Source: Bolinopsis microptera
Taxonomy: Eukaryota > Ctenophora > Tentaculata > Lobata > Bolinopsidae
NCBI RefSeq assembly: GCF_026151205.1
Contig: NC_087081.1
Location: 8,179,246-8,243,245 of the forward strand
DNA length: 64,000 bases
Direction of reading: 5' to 3'
Notes under the pieces: model-generated
What the model saw: only the letters and a program-made list of their open reading frames with translations
Database searches by the model: none
Told to the model about the DNA's origin: nothing
Program-made: the position numbers and the translations under genes
Shown here: positions 1 through 64,000 of the stretch, in pieces
Layout: every line of letters starts with the position of its first letter
Numbering within the stretch: position 1 is the first letter of the stretch

Positions 1-109
1 ATTGTTATTACTAGCCTGTTCCTCGACGATGTCTATTTTATCTCTGTCTGTAACTGGGTCGAACTTAACTATCTCAGGTGCGTACTCATCTCTCATTTGA
101 CTCTCGTAC
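1..109 (-). CDS. TRP-type channel exon 14, C-terminal part, cut by window edge
   Basis: Acceptor CAG at 112-110; the first base completes the split Arg codon of exon 13. The frame is open to base 1 and encodes a charged stretch (YESQMRDEYAPEIVKFDP, then DRDKIDIVEEQ), consistent with a cytoplasmic C-terminal tail. The assignment rests on phase agreement and hydrophilic coding character. A different gene ending here is less likely but not excluded. Confidence 0.65.
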
Positions 110-3100
110 CTGGACATGTTGAAATTTAAATTACATTTAAATTAAGGTTAAGTTAAATTTAAGTTAAATCAAATACCAAAGAGCAGAACTAAAACATACC
201 CACAGTTTTGAAAATCCTACCGAGCATGTTGATGCACATAAAACGTTGTTGCTTTTCTTCTTAAAGACTTCAAGAAGTTTGTTCAACTTAGTTAATATTA
301 CATGTACTAGGTGTTGAGTATGTATTTTTGGGCTTACAGAGAACAATCTCGGTCAGTTAATTCATCTCCACTTTCAGAATATTTTGCGAATTACTAATCA
401 TAGGCAATTTTCGAAACCGCGTTTTACATTTAAACAGAGTATGCTGAGATTCTAGATATAACTGCATGTCAATATTTTTACAGTAGTAAAGTACGCCGAC
501 AAACTTTCTCAAGTAAACTTAACGAGTTTTCTTGAGCTGTACGTGCCAATATTATTCACGATGCTCAGAAGTTTATATCGCTACCTTGAGTAGCAACAGT
601 TGTAGCTCCTTGTAGAGAATCATCTATATCGTGCAGTATAAATATAAAAGAAAGTTTTTTAAAGAAGGCAAGTTGTGCACAATAGCTCATAGGATCGGGA
701 TTAAAACTTGATTGTATTTTGCATGGAAGCAATTTTAAATTAAAGTGAATAAATTGGACCGTGCTAAACATGATAAGTGTGTTTGTAGATTTGCATCTTG
801 CTTGGGTGGTGGTCGCCCAAGTGATATAAAAACGTGACACAAGGACAGTTTACTTAATCGGCCTCCCAAGTACGCTCCCACATCCAGAAAGTTTTATATT
901 TCCTCCCAGATGCGTTTTTTCTAAATTCTGTGGCCCACAAGTGCTTTGCTCGCAAGTTTGTCTTTTTTTCTGTGGCCCACTCGTTTCGCAAATTTTTAAC
1001 ACTGGGCCAATTCACAAGCAGGGACGTGGCCAGGTTTTTTCTTTGGGGGGGGGGGGGGCGTCGGCGAGCGAAGCGAGACTACTAGTCCAATCCAGCTGCG
1101 CAGCGAGCGAAGCGAGCAAGCTGTGGCAGGGGTCTGGGGGCGCAGCCCCCAGCGGGGTCCAGGGGCGGAGCCCCTTGGCGGGGGCCAGGGGGGCGCAGCC
1201 CCCCGGAAATTTATTTCGAAATAGGGTGTTTTAGACGACATTTGGCATTAAAGAAATTTGTAGGACAGCAATAGACTGGGATTGAAAAGAATCAAGTACT
1301 CACGTAAATTTTGTAACTTCACAACAGCAATCTGTATTCTCCAATCAGAATATTTCACTGTGTTCCAAAACTGACAGGATGTTCCTCTTTGATTTTTATA
1401 CAATCGAAATGTTTTCTTCAAAAATTTCTTCAATTAATTTGTCTTTATTCCTAAAAAATATTTTGAAATTTAGGAGTAACTTCTCAAAAATTTCCTCTTT
1501 TTCTCAAAAATTTCCTCTATTTCCTTTTATTTCCTCCCAGGCTGCCTGGCAAGATGGCGTGTTTCTGGATGTGGGAGTACGCTCAAATATTATTGGAGCT
1601 TTTCCAACTTTAAGATAATATGGGCGATTTGAATACTTATTGATGGTTCATTCAAGAAATATGCTAGTTGAAATTTTGACACTACGTTGAAATATAAATA
1701 CAAAATACATCCGAACTAAAAAGTTGTACTCACCCTTCCATCACTTCTTTAGACAATGTCCTCTCGAACTCAATAATGAACCTGAATTATCAAGTATTCA
1801 AACTTTAGAGCAAGAAAACAACATCAATCATCACACCAGTGCAAAGACAGGATCACAGTCGGTTGATTTATTTGAAATTGAGTATATTCAATATATTGAC
1901 AGCAAATTTGAGTCGTCATATTTGCAAAAGATATCACAAACATACAACAACCCATCTTATGAAACATACCTAGCTCTATCAATTCGAGCGAACAGCTCAG
2001 CTTTCTCGAATATCCTAGAGTAAGAATCCGCCATCAGAGCGATAAGGAGATTAAGAACCACTACGCAAGACAAGTAGATCCAGATCACTGAGAGGAACAT
2101 CCACCTGGTGAAATATGTGGTAAAATATGAGGTGAAATAGGTGGTGAAATATGTGGTGAAATACGTGGTGAAATATGAGGTGAAATACTTGGTAGATTGT
2201 TGAAGTACAGAAAATGGTTTGAATTAATCAACTTTACTTTACTTTTATAAAATTCTGTCAGTGCTATACAATTCAATTAGAAAACAGGATGGGAGGAACT
2301 CATCATATAATTTTAAAAAATCTCACCACTCGGGGTAAATAGATCTGTCCAAGCCATCAAGGTACTCATAATCAATCAGGACCATCCGCAAGACGACGAA
2401 TATGGTTTCGTAGAAAGTTCTGGGGTCTCTTGAATCAGTCTCACTGCGGGATTTTAATATGCTGGCAGGACTGTTAAGTGCTGTTTGGGAGGATCACAAA
2501 CATCATGCTAATTTGCTTCAAGCCCAGAAAGGGAGCAGCTTTAAAATGAAGATTTATGCAAAGAGTTTGTTCTTCTTTTAAGAGACAAATCACACTTGAA
2601 GTAAGGAAGTTTCATTTAATGAAAGTTAAGATATTTAAAAGAATTTTCGAGCCGTGAAGGAAATAAAGTTGTTATAGAAAGATTCTGGGGGAAAGTAATG
2701 AGGTTTATATCTGAATATTATTAAAGGTATTTTATCAATATAATTTATGATGGCTTTAAAGCATAATGATCAAGCAAACTATGTTAGATGATTTTGTATT
2801 TTCTGTTAAATCTTTGCTAGCTGCGCCTCCACAGATTACTGGAGGACTGTGGAATGCATAATGATGCATAATGATGCACAATGCATAATAATGCACAATG
2901 CATAATAATGTACAATGCATAATGATGTACAATGCATAATAGTGCACAATGCATAATAATGTACAATGTATAATAATGCATATTATACACTGCTGAAGTA
3001 CTTGTGGCTATGAAACATGCTCCCAATAACCAGTGATTTGTGTGCTCAAAAGACGCTGTTAAGCTATTAAAGGCTAGCCCGCTAGTTGTTCAATCCGGCT

Positions 3101-6100
3101 CCAACTAAATAACTAAATAAGTTCGAGAATCGAAGTTTTAAAAAAAGTAAAAACAATCCGGTATGGAAATTTATGGGTTTAGGGCTATCATTTCAATTCG
3201 TTTTTTAATAATTAAAAGCAAATATATGCCTGTCATTAATATGAAAACTAGGTAAAAAGCATCAAATAAATATTAGTATTTTCTAGAAACGAAAAGTCTA
3301 CAGTCCAGTCTGAACATATCTTAAAAACAAAAGAAATCCGGCAAAGTGCTTAAAACTTTAAAACAGTTCGCGAATCTACGATCAGGCAACGAATTGCACA
3401 ACTAGTAATTACAGTCAGATTCAGTGCAAGTAGGTGCTCCTCAAAGCATAAGAATAAAGTTTATGTGTCTTTATATCGGTCGATTTAAAGTCAGTTGAAA
3501 AGTCAGTTGAAAATATGATTGATCAACACTTTCTATGTTTCTCCTCTATAATATCTAGATTTTAGGTTTACTCTTTAAGTAGCTATTGTTGTGAAAGAAG
3601 GAATCCACAACTTGTATCGAAGAAATACCGATTTTCAACCAACTTATCCATCAACCAATAAAAAAATGTACACACATCAAGGGTTTCATGTTGAACATGT
3701 AAATACATGAAAAGTGTTATCTGAATCTGAACTGTGGGGGTAAAAAAGGAGAAAAAAGGACGATTATTTTACCCTTCAGAGTGGAGGTGCGGTCGGGTGA
3801 TACTGTAAAATTAAGTTAGTAAACATGCGGTCCTAACTGCTGTAATCTTTAATTCTATAGATACAATCTATAGATAGATTTTATCTGGGTGTAAAACTTT
3901 GGATTCCATGCTTTTAGTCGTTTTTGTTGCTTGAATTCAAGACTAAAATACCTTTAAAATTTCGGTTCATCTCATAGTTTTCTCTCAGTTGCAGAGAAGC
4001 TCTTCGTGCCAGAAATTATTAGTTCATGCTAAAATTTGCTAGTTAAGATAGCTGGCTTTATCAAATGTGGCTGATCTATTAGAACTCAATAAGAGCTGCA
4101 CCAGGAAGTTACAATGCGAGGCAGATCAACTTATGCGCATAATGCATAATGCATAATGCTGCATAATGCTGCATAATATAATGCATTAATTGCTGCTGCT
4201 GCTGTCTATGCATGCTGCAGTTCCCTGGTCTGATCTGTTGTGTCATATTAGATGTGTGCCGCATTATAATTACCCTTCAAATTCGTCCGATAATCCGCTG
4301 TAGTTGAAAAAGTTAAGAAGCAGTATTACTAGCTAGTTACTAGGTTACTAACTGGTAACCAGGTTACTAGCTGGTTACCAGGTTACTGTCTGGTATTTAG
4401 AGAAGAAGCTAGGTATTTACTATTTAGCTGTTATTCAGTTAAGAAGGGTTTGTTATTTAGTTAATGTCTTTCACGTGTCAGACCTGTTAGAGCTCTTCAA
4501 ATAGCACAATATAGGATTTAGGTATTTTCCGTATTTTCACTTAACGGTTAACACTTTAACACAGCACGTACACTACTGCGTGCAAATATTCTGTCTGCGT
4601 GCAAATATTCTGATATGCGTGCAAATATTCTAACTGCGTGCAAGTATTCTTTCTGCGTGCAAATATTCTGTTTAAGATTTGATCTATTTATGTTATACAT
4701 TTATAATTGTGTAATTTATTATATTCGTAAACATTGACTGACTAATAAACCAGTCCCTAAACATAATACACATATTTTTAATCTATATAATATAGATTAA
4801 AAATATGCAGTTTACAATAAAGAAGACAGGTATAATTACTAGCGTAAAGCAGCAGCTCAAAGGATTCAGCACATTTAGTACGGCTGTCGTTAGCAGCTTG
4901 AAAAACAGCAGAGTAAAAGCAATGCTCTTTTTATAGAACTATTATATCTAGATATAAAATTGCATTAAAAAACTATATATGGTTAGTTGGTGTATCTAGA
5001 TGAAGACAATTATTTTTTAAAGTTAGTACTTGTTATCATAGTTGTGCATCTAATTTAAAGTTTACTACTATAGCGAAGTAGTGAGGTGAGTGAGTTCAAA
5101 ACTTCAAAGGTTACCCGAAATGACTAAAAGTAAATTTAGAGTATGCCAATTGCCAACTAATTTTGAGCGGTTCTTGACTGAAGGGTTAAGTTCATATCAT
5201 CGCATAGGACTTTGCTTAAACTGAGCATAATTATTCATAAATATTATGAATTAATACATTACAGCTTAAGACAGCTGTGATAGACTGTCTTTTTTGTCAA
5301 ATGAGAGTGTGCGAAAAAATTGAACGATTCCAAGCAGGCATATTATGTGAAAAGGAAACATCCAATTTGCTGTTCAATTTGTTGTTCACCAATAACTGTC
5401 TCACTATAATTCATGGTTTGGTAAATGCATGCCCAAAGTACCTTTAACAAGGGCTTGGAAATTAGTAAGAGGGATTGGAAAGTGGAAGTGGCCTCCATAG
5501 ATTCAAAAAGGAGAATGGCTTCTATTATTAAGGTGGGTACATAGCTTTGAGAGGGTCCTCTTTGGATGATCTTCCTATGACAAGGGACCCTACGTTACGC
5601 CACTGCTAAAAACCTTGGGTCCGACATATTTTTTGAATTATAAAACGATATCAGTTAAGTCTATCTACAGACTTACAGAGAAACCTTAGCGGTTGGAACC
5701 TTGGTGCTTCTGTGAAAGGCTTTTATGGGTCTCGCAGACAGCCAGGTGATCGTCCTCGCCGTCTGCAAAAGGCTATTTATAACTAGAGGATAGTTGCTAT
5801 AACTAGAGGATAGTTGCTATAACTACAGGATAGTTGCTATAACTACAGGATAGTTGCTATAACTACAGGATAGTTGCTACTTGCTACTTGTCTTTGCTAC
5901 TTGCCTCTTCACGGATGCTAAATGTCTCCAGAATGGCCCTGGGTTCCATCATGATAATGCTAGATGCTTATGGTGGTGTGCTGAGCTCCTGGTCTGGGAA
6001 TGACCAAGGTTTTTATACTGTCTGGTAACCAGATCTCTGCTACTTGGTTACCAGAACTCTGCTACTTGGTAACCGGATCTCTGCTACTTGGTTACCAGAA

Positions 6101-9100
6101 CTCTGGAGCCACTAGGGTGGAGGATGGTGCCACTGTGATAGGCTGATCTTTCTCTACTTCTGAGTGGTGTCCCTGCAAAGAAAGATCCTCGGGTGCTTCT
6201 TCGGCGTCCTCAGAAGGCTTCTAATTACTACTAGAAGTAGGTGGTTGCTACTTGCCTTTATACGGATGCTTGGTGCCTCCAGTAATGGTCCTGGATGCTA
6301 GATATGCTGTTATAAGCTTAGAAGGGTGCTAGATGCCGCCCGGTCTAGCCTAATAAACCGGATGTTGTCTCTGCTTGTCTGGTAAAACCTGTCCCGTGTA
6401 GCTGCAACCTGAGAGGAGGATGGAGCCTCATCGAAAGGCTGGGGTATTTCCACAACTTTGGGGGCGCCGTGGGAGTGCCTAACTCTAGAGGGGGTTGTTG
6501 TTGTTAATAGTTTAGAGAGAGCTGACGGGATCCTGATACAAGTGTTTTAGCAATGTATAAGATTAGCAATGGGCGAAACTTTTGAGTTGGACTTTGAAGC
6601 GAATTAGGAATAACTGTTCGACATTCAGATTGGTCAAATTCAGTGGTGAACAACAGGTTTAAGAACAGGTTTAAATTGGATGCTTCACTTTACAATAAAC
6701 ACATAATATGCTTTATAACACGCATACTCACATATGAATGAGCTAATGTCGCTAATAAATCGCTAATGAATCCCTATCAAAAGTTAATGAAATTTGGCTT
6801 GTTGCCAGCCATAAAACAGCGTATGTTTTGGAAGAAAAGGTTTTAAACTGATTTTCCCAGCATAACCCATCACATATCAATGCGCCAATTCTTTTGTAGC
6901 TGCTAAAGGCTGGCCCAAAAAAGATGCTTAAAAACTAAATTATCGATTGGCATACGCTGAAATTTGAATAAATCATCATTATAAGCGACCTCTGAAGTTT
7001 TGAATGTTAGCTACATATTGTGCAGCAATAATGCCCTAAATTGGGGGCGGGGGCGTTCAGCAAAAAACAGTATCCATGATATAAGAAGCTGTTGGAAGTG
7101 TTGAGCTATATGTAGCGCCGAGGCGTGAGCTAGCAACTAGACCAGTATTTTGGGGGGGCTAGTTATGCATAGCTCACACCCCTGATTTAGCATAGCTCAA
7201 ACCTTAATCGTGTATCACCGCGGTGTGGGATCAAATTGCTAAAATGATCGGTAAACGTTAGTTTTAGTTTCTGCATAGTGAATTGGTAGATTTAAATTTG
7301 CCCGCTTTCTGTTAGTGCAAGGAGGAATATGTTAGCAAAGCTGTAATTTTATAAACTAGTTATTAATACACTTTAATAGTCTTCTCTTTGATTACTGAAC
7401 TTGATGAAGTAAGTGTAATTTAAAGAAGAGTAAAACTTACTTGCTGTAAGTCGTCTTGTAGAAGACACACACGGCTGGCACAAATAGTGTTGCAAACATG
7501 GTACCGATAGTGCTAAGATCACCCATGACATACTTCATGTATACCACGAAGGGTCCGACCTGACAAGAGTCATCGTTAAATCTTAAATCATTAGTAGATC
7601 TCTTTTGTTATATGGCTTACCTCGGAAAAGTTCAAACAATTGTCAGTCAACACTTTACAGTTATAGCACGTGTGAGGTCGATGAAGTCATTTGATAGAAT
7701 TTAGTATTACCATAGTTACCTTCTTAGTGATCTGAAGCTTGAGGAAACATGACAACCACATCAGGATCATAACGATGGCACCAAATAAATCAGTAGCATT
7801 TATGAAAAGCTGGACGGAAGCATCCAGTTCATCATTGGCACTGTTCATCCTGGGTTCCTTCACTCTTTTAGCACCTCTAACAAAGATGATAACCTTCCCG
7901 ATGATGAAGAAAAGGAGGAGATTGTCTACGAGAAAGTCAATGAGGACGGCTGGTGACGATTTCACATCGTCCAAGAACGTTAGTTGTCTATCACCGTACC
8001 TCTTTTTTAGGAAGTTTTCGAGGTCCTTCCCCTTGAAGTGAAGAGAATTAACCTCCCTCTGATAAGTGTCATCGAACAGTTTCTTTAAAAAGTTTAAGTA
8101 CTTAAATTTCTCTTTGAGGAGTCTGACATTACTGATGAACCGCCACACATACGCGGACATGGCAATGATTATGGACAAGGCGTAGACGACGTCCACGGTC
8201 TTCAGTTCGTCTATGAAGGAATGGGGCTGAACATACACAAAACTCCAGACACTGAGGAAAACGCCCAGGAATATGAACTTGTGGGTGGCATGTTTCTTGG
8301 CGTAGAGCTGCCATTTTGCTTTGGTGAGACGGTCGAAGATGGAGTGCTCTATCAGACCCATGTTGGCTAACCATACCAGGTAGTGGTAGAACGAGCAGAA
8401 CATGTTCCGACCTGAGGGGATTGTACGGTTTAGTTGTTAGGGGATACGGTTTGGTTGTTAGGGGATACGGTTTAGTTGTTAGGGGATACGGTTTAGTTGT
8501 TAGGGGATACGGTTTAGTTGTTAGGGGATACGGTTTAGTTGTTAGGGGATACGGTTTAGTTGTTAGGGGATACGGTTTAGTTGTTAGGGGATACGGTTTA
8601 GTTGTTAGGGGATACGGTTTAGTTGTTAGGGGATACGGTTTAGTTGTTAGGGGATACGGTTTAGTTGTTAGGGGATACGGTTTAGTTGTTAGGGAATATG
8701 GTTTAGTTGTTAGGGGATACGGTTTAGCTGTTAGGGGATACGGTTTAGTTGTTAGGGGATACGGTTTAGTTGTTAGGGCATACGTTTTAGTTGTTAGGGG
8801 ATACGGTTTAGTTGTTAGGGGATACGGTTTAGTTGTTAGGGGATACGGTTTAGTTGTTAGGGGATACGGTTTAGTTGTTAGGGGATACGGTTTAGTTGTT
8901 AGGGGATACGGTTTAGTTGTTAAGTTGTTAGGGGATACAGTTTAGTGAAACGTGACTTAATCTCATTAGTAACCAGTCCTCCGATACTTTTTCTCTCTGA
9001 AGTATTATAAAAGCCTTTTTTGGCAAGCTTCAAAACTGAAAGTTTAAGTTTTTTTTAGATTCCAAATATTTGTAAGTACCAGATTTCACTTGGGACGGAG

Positions 9101-12100
9101 TGATTAAATACATTTTACATCTATCATTCACTTAACAACAGTTAAGGGCTTTAGAAATAGCTCTTTTAGGTCTGGAAAAAATTAAAGTTGTGTTTCTCGT
9201 GCCATGTTCCCCTTGGTGCGGAGTGTTTAGATACAATTAGTTCTTTGTCAATAGTGTGCGATAGAAATTCAAGCACTTTGGCAATAATATAATGCAGCAG
9301 CTTATCATTAAGGCCAATGAATAGTGAATAATACAATTAGGCTGATGTTTAGTCTTATTACTGCAAAATATTTGACGTTATTTGACGTTAATTTTTACAT
9401 GCTGATGCCAAATTCTAAAATACCCAATATTTTATCCAATAAGTATTTCGTTTAACTCTGCCCTCATCATAGTCTTAGTTGCATACTAAACACTTAAACC
9501 CTTTTAAACATTGTTTTCCGGATAAAATAGGGTCGATTTTGAGTGTCAATCACTGTAAAATGAGATTTTGTGTGTCAATCCCTGTAAAATAGCGTGCCAC
9601 CAGCTTGATATCATTTTGTCGCCGACATATTTACACCTCTCGCAAAACTAATAATTAAGTAATTAGATTTGCCAAGACATGCTCAGGTTTGAAAGCCTAG
9701 CCATTGCTGAGTTACAAAGTTAATAGTGTACACCTGCAACCAGATAGGAAATGATGCAACAAAATTGGACGAGCTATGAGTTAGACTAATTGGAGGAGAT
9801 ATGAGTCAGGCTAAATGACTAATTGGACGAGATACAGTCGTACTGATTTGACGGGATAAAGTTAGGCTCGGCTGGATACGCTGATTAGTGTACGACAGTT
9901 CAGGAGTTATGGCTAATATCGCAATACTAGGTGGTAACCACCTAGAAATTCACAAGGCATTATTTGCCCTAATGGACAGCTGCACGCCGGTTACTTAAGC
10001 TGGGTTGGTATTTGTGCTTTTCTTTCACAAATAAGACGAAGCCCTACATGATAGTTGATACGCAGATATAAGGGTTTGGCTTATATTAGCTAGACTTGGT
10101 TAGACCTTTTTCATGCCAGAGTAAAGTATGTGATAATATAAAAGGGTGAAATATAAACTTGCAATTACTGAAGCCTAGTACGTTAGAAACATAACTACTA
10201 CAGTGTCACGCCTGCGCCAAGACGTCTTCAAGTTCAAGCCATGTAGCCAATCAATATTGCAATAAAACTTTCATGCGGATAATATCATGTTGTCATGGTT
10301 ACAAAGATGATATTGTTGCCATAGTTACCCGGACTGCCGACCAGTCGGTCGAGCTGGTAATATCTTTCACCCTGATACACATCTTCTGTAACAAACCTGC
10401 AAAAAGTGTCGTACAAAACGTGTCTTGTCTTACAAGTTACACCTTATCACTAGGGGCGTGTAGAATAACATGGAAATAATAATTCAAAGTTTAAGCTAAT
10501 ATATATGAACTTAGAGATTTTGTCTGACTGACTTATCGAACACTTCTCTGGTAATGGTAGGCATGGTGTAGGCTATCCTCATCAGACCCATTATCCCTGA
10601 TTTGTCCTCAATGCAGGTGTCGGCACCCTGCAGGGAGTCGTGTAATGTTTAGAAAGTAGTAAATATTAACCTGGTTATCATCATGATTGAGGTTATAAGT
10701 CTCTCTAGCATACGATCTGGTGGTGCAAGTTATTCGATCTATTTGATATTACAAAACATCAAAAATCTTTCAAAACTTACTTTATCAACAAGATAAGCGG
10801 AAATGTCAGATCTTGCGTAGTAGCTGGACACAATGATGGGGGTATGGTTCATGTTGTCCAGTACGTTTATATCTGCACCCTTCTCCACTAGCAGCTCCAT
10901 CACTTTCATTGCACCAAACTGAGCTGAAATATAACAGCTGATTATTAAGTATTGATGAAACCGTCTTTTAGTGTCTTCTGTAGAATAGAAACAAAATGTT
11001 TCAACTAAATCGCTACGATCTGGTATTGAAAAGATCGATGTAATGCATTAAAAAATTAGGAGAAGACTCATGACTACAACTCAGGCTGCGGTATCTTTAT
11101 ACTAATGAACATCTTCGCTTTTAGTCAGAAGCAGATAGTAGGATAATACGTTACATTGTTGTAATTGGGAACAGCCAAAATTTCTACTCTTTAGTCAAAA
11201 ATTCCAATTGTAACTGAGAGCGCGTGCTTCAGCCTTCCTTTGTAATACTAATAACCAACACGCCTGAATATCTAATTTTCCTCGGAAAAAGCCTCTGACA
11301 AAATTGAATTTATCTTGGCTGCAGACTATTTTAATCACGAAGGAAAAACCTTCTTCTCATTATGAGACGAACAGCTTTCTGTTTAAAGACTAAATTCCTT
11401 GCAAAAACGTGCCGTTGTAATTTCATCAAGAACATAACACTTTTGATGTCTACACTCATGTGCTTTAACCAACGAAGCCTAGTAACATCTGTTCACCAGA
11501 TTTTCCAAAGCCATATCTTATAAGAGCTATCCTACTTAAAAATAGTTATTACACGGGTGGTGGTAACTTGTTGAGACTTTTTCAAAGGTAACGCCATATC
11601 TCGTTAATAAGTCTCGTTTGTAAGGTGGTTGACACGAGTACTAGTAGGAGAGAAGTTTGCAAATAATAAGTGAATGGTATGTGAATTATGTACTTAGGAT
11701 ATTTGAATCATGCACGTTAAGTATTTGAATTATGTGCTAACCAGCAATATGCATTGCGGAGCGTCCGGTCTTTTTACATCTGTAGTTGATATCCGCGTTA
11801 TTCTTTATAAGCGTGTCCGCTGTATTGGGCTTCTGTGCTATAGCTGCAAGAAATGTTATTTTAGATAAACATAAAAGTATTTGTATAATAAACATACATT
11901 TGAAATAGCGGAAACGTTTATTGATGAAGTAGGAATTGTACATTAGTTTTTGCGGCCTAGATAGGTTTGTTAAAAGTATGGATTAACTTAGTGAAGTTGA
12001 ACCTACCGAAAAGTTTGGACTTACTGCAAGCATTACTGTGATCAAAGCATTTCTGTAGTCTAAGAAAAAATTTGATCAAAGAAAAAATTCGGGCGTACCA

Positions 12101-15100
12101 AGAATATTTCAACATCTGCCAGGTTATTTTAAACAAACCTGCATAAAATAGGGGGGTGTAACCGTCAAAGTCCTCAGCATTTGGATCACCACCGCAATTT
12201 ATCAACTTCTCCACTTCTTTTTTATCACAGTATTGGGCTGTTAATTGTTAATATAAGCAACTAAATTGGAAAGTATTCGTAAAATTTGCAGTATGTTAAT
12301 AAAATAATAACAAAGTGTAGGTAATTTTTATGCAGTGTCAAAAGGAAGTATAAAAAAGTAATACAAACCGCAGAAACAAGATTAGTTACCACCAGATATT
12401 TTATAAAAATCTTAACCTACCTGTATTATAATTTATGCTTATATCAATTAAATAAGGATAAACTAAACCTGGTTGAGCCAGGGGAACGGCCCACAGCAGG
12501 GCAATCAGCGATGTACCCGAAATCCTAACATAAACTTACTTGTAATGTGGAGAACAGTCTGACCATGGTAATCCATCAATGCCAAGTCGTGTGACTCAAC
12601 AAGGGCGTTAAACTTGTCGTCCTCCACCTGATTGGGTGGTTTTTATTGATAAACAGTTGATCGTTTCATTGGAATCACTGAACTTAATTTGGGGAAACAT
12701 GACTATTATGTTTGATAGGAAGTTTACGAAAGTCAGATATTGGTACAGTTATTGCTGCCACTGCTAGCTAACCCTAACTGTGCCATGAGTAGCAAAGAGT
12801 TACCAAAGAGTTACCAAAGAGTTACCAAAGAGTTACTAACGACTTACTAAAGAGTTTCTAACGACTTACTAAAGACTTACTCACCTCAACTGTGCAGTAA
12901 GGGGCCATGGTTAGAACAGCTCCTTGATCTAAAGCACATTGCTCCAAATATCTGAATAAGGCGTAGGGGTCATCTTGGTTCTCAAGTTGGGGTGGGATAT
13001 CTGAAGGTACAGATCTGATTAATTCCTTATATGGTAGTGTTACCATGTCAACATCACCTTATATGGTAGTGTTAACATGTCAACATCGCCTTATATGGTA
13101 GTGTTACCATGTCAACATCACCTTATATGGTAGTGTTACCATGTCAACATCACCTTATATGGTAGTGTTACCATGTCAACATCGTCTTATCTGATGATTC
13201 TTTCAAGAAAACTTATAATGTTTTTCTGAACAAAATTCAGTGATACCAGCATTGTAACATTGTCATCACTGAATGTTTCAGAAGAAATGATAAATTTTCT
13301 TAAAAAAATGAGTGTAGACAGGAAATGTTCAAATCAATTTCCTCCGACCATTAAGAGTCATCAAAGTGGTTTTTGAAGACACATGAATCCCGTTCATAGT
13401 TTCTAAACTTTATAACAGCAGATTCTTGAAAATATTTCCATAATATTTTCTTGTACCCGTAATCAATATCTAATCACAGAAATATTTGCCGTATAAATGC
13501 CGCTATAATGCACACAATTGTTATACATATCCCATATTATGTGCAACACACATTACAATGTTACACCTTGCTGCTCATTATCTTGCCATTTAATAAACGC
13601 ATCCGCAAGTTCTCAAGTGTATTTGACAATTAGATTGAGATTTACTACTCCAAATACCATTACTCCAAATACCACACGTAACATGTTGGGTGCAAATAAC
13701 AGTGTTGTAAAGAATCTATTGCTGCCCACCAAGGATATGTGTAAGTGAGTGCTGAGCTAACTGCAGGCTAGCTTTTGTAAGATGTCCAAATTAGCTGTGA
13801 TCGAATGTTCAGATCTAACATTAAACCACGAATTGGTTCAATCAACTACGACTATGTAGTCTCCACAGTGCTATGTAGTGAAGCAATATAAGTATATAAT
13901 AATGATGTAATATAATGTAACTATACAACAAAAGAATGATTAGCACTATCTCGCCATGGAAGACTAAGGAGTTATTTAAGAGTTACTGAAGAGTTCCTAA
14001 AGAATCACAAAACAGTTACTAAAGAGGCTGACCTGTTATGGGTAATCGTTGGGGTCCCTGAGAGTCTTTCAAGACATCTTTGAAGAGTGATATCGCAGTT
14101 TGTAACTGAGGAATATTATATTAGAGCACATGGAAAAAAAAAACATTATAACATGGTTCAGATAGGATAAACAATTTCGTATTTTTACAATAACTTATAA
14201 GAAAGAAAAGCTTGCAAGAGGCAGTGTAGCGCGATGGCTAATTCTCACAAAGTTTTCACAGCATGAGAGTAAGTTAAAACACCTTCTATTATTATGTCAC
14301 GTTATATATTATTTTAATATTTTGTTATAGTAATTATTTTATCAATATATAATGGAGTACCGCTGATCTTGACTCCGTCCACCTCTTTCTCCTCTTTGCA
14401 TCTGCTCGATCAAAGAAGTCGTAGACATAGTAGAAGAGTCTCCAGCAGTTCCACTTCCACGTCTCCACCCACCTACACAACCTCCCACAACACCATATAT
14501 CCCTGTCTGGATCTGCGTGGTGCCGTAGATACCTTCTTGCTTTCTGCCTCAGCCTATACGTTATATTAAACAACCTATCCTCGTTCAGTAGGATTATCCG
14601 GAAGAACTTTTCAATAACCGTCTCCTTCGCCTCCTCCACTTCAGGAATAGAATCAGTATAATGAGAACTAACAACAGACACCACATCCTCCAGCAACACA
14701 TCAGGGGTGGTTCTAGGATGCTTGTATTCATGTCTGTGGAGCTCAGGGCTGGGGAGTAGGTGAGGAGATTGGAGGTGATGTAGGTAGGGTGGGAGGGGTG
14801 GTGTCCTGGAGGGGGAGGGTGGGACAGGTGGGATTTGGTGGAAGATGCTGTAGCTGGTTTTTGATTTCTTACGTAGTCGTGGTTTTGGAATTGCTTCACC
14901 GTAATCTTCTGGAGCTTGTGAATCACCTATTTTACTTTTGCGTCGATTGGGTTTTGCAGGGGGTTTATTTGATTCTATCTGTTCGATGAATTTTGATGCA
15001 AGACCCAGTCTGTTGTATTTCATCGAAGGCACAGTATCTCTGCCTTCATCACGAGGCAGGGGTCTTTGTCGAGTAATATCAGATTTATGCTTGGAACTAG

Positions 15101-15296
15101 GGTCATGGGATGATCTTGGAGAATCTGGATATGATGAAGAATGTGAAGCATTCGAAGAGGGAGGATTTGAATTGCAATTCAGTGATGAGGAAGAAGGTGT
15201 TGTTGAAGTTGGTAAGCTAGAAACTGAATAAAAATCGCTCAAGTCCGTGCTGGACGGACTCAAGTCCGTGCTGGACGGATTACTTGCTCTTGACAT
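1..15296 (-). CDS. Ankyrin-repeat TRP-type cation channel (14 exons, 3' end outside window)
   Basis: Probable non-selective cation channel of the plasma or ciliary membrane. Exons I can join, in transcript order: 15296-14361, 14105-14033, 13000-12885, 12627-12540, 12237-12139, 11843-11742, 10923-10781, 10627-10533, 10396-10329, 8411-7720, 7559-7441, 2443-2327, 2104-1970, 109-1 (continues). All junctions are GT..AG and every phase agrees, giving 964 codons so far. Order: Ser/Pro-rich N-terminus (about residues 1-240), a basic linker, about five ankyrin repeats (385-545), S1-S4, S5, pore loop, S6 with NLLIALMADSY, then a charged C-terminus. TRPA proteins normally have more ankyrin repeats and a different S6 end; the S6 looks closer to TRPN/TRPC, so the subfamily is left open. 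Start: ATG at 15296, the first ATG in the open frame. Weak points are the donors GTACTC (14360) and GTCAGT (10532). Confidence 0.82.
110..1969 (-). other. TRP-type channel intron 13
   Basis: 1.86 kb with a GTATGT donor at 1969. It contains the GC-rich repeat described separately and otherwise AT-rich sequence. A short open frame at 1724-2023 on the plus strand runs across the exon and is a shadow of it. Confidence 0.65.
1021..1215. repeat. GC-rich repeat with nested palindromic blocks
   Basis: An abrupt GC island in AT-rich sequence. It opens with a G run of about 13, then the self-similar words GCGAGCGAAGCGAG (twice), GGGGGCGCAGCCCCC, GGGGCGGAGCCCC and GGGGGGCGCAGCCCCCC. The last three are near-perfect palindromes that could form stacked hairpins. 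It is not coding. It looks like a dispersed repeat family; a related C-rich tract is at 62870-63062. Confidence 0.6.
1970..2443 (-). CDS. TRP-type channel exons 12-13: pore loop and S6
   Basis: Exon 12 (2443-2327, 117 bp) encodes the pore region, RTFYETIFVVLRMVLIDYEY followed by an acidic turret. Exon 13 (2104-1970, 135 bp) encodes S6 (FLSVIWIYLSCVVLNLLIAL) and the start of the post-S6 helix (RIFEKAELFARIDRAR). The phases (2/1, then 2/1) join perfectly to exon 11 across a 5-kb intron and to exon 14 across 1.86 kb. The exon 13 acceptor is built from a 12-bp tandem repeat. The pore has no GYG filter; the acidic IDYEY motif at the end of the pore helix could line the pore (inference). Confidence 0.85.
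2098..2192. repeat. 12-bp tandem repeat forming a splice acceptor tract
   Basis: About eight copies of a 12-bp unit (plus strand GTGGTGAAATAT). Read on the minus strand it is pyrimidine-rich and forms the whole polypyrimidine tract and CAG acceptor of the S6 exon at 2104. Confidence 0.75.
2444..7440 (-). other. TRP-type channel intron 11 (5 kb) with several tandem repeats
   Basis: No exon could be placed in this stretch, and phase is conserved across it. It holds an ATGCATAAT-type microsatellite (2845-2990, smaller copy about 4136-4190), GGTTACTAGCTGG-type repeats (4320-4400), five copies of an 18-20-bp unit containing GCGTGCAAATATTCT (about 4580-4672), a 37-bp near-perfect palindrome (about 4769-4806), and five copies of a 20-bp unit with AGAGGATAGTTGCTAT (about 5779-5882). 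Confidence 0.6.
7441..7559 (-). CDS. TRP-type channel exon 11: S4-S5 linker and S5
   Basis: 119 bp, phase 0 in and phase 2 out (39 codons plus two bases). It starts VGPFVVYMKYVMGDL, which matches the S4-S5 linker seen across TRP channels, and continues into the hydrophobic S5 (TMFATLFVPAVCVFY). Donor is GTAAGT at 7440-7435; acceptor is CAG at 7562-7560. An alternative reading that retains 7621-7680 as an exon is possible (it has a GTAAGC donor) but breaks phase with exon 10, so the direct 7720-to-7559 join is preferred. Confidence 0.82.
7720..8411 (-). CDS. TRP-type channel exon 10: pre-S1 region and S1-S4
   Basis: A 692-bp exon with acceptor CAG at 8414-8412 and donor GTAACT at 7719. It encodes a pre-S1 helix (TKAKWQLYAKKH), a hydrophobic S1 (FIFLGVFLSVWSFVYV), S2 (VVYALSIIIAMSAYVW), a charged linker of about 65 residues (KGKDLENFLKKRYGDRQL), S3 (VLIDFLVDNLLLFFIIGKVI) and S4 (LFGAIVMILMWLSCFLKL). 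S4 lacks the regular arginine ladder of voltage-gated channels, as is usual in TRP proteins. The acceptor abuts a 21-bp minisatellite that starts 7 bp further upstream in the intron. Confidence 0.85.
8421..8942. repeat. 21-bp minisatellite, about 24 copies
   Basis: Near-perfect tandem array of GGGGATACGGTTTAGTTGTTA with a handful of substitutions and one 9-bp duplication near the end. Because 21 is divisible by three, it gives a long false open frame. It is inside the TRP-type channel intron 9, next to the exon 10 acceptor. Read on the minus strand every unit holds CTAAC, a match to the core branch-site consensus, followed by a short C-rich tract. Confidence 0.92.
8946..10328 (-). other. Remaining part of TRP-type channel intron 9
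   Basis: AT-rich sequence with no convincing exon or repeat on either strand. Plus-strand frames at 10273-10479 are shadows of exon 9. Confidence 0.5.
10329..14105 (-). CDS. TRP-type channel exons 2-9: ankyrin-repeat block
   Basis: Eight short exons (14105-14033, 13000-12885, 12627-12540, 12237-12139, 11843-11742, 10923-10781, 10627-10533, 10396-10329) join without frame loss. Recognisable ankyrin cores are GQTVLHITTQYCDKKEVEKL, DGYTPLFYAAIAQKPNTADT, RSAMHIAAQFGAMKVMELLV and GADINVLDNMNHTPI. Junctions fall in the same place in successive repeats (split Ala or Thr codon at the HIAA-type turn), as expected for a block built by exon duplication. The 68-bp exon 9 has strong splice signals and links the repeats to the pre-S1 region (VTEDVYQGERYYQLDRL). 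Introns here run from about 0.2 to 1 kb and hold nothing else recognisable. Confidence 0.82.
13040..13190. repeat. 32-bp tandem repeat, about five copies
   Basis: Units of CACCTTATATGGTAGTGTTA followed by CCATGTCAACAT lie in the intron about 40 bp upstream of the exon 3 acceptor (13001-13003, minus strand). One unit has AACA for ACCA. A simpler 11-bp repeat, GAGTTACCAAA and variants, lies at about 12795-12880 just past the donor of the same exon. Confidence 0.8.
14361..15296 (-). CDS. TRP-type channel exon 1: disordered N-terminal region
   Basis: Codes 312 residues from ATG 15296. The first half is very rich in Ser, Thr and Pro and is probably disordered. It is followed by basic stretches (NRRKSK, RLRKKSK) and a Pro-rich piece (PPVPPSPSRTPPLPP). 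The last 90 residues become charged and aromatic (FFRIILLNEDRLFN, WETWKWNCWRLFYYVYDFF) and probably pack against the ankyrin block. The frame stays open upstream to 15374 but has no earlier ATG there. A 19-bp direct repeat at about 15239-15278 encodes two copies of STDLS. The exon leaves in phase 0 into 14105. Confidence 0.78.
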
Positions 15297-15452
15297 TGCC
15301 TTTAGAAAAGACGGACTAAAACTAAAAACGGAAAATATAATGCAACTATCAATACTAGACGAAGTCGGATACACGTTATTGGTACGTGTGTTGCATCAGA
15401 TATAAATTGTGCAACCCCTGTAATGAATTGCTGAATTGATAGGACAGCACGC

Positions 15453-15919
15453 TTAACCTAATTTAAGCGGTTTTATTGTGAATATACTATACACTTCAAA
15501 CGGCAATAATAGATTACACTCCAAATATACTAGACAACTATATATATATATACTATAATATATATGTCTGCACATTTCATTGCTTGCAACAATATTACAA
15601 TAGCTCTGGAAACGCCTTGGAGAATTGGTAAAACTCATTTCAATAACTGGACGGATGTTTTCAATCCGTTTCCCAGTTTGATAGATGTAGTTGCCATTTT
15701 CTACATGGCATAGAATTTCATCGGAGAGGCCAAACAGAGTTTGTTTTGCGAATGTAAACCATAAATTAGGGTCATATCCGACAAGTTACTCACAAATACA
15801 ACAGATTTGCTTCGCGTTTTAGACTGGCTCCGAGTAGAAATAGATTCTTGAGACTTAGATATTTCTTTGAAATGTCTGTTGTTTTCTCTGAGTCGCCTTA
15901 ACAATGCTGAATGGTGCAT
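15453..15919 (-). CDS. Possible Tctex1/dynein light chain-like gene, two exons (tentative)
   Basis: ATG at 15919 opens a basic segment (HHSALLRRLRENNRHFKEI, then SQSKTRSKSVVFV) that reaches a donor GTAACT near 15790. The next usable acceptor (TGTAG, about 15698) continues in phase with NGNYIYQTGKRIENIRPVIE and then FTNSPRRFQSYCNIVASNEM, ending at a stop at 15453. The pattern of an aromatic N-x-Y motif, a short loop and an amphipathic helix resembles the start of Tctex1 domains, but the conserved end of that domain is missing and the tail is AT-rich. It could be a truncated gene, or further exons may be missed. Function not claimed. Confidence 0.35.
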
Positions 15920-16049
15920 TTCGGGATCGCTCGATGATGATCACCAACTGAACTTCTACTTTAACAACTTTTAAGCGCACCAAACACGACCTCAAATTAA
16001 ACGGCCAAACAAGGTTTTGCTTTGTTTTCAAGTGTGACCGACACCACAA

Positions 16050-16781
16050 AGCAACACTTAAATTACGAATTATACGGTTATAATACAGCGGAACAAATGC
16101 ACTGCAAATTTACTCAGATTTATTCTGCTACCACTGAATGGCTTATAATTAATCAAATTGAAACTTTTTAATAAATTTTGTTCGGTTTAAGTGAGGAACT
16201 GTGTGAATATTTGTGCTCTTCCCTGTAGCCAATCAAGCGCGGCCGCTTCGTTAATTTTTCCTCTTATTGTCATGTTTATCCGGGAAATTCATTCAGAGGA
16301 ATAAAATATCGCATAAATAAGGCAACACATTTTTATATTTTAATACTTTAGGAGTGCTATTAATTTTGGAGGAAACCTTAAGAGTGCATATTGTTAATAA
16401 TTGTTATCGCCCATTGGAGCATACGGCATACCATAGGAGTAGGACATAAGCCTATACAGTTACATGCGGACGTAGATGTTTCAGTAAATAATTGTAAATT
16501 ATTAAATTGTAAATCATAGCACCAAAATAGATTTCCCTGCTTCAGCGACTGGTAGAGTGTCAGACGTCAGTTGAGGAGGAAGAGGTGCATTCTTTGCCAC
16601 GTAAATTACATTGTAATTAATTTAGGTAGGAAGATTGTCTGGTATGCTAAATCGCGAGTTAATAATGATTGTGGGCAACGGTAATGAAAATGAAGTTGTA
16701 CGTGTCTTTTGTGTGTGATAATAATAACAACGATGCGATCATTCATTTTGTACTCAAATTTACGGGAATTATTCGAATTAT
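16050..16781. other. Intergenic stretch, nothing recognised
   Basis: AT-rich sequence with no frame of coding character. It contains one NotI-type GCGGCCGC site near 16240 and a CCAATCA word near 16228, which could belong to an upstream regulatory region of the minus-strand gene at 15919. Confidence 0.4.
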
Positions 16782-17582
16782 CTAAAAAAAAGGAAATTTC
16801 TGATCTACCATTTCATCTTGACTATTAATTTCACCTACCCCTTTTGTCAACCCTTTAAGACCACATCTCCCTTTAAAAGGATGAAAACGGAAGAGTCCCC
16901 GATAACGTCTTTTCCTCGAACTTGTGTCTGATTCCTCCTCAGACGGACCCTGTTTTAATGACCCATCCCGGAAGCACCGCAACAGTGGGGTCTCAAGTAC
17001 CGGGAACTGATAAGGTGGGGGCTGTTCTCGGACCCTCCTCTCTACTCCTCTTCTCTCCACGTTCATCAACAAGGGTGTTGAGTCCTGCCTGTGCAAGAAG
17101 TTCATTCTCCTTTGGGATTCTTTTCGTTTTATAATCATTTCCTCCAACTCAACATCATGTTCAAGTGGTTTTCTTTTCACCTCCTTGAACGGGAAATTCT
17201 CCTCCTCCAGAGGTGTCTCAGACCCGCGCATGAGGTTCCTCTGAGATCCTTGCTGTGTAGATACAATTGAAGCAGTTCTAGATCGCATGCCAGGAAGAAG
17301 TCCAGTGAACAGTCCGGAAGAAGTAGATCTTCTTCTCACAACCCTCATCCGGGATCTGTCAGAGGGTACTTCAGCTGGAATTTCACCGGGGGTAGGTGCA
17401 GAGTTAGTTCTGTTATAGTCTTCTGGTCGAGGATTATTTGAGGAAACAGAAGCTCTGGAGCCACCACCCATGATAGAGTCCCTTCTGGATTGTGCGAGGG
17501 AGCTTCTCCTGCGACGGGCTGCTTCTTCATCTATCGCTGGAAGAGAGCTTTGAGCCGAGGAGATTCTCCTGTTTGCCATCAT
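16782..17582 (-). CDS. Basic Ser/Arg-rich protein, unknown function
   Basis: Open from ATG 17582 (second ATG at 17579) for 266 codons, with an in-frame stop just upstream, so this is a genuine start. Composition is basic and low in hydrophobics, with repeated RRxS-type sites (RRRRSSLAQSRRDSI, RRRSTSS, RSRTAS), an acidic patch with heptad character (EHDVELEEMIIKRKESQRR) and a Cys-containing basic tail (RKRRYRGLFRFHPFKGRCGL). This looks like a disordered, phosphorylatable protein. A possible donor, GTAGGT, follows the GLTKG codons near 16840, so the last 16 codons may be intron. No family recognised. Confidence 0.6.
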   Translation of the reverse strand: MMANRRISSAQSSLPAIDEEAARRRRSSLAQSRRDSIMGGGSRASVSSNNPRPEDYNRTNSAPTPGEIPAEVPSDRSRMRVVRRRSTSSGLFTGLLPGMRSRTASIVSTQQGSQRNLMRGSETPLEEENFPFKEVKRKPLEHDVELEEMIIKRKESQRRMNFLHRQDSTPLLMNVERRGVERRVREQPPPYQFPVLETPLLRCFRDGSLKQGPSEEESDTSSRKRRYRGLFRFHPFKGRCGLKGLTKGVGEINSQDEMVDQKFPFF

Positions 17583-18811
17583 TTTAAGTCCGGTTTATCG
17601 CGTGACTCTGTTATCAACTATGTTATTCTTATCAGTTGATCAGTGTTCAGAGGACACATATTATCCTCTCCTATCCATGTGGTAACCCTGAGACGCTTTT
17701 AGAATCGATTGATTGACAACCAGCAGTATTATAAATGGCATTATGAGTAATGTATTACAGCAACATAAGAAATAATGAAAATCTTTCAATTAATAAAGTT
17801 ACAAGCAAGCCAGATGGCTATTTATTTCAAAATAACTGAAGATTATCAAACAGCAGAAGTATGACACCGAAATGCACAACCAATTATCCAGACCATCCTG
17901 TTATAAATGGAGTAAATGATAATTAGATAGCCAGAAAATCTTCCTTGTGCCTTGTTAAAGTACGAATGCAAACTATTTTTTAATTGATGTCAATTATCAT
18001 TTTTCCGTAAAGCATGTAATTACGGGCAGTTAATTTTGCCTTCATAACGGAACAAGGAATAAATTAGATTACTTATTCGGACACCTATGTTCACTCATCA
18101 GACTTATATGAGCCATATTTGAACCATTTCATGTGGTTAGAGCCGTATTTGTATCGATTGATGTGGTTTGAGATGAAAGAAAACCACAGACGCTTCCTTT
18201 TGTTTGGTAATTTTGATATCTCTAAGTGGAAAGGGTCTAATTTGAAATATGACGATTGCACTATGCAATATCTGACCACTTGATAATTTTAGGGACCAGA
18301 TAACGACAAACTGTATGTGTGTTTATATTACTTTTTCTACAAAAAGATATCAATCAGCAACAAAAATCAGTTCTAGAATAAGAAAGGAATAATGTGGATT
18401 GTCATATATTCCGATTAAACTAGTTATACATATGCAAATGAAAAGTACACTTGGGACAACAAACTGAAAATGCGATATGTTGTTAACAAATGCAAGCCAT
18501 TAAATTATGTGGTGATGTGATAATAATAGATCGAACAATAAAAGAATGAAAGCTCATTTCAGAGGAAATTCCAATTGGCATAGTTTATTATATTCATTAA
18601 GCCACCATTATTTGGTTTAATTAGGTATGTAAAAGCTTTTTTAGAAACTTTTAGTTACCAAGCAATTTTAAAACGTTTATGTCGACGGCTAAATTTTGGT
18701 ATGGCAGAAATTCTCCCAAAAGCTTAATTATGTATGGTTTACAAATATCACAAGGTGTAGCGTATTACATGTGTTTAAAAAAGAGAAGAAGAAAAAAGAA
18801 AATATGTTTAC
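17583..18811. other. Intergenic or intronic stretch
   Basis: AT-rich. The zinc-finger gene must continue here after its 18812 donor (phase 0), but I could not place the next exon. A short candidate after CAG near 17690 encodes only about eight residues and is not reported as a gene. Confidence 0.4.
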
Positions 18812-20375
18812 CCCGAAAAAATCCAGCAATCCAACGGCTATTTCAGACATTTTTTCTCTGGTTCCATCCATCTCATCATCATCTTTTAAAAGCAACACCC
18901 CCTTCTCTGAATCTGGGGGTTGTCCATTGGGAGGGTTTTTATCTTCAAAATCTTCGCTGGGGGGTTTTTCATCTTGAGCCTGTGGTTCTACTTCAACTTG
19001 TGGTAATTCTTCCAAAGATGTCTTAAACAGTATAAGTGGCTCTGACACTCTTACAGTAAACTTTTTATTAACAAAACTTTCAGTTCGACAATACGGATCA
19101 AAAACAATATCACCACGCGAGTCATAGCTATCCAAGAGAGCTGAACAATCAGTCCCATACCCCGGAATGTTCTCCGAGCAGCACAGCACACAACCCAGCT
19201 TCCCCCTGGTACACTTTGCATGTACTGGACTGTCACACATGTCACACACTTTAGTGTTTCTGGGGGTTAGTAACCATTCCATACAGCTGCCACACCTTGT
19301 TTTAGAGCTTGAGGGAGGGTCCATGTCGAGCTGCTGTGATTTCCAGCAGTCTTTAAGAAGGAACTTCAACTAACATGCAACAACATAATGAGCATAGAAC
19401 ACAATATAGACTATTATAAGAACTTAAGAACTACTTAACATCGTCAAACTAACTGTAAGAAACTAACATCACTTTCACTAAACCTCACCAGTCACCACAA
19501 CTAGCCGTTTCCCAGTTGAGAACAATTTAAAGAAATGTTGAAATAGGTGCGATCAAATTTGCTTACTTATAAAAAATCTAATCACTGTTGCATGTATGTT
19601 GCAGTGACTGCATTCAGTAAGTGAAATGATCACTTCGATCTTGTGAAAATATTGCTGAACACTGACTAGACTTTAGAGGAGAATATTTAACGATCTGTCG
19701 AATAAGCATATTATACGTGTCTACCCAATAACGGGTTACAGTCAATAAAACGTCAGATCATTCGTGCACTTGAAGTCATCAAAGATGAACAAAATTCGAT
19801 AAAGGAATGCAACCAATCGCAAAAGTGAAGACTTTCATAAATAGAATCTATAAACCACGTGTAGCCCATACTGGCTAAAAATATGTAGCATCGGGTTAAG
19901 TGGACAAGCCACTTAAGTGGTCAAACCTCTTGTTTCTATAATTAATAGACAAAAGAGACATATCAATGAAAGCCAACTTGGCATTAGTATTAAGAATGAG
20001 ATTTGTGTTATCTACAGAGCATTCATGGCATTGCACACTTGCGTTTGAAAAAAAAAAACTTATCCAGAAGCATGCGATTGAGTTCATTATCGGCGATCCA
20101 CGATATTGACGCTTCTCTTTTGCTAGTGAATTAGAGGGACAATAAACCAATCCACTCAATCCTATTTTGGGTTCAATTAGGATTAAGAGTTATGGAATGT
20201 TATCAGTCCTTACCCTAAAACAGGTGAGTTTTTGATAAATTCTCCTCCAACGAGAGCCTTTCCCCGTCGTGTTCCCATGGCTCTTTATTGAGATTTCCTT
20301 CGCAGCAGTTTCAGCATCTACCAGATTATCGGCTGCATTCTTTTCTCTGCTCTTAGTCTTAGAATCACTCATCAT
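18812..20375 (-). CDS. C4HC3 zinc-finger protein (two exons, 3' end not found)
   Basis: Exon 1 (20375-20214) opens with ATGATG and encodes 54 residues, ending RWRRIYQKLTCFR, with donor GTAAGG. Exon 2 (19333 or 19330 to 18812) joins in phase 0. It carries a cysteine cluster, C-x2-C-x12-C-x2-C-x4-H-x2-C-x5-C-x2-CC (start CGSC, middle CDMCDSPVHAKC, end CVLCC), spaced like a cross-brace zinc module of the PHD/FYVE/RING type. An acidic, Pro-rich stretch follows (VEVEPQAQDEKPPSEDFEDK). Donor GTAAAC at 18811 follows LLDFFG. If exon 1 is not used, an ATG at 19324 (MDPPSSS) could start the protein. It may read a protein or lipid ligand; no specific family is claimed. Confidence 0.62.
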
Positions 20376-20379
20376 AACG

Positions 20380-20393
20380 GTAACCACGGTAAC
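20380..20393. promoter_or_regulatory. X-box-like site at the zinc-finger gene start
   Basis: GTAACCACGGTAAC lies 5 bp upstream of ATG 20375 and differs from the RFX/DAF-19 consensus GTHNYYATRRNAAC at one position (AC for the central AT). Regulatory role is inferred. Confidence 0.3.
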
Positions 20394-21618
20394 GGCTTTT
20401 CCTTCTCAAACAATGAACCAAGCAACAAGAAATGTTATAAAAATACTATTCAACAGAGATTGCAAACAAGAGCGCAAGGCTCATCTATCAATGACCAATG
20501 CTGTAAACAAGGCAAGGGTAATTGTGCCTAATTGATCGATGAAGGCACGGTATATTGATTGACAAATAGTATGGTCGTATGAAATATGCAGATACACTTA
20601 ATTTGATTGAAGGAGCCGGAAGGCAGCTGATTGATTGACTTTTTAACTAACTCCCTGTCTCGGCGCTCTCTTCGTTTATTCTAACGGCTCGATTGTGATT
20701 ATAAGAGATAAAGGTTAAAGTTTGACATGCTAGTCCTTTGAACCTTCTCATTTTTGTGGGTTTGATTGGTTGAGTTTGTGTCAGGTACAGAATAGTTTAT
20801 GTTATAGTAATGATAGTTTATGTTCATTGCTTTGAAATTACCGATGTAAGATGTTGCCCCTATCTAAAAACATTTTTAATTTGTCACTGGTCATTAGGTT
20901 TATGGTATGTATTATTATAATGCATTCCATAAACTAATGATCAGTGACAAATAAGAAATGTCGATTTGATAACATAAAAAATAAATACAGAGAAAATTAT
21001 ATTTTTGAGCCTTCAGATTATATACTCATAAATGTGCATTCTAAAGGTTTTTTGGTCTGGATTAATTGTCCAGGGTTGATAAAGATACTCGTAAATTTCC
21101 TTTAAATTTGTGATCAAAGAAAATTGATCGAACAATATGTGTCAGTAAACATGTAATAAAGTAATAAAGATATGGTAGCATTGTCTAAAAAAAGTGGACA
21201 TTTTTAACAGCTTGAAAATTGAATTTTTGAGACGTCCACATCAATTAGACAATGATAATCACCAACTGTTGACGTAATATCCGGATAGGAACATTTTTAT
21301 GAGACAGATGTTGAGAGTTCAAAATGTTTGATAATTCCGTATGAAACCAAGGGAAACTGCTCTTTTCAGGCAAAAGAAAAGACCCTGAAAGATCAGTTAC
21401 TTCCCTTGGTCGCATATACGGAACTATCAAAAAATGTGAACTGTAAACATCACTAACAGTAACTGTTAAGTGTCACCAGTCTGCCGTGATTTTAACATGT
21501 AACCATAGCCAGATCTAACCGGCTAGCTATTCAGCACATTTGCAGTGTCTTTTCATCACTTGGAATGGAATTATAACAGCAGCTAACTAGCTACCTAGCT
21601 GGCAGAACTTTCATCTTT
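20394..21618. other. Intergenic stretch with one inverted repeat
   Basis: No coding frame of substance. It contains the hairpin listed at 20877-20957. The segment 20620-20720 is slightly less AT-rich and sits upstream of the minus-strand zinc-finger gene, so it may be its promoter. Confidence 0.35.
20877..20957. repeat. Imperfect inverted repeat (hairpin, possible MITE)
   Basis: The arm ATTTGTCACTGGTCATTAG is mirrored by CTAATGATCAGTGACAAAT around a loop of about 20 bp; pairing extends outward and inward for about 30 bp with few mismatches. Termini and target duplication are not clear. Confidence 0.6.
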
Positions 21619-21624
21619 TTTATT
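21619..21624 (-). terminator. Polyadenylation signal AATAAA
   Basis: AATAAA on the minus strand about 40 bp past the stop codon at 21664 of the three-exon gene. Position and orientation fit its poly(A) signal. Confidence 0.5.
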
Positions 21625-21663
21625 TACGGGAAAAATGTGCGACAGATGCATAGTTGCAAGTCG

Positions 21664-24188
21664 TTACAACTCTACAAAACTTATGAAACATTTTTGGCGC
21701 TTTCCAGGGTCCGATGAAATGAACGTAATCTCTTCTTCCCTCCAAAATGTTGCCTTATATGCAGATGCACCCGTGATATAATGAAAACTAAACTGTTTCT
21801 TTAGTGTTTTATAAGCGTGTGTGGGTAAGACGAAGGGAGCTAAATTCTCCAAACCAGTCTAAAAGATAGTTTATGTTTAAACCTTGACCAAGATCTAATT
21901 ACTGAATATGTATAATTATGATATAGTTTAGATGTAGATGTTAGAAGCTGTATAGGAAAACATGATTGCACTTGTATGTCATTTTGGTACTTGACATTAT
22001 AATAATATGCAAATGAGTGATGGCTTCGGCGTAAGTGTGTACAAATTCCTTATTTCCAGCTGGCCGATGACAATAAATTATTAGAATGTCATACAGATCA
22101 GCTACTACAGGAGGTCCAGCCTTTGACCAACTAACCTCAAAAAGAAACTGTTAATATTTCAAAAGTTAGCGCAAATCCCAAAATCCGCATTTTAGCTCCC
22201 ACGTTAAGCAAAGGGTACAAAATGAAGCAGTCCAGCTATAAATCCTACTAGAGATATAGGATCCAGTTCATTAAGAGCAACACGAGCTAGTTCTCCGTCC
22301 TCCCCTAAGGAGGGGTGCTCACTCCCCCTCCTTATATGGGCATCACGTGGGTCCTCACTACAAGCTTCCTGTAATTAATGTCCGTTATTGACTGATCAGA
22401 AGCGAGCTAGATAAAGTCCGGGAGAAGCGGGTGGAGGTTAAGGAGCTGTCTACTGTAAGGTTTCCCCTCGTATCAAGCCATCAAATATTGGCTGATTTCC
22501 TTATAAGGTTAGAATCTTACAATCTTAGTAATAGATTGTGTTTGCCAAGTGTTAGCTGCAGGTACATTGGGATCGGGAGGAATTCTGATGATTCTGATGT
22601 TTTAAAAGTGGACTGAGGTTATCGATTTGGCCAGATGTAACCTAACAGCTGAGGAGCGGGAAAATGTGACAGTTAAAAGGCTAATGGGCTATTCTTCTTT
22701 AGATTGGGTTCCTTTGTGTGTCATATGAGAAGCGTTAAAAGAGCTGCACATGATAAGTCTTGATATAATTGCATATTTTTGATAGCTTAAAGCTTAACTT
22801 TTTAGATGTTTTCCCAAGTGAAATATAAAATGGGTTTATAATCTCTTACACAGTCTATAGGTAGCACATAACGCTTGAGTAATTGACATATTCCTGTTAG
22901 TTCGCACTCTAACAACCTTCAACTTAAACAACCGTCAGCATAATACATACTATGTCAATCTGACATATTATGCACAATCCTTTGATATATCTCGACACGG
23001 GAATAGCTCAAGGGAATGCCGACATTTTTCCAAAGGCTGACGCATGTTACAGCGATGAAAAACGTTTACCTGCAGCCCAAAGAGTTGGATTTACAGCTTT
23101 TCCAAAGGCTGACACATGTTACAGCGATGAAAAACGTTAACCTGAGTAAACCCAAAAGAGCAACCCAAAGAGTTGGATTTACAGGTTCACCCGGACCACA
23201 ACTACATTATATGGCTTACTACACACGCCTTGACTTACAGCTACTGGAGCAAGGAGACCTTCAGTGTGATACTGGTAGATGGTGGGAGTACATGAGGTAT
23301 CCTTCCCTTCGGAGTTCTCAGAGTCCTCAGAGTCGGTTACTTCAAGATAGGAGGGTTTCTCGCAGTAGGAACGACGACAGGACTCGGAGAAAACTTTTTG
23401 ATTTTCACGACAAAGGGGCATGGAACTTTCATTGAAAGTTGAAAAAATCAACGGTTATTGAGCAAAGGTTAGAGCAAGCGAAACAATGTATGTGCACTAG
23501 CTCACTAGGTACACGTACTACTCACACCAATAACACGGAAAAGTACACAATTTCAATAAAAGATCTGCTCAAATCCGGTGGAACCAGTTACATTATCTTT
23601 TATTGCAAGTAGTGATGCGTTATAATAGACCAATTACTTCGCACTATCAGATCCTGTTGATTGAATTGCGATCTTACGGGATAAAAATGCAATAAGCAAT
23701 TATGTCATTTCCCCAATTTTGATGGGCGCTATTGATTATTTTGAGTGTCAGATTTTACCATTATCGCCTTCGCTTCGTACGAATACACTCGAGACTTTCA
23801 AGGGTCAAGTCAAGAAATAATGTAAACATCAACCTCTCAGTTTCACGATGAGTGGAAAGAGGTGCAAGATTTACAAATTTGAAAAATGTAAAAATATGAA
23901 TTCGTTGCAAAAAAGATATCAGTCTATGATGATCATTTCAATATTCATTAGACAAGAATAACTTTAAATCTAAGCAGCACGAAAAAACAGCATCAAAAAT
24001 GTTAAATCTACATCCAAAATTTTAGACTAACTTCCAAGATTTTGAACTAACATAAAACATATCTAATATAAATAAAAAAACTGAACTTAAATCAAAAATT
24101 GTAAACTCACTTGAAAACTGAAATCGAACTGGCGCTTTGAGTCGGGAATGAGAACAATAGTTTCCGAAACACCATTCTTGTGATCCAT
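21664..24188 (-). CDS. Three-exon gene, unknown function
   Basis: Exon 1 24188-24111 (26 codons from ATG, donor GTGAGT), exon 2 23382-23191 (64 codons, donor GTGAAC) and exon 3 21858-21664 (64 codons plus stop, acceptor TTTTAG) are all phase 0 and join to about 154 residues. Exon 1 encodes NGVSETIVLIPDSKRQFDF. Exon 2 has a Cys/acidic part (CRRSYCEKPSYLEVTDSEDS). Exon 3 looks like a folded C-terminus (KKQFSFHYITGASAYKATFW, then REEEITFISSDPGKRQKCF). The exon 2 acceptor (CCGAG at 23383) is weak, and an earlier start at the ATG at 23421 is an alternative. No known domain recognised. An exact X-box match lies 54 bp upstream of the ATG and a poly(A) signal follows the stop. Confidence 0.55.
22394..22616 (+). 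other. Protein-like open stretch on the opposite strand (unassigned)
   Basis: A plus-strand frame without ATG reads ELDKVREKRVEVKELSTV, then FPLVSSHQILADFLIRLES and YIGIGRNSDDSDVLKVD before a stop. It has protein-like composition and contains a GTAAGG donor-like site and a CTGCAG acceptor-like site. It lies inside an intron of the minus-strand gene. It may be a small exon of an overlapping gene or a decayed insert. Confidence 0.25.
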
Positions 24189-24241
24189 CGGGGCCGTCAG
24201 AGACCCGTCACAGGTAGGGGCGTTTAGTTCAGGTGGGATAG

Positions 24242-24255
24242 GTTACCATGGTTAC
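24242..24255. promoter_or_regulatory. X-box (RFX-type) match upstream of the three-exon gene
   Basis: GTTACCATGGTTAC; its reverse complement, GTAACCATGGTAAC, fits GTHNYYATRRNAAC at every position. It lies 54 bp upstream of ATG 24188, within the distance typical of functional X-boxes in nematode ciliary genes. Function inferred. Confidence 0.45.
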
Positions 24256-24732
24256 CATGCAACATTCAGTGGGAGATGATAGAGCCGTAGTACGCTACAA
24301 ACGAAACAATGATCACACAGTGCAGCAGTGAATCAACGAATCAGTAACCCTAACAACGAAAATGACGACCTAGACTCGAAATATTTGGTGAATTGTGTGA
24401 CTTCAGGGAAGCACTACTACGACAGCAAATAAAAATACAGGACTATGAGAGAAAATTAGAGTCAAATCCTGCTGTATTATATATATAACAATATCTCAAA
24501 GTTTGGCGGTGGCTATGACTCCTTCCATGCTGGACACTATATAACCCAGCAACTAGTAACTATAGCAACTAGTAACCATGGCAACTAGTTCCTCTCATTG
24601 CTCCTTCACATAATGAGGTTCAGAGACGGTTTACAGGAGAGCGTCACATCTTTCAACAGCTCAGCCCAAACACGAAATAGTTGCACAGGGGAGTACAATG
24701 TGCCTAAAACAAGTGACACGTCCTTAAGTATC

Positions 24733-24743
24733 AGAGAGAGAGA

Positions 24744-24776
<33 letters not shown>

Positions 24777-24905
24777 CAGAGGGTATATAATAACTTTATA
24801 ATGTGAAAGATTGAAACATGTAGGATCCAACTCTCTCTCTCCCCCTCTCTATCTCTCTCTCTCTCTCTCTCCCCCTCTCTATCTCTCCCTCTCCCTTTCC
24901 CTCTC
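24733..24905. repeat. (AG)n and (CT)n microsatellites
   Basis: Two dinucleotide tracts of opposite sense, (AG)n at about 24733-24777 and (CT)n-rich at about 24830-24905, separated by 50 bp. They could pair as a hairpin in single-stranded DNA or RNA. Confidence 0.9.
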
Positions 24906-27900
24906 TCGACCGAACTCGAAGAGTGATGAATGTCACACTGCGTGATAGGCCCGACAATTACAGCGACTAAAAGCGAACTAATATGTCGTTGTTGTCATCA
25001 ACAGTGTATCTTGCTGTGCTGTCTTCCGAGGCGTTGCAAGTCAGACGTTCCCGGATATATCATGTTTATGAAGGAGCACATGTATCATATTTTCAATTGT
25101 CGCCAGTTCATTAGCTCAAAAGTGACAAAACATTTTGTTTGGATTCCAGCAGCGCGGCGGGGAAGAAAGATGCAACTTTTGGCTATGATGTGTTCGGAAT
25201 GAGGAGATGAAAGTGTTCTCGATACAGTAGGCACCAGGCAGCAAAAAGGAGATATGTCAAATACTAGCAGCCCTTTTGATTGACCAACGAAAAGCGTCAA
25301 GATCGACAGCATTGTTTGTCTGAGGGCCACGTTGCCATGGTTTCGCACGACATCAGGGAACTAGCCACGCCAGCCGTTCCATAAGACGTTAATTGCGGAG
25401 ACTTAGTCGAACGTACTGCTTGTAAAGTTGTAATAGCTGCAGCTGTGGAGGCGCAAGGTAAAGCCAAGTGGGATCCAGCTGTAACCAGTCCACATTTTAA
25501 CGTTACGATAGTACGATCGTTAAAACTATAACCCTCTTGATCTCCCACACGGTAACCATGGCGGCGACACACGGTAACAATGGCGACGACACTTGGGGAG
25601 TGTCTCCAAACGTGTCTCTAAACAGGACGTACCACTGGATGTTAGGGCTGGTGTCAGACTGTACGCCAGCCGTAATATCTCACAACATACTCAGCTCAAT
25701 TCAAACAACAACGCGTGTTAAATTAACAGGAATTTTGACGTTCGGAGATCTGGTTGCAATAGGGAGAAGCATATAATACTTAGCGTATAATATTTTCATG
25801 TTATGATAATATTTTCCTACTATGATATAACTATAAGGATATAATACAGACTATGCTGGGAAGGCAGTTTGCGTGAGGTACTGTTAGAGAACCTGTACGT
25901 GCAGAGTAAGCGAGCCGTGGGATATAGTGAGTTCTGCAATCTGCATTCTCTCACACTTTTACAGTTATTGTACGCGCTGTAGGTATATAATTCTCCTTTA
26001 TAATACGAGATATTATAGGAAAATGTCATATCCCAGGTGCCATGAAGACGAGAGAGATATCATCAAAAATCAGCTAATCAGGCTGTCTTGGTAACAATGA
26101 CTACCAAGAATGCAACCTACGTGTAGTAAAGCGGAGAGGCATGGGAGAATGTGTTTTCTCACACTGTTCTGTAAGAGATCTTTCAGATAGCAAAGTGGCA
26201 TAACACCAGGCAAATAATTTAGCAAAAAATGGTGCTACAATGAAGTAGCTACGAGTGTCAAACTGAGATTTGTGAAAATGTACCAGGTGAAAAGAAAAAA
26301 AAACTTATCCTGGAAGCCAAGCCGATAGATTCCGATGTCCTAAAAATAGTGGAAGTTCCGGTCACACCTTTTTCGGAACCTGTCACCACAACATCGGCTA
26401 GTAAAATTAGAGTTTTCTTCAAAGAGCTTCATACTGGTTGTAACAATTTAAACCTCAACACTACTGAGAATACGGGGAACTGGCAGTGAACTAAATCCAC
26501 GACCACCCAATTGTCACGTCGTGTCTGTCACCACGTTAGAGGGAAAGCCCTGAAGTTGACCCACATACCGGTTGGCACACATTTTTGAGCGATTCCACAG
26601 AAAATCGCCACATTTTTTCCAGCTTACGAGCTAGTAACTGACTTTGATTGGCACAACAAACGTTTGAAAATCAAAACTATCGAGGAAAACATAATCTCAC
26701 CAATTCCCACAAAACGAACTGCCCGCTGAATAATGACACCCTCGAAAGGTGATGGCCTATAAATATTTCTGCTGAGAATACCCATGTATAGTAATGGTAT
26801 TCATCATCCTGTGAAATACTTAGCATACATTACCCGACCTGCAGCCTCTTAATTCCATCATCTGGACTGAGCCGCGACCAAATCATGATAACCATGGTAC
26901 CATGGTAACCATGGTACCATGGTAACCTATGGTTACCATGCAGTTCTCATTATTCTAGTGCCTAGAATCTCAGTCTCCTGACTGATCCAGCCAAAATCTT
27001 ATTACCTCTGTAGCCAAACTGTGCTTTGGTTTTGAAATTGAACTACTACGGAAATGGTTGTTTCCATTATCAACATCAAAATTCTCAACATCAGAATAAT
27101 GGAGTCCGAATTTGAGATCTGATCCGAGTCGAATTAGAAATATGATATAAATTGTCACTTGCTAATTGCGACTTGGTATGGATGAAGTTAGTTGATAGTT
27201 CTGAATGAAAGAACACGCCTAAACTGCATGTCTATTTTCACGATCATTAGCATCTTATTAGACCGTTTGTGACATAACTACCTTAATCTTATGAGAATAT
27301 TATCTGGCAAACAATGGTAACCATGGTAATTGGAACATTGATAGCTAAGATGCTTCGGGTAATAACCAAATGTTTGGATTGCTCGAGATAATAAGAAGTT
27401 GAGCCCTAGGTGCGCAATCACTGAAGCCAATAGACTTCAAAGTACTCCAGAAGAATTAAACTAACTATAACCTCCAAACAATAAGATTCCGTCCCCCAGC
27501 AATGACGACAACAATGATGACAAATAATGACAATCCATGTTAAAATACAGCCTGTAAGTATGGATAATCCAGCCCATTTTGGCCACATATAGACGTTGTT
27601 GAAATAGGGTTCTCCTTTTTAAATAAGGTCTGTTGCACTCCGTACGTTCCAATGTTTGATTGGCCGCACAATTGTTCTAGTCGAATAAAAAAGTAACAGT
27701 TTGCAAGTGTACATCTATAAATACTGGAGCTATTTTAAACATACAACTGAGATATAACTTAATGAAGCATAAAACAATTTTCTCAAACTAACGTCAAAAT
27801 CGCAGACTCAAAAACGCTCAAATTCGAGCATTATCGGCTATTCTCGGCGTATCCACAGCTTCAAAGTTATTGACCATCCATATGCCCATATATATGTAAA

Positions 27901-28703
27901 TATATACTAGCAAGAAAACAAACTAATAGTTCGTAATTGCCTGGAAAATCTCCACTCATCCTTTACTAATTGTTATAAACTAATTGTCATGGAAACATGG
28001 CATTCGGAATCATTAACTATATTTTCCAAGTACGCAGAGAGAACACTTTGTTATTTAAATCTAGAATGCAATGTGCTGAATAGATTATAGAATACCTTGC
28101 AAAACTAACGAAGCAACACTCATAGATAATACTATAATATAATTCGGCAGCAACTGAAAGGGGTGTCAACTTTCATCTTCTTTGCAATTAATTATGCGGA
28201 TTCATTATACGGATTCATTATGCGGAGACATCAAATGTGGGAAGCCCAGACAGTCAGGTTATACCCTGGCTAAAATACGGATTACTTCTGCCTGAAAACA
28301 TCGTCACACTAGTCGTTTAGGCATATCTGCATAACTAAAAAGTCCGTAATGTGGAAAATAAATAACCTAATATGCAGTTACTTTAATCGATTTTCGATTA
28401 AACTCAACGTAGAGTTATAATAAGTCAACCAAAGAGTTGATTTCTCAACGTTTTGACTTTTACATTTTCTCTCACGGACGTAGCGTAAGAGAAAATGTAA
28501 AAATGAGCTAAAAAATCTAGCACTTCTAAAGTTCTAACTTTCTAACGAGCTGATAAAGTAATAAGTGGTCGGCCGTCTTCCCACATGTTGAACAGGTATC
28601 TCTAGTTTAACCTCTCTAATTACTCATACTAGATAGACTACTTAGTACTTACAAATATAGAAATATAACTGATCTCTCACCCAATAAAAGTTCCTATGGA
28701 TAA
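24906..28703. other. Gene-poor stretch
   Basis: No exon pair could be built. Several open frames at 24930-25776 overlap on both strands without splice support. A palindromic tract made of CCATGGTAACC and GGTACC words lies at about 26888-26940, and a 15-bp-arm hairpin (TTTTCTCTCACGG mirrored by CGTAAGAGAAAA) lies at about 28465-28500. Confidence 0.4.
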
Positions 28704-29024
28704 TCTTACTATATATAAAGCGAGACGATATATATATATATATTTATTTATCCGTGCCATTTTACTGACACCACGGCATCAACTTTAACGCGAATTTCTG
28801 CAAAAACCGTCAAAGATATACAACTGAAACTTTTTTGACTGGGTCAAATGCTTTAATGGCCTCCAAATCGGCATGAAAAAATAAAAAATAGGCCAAGAAA
28901 TAGGAGTTTTAGAGCCCAAAATTTGGTACCACAAGTGGTGTCAAAAACGCGAATTAAATAGGTAATAATTGTTTTAGTCTCTTGAGCCTTGACACCATTT
29001 TAGGGTCAGACGGGTTCCTGCTAG
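28704..29024. mobile_element. Short non-autonomous Helitron-like element (candidate)
   Basis: Begins TCTTACTATATATAAAGCGA after an A and ends GGGTTCCTGCTAG before a T, the A|TC...CTAG|T arrangement of Helitrons. It is 321 bp, non-coding, with no terminal inverted repeats. The subterminal hairpin is weak, so confidence is moderate. Confidence 0.45.
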
Positions 29025-29408
29025 TAAAGGTAAACTGTGCCTTTGAGATTAGAATAACAAATTAATGATTAAAATTCGCTAATTCGCGCAATCAAACTAG
29101 TATGAAAACACTGAATGATAGCCTAGTTCACCACATACTGACATACTGACTACACAGAAGGTCTCTTTCCACAGTCTATCTCTACACCCACTAATTCAAG
29201 ACCAGAGGAACATACTTGTGCCAGGTGTAACCTACCCGTAAATTATTGGTTGCTAGGTTACTAGGGTGGACTGTTTCTAGGTTACCTAGTACACGATGAT
29301 ATCCTGAACCCTGAAGCGATCTGATCTTTAGAACTTAAGAATTTCTTGGATACAAGTACCGTTATTGGTAACTAGTACCGATAGCGGTAAACTCAAAGTC
29401 AGGTTGCC

Positions 29409-29994
29409 ATGGCATCTCACAAAGGTGCTATTCGGCTGAGTAGACTGGGAGTGGACCGTGATCAGCTGAGAGTTTCACCGGTTTTTACAATATATAGTCT
29501 AGGAGGTGATGATATTGTTGTAGCGCAGTTTTAAGGGTGGAGTCTTTTCGATGTTTTTAGTCAAGCCCTTTTCGGTGATGAGATGGTAGAACTTTAAATT
29601 GATTTGTTGTGATTCCTTAGCAATTAGGAACCAGTCAAATTGTTTTTTTTCAATGCAATCGAAATGTGTTATTGAATTAAAATTCCGATTTGAAGCTTCA
29701 GTAAATGATAAAAAGTCGGACTAAAAGTGAACTATTGTCGCTTCAATGTAACACCTCCAGTCTCCACATCATCTCCTGCATCTTTACAGCATCCAGCATA
29801 CTGGTAAAAGTAGAGGTACAAGTGTTTTGTAGCTGTGAACAAGTAACTGTGAAGATAGTCGAGCTTCACCCTGAACAGTCCGGAGTGGCCGGGGTCAGCA
29901 GGACGTTAGCATTTTGTGCCTGTACCCAACAGAGTCAAGATCGAGTGGAATTTTGCTATTTGGCTTTCTACCCTGCCTATGCTGGGAATTTTAT
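29409..29994 (+). CDS. PTB-like domain protein, first two exons
   Basis: Exon 1 (29409-29505) begins GCCATGG, a strong Kozak context, and encodes MASHKGAIRLSRLGVDRDQ followed by VSPVFTIYSLG. Exon 2 (29790-29994, acceptor CTTTACAG) joins in phase 1 and reads SSILVKVEVQVF, EQVTVKIVELHPEQ, SRTLAFCACTQQSQDR and VEFCYLAFYPAYAGNF. The order YxLG, paired strands, S-R-x-x-x-F-C-A and a final F-x-Y-L-A-F strand resembles phosphotyrosine-binding (PTB/PID) domains of adaptor proteins. The next residues should be the Cys-His strand and C-terminal helix, which I could not place. Exon 2 either splices at GTAGAT (phase 2) or ends at the TAG there. An X-box-like word overlaps the start codon. Confidence 0.5.
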
Positions 29995-31693
29995 GTAGAT
30001 TATGTTTTCTCGTCAGGATCTGGGTAGGACAAGGTAACTTAAGTACTGAATTCAATTAAAATATGTTATTTGGAAGCTTCTGAAACAACGACCTGTCGTA
30101 CCAATTATATGTTCCCAGAGCCTCATCCAAATATATAATATCCCCAAAGATTACTTAATTCATGATGTATATATAAGTTGCCTGATATGTGCTCCTGGAA
30201 GCCTTGTTTTGCTCAAGTTATTGTATGGACTGTGCGGAAAAAGAAAGTGCGGAGTTGAAACGAGAAACAATTATCAAAAGCTGTAGTAAGCACTGGCATC
30301 ACTCAATAATTGCTTTATAAAGCATGGGGGCCACAACTATCCACGTGAACATATTGATGTAACAAATAGGCCTTCCCCGCCTTCCCTCAACACCTGGATT
30401 TAGCCAGAACGGCAGTATAGCTGGCACTTGTAGTAGTAGTGCCAGTTATAGCGACCTTACTTCATCTGTGAAGTATAAGTAAACCTGTAAGTTTGGTACT
30501 GTGAAGTATAAGTATGTGTTCCTGGAAGACTATGCTAATGCTCATATTCGTCCATTCAGGCCCTTGTTTGCCGACTTATCCCTAACACCTTTGGTGTGAT
30601 TCAAAGTTATTGTAAGGAAGTAAGGAATATCCAAAAACGTGCAGATAGTCTAAAACGTGAAACAGTTGTTTTCTTTCTTTTTTGAGGAGCACTACCCGGA
30701 AGCATTACTTGGCACTAACGCATTAAAATCTTCAATTACAATAAATCTTTAATTAAAATATCAAAAGAGTGATGCACTGGCATCACTCAAAAATTCATCC
30801 ACTATCCATCAACTATCCACTTGAACAGAAACTCAAATCTCAAAAGTGAACGTATTGATATCACAAATAGGCCTTCGTTCAACACCTGAATATAGTCAGA
30901 ACGACAGTAGAACTGGCACTTGTACTACAGGTGAACTATGAAGTGTCAGTACCTGTGAGGTTGGTACTGCTTCTTAACAAGTTTACAAGTCAACACTGTT
31001 CCACATTCCGAACTTAGCCACAACTAATACTATATAGAAGCACTGTCGTCTGTCCACTTAGAAGCCCTTCCCACACAGTGTAGACTGTAACTACTGCTAC
31101 TACCATTCAGTGCTCTATTTGACACACCTTAATAATCATTATCAACTTTGTTTAGACTGACCAAACTGTGGAGGATAATTATGACCTGAGAAGGGCAAAG
31201 TTATCTAATCCAAGAAATTTATTTAGTCATTTTTTAAAGGAATCATCAGGAAATGTACATATTATAACACATCACCTGTGCCACTAGTATAAATGGCAAA
31301 TATCTAACAAAAACCACTGTATGTGATCATTTTGCTCATTAGTCGCCAGTAAAAGAATGCAATAAAATCGTATCGTAAAGAGACTTATTACTAATTGCTA
31401 ATAATTATGTTTATTATGTTTTTACTACTGAAACTATTTCTATTTATAAGTTTTACTTCGTGGCTACGTAAATAACAAATAATTTACTAATTTATAAGAC
31501 CAAAACTGAGAATAGGTTTATGACTGGAATAGATAATGATGAAATGAGGATGTTCTTAAATAGAGGCTCTAAAAGATAAAGATTAAAATCGCAAGGCAGC
31601 AAATCACTCGCTGCTTGAAAGGTACCTGGTATGATAGAGTTAAGACAGAATGCTCTAAAATATCAACCCAGATGGGGACTATTAACTTAATAC
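29995..31693. other. Stretch between two gene starts, with a diverged direct repeat
   Basis: Holds the duplicated segment described separately. A plus-strand frame after CAG at about 30560 (LVCRLIPNTFGVIQSYCKEV) looks coding and would suit a PTB C-terminal helix, but its phase does not match the exon ending at 29994 and it lies inside the repeat, so it is not called. Confidence 0.35.
30180..30925. repeat. Diverged direct duplication
   Basis: 30180-30440 and about 30510-30925 share ordered blocks, for example TGCTCCTGGAAG/TGTTCCTGGAAG, ACTGGCATCACTCAA (twice), AACAAATAGGCCTTC/ATCACAAATAGGCCTTC and GGCACTTGTA (twice). The second copy carries extra sequence between blocks. This is an old tandem duplication. 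Confidence 0.6.
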
Positions 31694-32216
31694 CTGCGAC
31701 TTTGAGGTTCCCAACCGTGAACTAAGCATGCTGGCCCATGCTGACCTATTCGGTCTCAGAGGAGCTCTTTCAATTGGCATGTACACAGGGAACGGGATGA
31801 TCTTGAAGATAGTGTCCGTTTGGGAGATTTTGTTTTGGTATACTGATTATAACCCAATTTATACCATAGACTTATATTTCTGCAGTGAAAGGAATCTTTA
31901 AATGTTTCTCAATCCTTAATGAGTATAACTTTCTAAAGTATAGCACTATTTAAAGATTTAACATTTGGGACATTGCCTTTCAAATATTATTTTCACGTCC
32001 AACAACAGTATTCATGCACCAGTGCCTATACTTAATTCATTTTGTTCTTACCACTATAATTAAAATGTATCTTTATCAAATTTAAACAACTTTATAAACG
32101 GTACTTACGGTGCATACATCTGCTTTGTGGTCATCAACGTTCTGTGGTCCAGAAGGGTAGGGTGACAACTGATAACACGGAATCAAGAGCAAACCTTCCT
32201 CTTCCTTTCCCGCCAT
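31694..32216 (-). CDS. Two-exon 5' part of an unidentified gene
   Basis: Exon 1 (32216-32109) runs from ATG for exactly 36 codons (MAGKEEEGLLLIPCYQLSPY, then NVDDHKADVCT) to a GTAAGT donor. Exon 2 (31801-31694), 36 codons, phase 0 on both sides, acceptor TTCAAG, reads IIPFPVYMPIERAPLRPNRS and AWASMLSSRLGTSKSQ before donor GTATTAAG. The reading frame of exon 2 is also open upstream to a CAG at 31843, but that junction is in the wrong phase. The C-terminal exon was not found. Pro/Ser-rich character suggests an adaptor or cytoskeletal linker; no domain recognised. Confidence 0.5.
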
Positions 32217-35200
32217 CTGCCTCATTAACTTGCCTGATCTTGCCTGATCTGGTCTGTGTTACCTCTTCTCTACTGCTTGCGGAGGACGGAGCAGCTCTGC
32301 ACTTAGCTAGTATAACAGCCTGCTGATTTGTTGGATTCTTCTTTTTTTTTCCAACTTTCTCAACTCGGAAACTGTTTTTTTAATCAACCAGGGTTTTTGA
32401 TTTCCAGACTAACTGTCTTGTGTGAATAATATTTGCTCGTAGGATTTTCTTAATCACTGGTTTTAAAATAATTCCATGCGATAGTCTACGTCGTTGGGTC
32501 TTTCTTCCATTTGATGAGATGGCTTCTCTTTATCTTACTTTGGGAAATTACCAGTCATATGAACAGTTCAAAATTGTTTGAATAACTTGGCATAAATGTA
32601 AATTAAATGTCGATAAAACTTTCATTTAAAAAGAGTCGTCATCAATCTTCGGCCTACTCAAAAATGTAAAATATGTTTAAACAGGAAACCTAATAAAAGC
32701 AATACCGGCTACTTGTACGATGTAGCTCCGAGGTATTTAATTGTTGATAAAATTTCTGTCTTTTTATGATTTATAGAAAAATGCTTCGTCGATCAAAACG
32801 CTTCACTACTAAGTACCATAAAATATCTATCAGATAATATTACTCGGCTTCGTAGTAAGGGCGACCAGCGATATGTTGAAATTATTACAAAATCAAATGA
32901 CAAAATCGAAGATTAGCAGTTAATTATTGGAATGGGGTTATTTAAGCTCATGCTTGAATTATCAATTATTTTCATGTAGAAATGTTTTGATACCTACTCA
33001 TCAATGAACGATAACATATCAAAATTTTGACTACCGACACTGTTCATACTATTGTACTAACAATGTTCATAGGGTTAATGGTAATTAGGGCGTGGTATTA
33101 TACTCAAATACCAATAACCAAACGGAAATTGCGTAACTTAATGTCGTAACTAATTGTAAATTTCTTGAGCATAACAATAGAAGTTGTTAGGTAAACGGAT
33201 CAACGTTTATTTTTTGTCCATCAGAAGCCTAGTGCGAGTATTTTTAAAACCATCAGTATCTAAACGAAAAGCGCCCATTATAGAAACATTACGGTATAGA
33301 TAGTTTTAACTGTGCCGGGTGCACATCCCTGGAAAGGGATAGTCACGGTAAAAGGGTTTAGCTGTATAGGAAGGCACGGTATAAACTATAAAACTATAAA
33401 GAGTTTTTACAGTAGTCGATGACAGCTCCTCCTTCCGGTAATCATAGTATATTTCTCAGGAGATCAATCTCCAGCAAGTTATTTTGTCCTGCTAATCTTT
33501 TCTGTAATGACTGTTAATTCTTGGAGAGCTTATTAAGTGATCAAGATCCTGGTAGAAGCTGTACTATGCCATGATATGAAGTGAGGACAGTTACATCTCA
33601 GCGAATAGATTCAAAACTAATGATAAGTACTTAAGCTCCAATTAAAAAGTCTTGAAAGTGTTTATAATTTAATAAACGAGACTAGTGCAGGTGTTCGTGA
33701 GAAAAGTAACAATGGCACATCTAACCTAAACTATGACATTATACATATTATGTCATATGCTTAGATGTTACAGAAAAGAGTGGTCATATTTTTGTGAAAA
33801 AGTAAAGAATGGTCAGATAATAAGTGATATAATCGCATTCAGCTGCTTCACATGTATATGTGACGGAGGTATGAGAGCATGGAAGTAACAAGAGATACAA
33901 AAGAAGGTCTGTAAAAGATAACAAAAGGGAGATTATACCCAGCATGGATGATCAGGACACTGATATAAATCAAAACCTGAATGTTGTGAATATTATAAGT
34001 GGCAGATATGTAGTAAATATAAAGGTTTAGAGTAATGGCTAAGTTCATTGAGTAGATAATGAGTGATCAATGAACCACCATGCCTAACGTAATGAAAAGC
34101 AATCAATGATGGCGGCGAGCAGCTCATTTGGACTCATGACTAACATGACTTTGGTATTTGGTTCATTTGTGCTCTCTGAACAAGCATAACGTGGTAAATG
34201 AGAATATAATGATCATAATATAGACAATGTCATTATACCATTGTATGCACATTTATCAATGTAATGGGTCATCAAAAACAGACCACCTACAAATTCTTAT
34301 CAATTATGATAAGTCTAGGTCCTGATCTCTCTCATGAGCATTAGTCTGGTTCACAAAATATTTTTGCCAAAAACGTCGTGTTTTTGGCAATTGACACACC
34401 AATTAACAAAACAATCGTTTGGACTAAATACTCGTATTATAGACTTCAGCAAGCTTTTCTGCAGAAACCATTAAAATGTGAAGTCTTGATTAACTGTTGC
34501 AAGCCAATAAAGCATCTTTAAACCGTAGGGCTATGTACATTGCTACAATCCTGTTGAAGAAGGACAATAGGCAGTAGGCACCTTACGTAATGGTATATAC
34601 TATATAATACCGTGTATTGTGATTACTGGTAACGAGCACATCCTTGTTGCACCACTGGTTTTAGTATGAACTATGAACTCTACAATTTCCTACAATATCC
34701 ATGATCAGGGGCATCCGAGCATAAGCAGTTATAGTATTTGATAGTTTAATGGTAACCTCATCTTCCCAAAGTCTGAGTTATGCATTTTTCTATTTTACAA
34801 TGAAGTTTAGCACCTAGACTACATACCTTGTGTTTCCTACTACAGAAAAGAATGGATAATTTGAGGTACATAGCTTGTATGGGGAGATTATCTATAATGA
34901 GTGAATCATACAGTTGCACTATTGTTACACGAACCTTAGCTACAATGTCCTGCTACTTTTCTGCAGAAACCATTAAAAATGTCTCGATTAATTGTTGGCA
35001 AGAGAATATTCGATTTCTTTTAACCAAAGAAATTGTTGTGAAGCTGACGATCAAGGTTATTTTATTTCGATCAAGTCATGTAAGGCATCTAGTATAGTTT
35101 ATGTAGACTATAGCACAGTGTAACAGACTGCTACTAGCATTTTCTGCACTTCTCAAACCACAGCTGAATACCCATGTTATCAAGTACACTACTCCTTATT

Positions 35201-37497
35201 CACGTAATATTCACGTAATATTCACATAATATTCACATAATATTCATGTAGTTCTCAGGTACTATTCATGCATAACATTTTGTAACATTTTGTAACATCC
35301 GCCAGCCAGACGGCTGCCACAAAGTCAGTCGACTAGCTGAGATCCACAGTAGTAAGGTTTCAACAGACTGCACAGTGCACTGTTGCACGTTTGAGTTATC
35401 TGAACTCATGTAAAACTTACTGGTGCAAATCTAGTGCATAATCCTTGTCAAGTCTGGTGCAAATCTAGTGCATGATCCTTGTGAAGTCTGGTGAAAACCA
35501 GCACAAAGAATGGACGGTTAGCTACAAAGTGCCGCGGTTTATGCGTAACGGCTGTTGGGATCGTGTGCTCTGTCTACTGTCGTGTTCGTTACGTCTGGTT
35601 ACTATAGGTTACCAGTTGGTTACTAGGTTACCAGTTGGTAACTAACTTACTAAGGTAATAAAGAAGATGCCGCCTATGTTTAGTCTCGGTTTAAGCTTAA
35701 TATTTACCGGTGAATTAGAATAGACTATCCCAAGGTCGGCTCTAGCAATAAGAGAATAGGATATGTTGCAATAATTCACCAATGATCCTGTTTTATGGCT
35801 TCCCGCGTAGACATAAACGCTGCTTATTTGCTTTTTCTCCCCTCTAAATTCAGTAAAAATTATAACCTGCATTAAGCTCTCAGAGTCTATGGAATTTAGA
35901 GTGCTCTGCCATTACGAAGAGTGTGTAATTGTAAATATATTTTGCTTACAAGGGTCAAATAAAATAGGCTCCGTCAAAGTTAGATTAGCTAGACAGTTAT
36001 ATTAGCTAGACACTAAACGGGCTGCATGGCTAGACGGGGAAACCAACAATAGATAATACTGAAATATAGAGCAGGCGACAAGTGGGCCTTCAGCAAATAA
36101 AACTGTTAAGTGTGGCAGAAAACCAATAGCCTTTCAAGTTCAACATTTTACACAGTTAAAGTTAATGAAAGACTCCTGTTAATGGGTTAAAAAGCTTATA
36201 GGTTATAAAAAGCTTATATAAAATATACCTCTATTTTTAACAAATCCTGCACACTTTCTCAAAGGTATAGGATGTAATCTTTGGAACTTCTACAAGCCTT
36301 GTAGCTGTCAGTCGTGGTAGGGTGTGAAGAATGGGAGTACAGAATACTGAATACTAGTAGAATACTAGTAGTGAATATATAACTAGTCCCTGCATACAAT
36401 ATGGAATAATTTAAGGACCATCATTAAAGGATTTGCTGTCAAATAAAAGAGAGAAAGAGGCATACCAGATGGATCACATACGGTTTTGGATAAAAAGGTG
36501 ATCGTTAAAAAGGGTATTTGAGTGAGAATAGCCAGGAAGGTAGGGTGTGAAGAGTAAAAGTAGCGATGTGTCTCTTGTCACACCTTTGATGTAAATAACA
36601 CAGTTTGGAGGCATGGGCCCCGTTCTGTCTTTGGTAGTATGGGATTTGGTGAAAGTGAAAGTACCGTCACAAAATAAAGAAAATCGGTACCTCGACTACA
36701 AACTAAATAGTACTATTATAGTATATATATCTGGGTCTAACCTACTAAAAACAAGTACCTTATACTGAATAAAGCTATTCTAGATTTGTAAACGTTACTG
36801 TTCCTAAGTTGGACAAGTAACTAGTAACATCGTATAACAATTAAGATGTCTGAAGTAATGTGACAAAACGTTCAGCTTAATTTTCCGCAAATTGGTTATC
36901 GATGCGCTTTGTCCATTATGTGAGGTGAAAATTGTCATGAAATTTCAGAAAATTCCAGCCATGTTATATTTCCAAATTATATTTTCGTGCCTTATTTCAA
37001 ATGATTTGAGCGTATTATAAGATGTGAAGATTAAGTTAAACAATTTGCGTGCCAATGATTAACTGATTTATTTCACAATAAGTCCGAACCATCTTCACAT
37101 AGACTTTTGATTGGGGACTAGTGTTAGTAACGTGTCGTGCAAAAATGCGACTGCAATTAAACTTAGTGTATGTGATATAATTATCAGTAATATGCAACAT
37201 TCTGCAAAACGAGAATAAGACAATGAAACAAAATACGTTTTGTAATTATGCTATACTGTTGTAACGTTTATTTGTGAAAATAGTAATTAATCAAGAACTC
37301 TTGGAATTTTTTAAACCAGCTACAGTCTTTAAATTTCTGAAGAATTCATTCTCGTAAGCTTAGTAAATCTTCAGTTATTAATAATAAATGGCATGTGAGA
37401 ATTAAATGTAGATTTAGATGATAGTCTTAATAATAATATTAGCCAAATTTCTGAAGGATTCATTTTCATAAGAATTGGCGTAGATATTATTTTTAGG
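32217..37497. other. Gene-poor stretch of 5.3 kb
   Basis: No exon with splice support. Small isolated frames exist: an ATG at about 34110 opening AASSSFGLMTNMTLVFGSF, and a minus-strand frame from ATG 35872 of 76 codons. Neither has enough context to call. Repeats are minor (TTCACATAATA units near 35205-35245; GGTTACCAGTTGG words near 35600-35640). Confidence 0.4.
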
Positions 37498-39959
37498 TAC
37501 AACGCGTACCAACAACTTAACATTTTTTCGTTTATTGCAGTAAGTATCCTACGAATATTTTCAATCAAAGCATAAAATGACATGTCCTACTCAACAATTT
37601 GCCTGATCTAAAAATATAAAATCATCCAGGCAGACAGAACCACGTACTCAATACATACCACTTCCACAAAACACATACCTAAACCAAAATGAAGACCTGC
37701 ACAGTAAACCTACGCAAGCGCGCCTAGCAATCCATACTATTATATTGGGAAGAGCCGACTCTGGTAATTCGGGTACACAAAACCCGGCCAGCCTGCATGT
37801 TTAAATATATTCAGAGCAGCAAGTATTTGCAAGTAGGACATGTTATTTCCCGATTTGATTCAAACAATTCAAACAATTCGTACCCTGAGTTACAATACTA
37901 GTTACTAACAATTCGTACGGTGTTGGTACCAGGTACGGTGTTCTGTTCAATTTTCTTTCGTTATATCCTCTACCAACAAAATATATTGATGTTGGGATGC
38001 CACCGAGCTTATGAGGAATTGCAAAAGTATTTGTTTTTCCAGAATACTGTATGTACAAAAATGAACATTAGGCTAAAATGAGATATCAAAGAATCTATCA
38101 ATGATCTGACCGGTCAACTGTAGACTCATTATTCTCAAATTTCTAATGGAAAATATCAGCTGGCACAACGGAAGTACGTAACGCTAAAACGAAAAGAAAA
38201 CAATTAAAAAGGCCTCACCCCTTTACTGATCCTTTTCATCGCCCCACAGATTGCCTCCTGAATTATAGGCTGTGGATCTTGACTGAGTCAGTTGCAAAAT
38301 CCGCGGTGGAAAACGACTGCTCAAGAGTCATACCAAAAGGTTCACAGAATTTAATACCATACTCTTTCAAAGTTCTAAGTTTCTGGATAAGAAGCTAAGA
38401 AGGTGTTCAGTAAGGCATTAATGACCTACTAGGGCTTGAGTTTTTTTAACATGAACTGTTTAGTGGAATCTGCAGTTTTATTTCAAGCAAATTATGGATA
38501 TTGTTTGTCTAATTTGCCGGTTGCAAATCCATTTTAACCTAACTTGTAGACTTTAACTTTGTACAACTATAATACTACACGTAACTGTCGACCCCACTTA
38601 ACATTTGATGAGCTAATTAAACATAAATAGTCTGAAAACATGATGCTTTTTTCCTGCAATCAGACAGTTAATGAGTGTTAAACTTCCAATAAAATCTAAG
38701 TACAACGCGTGCAGGGTACCAACAACTTAACATCTTTTCGTTTATTGCAGTGACTATCCTACGCATAGTTTGAATCAAAGCGGGAAATGACGTCCACAAT
38801 TCACAAAACACATACCTTAACCAAAACCAAAGTAATCAAAGCATTATGAAGACCTGAACAGTAAACCTACGCAAGCAATCCATACTATTGGGAAGAGTTG
38901 ACTCCGGTAATTCGGGTACACAAGACCCGGCCAGCCTGCATGTTTAAATATATTCAGAGCAGCAAGTAGTTGTAAGTAGGACATGTTATTTCCCGATTTG
39001 ATTCAAACAATTCGTAGGGTGAGTTACCATAGTAACAAACAATTCGTACGGCGTTGGTACGGTGTTCTGTTCAATTTGCTTACGTTATATCCTCTACCAA
39101 CAAAATATATTGATGTTGGGATGCCTCATGCCGCCGAGCTTCTGAGGAATTGCAAAAGTATTTGATTTCCAGAATACTGCATGTTCAGAAATGAACATTA
39201 GGCTAAAATGAGATATCAAAGAATCTATCAATGATCTGACCGGTCAACTGTAGACTCATTATTCTCAAATTTCTACTGGAGAATATCAGCTGGCACAACG
39301 GAAGTACGTAACGCTAAAACGAAAAGAAAACAATTAAAAAGGCCTCACCCCTTTACTGATCCTTTTCATCGCCCCACAGATTGCCTCCTGAATTATAGGC
39401 TGTGGATCTTGACTGAGTCAGTTGCAAAATCCGCGGTGGAAAACGACTGCTCAAGAGTCATACCAAAAGGATCACAGAATTTAATACCATACTCTTTCAA
39501 AGTTCTAAGTTTCTGGATAAGAAGCTAAGAAGGTGTTCAGTAAGGCATTAATTACTAGGGCTTGAGTTTTTTTTAAACAACTGTTTAGTGGAATCTGCTG
39601 TTTTATTTCTAACAAATTATGGATATTGTTTGTCTAATTCGCCGGTTGCAAATCCATTTTAACCTAACTTGTAGAATATACTTGTTTTAATACTTTCGAC
39701 AATACTATATAAAAAATAATTTGAGCCTGAAGAATGAAGATGGCGTTGATGCCGAAAATTTGCCTACATTCCTAACTTCCTGTTTCATGTGTCCTTGTCT
39801 CTTCCAACCGGATATTATCCAACTATCACTAACTTTTAGACTTAAACTTCGTACTTTATGTTCGATGGGCTTATAATTAAACATATATAGTCTGAAAACA
39901 TGATGCTTTTTCCTGCAATCAGACAGTTAATGAGTGTTAAACTTCCAATAAAATCTAAG
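37498..39959. repeat. 1.2-kb tandem segmental duplication
   Basis: Copy 1 spans 37498-38700 and copy 2 spans 38701-39959. Both start TACAACGCGT, contain the same ordered sequence, and end AACTTCCAATAAAATCTAAG. Large parts are almost identical (for example 38080-38400 against 39200-39520). Copy 2 has about 170 bp of extra or replaced sequence around 39675-39840 and several small indels. Each copy carries one version of the last exon of the minus-strand gene. Confidence 0.85.
38263..38382 (-). CDS. Distal copy of the terminal exon
   Basis: 120 bp with the same CAG acceptor, frame and stop as 39393-39512. The two differ at one codon in the coding part: GAA (Glu) here, GAT (Asp) in the proximal copy, in the KFC-x-PFG motif. 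It could be a mutually exclusive alternative last exon or an unused duplicate. Confidence 0.55.
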   Translation of the reverse strand, partial: KLRTLKEYGIKFCEPFGMTLEQSFSTADFATDSVKIHSL

Positions 39960-41507
39960 TATAGTGAGTCCTTAACTTTATCAAAAGTTCAGAACAATAT
40001 GAGGAAACAATGAAACGCAATTTCAGTTTTTTATGTAATATATTGTGCAAAAATTTAAACGACAACTTATAACATTTTTAACTGTGTGAATCAAACAATT
40101 TAAAGATATTTGTATTTTAAATTTTCTCGAAAACACGTTGAGCACAGTAGCATGGTGTCTTTTGTTTCGAAAATAAAGATAGTGCACGTAGATCAAAATG
40201 AGACCATGGATACTATGTTTCAAAATGAAATGGGATTAAACTCACAGATTTCCAAACGCTGGGTTTCCTGGCTGGAGACTCGCTAATAACAGGTGCAGTA
40301 CCTGTCGAGTTCTTCCTCCTCTCGGCAGCCTGGGCCAACGTTCCTGAAATCAATGTAATGTTGAAATCTAATGATTTTCCGGAAAACGATGTGAGATCTA
40401 ATACTTTTTAAAACAGCAACTTTGGCCATGAGGGTCGATTATTCACAGGGAAAATAACATGTGTCATAGGTCAATTTTGTGCCCCATGTGTGCCCCAACT
40501 GTACCTAGCTAGATTACCAACTGGCCACGTTTTAAGATAAAATGTTAAACCCATCGAAAGTTAGGTGGGGTCGACAGTTACGTGTAGTATTATAGTTGTA
40601 CGAAGTTAAAGTCTACAAGTTAGGTTAAAATGGATTTGCAACCGTCGAATTAGACAAACAATATCATAATTTGCTTGAAATAAAACTGCAGATTCCACCA
40701 AGCAGTTAACGGGAATACAAGATAGTTATTAGATGAACAGTGTAAGATCAAATAGATATCGGGAAAAACAGCAGCTTGGGCCATGGATGTATCAGATTGA
40801 TTATTGACAGAAAAATTAACTTATATTGTAGGTAAAATTTATTTTTCAGAAGAAAAATAGTTAATATAAATAATTACCCTGTGCAACACTAGCGAATGAT
40901 ATTGTTGCTTTCTTTTCCCCGATGGGTTGCAGTCCAGTTGCTTTAGGGACAGATGTGGAGGAGGACGAGGGACCTGAACCTTGTCTAGAGAGGGCTCCCA
41001 CTCGTCTCCTCGTACCACTCTCACTGTCCCTCTTCGATAGGTCCCTGAAGATATGTTAATAAATATCTATTATGAAAGTTATGTAAGTTATACTTATGTG
41101 AAAGAGTACGTGGCGGAGGTCAAATACTTATCAAAACGTACGTTTACCGTTCAATATGTAAAGTTTAGACAGGTTTAAAATTATTTTAACTGCTCACAAA
41201 ACTTAAACTATTGCGTCAACACACCATTACAGCCTTTCAGAAACATAATTGAAATCGTTAAGTTCACATGTTTGGCGCTTTACCGTCCCAACCCACAAGG
41301 GATGCACACCGTGTATACATGCATGTAACAAGATCTTAGTGGGCTTGAATTACAATCGTTCAACACAAAGACAAAGCTATAATTTGTAGTATTGACGGAA
41401 CTGACACGTGTGTAGGTAACTATGGTAACGCGTTTGGTAACTATGGTAACTCACCGGAAGGACACGGAGGACCCGGCTGCTCCTCTTCGGTTCCGATAAT
41501 GCTTCAT
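38263..41507 (-). CDS. Ser-rich protein gene with duplicated terminal exon
   Basis: Exons 41507-41455 (ATG; MKHYRNRRGAAGSSVSFR), 41044-40878, 40343-40246, then a terminal exon at 39512-39393 or its copy at 38382-38263. All splice sites are GT..AG and phases agree (2, 1, 0). The middle exons are Ser/Thr/Pro-rich and basic (RQGSGPSSSSTSVPKATGL, KKATISFASVAQ, ERRKNSTGTAPVISESPARK). The terminal exon encodes 39 residues with folded character (LRTLKEYGIKFCEPFGMTL in the distal copy, then QSFSTADFATDSVKIHSL) and a stop. Total is about 145 residues. No family recognised. Two exact X-box matches lie in intron 1. Confidence 0.6.
40561..40706. repeat. Inverted copy of part of the segmental duplication
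   Basis: 146 bp that match the reverse complement of about 38455-38600 almost base for base, including TCGACAGTTACGTGTAGTAT and TAAAACTGCAGATTCCACCA. It lies in the intron between exons 2 and 3 of the Ser-rich protein gene. Confidence 0.75.
41416..41450. promoter_or_regulatory. Two exact X-box matches in intron 1
   Basis: GTAACTATGGTAAC at 41416-41429 and 41437-41450, 7 bp apart, both fitting GTHNYYATRRNAAC, starting just past the exon 1 donor. Possible RFX-factor sites (inference). Confidence 0.4.
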
Positions 41508-42852
41508 CCCAGCAGTATAAACAAACACGATCTATGGTACAACTACAGGGAAAAGAGTGCAAAGTTTTCAGCATTTTCGGGCTTTCCCATCATACTTTGT
41601 AATTCATTAGGCTTTATTTACCATGTCAATCGTCATATCAACACTACAGCTCAGAATGTCGTGTATCCCCGAGCTGCTCTCCAGAGAGCTAGTTAGTTAG
41701 ATTTAAATAGCTGCATATATAGGGTGCTGGGTGGTCGGGCTGGGAAGCAGTATGTAGCCCACGTAATTGTATAGACTACCAAATAGAAGTGGAACTATGG
41801 GTGACATTATAGTGCTGGTTAGCTCGTGCCATTTAATTAGTATACAATTATGAAATGACAACTAGGCCAGGAACTAACGAACAGAGTGATTGTTGAAAGT
41901 TTCAGGAATCAAACTGTAGACACTTTTAGTGAGATCATAAGAGAGAAATCTGGCGACTATTATTTCTGTATCCCTAAAGCCCTAGTGGTCACTACTCACT
42001 ACATGGTCACAGTTACCATGGTTACGTGTTCAAATTTACAGGCCGTATTTAATGTGGGAAGCTGTGATCAAGGGGGAATATAGCCTGTTATTATCTTTTC
42101 GGGCACAACCCCGGCTTCAGATAAAAACTTTAATTAAACAATAGTATAGCACCGAAATATTGTGTCAATTATCCCTAGCGATAAATGACGCATACAACGA
42201 GATGTATTCAATAGTTCAGCAATTTTACCACAACCCGAAACACTTTGCTACGGTATCAAAACTTTGGCATACAATACAAAAGTTATCACTTGTTCTACCC
42301 CTAATATAGTGCGAACCAAAAAAGCACTGCAACTGTAACTACGGTAACCAAGTGGTAACCTTGATAACTCACAGCAAGGTTGACAGTGCTTTAATGGTTA
42401 TTAATTACAGTAGCACCACGTGTTAGTGAGATTTGCTTTTGCGTGCAAACCCTTAACAGTGAATTTGTCTGCCCATATTCGGTCCGCTAGCTCGAAATTC
42501 CGTCCAGCTTCCGCGAAAAAAGCCTCGAATTGGCAACTATCAGCAATGGAGAGAAATAACAAAGTCAAGAGGCAAGAGCAGTATTGGTACGTGGACGATT
42601 TCCTTTCAGTAATTGTAGGTTATGTGCGGCCCTCCGTACTTGGCTAGGAACCGCGGCCTTGATGTGAGAGCTGAGGCTATTCTTCTTATATGGTCGCCGG
42701 TTTCTGACCTAACATTATACTGAAGGACTTACAGCTACACTCAAGGAATCTCAGTATATTCAATACCGAGAGCTATTTCACTTAACCTAGTTTGACAGTC
42801 CCCATCCACCAAAAAGCTAACAGAGGATTCTTATAGCTTCATATTTATACGG
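41508..42852. other. Upstream flank, nothing coding recognised
   Basis: Contains a further X-box match at 42012-42025 (reverse strand GTAACCATGGTAAC). A plus-strand frame at 42420-42647 has no ATG start and no splice support. Confidence 0.4.
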
Positions 42853-43252
42853 ACACCTTTATAGTAGCCCCGACTGTGCCCCAAGTGTGCCCCAAGTAAC
42901 TTTGTGCCCCGACTGTGCCCCAAGTAACTTTGTGCCCCAAGTGTGCCCCAAGTAACTTTGTGCCCCGACTGTGCCCCAAGTAACTTTGTGCCCCGACTGT
43001 GCCCCAAGTAACTTTGTGCCCCAAGTGTGCCCCAAGTAACTTTGTGCCCCGACTGTGCCCCAAGTAACTTTGTGCCCCGACTGTGCCCCAAGTAACTTTG
43101 TGCCCCAAGTAACTTTGTGCCCCAAGTAACTTTGTGCCCCAAGTGTGCCCCAAGTAACTTTGTGCCCCGACTGTGCCCCAAGTAACTTTGTGCCCCAAGT
43201 GTGCCCCAAGTAACTTAGTGCCCCAAGTGTGCCCCAAGTGTGTCCCGGGAAT
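42853..43252. repeat. Compound minisatellite of 14- and 17-bp units
   Basis: Tandem TGCCCCAAGTAACTTTG units alternate with TGCCCCGACTG or TGCCCCAAGTG for 400 bp. Read in three minus-strand frames this gives false long open frames. The right flank (CCTAGCTAGATTACCAACTGGCC) recurs at about 40503-40525 after TGTGCCCC words, so the array and its flank come from a dispersed unit. Confidence 0.88.
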
Positions 43253-43845
43253 TTAAATTTTGGGCCCCAAGTGTGCCTAGCTAGATTACCAACTGGCCTA
43301 CCACATAACAAATATAACGGACCATCCACACTCTTTTGATACCCACTAAAACAGTCAGGATAATTCCTTAAAAACCTTAAAATTTAAAATTGAGCAGATT
43401 TCAGATGTGTTGTGAGAGCTGACCATTATTGTAAACTCAATATTTATATGTATAATAATAACCACGTTAATGCAGGTGTCATAACTTGAACGACAATCTT
43501 TACAAGGTGTACCATCACTATAAAAACTGATGAAAGGAAATACAACGATCAGCAAATATGTATAGTTGTCAAGAATGGATGTGTAGGCTGCAAACTTTGA
43601 CAAGCGCAGCCTTTGATTTAGGTTAGAAGGATAGAGGTCTGCAAGGTCATTACTGTGATCTAAACTCTAAGGTTTTGGTCGAGCACAGCAAGGCTGACTG
43701 ATACAACGCTATTCGTCTATGTTACTGAAGGAAGCTGGTAAAAGCTCTAAAGAGGAACTGCGAACCCTGATGCAGGACAAGGATGTAAAATAATGTAGGG
43801 GGTGATCTGGCATAGATCGGACTTAGTTCCGACCTAGTAGTAGTA

Positions 43846-44027
43846 TAGTAAAACCCCGATTTACCCCAAACCCCGATATACCGCGGCCATCTCCTTTCCC
43901 CTAAATAGGGCTTAACATGTATAATGTAAACAAACAAAACCCCGATTTACCGCGAACCGCGATTTACCGCGGAGTATGCATCGGATGTTTCCTTCCCCAA
44001 ACTCCGCGGTAAATTGGGGTTTTACTG
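43846..44027. mobile_element. 182-bp MITE with pogo/Tigger-like inverted termini
   Basis: Left end TAGTAAAACCCCGATTTACC and right end, reverse complement, CAGTAAAACCCCAATTTACC, flanked by TA on both sides. Internal words repeat the terminus (CCCCGATTTACCGCG). The TA duplication and CAGTA..CC(C)GATTTACCGCG-type ends are typical of Tc1/mariner pogo-group non-autonomous elements. Non-coding. Confidence 0.65.
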
Positions 44028-45741
44028 TAGTCAACTAAAAGTAGTAAAACTTGTTGACGAATCTGATATGCGTTCGACAAGACCTCCCTCTTTCGCACTT
44101 GAGTTCATGTCGCACTACAGTCTAGGTAGCGTACTGAAGTGCGACATTGTCGATCTTGGAGGTTTTCGCACTAGGGTACGTGTCGCACTACAGTACGGGA
44201 ATCGTCTTTGATTTAGGAGAGAGGTCTGTAGAAACCTTACTGTCATTTACACTCTAAGGCTTGTGTGTTTCTGTTGAAAATATCTGATGATTCCGCGCAT
44301 AACATTGCTACAAATGAAAAATGCTCTTTTTAGGTAAGGAAATTTGTCATCGTTTCGATGTAAATACATCATATTCATGTTTCCTAAGGTCTGTATGTGA
44401 GCGGGAATTTGTGAGATCTGGTAGTTTGCTTTTGGCTCTGTGTCAACTGCAAATTCTCAAGTGCACAAGAAAGCGGTAATTTTGAGGAGGAAATTATCGC
44501 AGATGTGCTGTGTTAATTGGTGCAATAAATCCAGAACAATGATGGTGAAATCTTGCTCGACAAATATAAATCCAGCTGCATTCCATAAACACGTACAATT
44601 TATTAATTTATTAATTTATTGTACGTGACATGGCAACTGGTCTTGATATCACAACTGTTGATTGCTAAATCCAGAACAATGATGGTGAAATTTCGACTTT
44701 CGACCGATGGCGGATGTTATCTCCAGGCTGGCTGGTTGCTCGACATATAAATCAAGCTGTACTGCATTCCATGAACAGTCACGTACAATTGTACGTGACT
44801 TAATTTATTAATTAATTGTACGTGGTAATGAGATCACTACTTTTAATTGCTCTTGTTATGGCTGGAGTAAGGAAAAACTTGTATAAGCAATAGTCAATGA
44901 TTGAGACGGATGAGAATGTGATGACACGATCATTCCATAAAACTCATGGTTGATATAACAGCTGGAATTTAGATTTCAAAGCTGTTAAAGCAATTAGGAT
45001 GCCAGGATGGTCAAAACTCAACAACTCTAGTTTTTATCAAAAACATGAAAAATGTTTGTGTTGCATTCTTCTCCAAAGTAAATCTGATGTTTCTCTGGTA
45101 GAATTAGAAAAATTAATGTTTATTAACATTCTTCTCCAGTAAGTAGTTCCAATTAATATAATATGAAACATTCGAAAAATCGAATGTTTCATTTGTAAAA
45201 GTCAAGAAACATATTGTCTACATTCCTCTGCAAAGTAACCCTAATATAAGTAACGTAACTAATACTCCAATATAACTTGTATTTACGGGAGAGAAATCGG
45301 TTCTTTTGCGATAGTGTAAACGGGACAACTATCGCTGGATGGCGACAACTAGCGCTGGATAGCGCTAGCTGTCGCAATCTTATGTTTCACGTGTAAAACA
45401 AGTTGTGCATTATATTATTCCCCACAGTAACTATAACTTATAATAATATAATACTGATATTTAGAGGACAGAAATCTAATTGTTCTCTTTTTAAATCAAT
45501 AAAAGTTATTCTCTATTTTATTTTTCTCTAAATTAATTGTAGTAGAAATCTACAGGAGACTTGTAAGTTGTAACTTTGTAAAATTATCATATAAAATTTT
45601 CTTGGATTATTAACTAATTCAACAAAGTTTTACTCACATATTGTAAGTTATTTTACTAAATTGCCATAGTAACTGAAATACTCACACGCAAGCTCTACGT
45701 GACCAATAGTAACGGTTACCTTAGTAACTAAAATTACTCAC
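44028..45741. other. Intergenic or intronic stretch with small hairpins
   Basis: Inverted repeats: CACGTACAAT..ATTGTACGTG at about 44590-44630 and again at 44777-44823, the two loci sharing surrounding sequence (AATCCAGAACAATGATGGTG occurs twice), and GAAACATTCG..CGAATGTTTC at about 45165-45192. No coding exon placed. Confidence 0.45.
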
Positions 45742-45836
45742 ATGTAACTGTGCGGAGGGGCTGGCATCTCCTCTGCTTTTCTTTCGGAACTTTTCTTCTT
45801 TAACCCTTTTACCCTATTGAGAAGATTTTGTTGCAT
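45742..45836 (-). CDS. First coding exon of an unidentified gene
   Basis: ATG 45836 opens 31 codons plus two bases (MQQNLLNRVKGLKKKSSERK, then AEEMPAPPHSYM) to a strong GTGAGT donor at 45741. Basic and hydrophilic, with a heptad-like start. The next exon (needs phase 2) was not found. It is not in phase with the Ser-rich gene's ATG exon at 41507, so a separate gene is assumed. Confidence 0.4.
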
Positions 45837-46808
45837 CGTGCCCGTTCTTTTCAAGGTGCACGATAACAACTATACTTTTCTCCTTTTCTCCTCCAAAATT
45901 CTACTCAGACCAGCTTCTGAAAACTGTTTTGTCTGATGATTATTCCTCTTGTCAGTAACTATGACAACTAAAAAATACTCTCTTGATAGTATTATATATG
46001 CGTACTTTAACAACGAAATTTATCAATGAAGACCCGTCTTAACAAATCACACATCAAACTCAAGCAAAATCAGTAGAAATTAGAAATTAGAAAGATCATT
46101 ACAATTTTACATGTGTCAGATCCAAGGTTACCTTGCTCGAATACAGTGCACGTTATTATCAGTACTGATTTTAGTAGTGATACTATAAAGTAGGGAGGAA
46201 GTGCACACTGTAATTCACAAAAATAGGAGTGAGATCAGGTCAAATAACGAGGTAGAAATATCAAAAGAAAGATTAGTAGAATCAGCCAACGTTTGGGCGG
46301 AAATTGTTCCAAAATTGTTCGAAATTACCATAGGTAAACACTAGTGCACATTGTTTGAAATTATAATTGCAATGGTCTGCACTGCAGTAGATAATAAGAT
46401 TATAGAATGAACTAAAGTGATATTATGCATTTCCAACCCACCGATTACAACATAATATGAAACTTATTAATTATAAAATTAATTAATTACTGTTACGTCG
46501 AAACACATCTCCGACCAAAAGCATTCCAAGGAATATGATAAAAACAGTAACCATGACAACAGGAACATGCTTAGTGCTAACACCATAAACAGAAATTAAA
46601 TAACAGCTACTGTTTTATTATATCTGAAAATACCAAGACCCAACTATAATGAGAAAACAGTAAACATTACAACTCAAAACAGTATAACTGTGACAACTAA
46701 AAACAATTACTATGACAATTATGACAAACTAGTAAAGTATCAACTAACAAGGTTTCGATGCTAGTAAAAGTGTGATTATAGTTTAGTTATATACAGTGAG
46801 CTAATATA
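45837..46808. other. Intergenic stretch with one X-box match
   Basis: AT-rich. Exact X-box GTAACCATGACAAC at 46547-46560, about 0.7 kb upstream of the minus-strand exon at 45836. No coding sequence recognised. Confidence 0.4.
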
Positions 46809-46902
46809 GTTGTCATGGCTACTAGTTGTCATGGCTACTAGTTGTCATGGCTACTAGTTGTCATGGCTACTAGTTGTCATGGCTACTAGTTGTCATGGTC
46901 AG
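46809..46902. promoter_or_regulatory. Array of five X-box matches (16-bp tandem repeat)
   Basis: GTTGTCATGGCTAC repeats every 16 bp at 46809, 46825, 46841, 46857 and 46873, with a degenerate sixth copy at 46889. The reverse complement GTAGCCATGACAAC fits GTHNYYATRRNAAC at every position. It lies about 0.85 kb upstream of the first exon I can place of the IQ-motif gene. The repeat is certain; the regulatory role is inferred. Confidence 0.5.
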
Positions 46903-47760
46903 ATTGAGATATAGTTCTCACTAGTTAGTACGACAATGACACGCCATTTTACATCATTTTATCTGACTCCCACGTTACTAGGACATTGAAGCCGCCCTAA
47001 GTCAAAGTCCCACGTTTAATTTACTAATAGATCTGCAGCTTTTTCAGAGCCACTGCCGCCACTTAAGTAAAAAACCAGCGGTGTGCAGCTTCACTGCAAG
47101 GCGTGGAATTAGGTACTCGCTTGCTTTTAACAGTTAATTGTGGGTGTCCTGAATACCTGTTTTTTGGGAACATGTCAGTACTAACGAGCAGAAGCAAATG
47201 GTTGCCACGACGACCAAAACAACAACAAACCCTGATCAAGAAATTATAAATGAAAATTGCCATGGTCCATGCAGACGAACCAATTTGTTGGTTTTCAGAA
47301 TATCGTCATTCTGATTGCGTTTAATTAACCAGATTCATAGTCACAGCGAGAACAGTGGTTAGCATATGTTATTATGCATGAGGAAATATTTTAGCATAAT
47401 ATCATAAAATTTTTTAGCATATCTATCATTAAAGCATTAACAAAGTTGTACAATTAACGAGATCGGCCGTTAAAAGAATTCGACGTTAACTTGTTGTGAA
47501 CACGTCATAGTGAAGTCAAAAGATTTGGCCTGTCTCCTCAGCTTACGAATTTGTCGACCGTGAAAATATGACTATTCTGTTATAAAAGTGTGGCACGATA
47601 CCGCGTGACCACTTTAAGGGTGACATGAATTTGTGGTTATAACATGGTTTAGGAGACAGGCCAACTTGATACAGGGCCACATAGATACAGTGTCATAATT
47701 GTAATGTTTTGCAAATTTTTACAAATACCCAAATTGTTACGTTTATACCTTATCTTTCAG

Positions 47761-49191
47761 TTGGCAGCAGGAGAAGAGGAGAAAGCAGCAGTCAGCATCC
47801 AATCCCGATACAGAGGTTATAAAGCAAGAAAACATTTGGGTCTGCATGCTTCCAATATTTTACTTGAAAAAAAAAACAAACAAAAAAAACATTTGTAACA
47901 AGATTACGATTAGACCTCTTTGAAATGTGACAATTTCGACACACTTCTAGGACTATTAGACACTAGACAGAGTAGGTTTTAAAGCGCTAATGTTCTCTGA
48001 ATTTCTCTGAGAACTACAATGTCTTTTTTGACTTTTTGCGGAGCAATATTAGTGAAGAAGTCTAATTGTATTCGACAAACGTACAGCTGTAGAGGGATGA
48101 AACAAATTTTTTCAAAATCAAATCTTTCAGCCGCAGAACCAGCAGCAGCCGCTCCCGTAGAAGCCGCTCCAGCAGCCGAAGCTGCCCCAGCAGAAGCCGC
48201 TCCTGCAGCCGAAGCCGCCCCAGCAGCCGAAGCCGCTCCAGCAGCAGAAGCTGCCCCAGCAGCCGAAGCCGCTCCAGTAGCCGAGGCACCAGCAGCCGAA
48301 GCCGCACCAGCAGTCGAAGCTGCACCCGAAGCCGAAGCCGTACCAGTAACCGAATCCGCACCAGTAGCCGAATCCGCACCAGTAGCCGAATCCGCACCAG
48401 TAGCCGAAGCTGCACCATCTGCCGAAGCCGCACCAGCAGCCGAAGCTGCACCCGCTGCCGAAGCCGCGCCAGCTGCCGAAGCTGCACCAGCTGCCGAAGC
48501 CGCACCAGCTGCCGAAGCCGCACCAGCTGCCGAAGCCGAACCAGCTGCCGAAGCCGAACCAGCTGCCGAAGCTGCTCCAGCTGCCGAAGCCACAATAGCA
48601 GCCGAAGCTGCTCCAGCTGCTGAAGCCGCACCCGCTGCCGAAACACCAGCAGCAGAGGCACCAGCGGCAGAGGAACCAGCAGCAGAGACACCAGCAGCAG
48701 AGGCACCAGCACCAGCAGCAGCAGAGGCACCAGCAGCAGAAGCCTCTCCAGCAGCAGAAGCCGCTCCAGCAGCAGAAGCCGCTCCAGCAGCAGAAGCCGC
48801 TCCAGCAGCAGAAGCCGCTCCAGCAGCAGAAGCAGCTCCAGCAGCTGAAGCCGCACCCGCTGGCGAAGCCGCCCCAGCAGCTGAAGCACCAGCAGCAGAG
48901 GCACCAGCAGCAGAGGCCGCCCCAGTAGCCGAAGCACCAGCAGCAGAAGCTGCACCAGCAGCCGAAGCTGCACCAGCAGCCGAAGCCGCACCCGCAGCCG
49001 AAGCTGCACCCGCTGCTGAAGCTGCACCCGCTGCCGAAGCTGCACCCGCTGCCGAAGCTGCACCCGCTGCCGAAGCCGCACCAGCAGCCGAAGCTGTCCC
49101 TGCTGCAGCCCCAGTAGCAGATGCCGCCGTCGAAACGCCGGCAGCCCCCGCCGCAGCGCCTCCCGCAACGGAAGCAAAACCATCTGAGTGA
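47761..49191 (+). CDS. IQ-motif protein with long Ala/Pro/Glu repeat (5' end not found)
   Basis: Exon 47761-47839 (acceptor TATCTTTCAG) encodes LAAGEEEKAAVSIQSRYRGY followed by KARKHL, a good IQ calmodulin-binding motif (IQxxxRGxxxR). It joins in phase 1, through a weak GTCTGC donor, to 48131-49191 (acceptor AATCTTTCAG). That exon encodes about 353 residues of degenerate five-residue units (PAAEA and variants such as PVAES), ending ATEAKPSE. Third codon positions vary (GCC/GCA/GCT, CCA/CCC/CCT) while residues stay constant, which supports this frame over the others that are also open. An IQ motif followed by an acidic Ala/Pro/Glu tail recalls neuromodulin-type proteins in layout only. Upstream exons with the start codon were not found. 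Confidence 0.65.
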
Positions 49192-50352
49192 CAATCTCAA
49201 ACTAAAATTAATCTGTTATATAGTACCTGAATATACCTTTGCTTTTTAATGTTGAAGAAAATTGGCCGACTGGGCGGTTGATGTTGATTGCTATGCAATT
49301 CAGATCTTGTTCTTTAAGCGCGATTAAAAGTTGTTAGATTGTATGAATGGGCTCGCTAAAATCCGATGAAGATGGAAACCTAACATGTTAAAATACAATG
49401 GAAAAGAGGTATAATAGCTGATATAACCAAGTCATGAGTTGTACGATTGTGTTCTTCTTGTGAGCTATGTAACGAAATATAGGTAGGTACTCTTTAAACA
49501 TTTGGTTATGGAAATAAGATTACTAAAATTCAGTCCTACAATCTTTCATGTGAATTCGTTAATTCTTTTATTCAAGTAATTAGTATGATATGGATTCCTT
49601 TTTGATCTATATCACATCCTGATCGCTGCATGAGCAGAGCGTAAACATTCGTTCAGTTAACTTGAGTTGGGATTTTTGGAGCTTAGATTTATTGCTTGGC
49701 CAGACTAATAATATGCTGGATCTCAAGAAATATCCTATTCCGATGATAACTGCATAAACATCACAATTAGTTTAACATTTGATTGTTCAACGCATCCATA
49801 ACAATTTTAGCAAATTGGTGTTTTAGTTTTAAACATCATAAGTCGTTAATCTAAATGCTTATGTGTTTTAAACGATTTATGTTTTAAATGTAAAGTTTAC
49901 TTGCACTGATCACAAAGAATTTAGAATGGCATTGTAAATTTGGATTGAAAGATGCGAGTCAAAGAGATTTCTACAATCCTAAAGATTAACTTCAAAGAAT
50001 CGATTCGTATCAAATGCGAAACATTATTAAATTCTTGTGCGATGAATGATTGAATAAATCAAAATATCAAAGAGTCCAATTTAAGTTGACTATTTACCGA
50101 TATATATAATTTGGTATATCCTCCATTGGACAGTTATCATCGGTTAGTATATTGTTAGTCATGAAGTAAAGTATTCAGAATAACTATACTAAATACTGAA
50201 TGTGTATAATATAGAGTCACAATTTGGCCCATTTCTCCTGATACCATATAGTTTGCAGAATGTTAATATATCGCAATGATATGTAAATAGCATTAAATAA
50301 ACTTTAAGCTTGGTTTATACTTATTGTGGGCGACAATTATATACAGTGTGCA

Positions 50353-50450
50353 TGGGCCACAAGTAACGTTACAAACTTTGGCCTTTATAGCTCAGTCACT
50401 GATGGTATAAGGCCCAACGTATGCAAATTGTAACGTTACTTTTGGCCCAC
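50353..50450. repeat. 98-bp hairpin (possible MITE)
   Basis: GTGGGCC-type ends: GGGCCACAAGTAACGTTAC at the left pairs with GTAACGTTACTTTTGGCCC at the right, arms of about 27 bp with one or two mismatches and a loop of about 40 bp. Confidence 0.65.
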
Positions 50451-51176
50451 CTTGTAGTTATGTAATACACGTTCAGATTTTACTTGCGGAGGGATTTTAA
50501 TTATCTTCGTTGTAAATTGGTTAGCATTTAATATATAATAATAGCTCCACCTTTTACAAGGACCTTGTTGTTTTCTTGCTTCCAGATAAAATGTCTTTCT
50601 TTCGATGATGAAATCAATTAAATTATTAAAGTAGTTCATCTAGTTTAAACTGTTTCAATTCAATAGTTTGTAATGGTCCTTGCTTCATAGCATAATGAGT
50701 ATCACACCAAAATTTCCAAAAATTAAGTTTTATTTTAAAACTGTTAAAATCTGTAGCAGACCAAGTTGGAAGTTGGAACCAGGCGGATACGCGGAAAATG
50801 TCATGAGTCAGCCTTGAGACATAAAGAGTTAGTAAGATATCAATGGCACGACATAATTGACGTCATAAAATCAGTGACGTCTTAAGTGATACGACATCAC
50901 TTTTAGTACCACAGCAGCTACATACGTCAATGTCACCATAGCAGACGCAGAACTATTTAACCCTGATTATAAACGGCGGGTTTTCAATGCTGAACTATGA
51001 CAATAACATAACTAGCAGCTAAAAGTTTATATGGACAATACATGCAGGTTTTAACATTCGGTGAAAAATATGATGTCATGTTAATACATATTTAGAAAAT
51101 TAAGTGAGACAGGTAAAAGTGTAAAATCCGGATTGGAACATTATTTATGAGTCGCATATAGTTGAAATGTTTCTCG

Positions 51177-51355
51177 GGTAAAATTTGTATTGAACGAACC
51201 CGTTTGCTGCGACAAAGAAATGGCTCTTATCAGGAAAGGAATAGTTTGAGATCATGAGTACAATGCAATGTTGTCACATTAAAAAGTTGAATAATTCCTT
51301 TCCTGATAAGAACCTTTTCCTTGTTGCATCAAACGGGATCAATCCAAATTTTACC
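51177..51355. repeat. 179-bp long-armed hairpin (possible MITE)
   Basis: Left arm from GGTAAAATTTG through CTCTTATCAGGAAAGGAATA pairs with right arm from TATTCCTTTCCTGATAAGA-type sequence through CAAATTTTACC. Arms are about 65 bp with scattered mismatches. No coding content. Confidence 0.7.
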
Positions 51356-51799
51356 AAAGAAATACAATATGTAAAAGTGATAAAGTTATGCATTATGTGG
51401 CATTTTTGTGGAGGTGTATTATCGTAGAGAAGTACTGTAAAAAACTATACTATACTGTGAATGTACTATGAACGTAGCCATTAACAAACGATGTTTTCAA
51501 TCCACTATTATCATGTCACCAGAATACCAGAAACCAGCCTTCTTAAGTACCAAGTAAGTAAAAAAAGAATTATCAATGAGCAAGGACGACTCCCGATATA
51601 TTGTTCACCAACTATAACAGTTTTCATTAAAATATTAAATTAATCGAAATTTTAAATCATACTTACTGAAAAGCTGCAGCAATTGGCGACAATAAATAAA
51701 TACACATGCGCTTGTAAAAAACTTGTTAAATATATTTTATAGACGATTTAGTATCTACGGAAGAGAACGCAAGTGGTATAGACAGAACAAGCAGACGCC

Positions 51800-51900
51800 T
51801 CGGTCACCAAGGTAACGTGATGAGCTGACCAATCAAGTGATGTTCCTCCCTGTCACGTGACGCTAGGCCGACCAATCACACGCGCTACAGGGCGAACCGC
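51800..51900. promoter_or_regulatory. Promoter-like segment with CCAAT and E-box words
   Basis: Two CCAATCA words (about 51817 and 51873), a palindromic TCACGTGA (about 51855) and a locally higher GC content in an otherwise AT-rich region. No downstream gene could be linked on either strand, so this is only suggestive. Confidence 0.25.
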
Positions 51901-52294
51901 GTCCTGCTTATCTTTTGTTATGATGTTTTATCTTGTAGAAGATTAACTAATAACTGTACATTGAAATAAATGTGCTCATGATTATATTCCTGAGTCAGGA
52001 AACTCCGTCGTATAGCGTAAGTCCGTACGACCTTGAAGGGTCCTGTAGGGGTCATGTTTTATAACTATTATTATTAAGAATACCTTGTGAGAAATAATAA
52101 GGTAGTCGGAAATTAGGGGATTTTTGAATAAAACCTACCGGCTACCCCGTTAACAATTAATTGATTTCGACTTTATTAACTTAATAAACACGACAAAGCA
52201 TGCTTGGTTACTATGACACTATTTGAACAGTTGATAGTACTGATGTATAAACTTGATTTCACCAGTAGGCAGTAGCATTAAGTCAAATTAACTA

Positions 52295-53259
52295 CCTTAC
52301 TCGGGAATATTATAACCGGGATAAAGTGGTGGGTTTTGGAAGATTCCGCCATATTTTTCCCGGTCAAAAATTTTACCAGTCATAAAAAAACCCGCCGATT
52401 CAGATTATGGGGTTCCAAGGGGTGGTGATCATCATATTTTACATGAAGTCTCATATGTGCTAGAGAAGACTTTTGAAGCAGTGGATGGAGGGCTGTAACT
52501 TTATTGGCGGTTGCTACCATAATTTCGTTATAAAAATCACAATTTGGTTATAGAAATCAGATTTCAGGGTGGACCGTGATTCTGAGATTCTCACTTCTCT
52601 TGCCCATGAATCAGTGAATCGTAGAGAAGAAAACAATTTATATGTTATAGAAGAAAAAAATAATAATAATAATATATAATATATATTATTATAATAATAA
52701 TGTCTCTAAAGATTGATCGCTTCTCGTGTGCAGTGTGTAGACTAAAGAAAGAGGTAGTTTTTCCCGTTGAAGTAACTTGTGGCCACATTTGTTAGAAGTG
52801 AGTAACCTGTGCCACTATTTCATGGTCCACGGTGGATTGATTACTGGAGCAGTTGAAGATGCAATTGCAAAGCCAAGACGTTCCCAAATACCAAGCGGTG
52901 GGCAGGAAATTAAGCTCAGGCTGACCTTCAGAGCAGTAGCCCCATTAGCGGACAAAATGAAAGTCTTGTTAATACAACAATACAACTTCGAATTTGACGG
53001 TCAGCAGCTCAGGGGGATATCAATAATGATAATGGCGGGGACATTAGCGATAATGAGAATGAGAATACGCTTTAATGAAGATTTGACTTATTATTGCTTA
53101 GATTTATTTTCCTTTAATTAAAAAAAAAGTTGAAAGGTCGGCCACCGGTAAATACATGACCGGGATAATTTGGCGGGTTTTTGGAAAGTCCGCCATATTT
53201 TTCCCGGTCATTAATTTTCCCAGTCATAAATTAACCCGCTATAATATTCCCGAGTAAGG
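52295..53259. mobile_element. 965-bp TA-flanked inverted-repeat DNA transposon
   Basis: Ends CCTTACTCGGGAATATTATA and, at the right, its near-perfect reverse complement, with TA on both sides. Inside the termini lie two direct repeats of about 80 bp (52314-52395 and 53156-53245) containing GGGTTTTTGGAAAGTCCGCC-like and ATATTTTTCCCGGTC words. The centre holds a decayed gene (see next entry). No transposase is present, so it is non-autonomous. TA duplication points towards the Tc1/mariner group but does not prove it. Confidence 0.75.
52700..53098 (+). pseudogene. Decayed RING-finger plus SUMO-like gene inside the transposon
   Basis: ATG 52700 opens SLKIDRFSCAVCRLKKEVV followed by VEVTCGHIC, the first half of a RING finger, then hits TAG and TGA codons where the next zinc ligands would be. 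A different frame continues from about 52803; its later part, EIKLRLTFRAVAPLADKMKV, then FEFDGQQLRG, resembles the SUMO/Rad60 ubiquitin-like fold (F-K-V-x-P-L-x-x-x-M..FxFDGQ-x-L) with a shortened middle. A further frame shift leads to an acidic tail (NNDNGGDISDNENEN) and stop. Both assignments are by eye; the RING part is the firmer. Confidence 0.5.
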
Positions 53260-53269
53260 TAATTAAGTA

Positions 53270-53575
53270 TCTCTACTATAATTCAAAGAATTATTTCTGT
53301 CTGTATGTCTGTACGACCGCCCACGTGCAAATAGATGAAAAATAGGAATTTAGGTAACAACCAAAACGTTCCATAGCAACGGTGTTTTAATGCACACATG
53401 CACGTGCAAAGATTGTTTTAACGTCATTTTGATCGGTTTTGTGGTAATTACGTTGTGTTTAAAGTGTTTTATATTTAAATCGGCTGTATCTTCGGTTGAG
53501 ATGGATATTTTTTGATGCGATTAAAACTTTCTTTCAATACTACTAGCTTCGTCCCTGTTACCACGGGCTTTCTAG
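53270..53575. mobile_element. Helitron-like element, copy 1 (306 bp)
   Basis: Starts TCTCTACTATAATTCAAAGA directly after A and ends CCACGGGCTTTCTAG directly before T, as Helitrons do. A short palindrome (CCCTGTTACCACGGG) sits about 9 bp from the 3' end. The 5' TCTGTCTG run and the words CGACCGCCCACGTGCAAAT and TTTTGTGGTAATTACGTTGTG are shared with the copies at 53577 and 55458. Non-autonomous. Confidence 0.7.
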
Positions 53576-53576
53576 T

Positions 53577-53881
53577 TCTTACTTATAATTCAAAGAATTA
53601 TTTCTGTCTGTCTGTCTGTACGACCGCCCACGTGCAAATTAGATGAGAAATAGGAATTTGCATAGTAACCATAGTAACGGTGTTGAACGTGCACGTGCAA
53701 TGATTGTTGTTACGACATTTTTATCGGTTTTGTGGTAATTACGTTGTGTTCAGTGCAAGCTACATTTTAATTCCCTTTTCATCGGCTGAATCTTCGGTTG
53801 TGACGGATATTTGTTGATGCTATAAAAACTGACTACCAAAGAATACTAATACTATTACCTTCCTCCCTGTGACCACGGGCT
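53577..53881. mobile_element. Helitron-like element, copy 2, adjacent to copy 1
   Basis: Begins TCTTACTTATAATTCAAAGA right after copy 1 and runs to CCACGGGCTT, where the CTAG end is replaced by the start of a third, short fragment (ACTTATAATTCAAAGAATTA, to about 53930). Contains the exact X-box word GTAACCATAGTAAC at 53665-53678. Confidence 0.6.
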
Positions 53882-53930
53882 TACTTATAATTCAAAGAAT
53901 TATTTATGTACGACCGTTTTTTATCTAAAA

Positions 53931-54537
53931 ACCAACGACCTTTACTCCTAAATTTCTGTTAAAACGGCAAATTGTTTTATAATGCAGAAAATTTAGAAAT
54001 ATAATGACTTAAATGCGGGAGTGTTATATATTTCATTAGTCGTAAAAGTCACGGTAACTACTACTACTATGTTAAAAATACAGAATATTGTGTAATAACA
54101 GCCTCAAAAAAACTTCTGTTCAAAGCATCGGGTTAATGCTGTGGTCTTAATTCGAAATTACTTTTAAACGGTTGAGAATTGTTTTAAGAAACTGTTTTTT
54201 GCTAGCTCAACTATTCAGCAAATTATTTACCCTTGGTGTGCATTTCGATTAAATTATACTGTTTGCTATAAGCGCGCTTTCCAGATTATCTGCTTATCCA
54301 AGGGTAGCCCATTAAAGATAAGCGGCCATTCACTCGCATTGGGTTTCTTGTTGTTCATTTTCAATATTATGTAAATACTAATAGCTGTCAACTTGATTGA
54401 TAATGGCCCAATGCCCATCAGTTTAACTTTAAGCGTCAAAAGTGAAGAAAAGTGCCATGAATTAATTAATATTAAAATCTACCATGCCACCAATTTCATA
54501 CAAATAAAGAAATAACAATTGGCAGGAATATGTCGTA
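53931..54537. other. Spacer between mobile elements
   Basis: AT-rich sequence without coding frames or recognised repeats. Confidence 0.4.
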
Positions 54538-55390
54538 CCGTAGATTGGGGTAAAATCGCCGTGTCGGGGAACTTCGCCACTATTTTTCAAATAATCATTC
54601 ATCTGTTTTGAATTGTTAGGAGATCGTTTTTTGTATAGTATTGTGTCGAACAAATGGTTATAAAGGTATTCATATTCAAAAATAAACGTTTACTATGTTA
54701 ATTAAACTCAGGCAACATGAAATAATGCAATAAAGTGGCTAAAATTTCCTGCTTGCATATTTTCCATATTTTACAATTATATCCTTAATAAATTCTGTGT
54801 GACATCATTAGCATATGTCCTGTTCATTTAAGGGTGAATTTAGTTAGCCATGATGCACACAACTGATATTATAAAGTTTTCAAATTTGTGTGTGGCGAAG
54901 TTACCCTCTTCTGATCCCATCTGTTCGGCGAAGTTTGGCGCGAAATTCGCGCGCGGCTGGTGAAGTCACGCACGTGTATTGGCGAAGTTTGACTACATTT
55001 CTACTTCATCCCGGCGATGTTACCCGCAGCATGGCGATGTTACCCCGGCGACCAAATTGCCCATTGTAACACGCAGGCTAGAGCTAGATAAGTAAAATTG
55101 GCAGGTATATCAAGGAAATATAATTGAGTTTCGAGTGGTATGGTGCTTAGCACCGAATATGGTATAGTTTCAGAATGGCGAAGTTACCCCATATTGCAGG
55201 GTAACTTCGCCCTGATTTCAGTGGCACCAATCTAGCTGACTATTTATGCCTGGCTGATGTGGTTCATACGAAAACATTTGCTTTACCAATCCTGTTCATA
55301 TGAGCTATAAACTTTTTCAAGTACTCGTGTCGTATTTTCTAAATAACATGAAATAGCTGTAAAACATGGCGAAGTTCCCCCATTCTACGG
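54538..55390. mobile_element. 853-bp TA-flanked inverted-repeat element with internal motif repeats
   Basis: Left end CCGTAGATTGGGGTAAAATC, right end, reverse complement, CCGTAGAATGGGGGAACTTC, flanked by TA. The interior repeats words of the form GGCGAAGTTACCCC or their complement at least eight times (for example about 54568, 54894, 54925, 54971, 55015, 55033, 55170, 55198, 55367). Non-coding; a MITE-like derivative of a TA-inserting transposon. Confidence 0.7.
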
Positions 55391-55457
55391 TATCTGATAA
55401 ACAAACTGCTGACATGTTTCGGGTGACCGACAACTAGACTGAACCCAACTGAACCTA

Positions 55458-55759
55458 TCTTTCTATATTATAATTCAAAGAATTATTTCTGTCTGTCTGT
55501 CTGTCTGTCTGTCTGTACGACCGCCCACGTGCAAATTAGATGAGAAATAGGAATTTGCATAGTAACCATAGTAACGGTGTTGAACGTGCACGTGCACATG
55601 CAATGATTGTTGTTACGACATTTTTATCGGTTTTGTGGTAATTACGTTGTGTTCAGTGCGAGCTACATTTTAATTGGCTGTATCTTCGGTTGTGACAGAT
55701 ATTTTTTGATGCGATAAAAACTAATATAATCTTCCTCCCTGTGATCACGGGCTTTCTAG
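55458..55759. mobile_element. Helitron-like element, copy 3 (302 bp)
   Basis: Starts TCTTTCTATATTATAATTCA after A, contains (TCTG)n, then matches copy 2 closely, and ends GATCACGGGCTTTCTAG before T. Carries GTAACCATAGTAAC at 55562-55575. Complete by its termini and non-coding. Confidence 0.7.
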
Positions 55760-56712
55760 TAAACAGGTAAAATAACGAAATATAAACGAAGTTGTGTTGC
55801 AGAATTACGTGATAAGCGAGAAGAAAGTGCACCTTAATAAAGTCAGCGGAGCGGTAAAAAGGTATCAATCTCGCATACACGCGCTTGTTCGAGTAGATCA
55901 TGCATGACACGTTAACCATGGTAACCATGGTAACCGCTGCATGAGCAGTGATCGATCCAGTCAATAGCAGAGCTTTTCAGTTCTCACGTGTTGTTTGGTG
56001 GCCAATAAGATGGCGCGCATAAGTATACCGGTGCGTGTGCACGGATTCAAACTGACTTATAACGCTGTCATGTAAAATGTTGTCATACGTTGTATGACCC
56101 GCCGCGCACGAATGCGCGGCTCCCCCTGTATCGTCGAAACTCTACAGTGAAGCGACCGTGGGGGTCACCACGTGATACAAGTAAAATGTGCACGTGGAAT
56201 GTGTGTGTGTGCCACTGTGCCGATAAAGCTGTTTCTGATCTGCGTTAGTGATGCTAATTACTTAAATTTAATTATAAGTATAACACACATAACGCCGCCC
56301 TTTATTTTCTATTCCGTCCCTTAGCAGTATCGCGGAGGAGTACAAATAAAATTTCACTGTATTCCAATTATTGTGCAAGTTTCAGCTATTTCTCTTGATA
56401 CAAACACAAACACTTAAATACTTTTATTTTGTAGTAGTAGTAAACCCGCGATGGGGTGGCATGTGCCTCAATAAAAATATTACAATCATTTATTATTATA
56501 TCAATGTATCATTAAATATTTCAAAAATATCAATAACGTATGGTTGATCCTTCACACTTGGTAAAATATATAAAAATAAAGTTAATCTACACTAAAGAAT
56601 AAATAATCTATATTATATAAATCAAAAATATTAACTCCCCATCTTCATGTAGTCATTTATCAAAGCGGTAGAAATCCAAGTAATTTTAGTACGCGGTGCG
56701 CAAGGAATTTCG
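55760..56712. other. Spacer before the LINE
   Basis: Contains an exact X-box GTAACCATGGTAAC at 55921-55934 and a promoter-like segment near 55985-56010 (GCCAATAAGATGGCGCGC, with CCAAT and AAGATGGCG words). No gene could be attached to it. The rest is AT-rich. Confidence 0.35.
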
Positions 56713-59700
56713 TTTTTTTTTTAAAATGTGTAGGCAAGATAAGCCTAAGTGTGGCAGTGAAAATTGAAAAATAAGTTGCAGAATAAATTGCAGTGACTGA
56801 CTGTCAAATGCATTTTCGCAGTTCATTTATTTGACTGCACAGTGCACTAACGTTTAGGATTCTTACAGCTGTTATATTTTGCTAATATTTTGTTTAAAAG
56901 TTGTAAAGGACAAAGTTCTTGTCCGTCCACGAAAGGTTTTCTAGGTCAAGTTTTTGTTTGTCCAGTAAGTAACGTACAATGTTGTCCTTGTATGAATTAA
57001 TAAACTTATCTTGTAACTTAGGTACGTTGAAGGGAAGGATTTTGTTTATTTCGTTTATCGTGTTGTTATATAATCGTGGTCCTACGTTAGAGATGCTATA
57101 ATCGGTGATCCGTAATCTGTTGAACTTAATTTCAAAATACTTTGGATTTCTCCTTTCCGTTTGTCTAAGCGGTGATTTTTCAAATATACTACAGATACTC
57201 GATGGTGCTACTCCCATATAAACCTTGTGCATCAAAGTTAGACAGCTTTTAGCAATGAGGTTAGGAAGAGCCAAAATTCCTATTTTGTTGAAGATGGATT
57301 TTGTGTGAGATGGTAGTTTACGTTTTTCTTTGTCGTAAAAATAGTTATGATAATCTGAATCAGTGGCGCGAATAGCTTTCTTTTGAGCAGAGAATAAAGA
57401 CTGAATGGAATTTAAAGATTTAGTACCCCAAACAGTAGCGCAGTAATACAGGTGAGATTGAATTAAACTATTGTATAGCATTTTTTGAGCTTTATTCGGA
57501 ATGGAACTTTTAAGTTTCATCATTACGCCTGCATTTCTGGATATTTTAGTCTTTAACTGTTTAATGTGCTGGCTCCAGCTAAGTTTTGAGTCAATAATGA
57601 CACCTAAAAATCGTTCATGTTCACTTTTCACTAGTCGCTGTCCTTCTATACTAATATTTATATCCTCTGGTAATCTGTTAGTGAATATCATGTATTTAGT
57701 TTTTCCTATATTGAGTTTAAGACCGTTGTTTTTAACCCATGTCTGTACAGTATTTAATACTCTGTTTGCACGCATGTTCAGTTCAGTGTACGTGTCGGCA
57801 GAAACGATGATGTTTGCATCATCAGCGAAGAAAATATAATGGGCTATATCGCTTACATTTGCAAGGTCGTTTATGTAAATAATGAACAATATAGGACCAA
57901 GAATGGACCCTTGAGGAACTCCATGTTCCAATCCCATTTTTTCTGAACTGCAACCGTTGACGTGAACATACTGTTTCCGGTTAGTTAGATAAGACTCAAA
58001 CCAGGATAAGCTAAGGCCTCTTACACCATAGTGCTCCAGCTTATGTAGCAGTATCTCACTGTCTACTAGGTCAAACGCCTTGGAGAAGTCAAGAAGCAGT
58101 AATGCTGACACTTGCTTCCTTTCTAGAGCTTTATGTATGTTAAACTGAGCTTCAAGCAACGCATGTTCACAACTGTGACCCGATCTAAAACCAAATTGCG
58201 ACGCATATAGAATATTACGTGATTTTAGGTGCTTTACTAAACGTGCATGCATTATTTTTTCGAATATCTTTGAGAAGCAGGACAAAAGTGAGATTGGTCT
58301 GTAGTTTGTAATTTCGCTGCGCGATCCTCCTTTATGGAGTGGGATAACCTTAGCAAGTTTGAGCTTTTCGGGGAATACTCCTTCGTGAAGGGAGTGTGAG
58401 ATCAGGTGATTAACTACTGGAGACAGCACATTGCAAACCTTTTTAAGAGGCTGTATATTCATATCTGAAGTCGATTTGTTCTTAAGATCATGTATGATTT
58501 CAGCAATTTCGGAGGGCGAGGAGTCCTCCAGCTCCATATCAAAATCACATCGACTTGATTGGGGAAGAGAATGTCCTACTGATCCTGCACCGCGAACCAG
58601 ATTGTTTTCGCTCTTTAGGTTCTCAGCTATATTAGTAAAATAATCATTAAAACTGTCAGCTATATCTTGTGAGTCGGTTATAACTCTATTTTTATAGTTA
58701 ATCTTACTTATTTTTATTTTTTCTTTTGATTTCTTGTTTAATATTTGATTAATCATTTGCCATTGTAATTTGCTATTGCTCGCATGCTTTTTAAAATATG
58801 ATGCGTAATACTTCTTTTTCGCAATATCTACTTGTTTTTCAACAAACTTTTTCATATGCTTATAAGTTTTTTCATTTTTTTCAGTAGGCTCTTTAACAAA
58901 GGATTTATATAGTTGGTTCTTTCGATTGCATGCACATTGAAGCCAATCTAATATCCACGGTTTAGAGTTTTTTCTGTGGTTTGATTTTTTCTTTTTAACT
59001 GGAAAACACTCATTATAGACTTCTTCATATTTAGTGTGAAAAGCTTCAAATTTTGTATTTGTCCCGTCAACGTTGTGTAAAAAATTCCAATCAATAGACG
59101 CTATTTTCTCCTCAAAACGAGCGATTTTCTCTTCATTTATTACTCGGTTTGATGATTCACAAGTTTCATTTTTCAATTTATTTCCTATTCTATTAGTGTC
59201 GAGAAGTATGCCGGTAAATGTGGCAAGGTGATCAGATAGCGATTCAGTTATAATGCCTGACTTTGTTATAGCATGGCATTGGTTTACGAAAATGTGATCA
59301 ATAAGTGTAGCACTGTGACAAGTAATACGAGTTGGTCGTGATATCGTTGGTGCGAATCCATACTCTGCAAAAATATCAACATATTTAGTAGTATGGTCAT
59401 TTACGCCGTATTCTAATAGATTAATATTGGTATCACCTAGAAATAATACGTTTTTGTTGCTATGTCGCGCCAAATCTTTTAGGGTGTTTTCCAATTTTTC
59501 TAAGTAACTGGGGACATTACCACTGGGAGACCGATACATATTGCATAGTATGACGTTTTTGTGGCCATTTTGAGCTATCTCTATTAACTGAAATTCGCCA
59601 ACGTTTGGATCATCTCTATAAGATAATTCAGATCGTGCAGTGACATCAGATAATTCACAGAGATTCTTGTTTACATAGGTTACTAGACCACCGCCCTTAC

Positions 59701-60144
59701 CAGAGTCCCTTGCGGGAGCCTGAATAAAGGGGGGATGAAAGCCTTCTAACTCTAATTCTTTTCCTTGAAATGCCATACTTACAACCGTGCAGTTTGTTTC
59801 GTTGAAACACAGAACATCAAATTTTAGGTGCTGTTCAATTTCATCACGTATATTAGAGATTGCTTTGCTCAAAGATCGAATATTAAGAGATTGAACTTTA
59901 AATTCATAAGGCCTACTCGTGTTGATTTGCCGTGGTTCGTAGTATTTACAGCTATTTAGTACATCTGAGCAGTTATCCCATGGATTAAAGTTTAAGTCAT
60001 TGTTTTCTTCAAAAGTATTACCTATATAATTAGAGTCATGGTTTCTATGGTATGGGTTAAATTTTGCGCTATTCTCGTAATTACCGTGTACGGTGTATAA
60101 TTGTCTAGGTGATACCTTTGTTAATTTGTTGTCTTGTCAAGTTA
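56713..60144 (-). mobile_element. LINE (Jockey/CR1-like superfamily), long open reading frame intact
   Basis: Minus-strand non-LTR retrotransposon. The coding frame runs from just after a stop near 60144 to the stop at 56894; past the stop about 180 bp of 3' sequence end at a run of ten A (56722-56713, minus strand), a possible tail. The 5' end is uncertain; no ORF1 is recognisable upstream, so the copy may be 5'-truncated. No target-site duplication was identified. Confidence 0.85.
56894..60144 (-). CDS. LINE endonuclease-reverse transcriptase polyprotein
   Basis: About 1,080 codons are open. After a hydrophilic lead comes an apurinic-type endonuclease (start VQSLNIRSLSKAISNIRDEI; motifs CFNETN, GKGGGLVTYVN, LGDTNIN, LIDHIFV, ESLSDH). 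The reverse transcriptase follows (KVIPLHKGG, NYRPISLLSCFSKIFEKIM, SQFGFRSGHSCEHAL, LLDFSKAFD, GVPQGSILGP, YIFFADDANI with the catalytic Asp pair, LNIGKTKYMIF). The C-terminal part is a basic, Tyr-rich thumb without an obvious RNase H. The first canonical ATG falls well inside the open frame, so the true start is unclear and a 5' truncation is possible. No stop or frameshift interrupts the catalytic regions. Confidence 0.9.
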
Positions 60145-60798
60145 AAATGTGGGTCATTCGATCATTAATAAGGTAAAAAGTTTAAATAAAGTTCAAAGCC
60201 GAATCCCGGTAGTCCATATTATAAAGTTATAATACAAGCGATCCCGGGCTGCAACATTGCCATGTTACGCAAATAATTGCCGCGCTAACGAAATATTTGC
60301 CATCTTAGCAAAATATGCGCATACATATATTAAATGCTAATATTGTTTAGATGATCAGCGAGAAGTTTGAAGTGCTAGATTATAAAATATAATAGCTGGT
60401 TTTAATTTCACCTAACCATGTGCTTTCGCGCTACTGCAAGCGCAAGCGCTCTGGATAAAGCAAGGTTTTAATTATCATGGTTACTAATTACTATGTCTAT
60501 AGTTACTTTAGATTTTTGTCATGTTGGAGTATTCGGTGTAAACAAGAGGCTATTTCTGTTTCTGTTTCTGTTTCTGTTTTTTTCTCTTTCTGTTTCTCTT
60601 TCTGTTTCTCTTTCTGTTTCTCTTTCTGTTTCTCTTTCTGTTTCTCTTTCTGTTTCTCTTTCTATTTCTCTTTCTGTTTCTCTTTCTGTTTTTCTTTTTG
60701 TTTCATATATACTGATATATCCTTTCATACGATGTGTCTGTTTTAACTTGTTGACGTGGCACAAATTCACATCATTACACTATTATCACTGTGCTAAT
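60145..60798. other. Spacer with a pyrimidine microsatellite
   Basis: AT-rich sequence plus a (TTTCTCTTTCTG)n tract at about 60557-60702; no gene seen. Confidence 0.6.
60557..60702. repeat. (TTTCTCTTTCTG)n pyrimidine microsatellite
   Basis: About 145 bp of TTTCTG and TTTCTC hexamers. All three frames of both strands are open over it, producing false frames. Confidence 0.9.
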
Positions 60799-61186
60799 TT
60801 ATGACTGTGTTGCAAATATGTAATGTTCCAAAAGCTCTGATATCCCAGGATAATTTAAAATATCGATTGGCTCCTTAGTCGTGGTGTGTCCATTCGAGGA
60901 AGAGCATACATATTCTTCTCCAGTGGAAGTGAGCCACTTTGTGGCAGTTTTCACAGCAGTTTGCTTGGCCATAAGTGTTTCAAGTTCAGACATCAACGTG
61001 CCATGTTGAACACTCTTGTTCTGAAAAAAATCTGAATGCAACTCCAAGAAGTCCTCGCATTTAACAGAATTCCTCTTAAAGTCTTAAGTTTCATGACATT
61101 CTCAACACTGGCCTTAAAGCCTTAAGAGCTTTCAGCTCATTTAATGAAAATGAGTTTAAAACATTGGTAACAGAATTCAGATCCAT
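60799..61186 (-). pseudogene. Small gene read in three frames (two -1 shifts) or pseudogene
   Basis: ATG 61186 opens MDLNSVTNVLNSFSLNELKA followed by LKAL. Coding character then moves to the -1 frame (ASVENVMKLKTL) and again to the next -1 frame (KRNSVKCEDFLELHSDFFQ, NKSVQHGTLMSELETLM, then KTATKWLTSTGEEYV and LNYPGISELLEHYIFATQS), ending at TAA 60799. Both changes occur at the same word, CTTTAAG. Total is about 130 residues, helical and coiled-coil-like, no known family. An alternative is an 87-bp intron from a GTGTTG donor to the TTTTTCAG before NKSV, which would skip both shifts in phase. Two AAAATGGCG words lie 20-50 bp upstream, as in a promoter. Confidence 0.45.
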
Positions 61187-61189
61187 AGT

Positions 61190-62256
61190 GATGGGAGGAA
61201 GAGGAAGGAGAAAATGGCGGTGAGGGAGGAGAAAATGGCGAAGTCAATACTAGAATACTGTAGCCCAGGAAGCGTTGCTTAGGATACAAACGGTCACGTC
61301 ATAGTCTCTTCTATCGCTTTGACATTGGGACCTAAAATTATTTGTTATATAGTAGTGTTGAAAGTATTAAAACAGTATTTTCTATGAATAACTTCATCGT
61401 GAATAACATTAGTATTTGCATATTAATTTCATATGCAGAGTTTCTGACAATCTAAGTAAGCTATTCAGTTATTCGGTCTCCCACGTCCCCTCGAGTTGTG
61501 GGATTAAAACAATGGGTACTATAAGTGGAGCAAATTGGACCACCTAAGGATTCGCCCTCTTATCTATATTATATTTTAAACTTGTCGAAATCCCCCGCAA
61601 CGGGGACATAAGAAAAGGATAGGAATACCCGAATAGCATATAGCATTTTTAGAATTTTGAGTAAGGCTTTAGATTTTCTATAATTAACGTTGGAAGTGAG
61701 GTAAAATAAACGTTAGAATAATGGCATAATTTCATCGAATGTTACCTGCGCTGTGTTGTTGCTTAGCAACATCAAGAGATTGCACGTGCACGAGCAAGAA
61801 CAGATGAGCAACGCGCGCGTTGCTATGCTTTATACTGATACGTGATACGTCATAAGTAGCTCACATTTAGGCTCACGATATCACTATTCATAACTTTGGT
61901 TGTGATTGATATTTTTCGATGCGGTAGAAAGTATCGTTAAGATAATTTTGGATACTTACAAAGTCACAACGTTGTCGTCATTGTCAAATAAAATCCATAC
62001 TTTCTACAGTACAGAGCTTAGAGCTAGATGATTAGAGATAAGAGAAATTTAAACATAAATGATTTTTTAAATTTCCTCGAACAAAGCTTTCGACTAGCGG
62101 GATTCTAAAACTCTTATAAACTTATAAAGTTACAATAAGTAAAATTGTCCTCCAGCTCCTCCTCACTTCCTCAGTAAGGCCCTCCGGTAGATAGACAATA
62201 CTAATACTAAATAATAAATCAGTATTATAAGATCATCAGCCAAGAAAGATCCACAG
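61190..62256. other. Intergenic stretch with a probable diverged Helitron-like copy
   Basis: 61565-61945 begins TCTATATTATATTTTAAACT after A and contains GCACGTGCACGAGCAA and GTGATTGATATTTTTCGATGCGGT, which align in order with internal words of the Helitron-like copies at 53270-55759. Termini at the 3' side are lost. No gene seen. Confidence 0.4.
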
Positions 62257-62516
62257 GTATACGAGGACAGGATTTGGACCTTATTAATTTGAATCCCAGT
62301 TTAAAATGCGACCAACCTCTCACTTCCAACAATTCTCATTGGACTCTGACTCACGAAGCATACCATTTGCATACAATTCTATTATCTTATAAATATTATG
62401 TAGATCGTATAAATTATGCAGTGGAGGCACAATTAGCACTATCTCACTATATTAGCCCCGATTTCTCAACGATCCAAGGCCCCCAGATGACAGATCGCCT
62501 TGTCTTAAAAGCTTAA
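62257..62516 (+). CDS. Possible last exon of an unidentified gene
   Basis: After an acceptor-like CCACAG at 62251-62256 a frame without ATG reads QDLDLINLNPSLKCDQPLTS, NNSHWTLTHEAYHLHTILLS, YKYYVDRINYAVEAQLALSH and ends TDRLVLKA at TAA 62514-62516. The amphipathic middle looks protein-like. No upstream exon, start or domain was found. Confidence 0.25.
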
Positions 62517-62869
62517 ACATCTTTAAAAGGTTAAACATAAGTAGAAAGCTGCTTCTAACTTTCTAAGCTTCTAGTTGAATATAAACAGCAGCTTCTCAAT
62601 GTTCAGCATGGTTAATGCAGTTTAACTAACACCTGGATCATGATTTATTCAATTATTGCAATTAAAACAATGGTTACATGGGGACCCCAGGCTATTATAT
62701 TATTTTCATGAGCAATAGAGATTCGACGGAATGACAGGCTGAGCGCCGCCCAGTAAAACAATGGCTACTTATAAAGTTATAAGTGGATCAAAGTGGACTG
62801 CTCATTACACATGCACCCTCTTAAATAGTTATAATTAGAGAGCCAAAGCAGTTGCGTAACGTTGCCTGT

Positions 62870-63062
62870 TGGAGCCCCCGCTGAAAAAGTGCCCCCGGCC
62901 CTGTTGGCGCTCCCTCCCCTTTTGGCGCCCCTCCCCTAAAATTGAACAAATTAGATGATTTTAGAGGATATGCCGGTAAAATCTCTAAAAAAAGTGTGTT
63001 TCTAGAGCAAAATTCCAAATTTTCCCCCATTCAAACGACGATTTGCCCCCCCCCCCCCCCCT
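62870..63062. repeat. C-rich repeat and poly-C run
   Basis: GGAGCCCCCGCTG, TGCCCCCGGCCCTG, GGCGCTCCCTCCCC and GGCGCCCCTCCCC words lead to a run of about 16 C at 63046-63061. It looks like a degraded relative of the G-rich repeat at 1021-1215 in opposite orientation. Confidence 0.45.
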
Positions 63063-63145
63063 AACTTCCAAATAAGTAGAAATATCAGTTGTTTTAATTG
63101 AATCTATAATTGTAGCTATTTATACTTTTATAGTTTTATAATATA

Positions 63146-63310
63146 CAGGGTGAACCAAAAGTGACTACCCACACGCAACCTTTTAACTTTTTAATAACTC
63201 ACGTACTAATTCGTCTCCAAATTGCACCAAAATTTCAGAGATTATAGATTATATGGGTCAAACTTAGATTTCCTAAATGTTTCGTAAGCCACGCCCAATT
63301 ACAGTGGGCG
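63146..63310. mobile_element. Single transposon end (TA-CAGGGTGAACC)
   Basis: CAGGGTGAACCAAAAGTGAC directly after TA resembles the CAGGGTG-type termini of Tc1/mariner-like elements. No matching inverted end was found downstream, so this is a truncated copy or a chance match; the right limit is arbitrary. Confidence 0.3.
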
Positions 63311-63731
63311 TGGCATGACACTCCCTCTTTTTCACTATTGTCTTCATAAAATGAGAACGCTTTAAGAGCTCCTTCTCTGTCAGCAATGCCATGTCATGTT
63401 GTAGTCTAATGTCTATTTACTGTAGAAACTAAAACACCAATGGCCGAATTTCCTCAATTCGTTTTTCGAAAAACCAATTAACTGAGGCACAAATAAGCGT
63501 GCCTGCAACCTCAAAACGAGGTATAATTGTTAAATAAACTGAAAACAACTGAATTGAATGAAACTAACTGAATTAACAAAAAAACTCTATTGAAATTAAT
63601 GTCTATGTATTGTTGTTATGACTTTATGAGTAGAATGTGAGCTTTGTTTTTAAACGTATCATTTTAAAATTGCTTTGTGAAATTTAAACTTTAAGCTAAC
63701 TCAAACTGAAAATAATTATTTCTACAGAGAA

Positions 63732-63786
63732 ATGTCGATATTTCTTCTACTTACGCTTTACCTACTCTTCTCTCCTGCTCAAAGTG
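63732..63786 (+). CDS. Signal-peptide exon of a secreted or membrane protein
   Basis: ATG 63732 encodes MSIFLLLTLYLLFSPAQS and one further base before a GTAGGT donor. A short polar start, a hydrophobic core of about ten residues and a small-residue cleavage context (SPAQS) make a classical signal peptide. Phase 1 signal-peptide exons are common in extracellular proteins built of phase-1 domains. The rest of the gene lies beyond 64000; nature unknown. Confidence 0.6.
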
Positions 63787-64000
63787 GTAGGTTTCATATA
63801 AGTTATTGCTCTTAAATGATCACTTTCTCACTTTTAATAATGTATATGAGTAACGCAGATTAGTATGAATATTGACGTGTTTCTTCAATAAATCTTGTAT
63901 AATAAACCTACGCATCAGTAGTCAATAACTACAAAGGGTTATTATAATGAAAATGAAATGAACGCGTTTGGACTTGTGACCAGCTCGCAGTACATTACAT

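What the first reader, a model, noticed from the sequence alone, without database searches (positions are those of the whole stretch)
52295..53259. TA-inserting transposon carrying a decayed RING plus SUMO-like gene
The sequence shows perfect-looking inverted ends with TA duplications, subterminal direct repeats, and a central gene relic with a RING half (FSCAVC..CGHIC) followed by a ubiquitin-like segment ending FEFDGQQL and an acidic tail. A RING next to a SUMO-like module would be a compact ubiquitin/SUMO ligase-type accessory protein. Some eukaryotic DNA transposons carry ubiquitin-like or protease genes, but I do not know a described TA-flanked element with this pair. The intact version elsewhere in the genome could be a new element class that uses the host SUMO/ubiquitin system.
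Basis: partly seen in the sequence, partly recalled or inferred. Interest (0 to 1): 0.75.

Follow-up and report, generated by a model that had tools for sequence, protein, structure and literature searches.

The report
Decayed non-autonomous inverted-repeat DNA transposon
This is one worn copy of a small DNA transposon, probably in an animal genome; its ends are real, but the claimed RING-plus-SUMO gene inside it is not clearly separable from chance with the data at hand.

Summary
The element is real. Perfect 20-bp inverted ends (52295-52314 / 53240-53259; 0.01 matches expected) enclose two 84-bp subterminal direct repeats, 85% identical, with hairpin potential (strong right, weak left). No second copy lies in the window, and no transposase was found in the frames tested.

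The target duplication is not certainly TA. The inverted match runs outward to TTAA on both sides, in register, so TTAA fits at least as well. Neither piggyBac nor Kolobok end rules are met.

The gene claim is weak. It needs three reading frames. Pfam finds nothing in single-frame pieces or in three joined queries, while SUMO2 as control hits Rad60-SLD. The RING-like half has non-canonical spacing; it ranks 1st of 2060 window frames in pairwise tests but 5th of 2060 by profile, a score that 25 of 30 simulated windows reach. The SUMO-like frame ties for 3rd of 588 and is 7th of 1099.

Best reading: a decayed non-autonomous TIR transposon, moved in trans, whose centre may hold a zinc-finger gene relic. 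No whole genome is held, so copies could not be compared.

The parts
52288..52294 (+). Left flank of the element: TTAA (52288-52291), then C, then TA (52293-52294); target duplication either TTAA or TA
52295..52314 (+). Left terminal inverted repeat, 20 bp, CCTTACTCGGGAATATTATA
   Evidence: 0 mismatches, 0.01 matches expected in the window
52312..52395 (+). Left subterminal repeat, 84 bp, direct copy of the right one; weak hairpin (z -1.5, 12 of 200 shuffles as good)
52396..53155 (+). Central region, 760 bp, no transposase found in the frames tested
52700..52792 (+). Possible zinc-finger (RING-like half) relic, 31 codons from an ATG to the stop after CGHIC
52771..53118 (+). Open frame of 116 codons with the SUMO-like letters (52909-53010); similarity to SUMO not above background
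53156..53239 (+). Right subterminal repeat, 84 bp, strong hairpin (z -5.4, 0 of 200 shuffles as good)
53240..53259 (-). Right terminal inverted repeat, 20 bp
53260..53266 (+). Right flank: TA (53260-53261), A, TTAA (53263-53266)

Best explanation
It is a single decayed copy of a non-autonomous cut-and-paste DNA transposon of about 0.97 kb, probably in an animal genome. Shown: matching inverted ends, a symmetric short flank that can be a target duplication (TTAA or TA), and a paired subterminal repeat with hairpin potential. Inferred: a DDD/E transposase made by a full-length partner elsewhere in the genome bound the inverted ends together with the subterminal repeats, cut the element out and inserted it at TTAA (or TA). 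No transposase was found in the centre. The centre may hold the relic of a small gene with one half of a zinc finger, either an accessory gene of the parent element or a captured piece of a host gene; whether it ever coded for a RING or SUMO-like protein is open.
For: Perfect 20-bp ends, 0.01 expected; 32-nt outer inverted repeat reaching TTAA on both sides; 84-bp subterminal repeats, hairpin strong on the right and weak on the left; no Pfam match for 3 single-frame queries from the relic (two overlap) or 3 joined queries, and for 7 further frames only one match, E 0.16 and below its cut-off. Animal-type surroundings are an inference from a reverse transcriptase frame and ankyrin-like and ion-channel-like matches that lie below Pfam's cut-offs.
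Against: No second copy was found: one in the window; none in viral contigs with the 20-bp end or the 21-bp subterminal piece; 3 loci with a single 17-bp match each, no inverted partner in the DNA held; one lone match in a bacterial MAG. Mobility is therefore inferred from anatomy alone. An open frame of 116 codons is somewhat longer than expected for the centre (44 of 1000 simulations), and the RING-like half is the best pairwise match in the window, so a real coding relic is possible.
Confidence: 0.8

Rival explanations
1. One reading: the parent element is a transposon that carries a gene for a RING plus SUMO-like protein acting on the host ubiquitin/SUMO system, and this is a decayed copy. 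(This and the next two concern what the centre holds; they are compatible with the best explanation of the element as a whole.)
For: RING-like half ranks 1st of 2060 frames against RNF125 (56, next 41; RNF125 was chosen as its own best hit) and against an 11-member RING panel, 0 of 2000 shuffles as good; best PDB sequence match RNF125 at E 0.24. Local alignment of the 116-codon frame to SUMO2 of 43, reached by 8 of 3000 shuffles. The tail in a third frame is acidic.
Against: No Pfam hit for single frames or for three joined queries, while the SUMO2 control hits Rad60-SLD at 6.3e-27. No PDB hit up to E 10 for the 44-residue SUMO-like query or for a 123-residue joined query. In one search two of the 588 window frames score higher than 43 and two others tie with it. 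Joined SUMO query 6.5 bits, with 12 of 30 simulated windows reaching that; RING frame 7.9 bits, with 25 of 30; joined RING query lower, 6.1 bits. H-x1-C spacing and no last two zinc ligands. Best stretch alone has i-E 7.7. Single-sequence folds are low-confidence and helical (pLDDT 48.1 and 45.5), which says little either way.
Confidence: 0.08
2. A captured piece of a host gene (Pack-type, transduplication) inside a non-autonomous element.
For: Pack-type TIR elements of plants capture chromosomal DNA between their ends (PMC13317346, passages seen). The open frame and the RING-like half would fit a host gene fragment.
Against: No host gene with this sequence could be looked for, as the genome is not held. 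The coding signal itself is weak.
Confidence: 0.25
3. The centre is non-coding filler and the protein-like letters are chance.
For: Simulated windows reach the RING and SUMO profile scores; SUMO scores lie within the window background; a relaxed RING-half pattern occurs in 38 of 200 simulated windows; nothing in Pfam.
Against: Pairwise RING rank 1 of 2060; 5 of 5000 simulated centres show the relaxed pattern, and 44 of 1000 a frame as long as 116 codons.
Confidence: 0.5

Closest known systems
piggyBac / TTAA-type non-autonomous elements (for instance coral CMITEs, PMC2872659, passages seen)
   Same: TTAA on both sides; CCTT fits the CC[C/T]T terminal motif; short inverted ends; no transposase found in the copy
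   Different: Three bases lie between TTAA and CCTT; 0.97 kb against about 100 bp for CMITEs; no link to a piggyBac transposase seen
Kolobok superfamily (PMC9587614: outline with abstract, background section and passages seen)
   Same: TTAA duplication if the outer reading is right; some lineages carry accessory proteins, and KolobokP has direct repeats at its ends
   Different: Kolobok ends are 5'-RR..YY-3'; here the ends under that reading are CT/TT. KolobokP repeats are around 450 or 660 bp and terminal, not 84 bp and subterminal
Tc1/mariner- or other TA-type non-autonomous elements (TA rule recalled)
   Same: TA on both sides of the 20-bp ends
   Different: No transposase found; TTAA in register outside is unexplained under this reading
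Kaonashi (KIU) elements: Mutator-like elements with a captured Ulp1 domain (PMC13317346, passages seen)
   Same: Precedent for a DNA transposon with a gene of the SUMO system
   Different: Plant MULEs of the non-TIR kind, a protease domain and not a RING or SUMO-like protein

Membership tests
Non-autonomous TIR DNA transposon | Terminal inverted repeats with a target duplication | tested here: met
   TTAA or TA, not decided
Non-autonomous TIR DNA transposon | No transposase gene in the copy | tested here: met
   no transposase match in the frames given; not every short frame was given
Non-autonomous TIR DNA transposon | Many copies with the same boundaries | not testable with these tools
   no whole genome held; one copy in the window
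piggyBac | TTAA duplication directly followed by a CC[C/T]T terminal motif | tested here: not met
   TTAA and CCTT both present, three bases between them (rule from PMC2872659)
Kolobok | TTAA duplication with 5'-RR and YY-3' termini | tested here: not met
   termini CT/TT under the TTAA reading (rule from PMC9587614)
Tc1/mariner | TA duplication (recalled) | tested here: inconclusive
   TA present, but nested in a longer inverted match to TTAA
Tc1/mariner | DDE/D transposase | tested here: not met
   none found in this copy; a partner elsewhere could not be sought
RING finger | Eight zinc ligands in C-x2-C..C-x-H-x2-C..C-x2-C spacing (recalled) | tested here: not met
   five Cys/His positions, H-x1-C, then the frame closes
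RING finger | Profile match | tested here: not met
   no Pfam family up to E 10; home-made profile at background
SUMO / Rad60-SLD | Profile match | tested here: not met
   none for single or joined pieces, control positive; home-made profile at background

The most novel reading that the evidence does not exclude
The parent element is an animal TIR transposon of a lineage with TTAA or TA duplication, palindrome-bearing subterminal repeats and an accessory gene that fuses a RING-type finger to a SUMO-like domain, used to act on the host ubiquitin/SUMO system.
Probability: 0.06. Interest if true: 0.65.

Novelty: new member of a known kind. Interest (0 to 1): 0.15.

Why it matters
As it stands it is an ordinary relic of a lineage that I could not name.

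Tried and rejected
Looked for further copies: window scan for the 20-bp end and self-comparison (the best match of the element outside itself is 22 bases at E 0.015); viral contigs with three DNA patterns and with the 116-aa frame (15 pattern matches, none confirmed by tblastn); genome contigs with a 19-bp end (one lone match in a Saccharibacteria MAG, its surroundings read, taken as chance); phages and plasmids by blastn (3 and 7 records, the listed matches lying in the AT-rich stretch before 52702). L002-L004 were not read; each holds one match only. Rfam at gathering threshold finds nothing in the window.

The subterminal repeats as KolobokP-type long direct repeats were considered and rejected for length, place and terminal bases. 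A piggyBac cysteine-rich domain as the source of the CxxC..CGHIC letters was considered, because the piggyBac transposase carries a PHD-like cross-brace finger (PMC8086355, passages seen). It was not tested on its own beyond the absence of any Pfam match.

It was then searched: no Pfam family and no PDB sequence up to E 10.

Papers: searches. In their listings and in the passages or sections of the five papers opened (PMC12460157 one passage; PMC9587614; PMC13317346; PMC8086355; PMC2872659) I saw no TA- or TTAA-flanked transposon with a RING plus SUMO-like gene. That is a statement about these searches only.

Full report
What is there. The window is 35-42% G+C in 4-kb steps and looks like animal DNA, which is an inference: a reverse transcriptase frame with an endonuclease domain (56897-60136), ankyrin-like and ion-channel-like frames on the minus strand whose matches lie below Pfam's cut-offs, many tandem and dispersed repeats. 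No whole genome is held for it.

The ends. CCTTACTCGGGAATATTATA occurs twice in 64,000 bases with up to three mismatches allowed, both times perfect and in opposite orientation, at 52295-52314 and 53240-53259; 0.01 matches are expected. Both copies are flanked by TA. The inverted repeat does not stop there: the repeat finder gives arms 52288-52319 and 53235-53266, 32 nt, 91% complementary. Written out, the left end is TTAA-C-TA-CCTTACTCGGG and the right end, read inward, TTAA-T-TA-CCTTACTCGGG. TTAA occurs at 0.9% of window positions and 1.2% locally, so its occurrence in register on both sides is not expected under a TA duplication. A TTAA duplication with one mismatch in the first base of the ends explains it more simply. 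One copy cannot settle this; I put TTAA at roughly two to one (inference).

Subterminal repeats. Just inside the ends lie two 84-bp copies in direct orientation, 85% identical. Each contains an imperfect palindrome (ACCGGGA ... TCCCGGT). As single DNA strands the right copy folds far better than its shuffles (z -5.4, 0 of 200 as good), the left copy only slightly (z -1.5, 12 of 200). Repeated motifs near transposon ends can be extra binding sites of a transposase; the piggyBac cysteine-rich domain binds such a motif (PMC8086355, passages seen). That this holds here is inference.

The centre. Between the subterminal repeats lie 760 bp (52396-53155) of 37% G+C. No transposase was found: Pfam gives no match for 3 single-frame queries (two overlap) and 3 joined queries from the relic, and for 7 further frames only one match, to a viral family at E 0.16 and 12.2 bits against a cut-off of 23.6, which I take as chance. 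Not every short frame was given.

The claimed gene. The claimed protein thus needs two changes of frame; a change directly after CGHIC crosses no stop. The RING half has H-x1-C where RING domains have H-x2-C (recalled), and lacks the last two ligands.

Tests of the RING half. Pfam: nothing up to E 10. PDB sequences: three weak matches for the 31-residue piece, best RNF125 at E 0.24 for the whole chain, 7.7 for the best single stretch; none for a 123-residue joined query. Against the RNF125 piece by pairwise alignment it ranks first of 2060 window frames of 20 or more codons (56, next 41), but that target was its own best hit. Against eleven other RING pieces it again ranks first of 2060 by mean score (36.9, next 32.9), and no shuffle of 2000 reaches it. 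Against a profile made from the same eleven pieces it is fifth of 2060 at 7.9 bits, and 25 of 30 simulated windows have a frame at least as good; the joined RING query scores less, 6.1 bits. The relaxed pattern C-x2-C-x(9-39)-C-x(1-3)-H-x(1-3)-C occurs once in the window; simulated windows average 0.22, with 38 of 200 having one, and simulated centres have it in 5 of 5000. The pattern was relaxed to include the case; the stricter form is absent from the window. My reading: a zinc-finger relic is possible, not shown.

Tests of the SUMO-like stretch. Pfam: nothing, while human SUMO2 as control hits Rad60-SLD at 6.3e-27. PDB sequences: nothing up to E 10 for a 44-residue query, 52882-53013. Local alignment of the 116-codon frame to SUMO2 scores 43, reached by 8 of 3000 shuffles; SUMO1 and ubiquitin score near the shuffle mean (1241 and 1367 of 3000 shuffles as good). 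But among 588 window frames of 40 or more codons, two score higher (45, 44) and two others also reach 43 (best of SUMO2 and SUMO1). With three SUMO proteins it is seventh of 1099 frames of 30 or more codons by mean score, level with the sixth. With a SUMO profile the frame is 23rd of 2062 entries, and the hand-joined version third at 6.5 bits, a score that the best single frame of 12 of 30 simulated windows reaches or passes. A pattern that I wrote to fit the stretch is absent from 60 simulations, which has little weight for that reason. The signal is at background. A 116-codon open frame appears in 44 of 1000 simulations of the centre; the window as a whole has 20 frames that long, against a mean of 3.2 in 50 simulated windows. 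Single-sequence structure predictions have mean pLDDT 48.1 and 45.5 and show helices only; at that confidence they count neither way.

Other copies. None further in the window. In viral contigs the 20-bp end and a 21-bp subterminal piece give nothing, a 17-bp piece of the end gives three loci with a single match each. In the prokaryote genome contigs a 19-bp piece gives one lone match in a Saccharibacteria MAG. Phages and plasmids give only matches to the AT-rich stretch. These are collections of viruses, plasmids and prokaryotes, so absence says little about an animal element.

Families. piggyBac elements have TTAA duplications and a CC[C/T]T terminal motif (PMC2872659, passages seen); here three bases stand between TTAA and CCTT. 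Kolobok ends are 5'-RR..YY-3' (PMC9587614); here they are CT/TT under the TTAA reading. TA-type superfamilies remain possible. I therefore name no superfamily. For gene cargo of the SUMO system, the precedent seen here is the Ulp1 domain captured by plant Mutator-like elements, Kaonashi (PMC13317346, passages seen).

Verdict. A real, ordinary, decayed non-autonomous transposon copy of a lineage I could not name; the RING-plus-SUMO gene is not supported above chance, with a RING-like half as the only part that keeps some interest. Confidence figures: the three rivals concern the content of the centre and are compatible with the best explanation of the element.

Noticed in passing
53277-53909 and 55468-55757: Three copies of a repeat of about 300 bp, two of them head to tail shortly after the transposon; the first two begin TATAATTCAAAGAATTATTTCTGTCTG.
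   Followed up: no
56897-60136 (-): Open frame of 1080 codons with endonuclease and reverse transcriptase domains, a long non-LTR-type retrotransposon frame (the type is my inference).
   Followed up: partly
1960-2223 and 10745-12247 (-): Ion-channel-like and ankyrin-like frames on the same strand, matches below Pfam's cut-offs, possibly one TRP-type channel gene (the name is my inference).
   Followed up: no
37506-38550 and 38716-39675: Two direct repeat copies of about 1 kb, 85% identical.
   Followed up: no
48001-49191: Long open frames on both strands over an 18-bp tandem array (Ala/Glu/Pro-rich repeats on the plus strand).
   Followed up: no
18731-19369 (-): Frame with a cysteine-rich stretch and weak C1 and RING-like matches well below threshold (E 0.66 and 2.7).
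   Followed up: no
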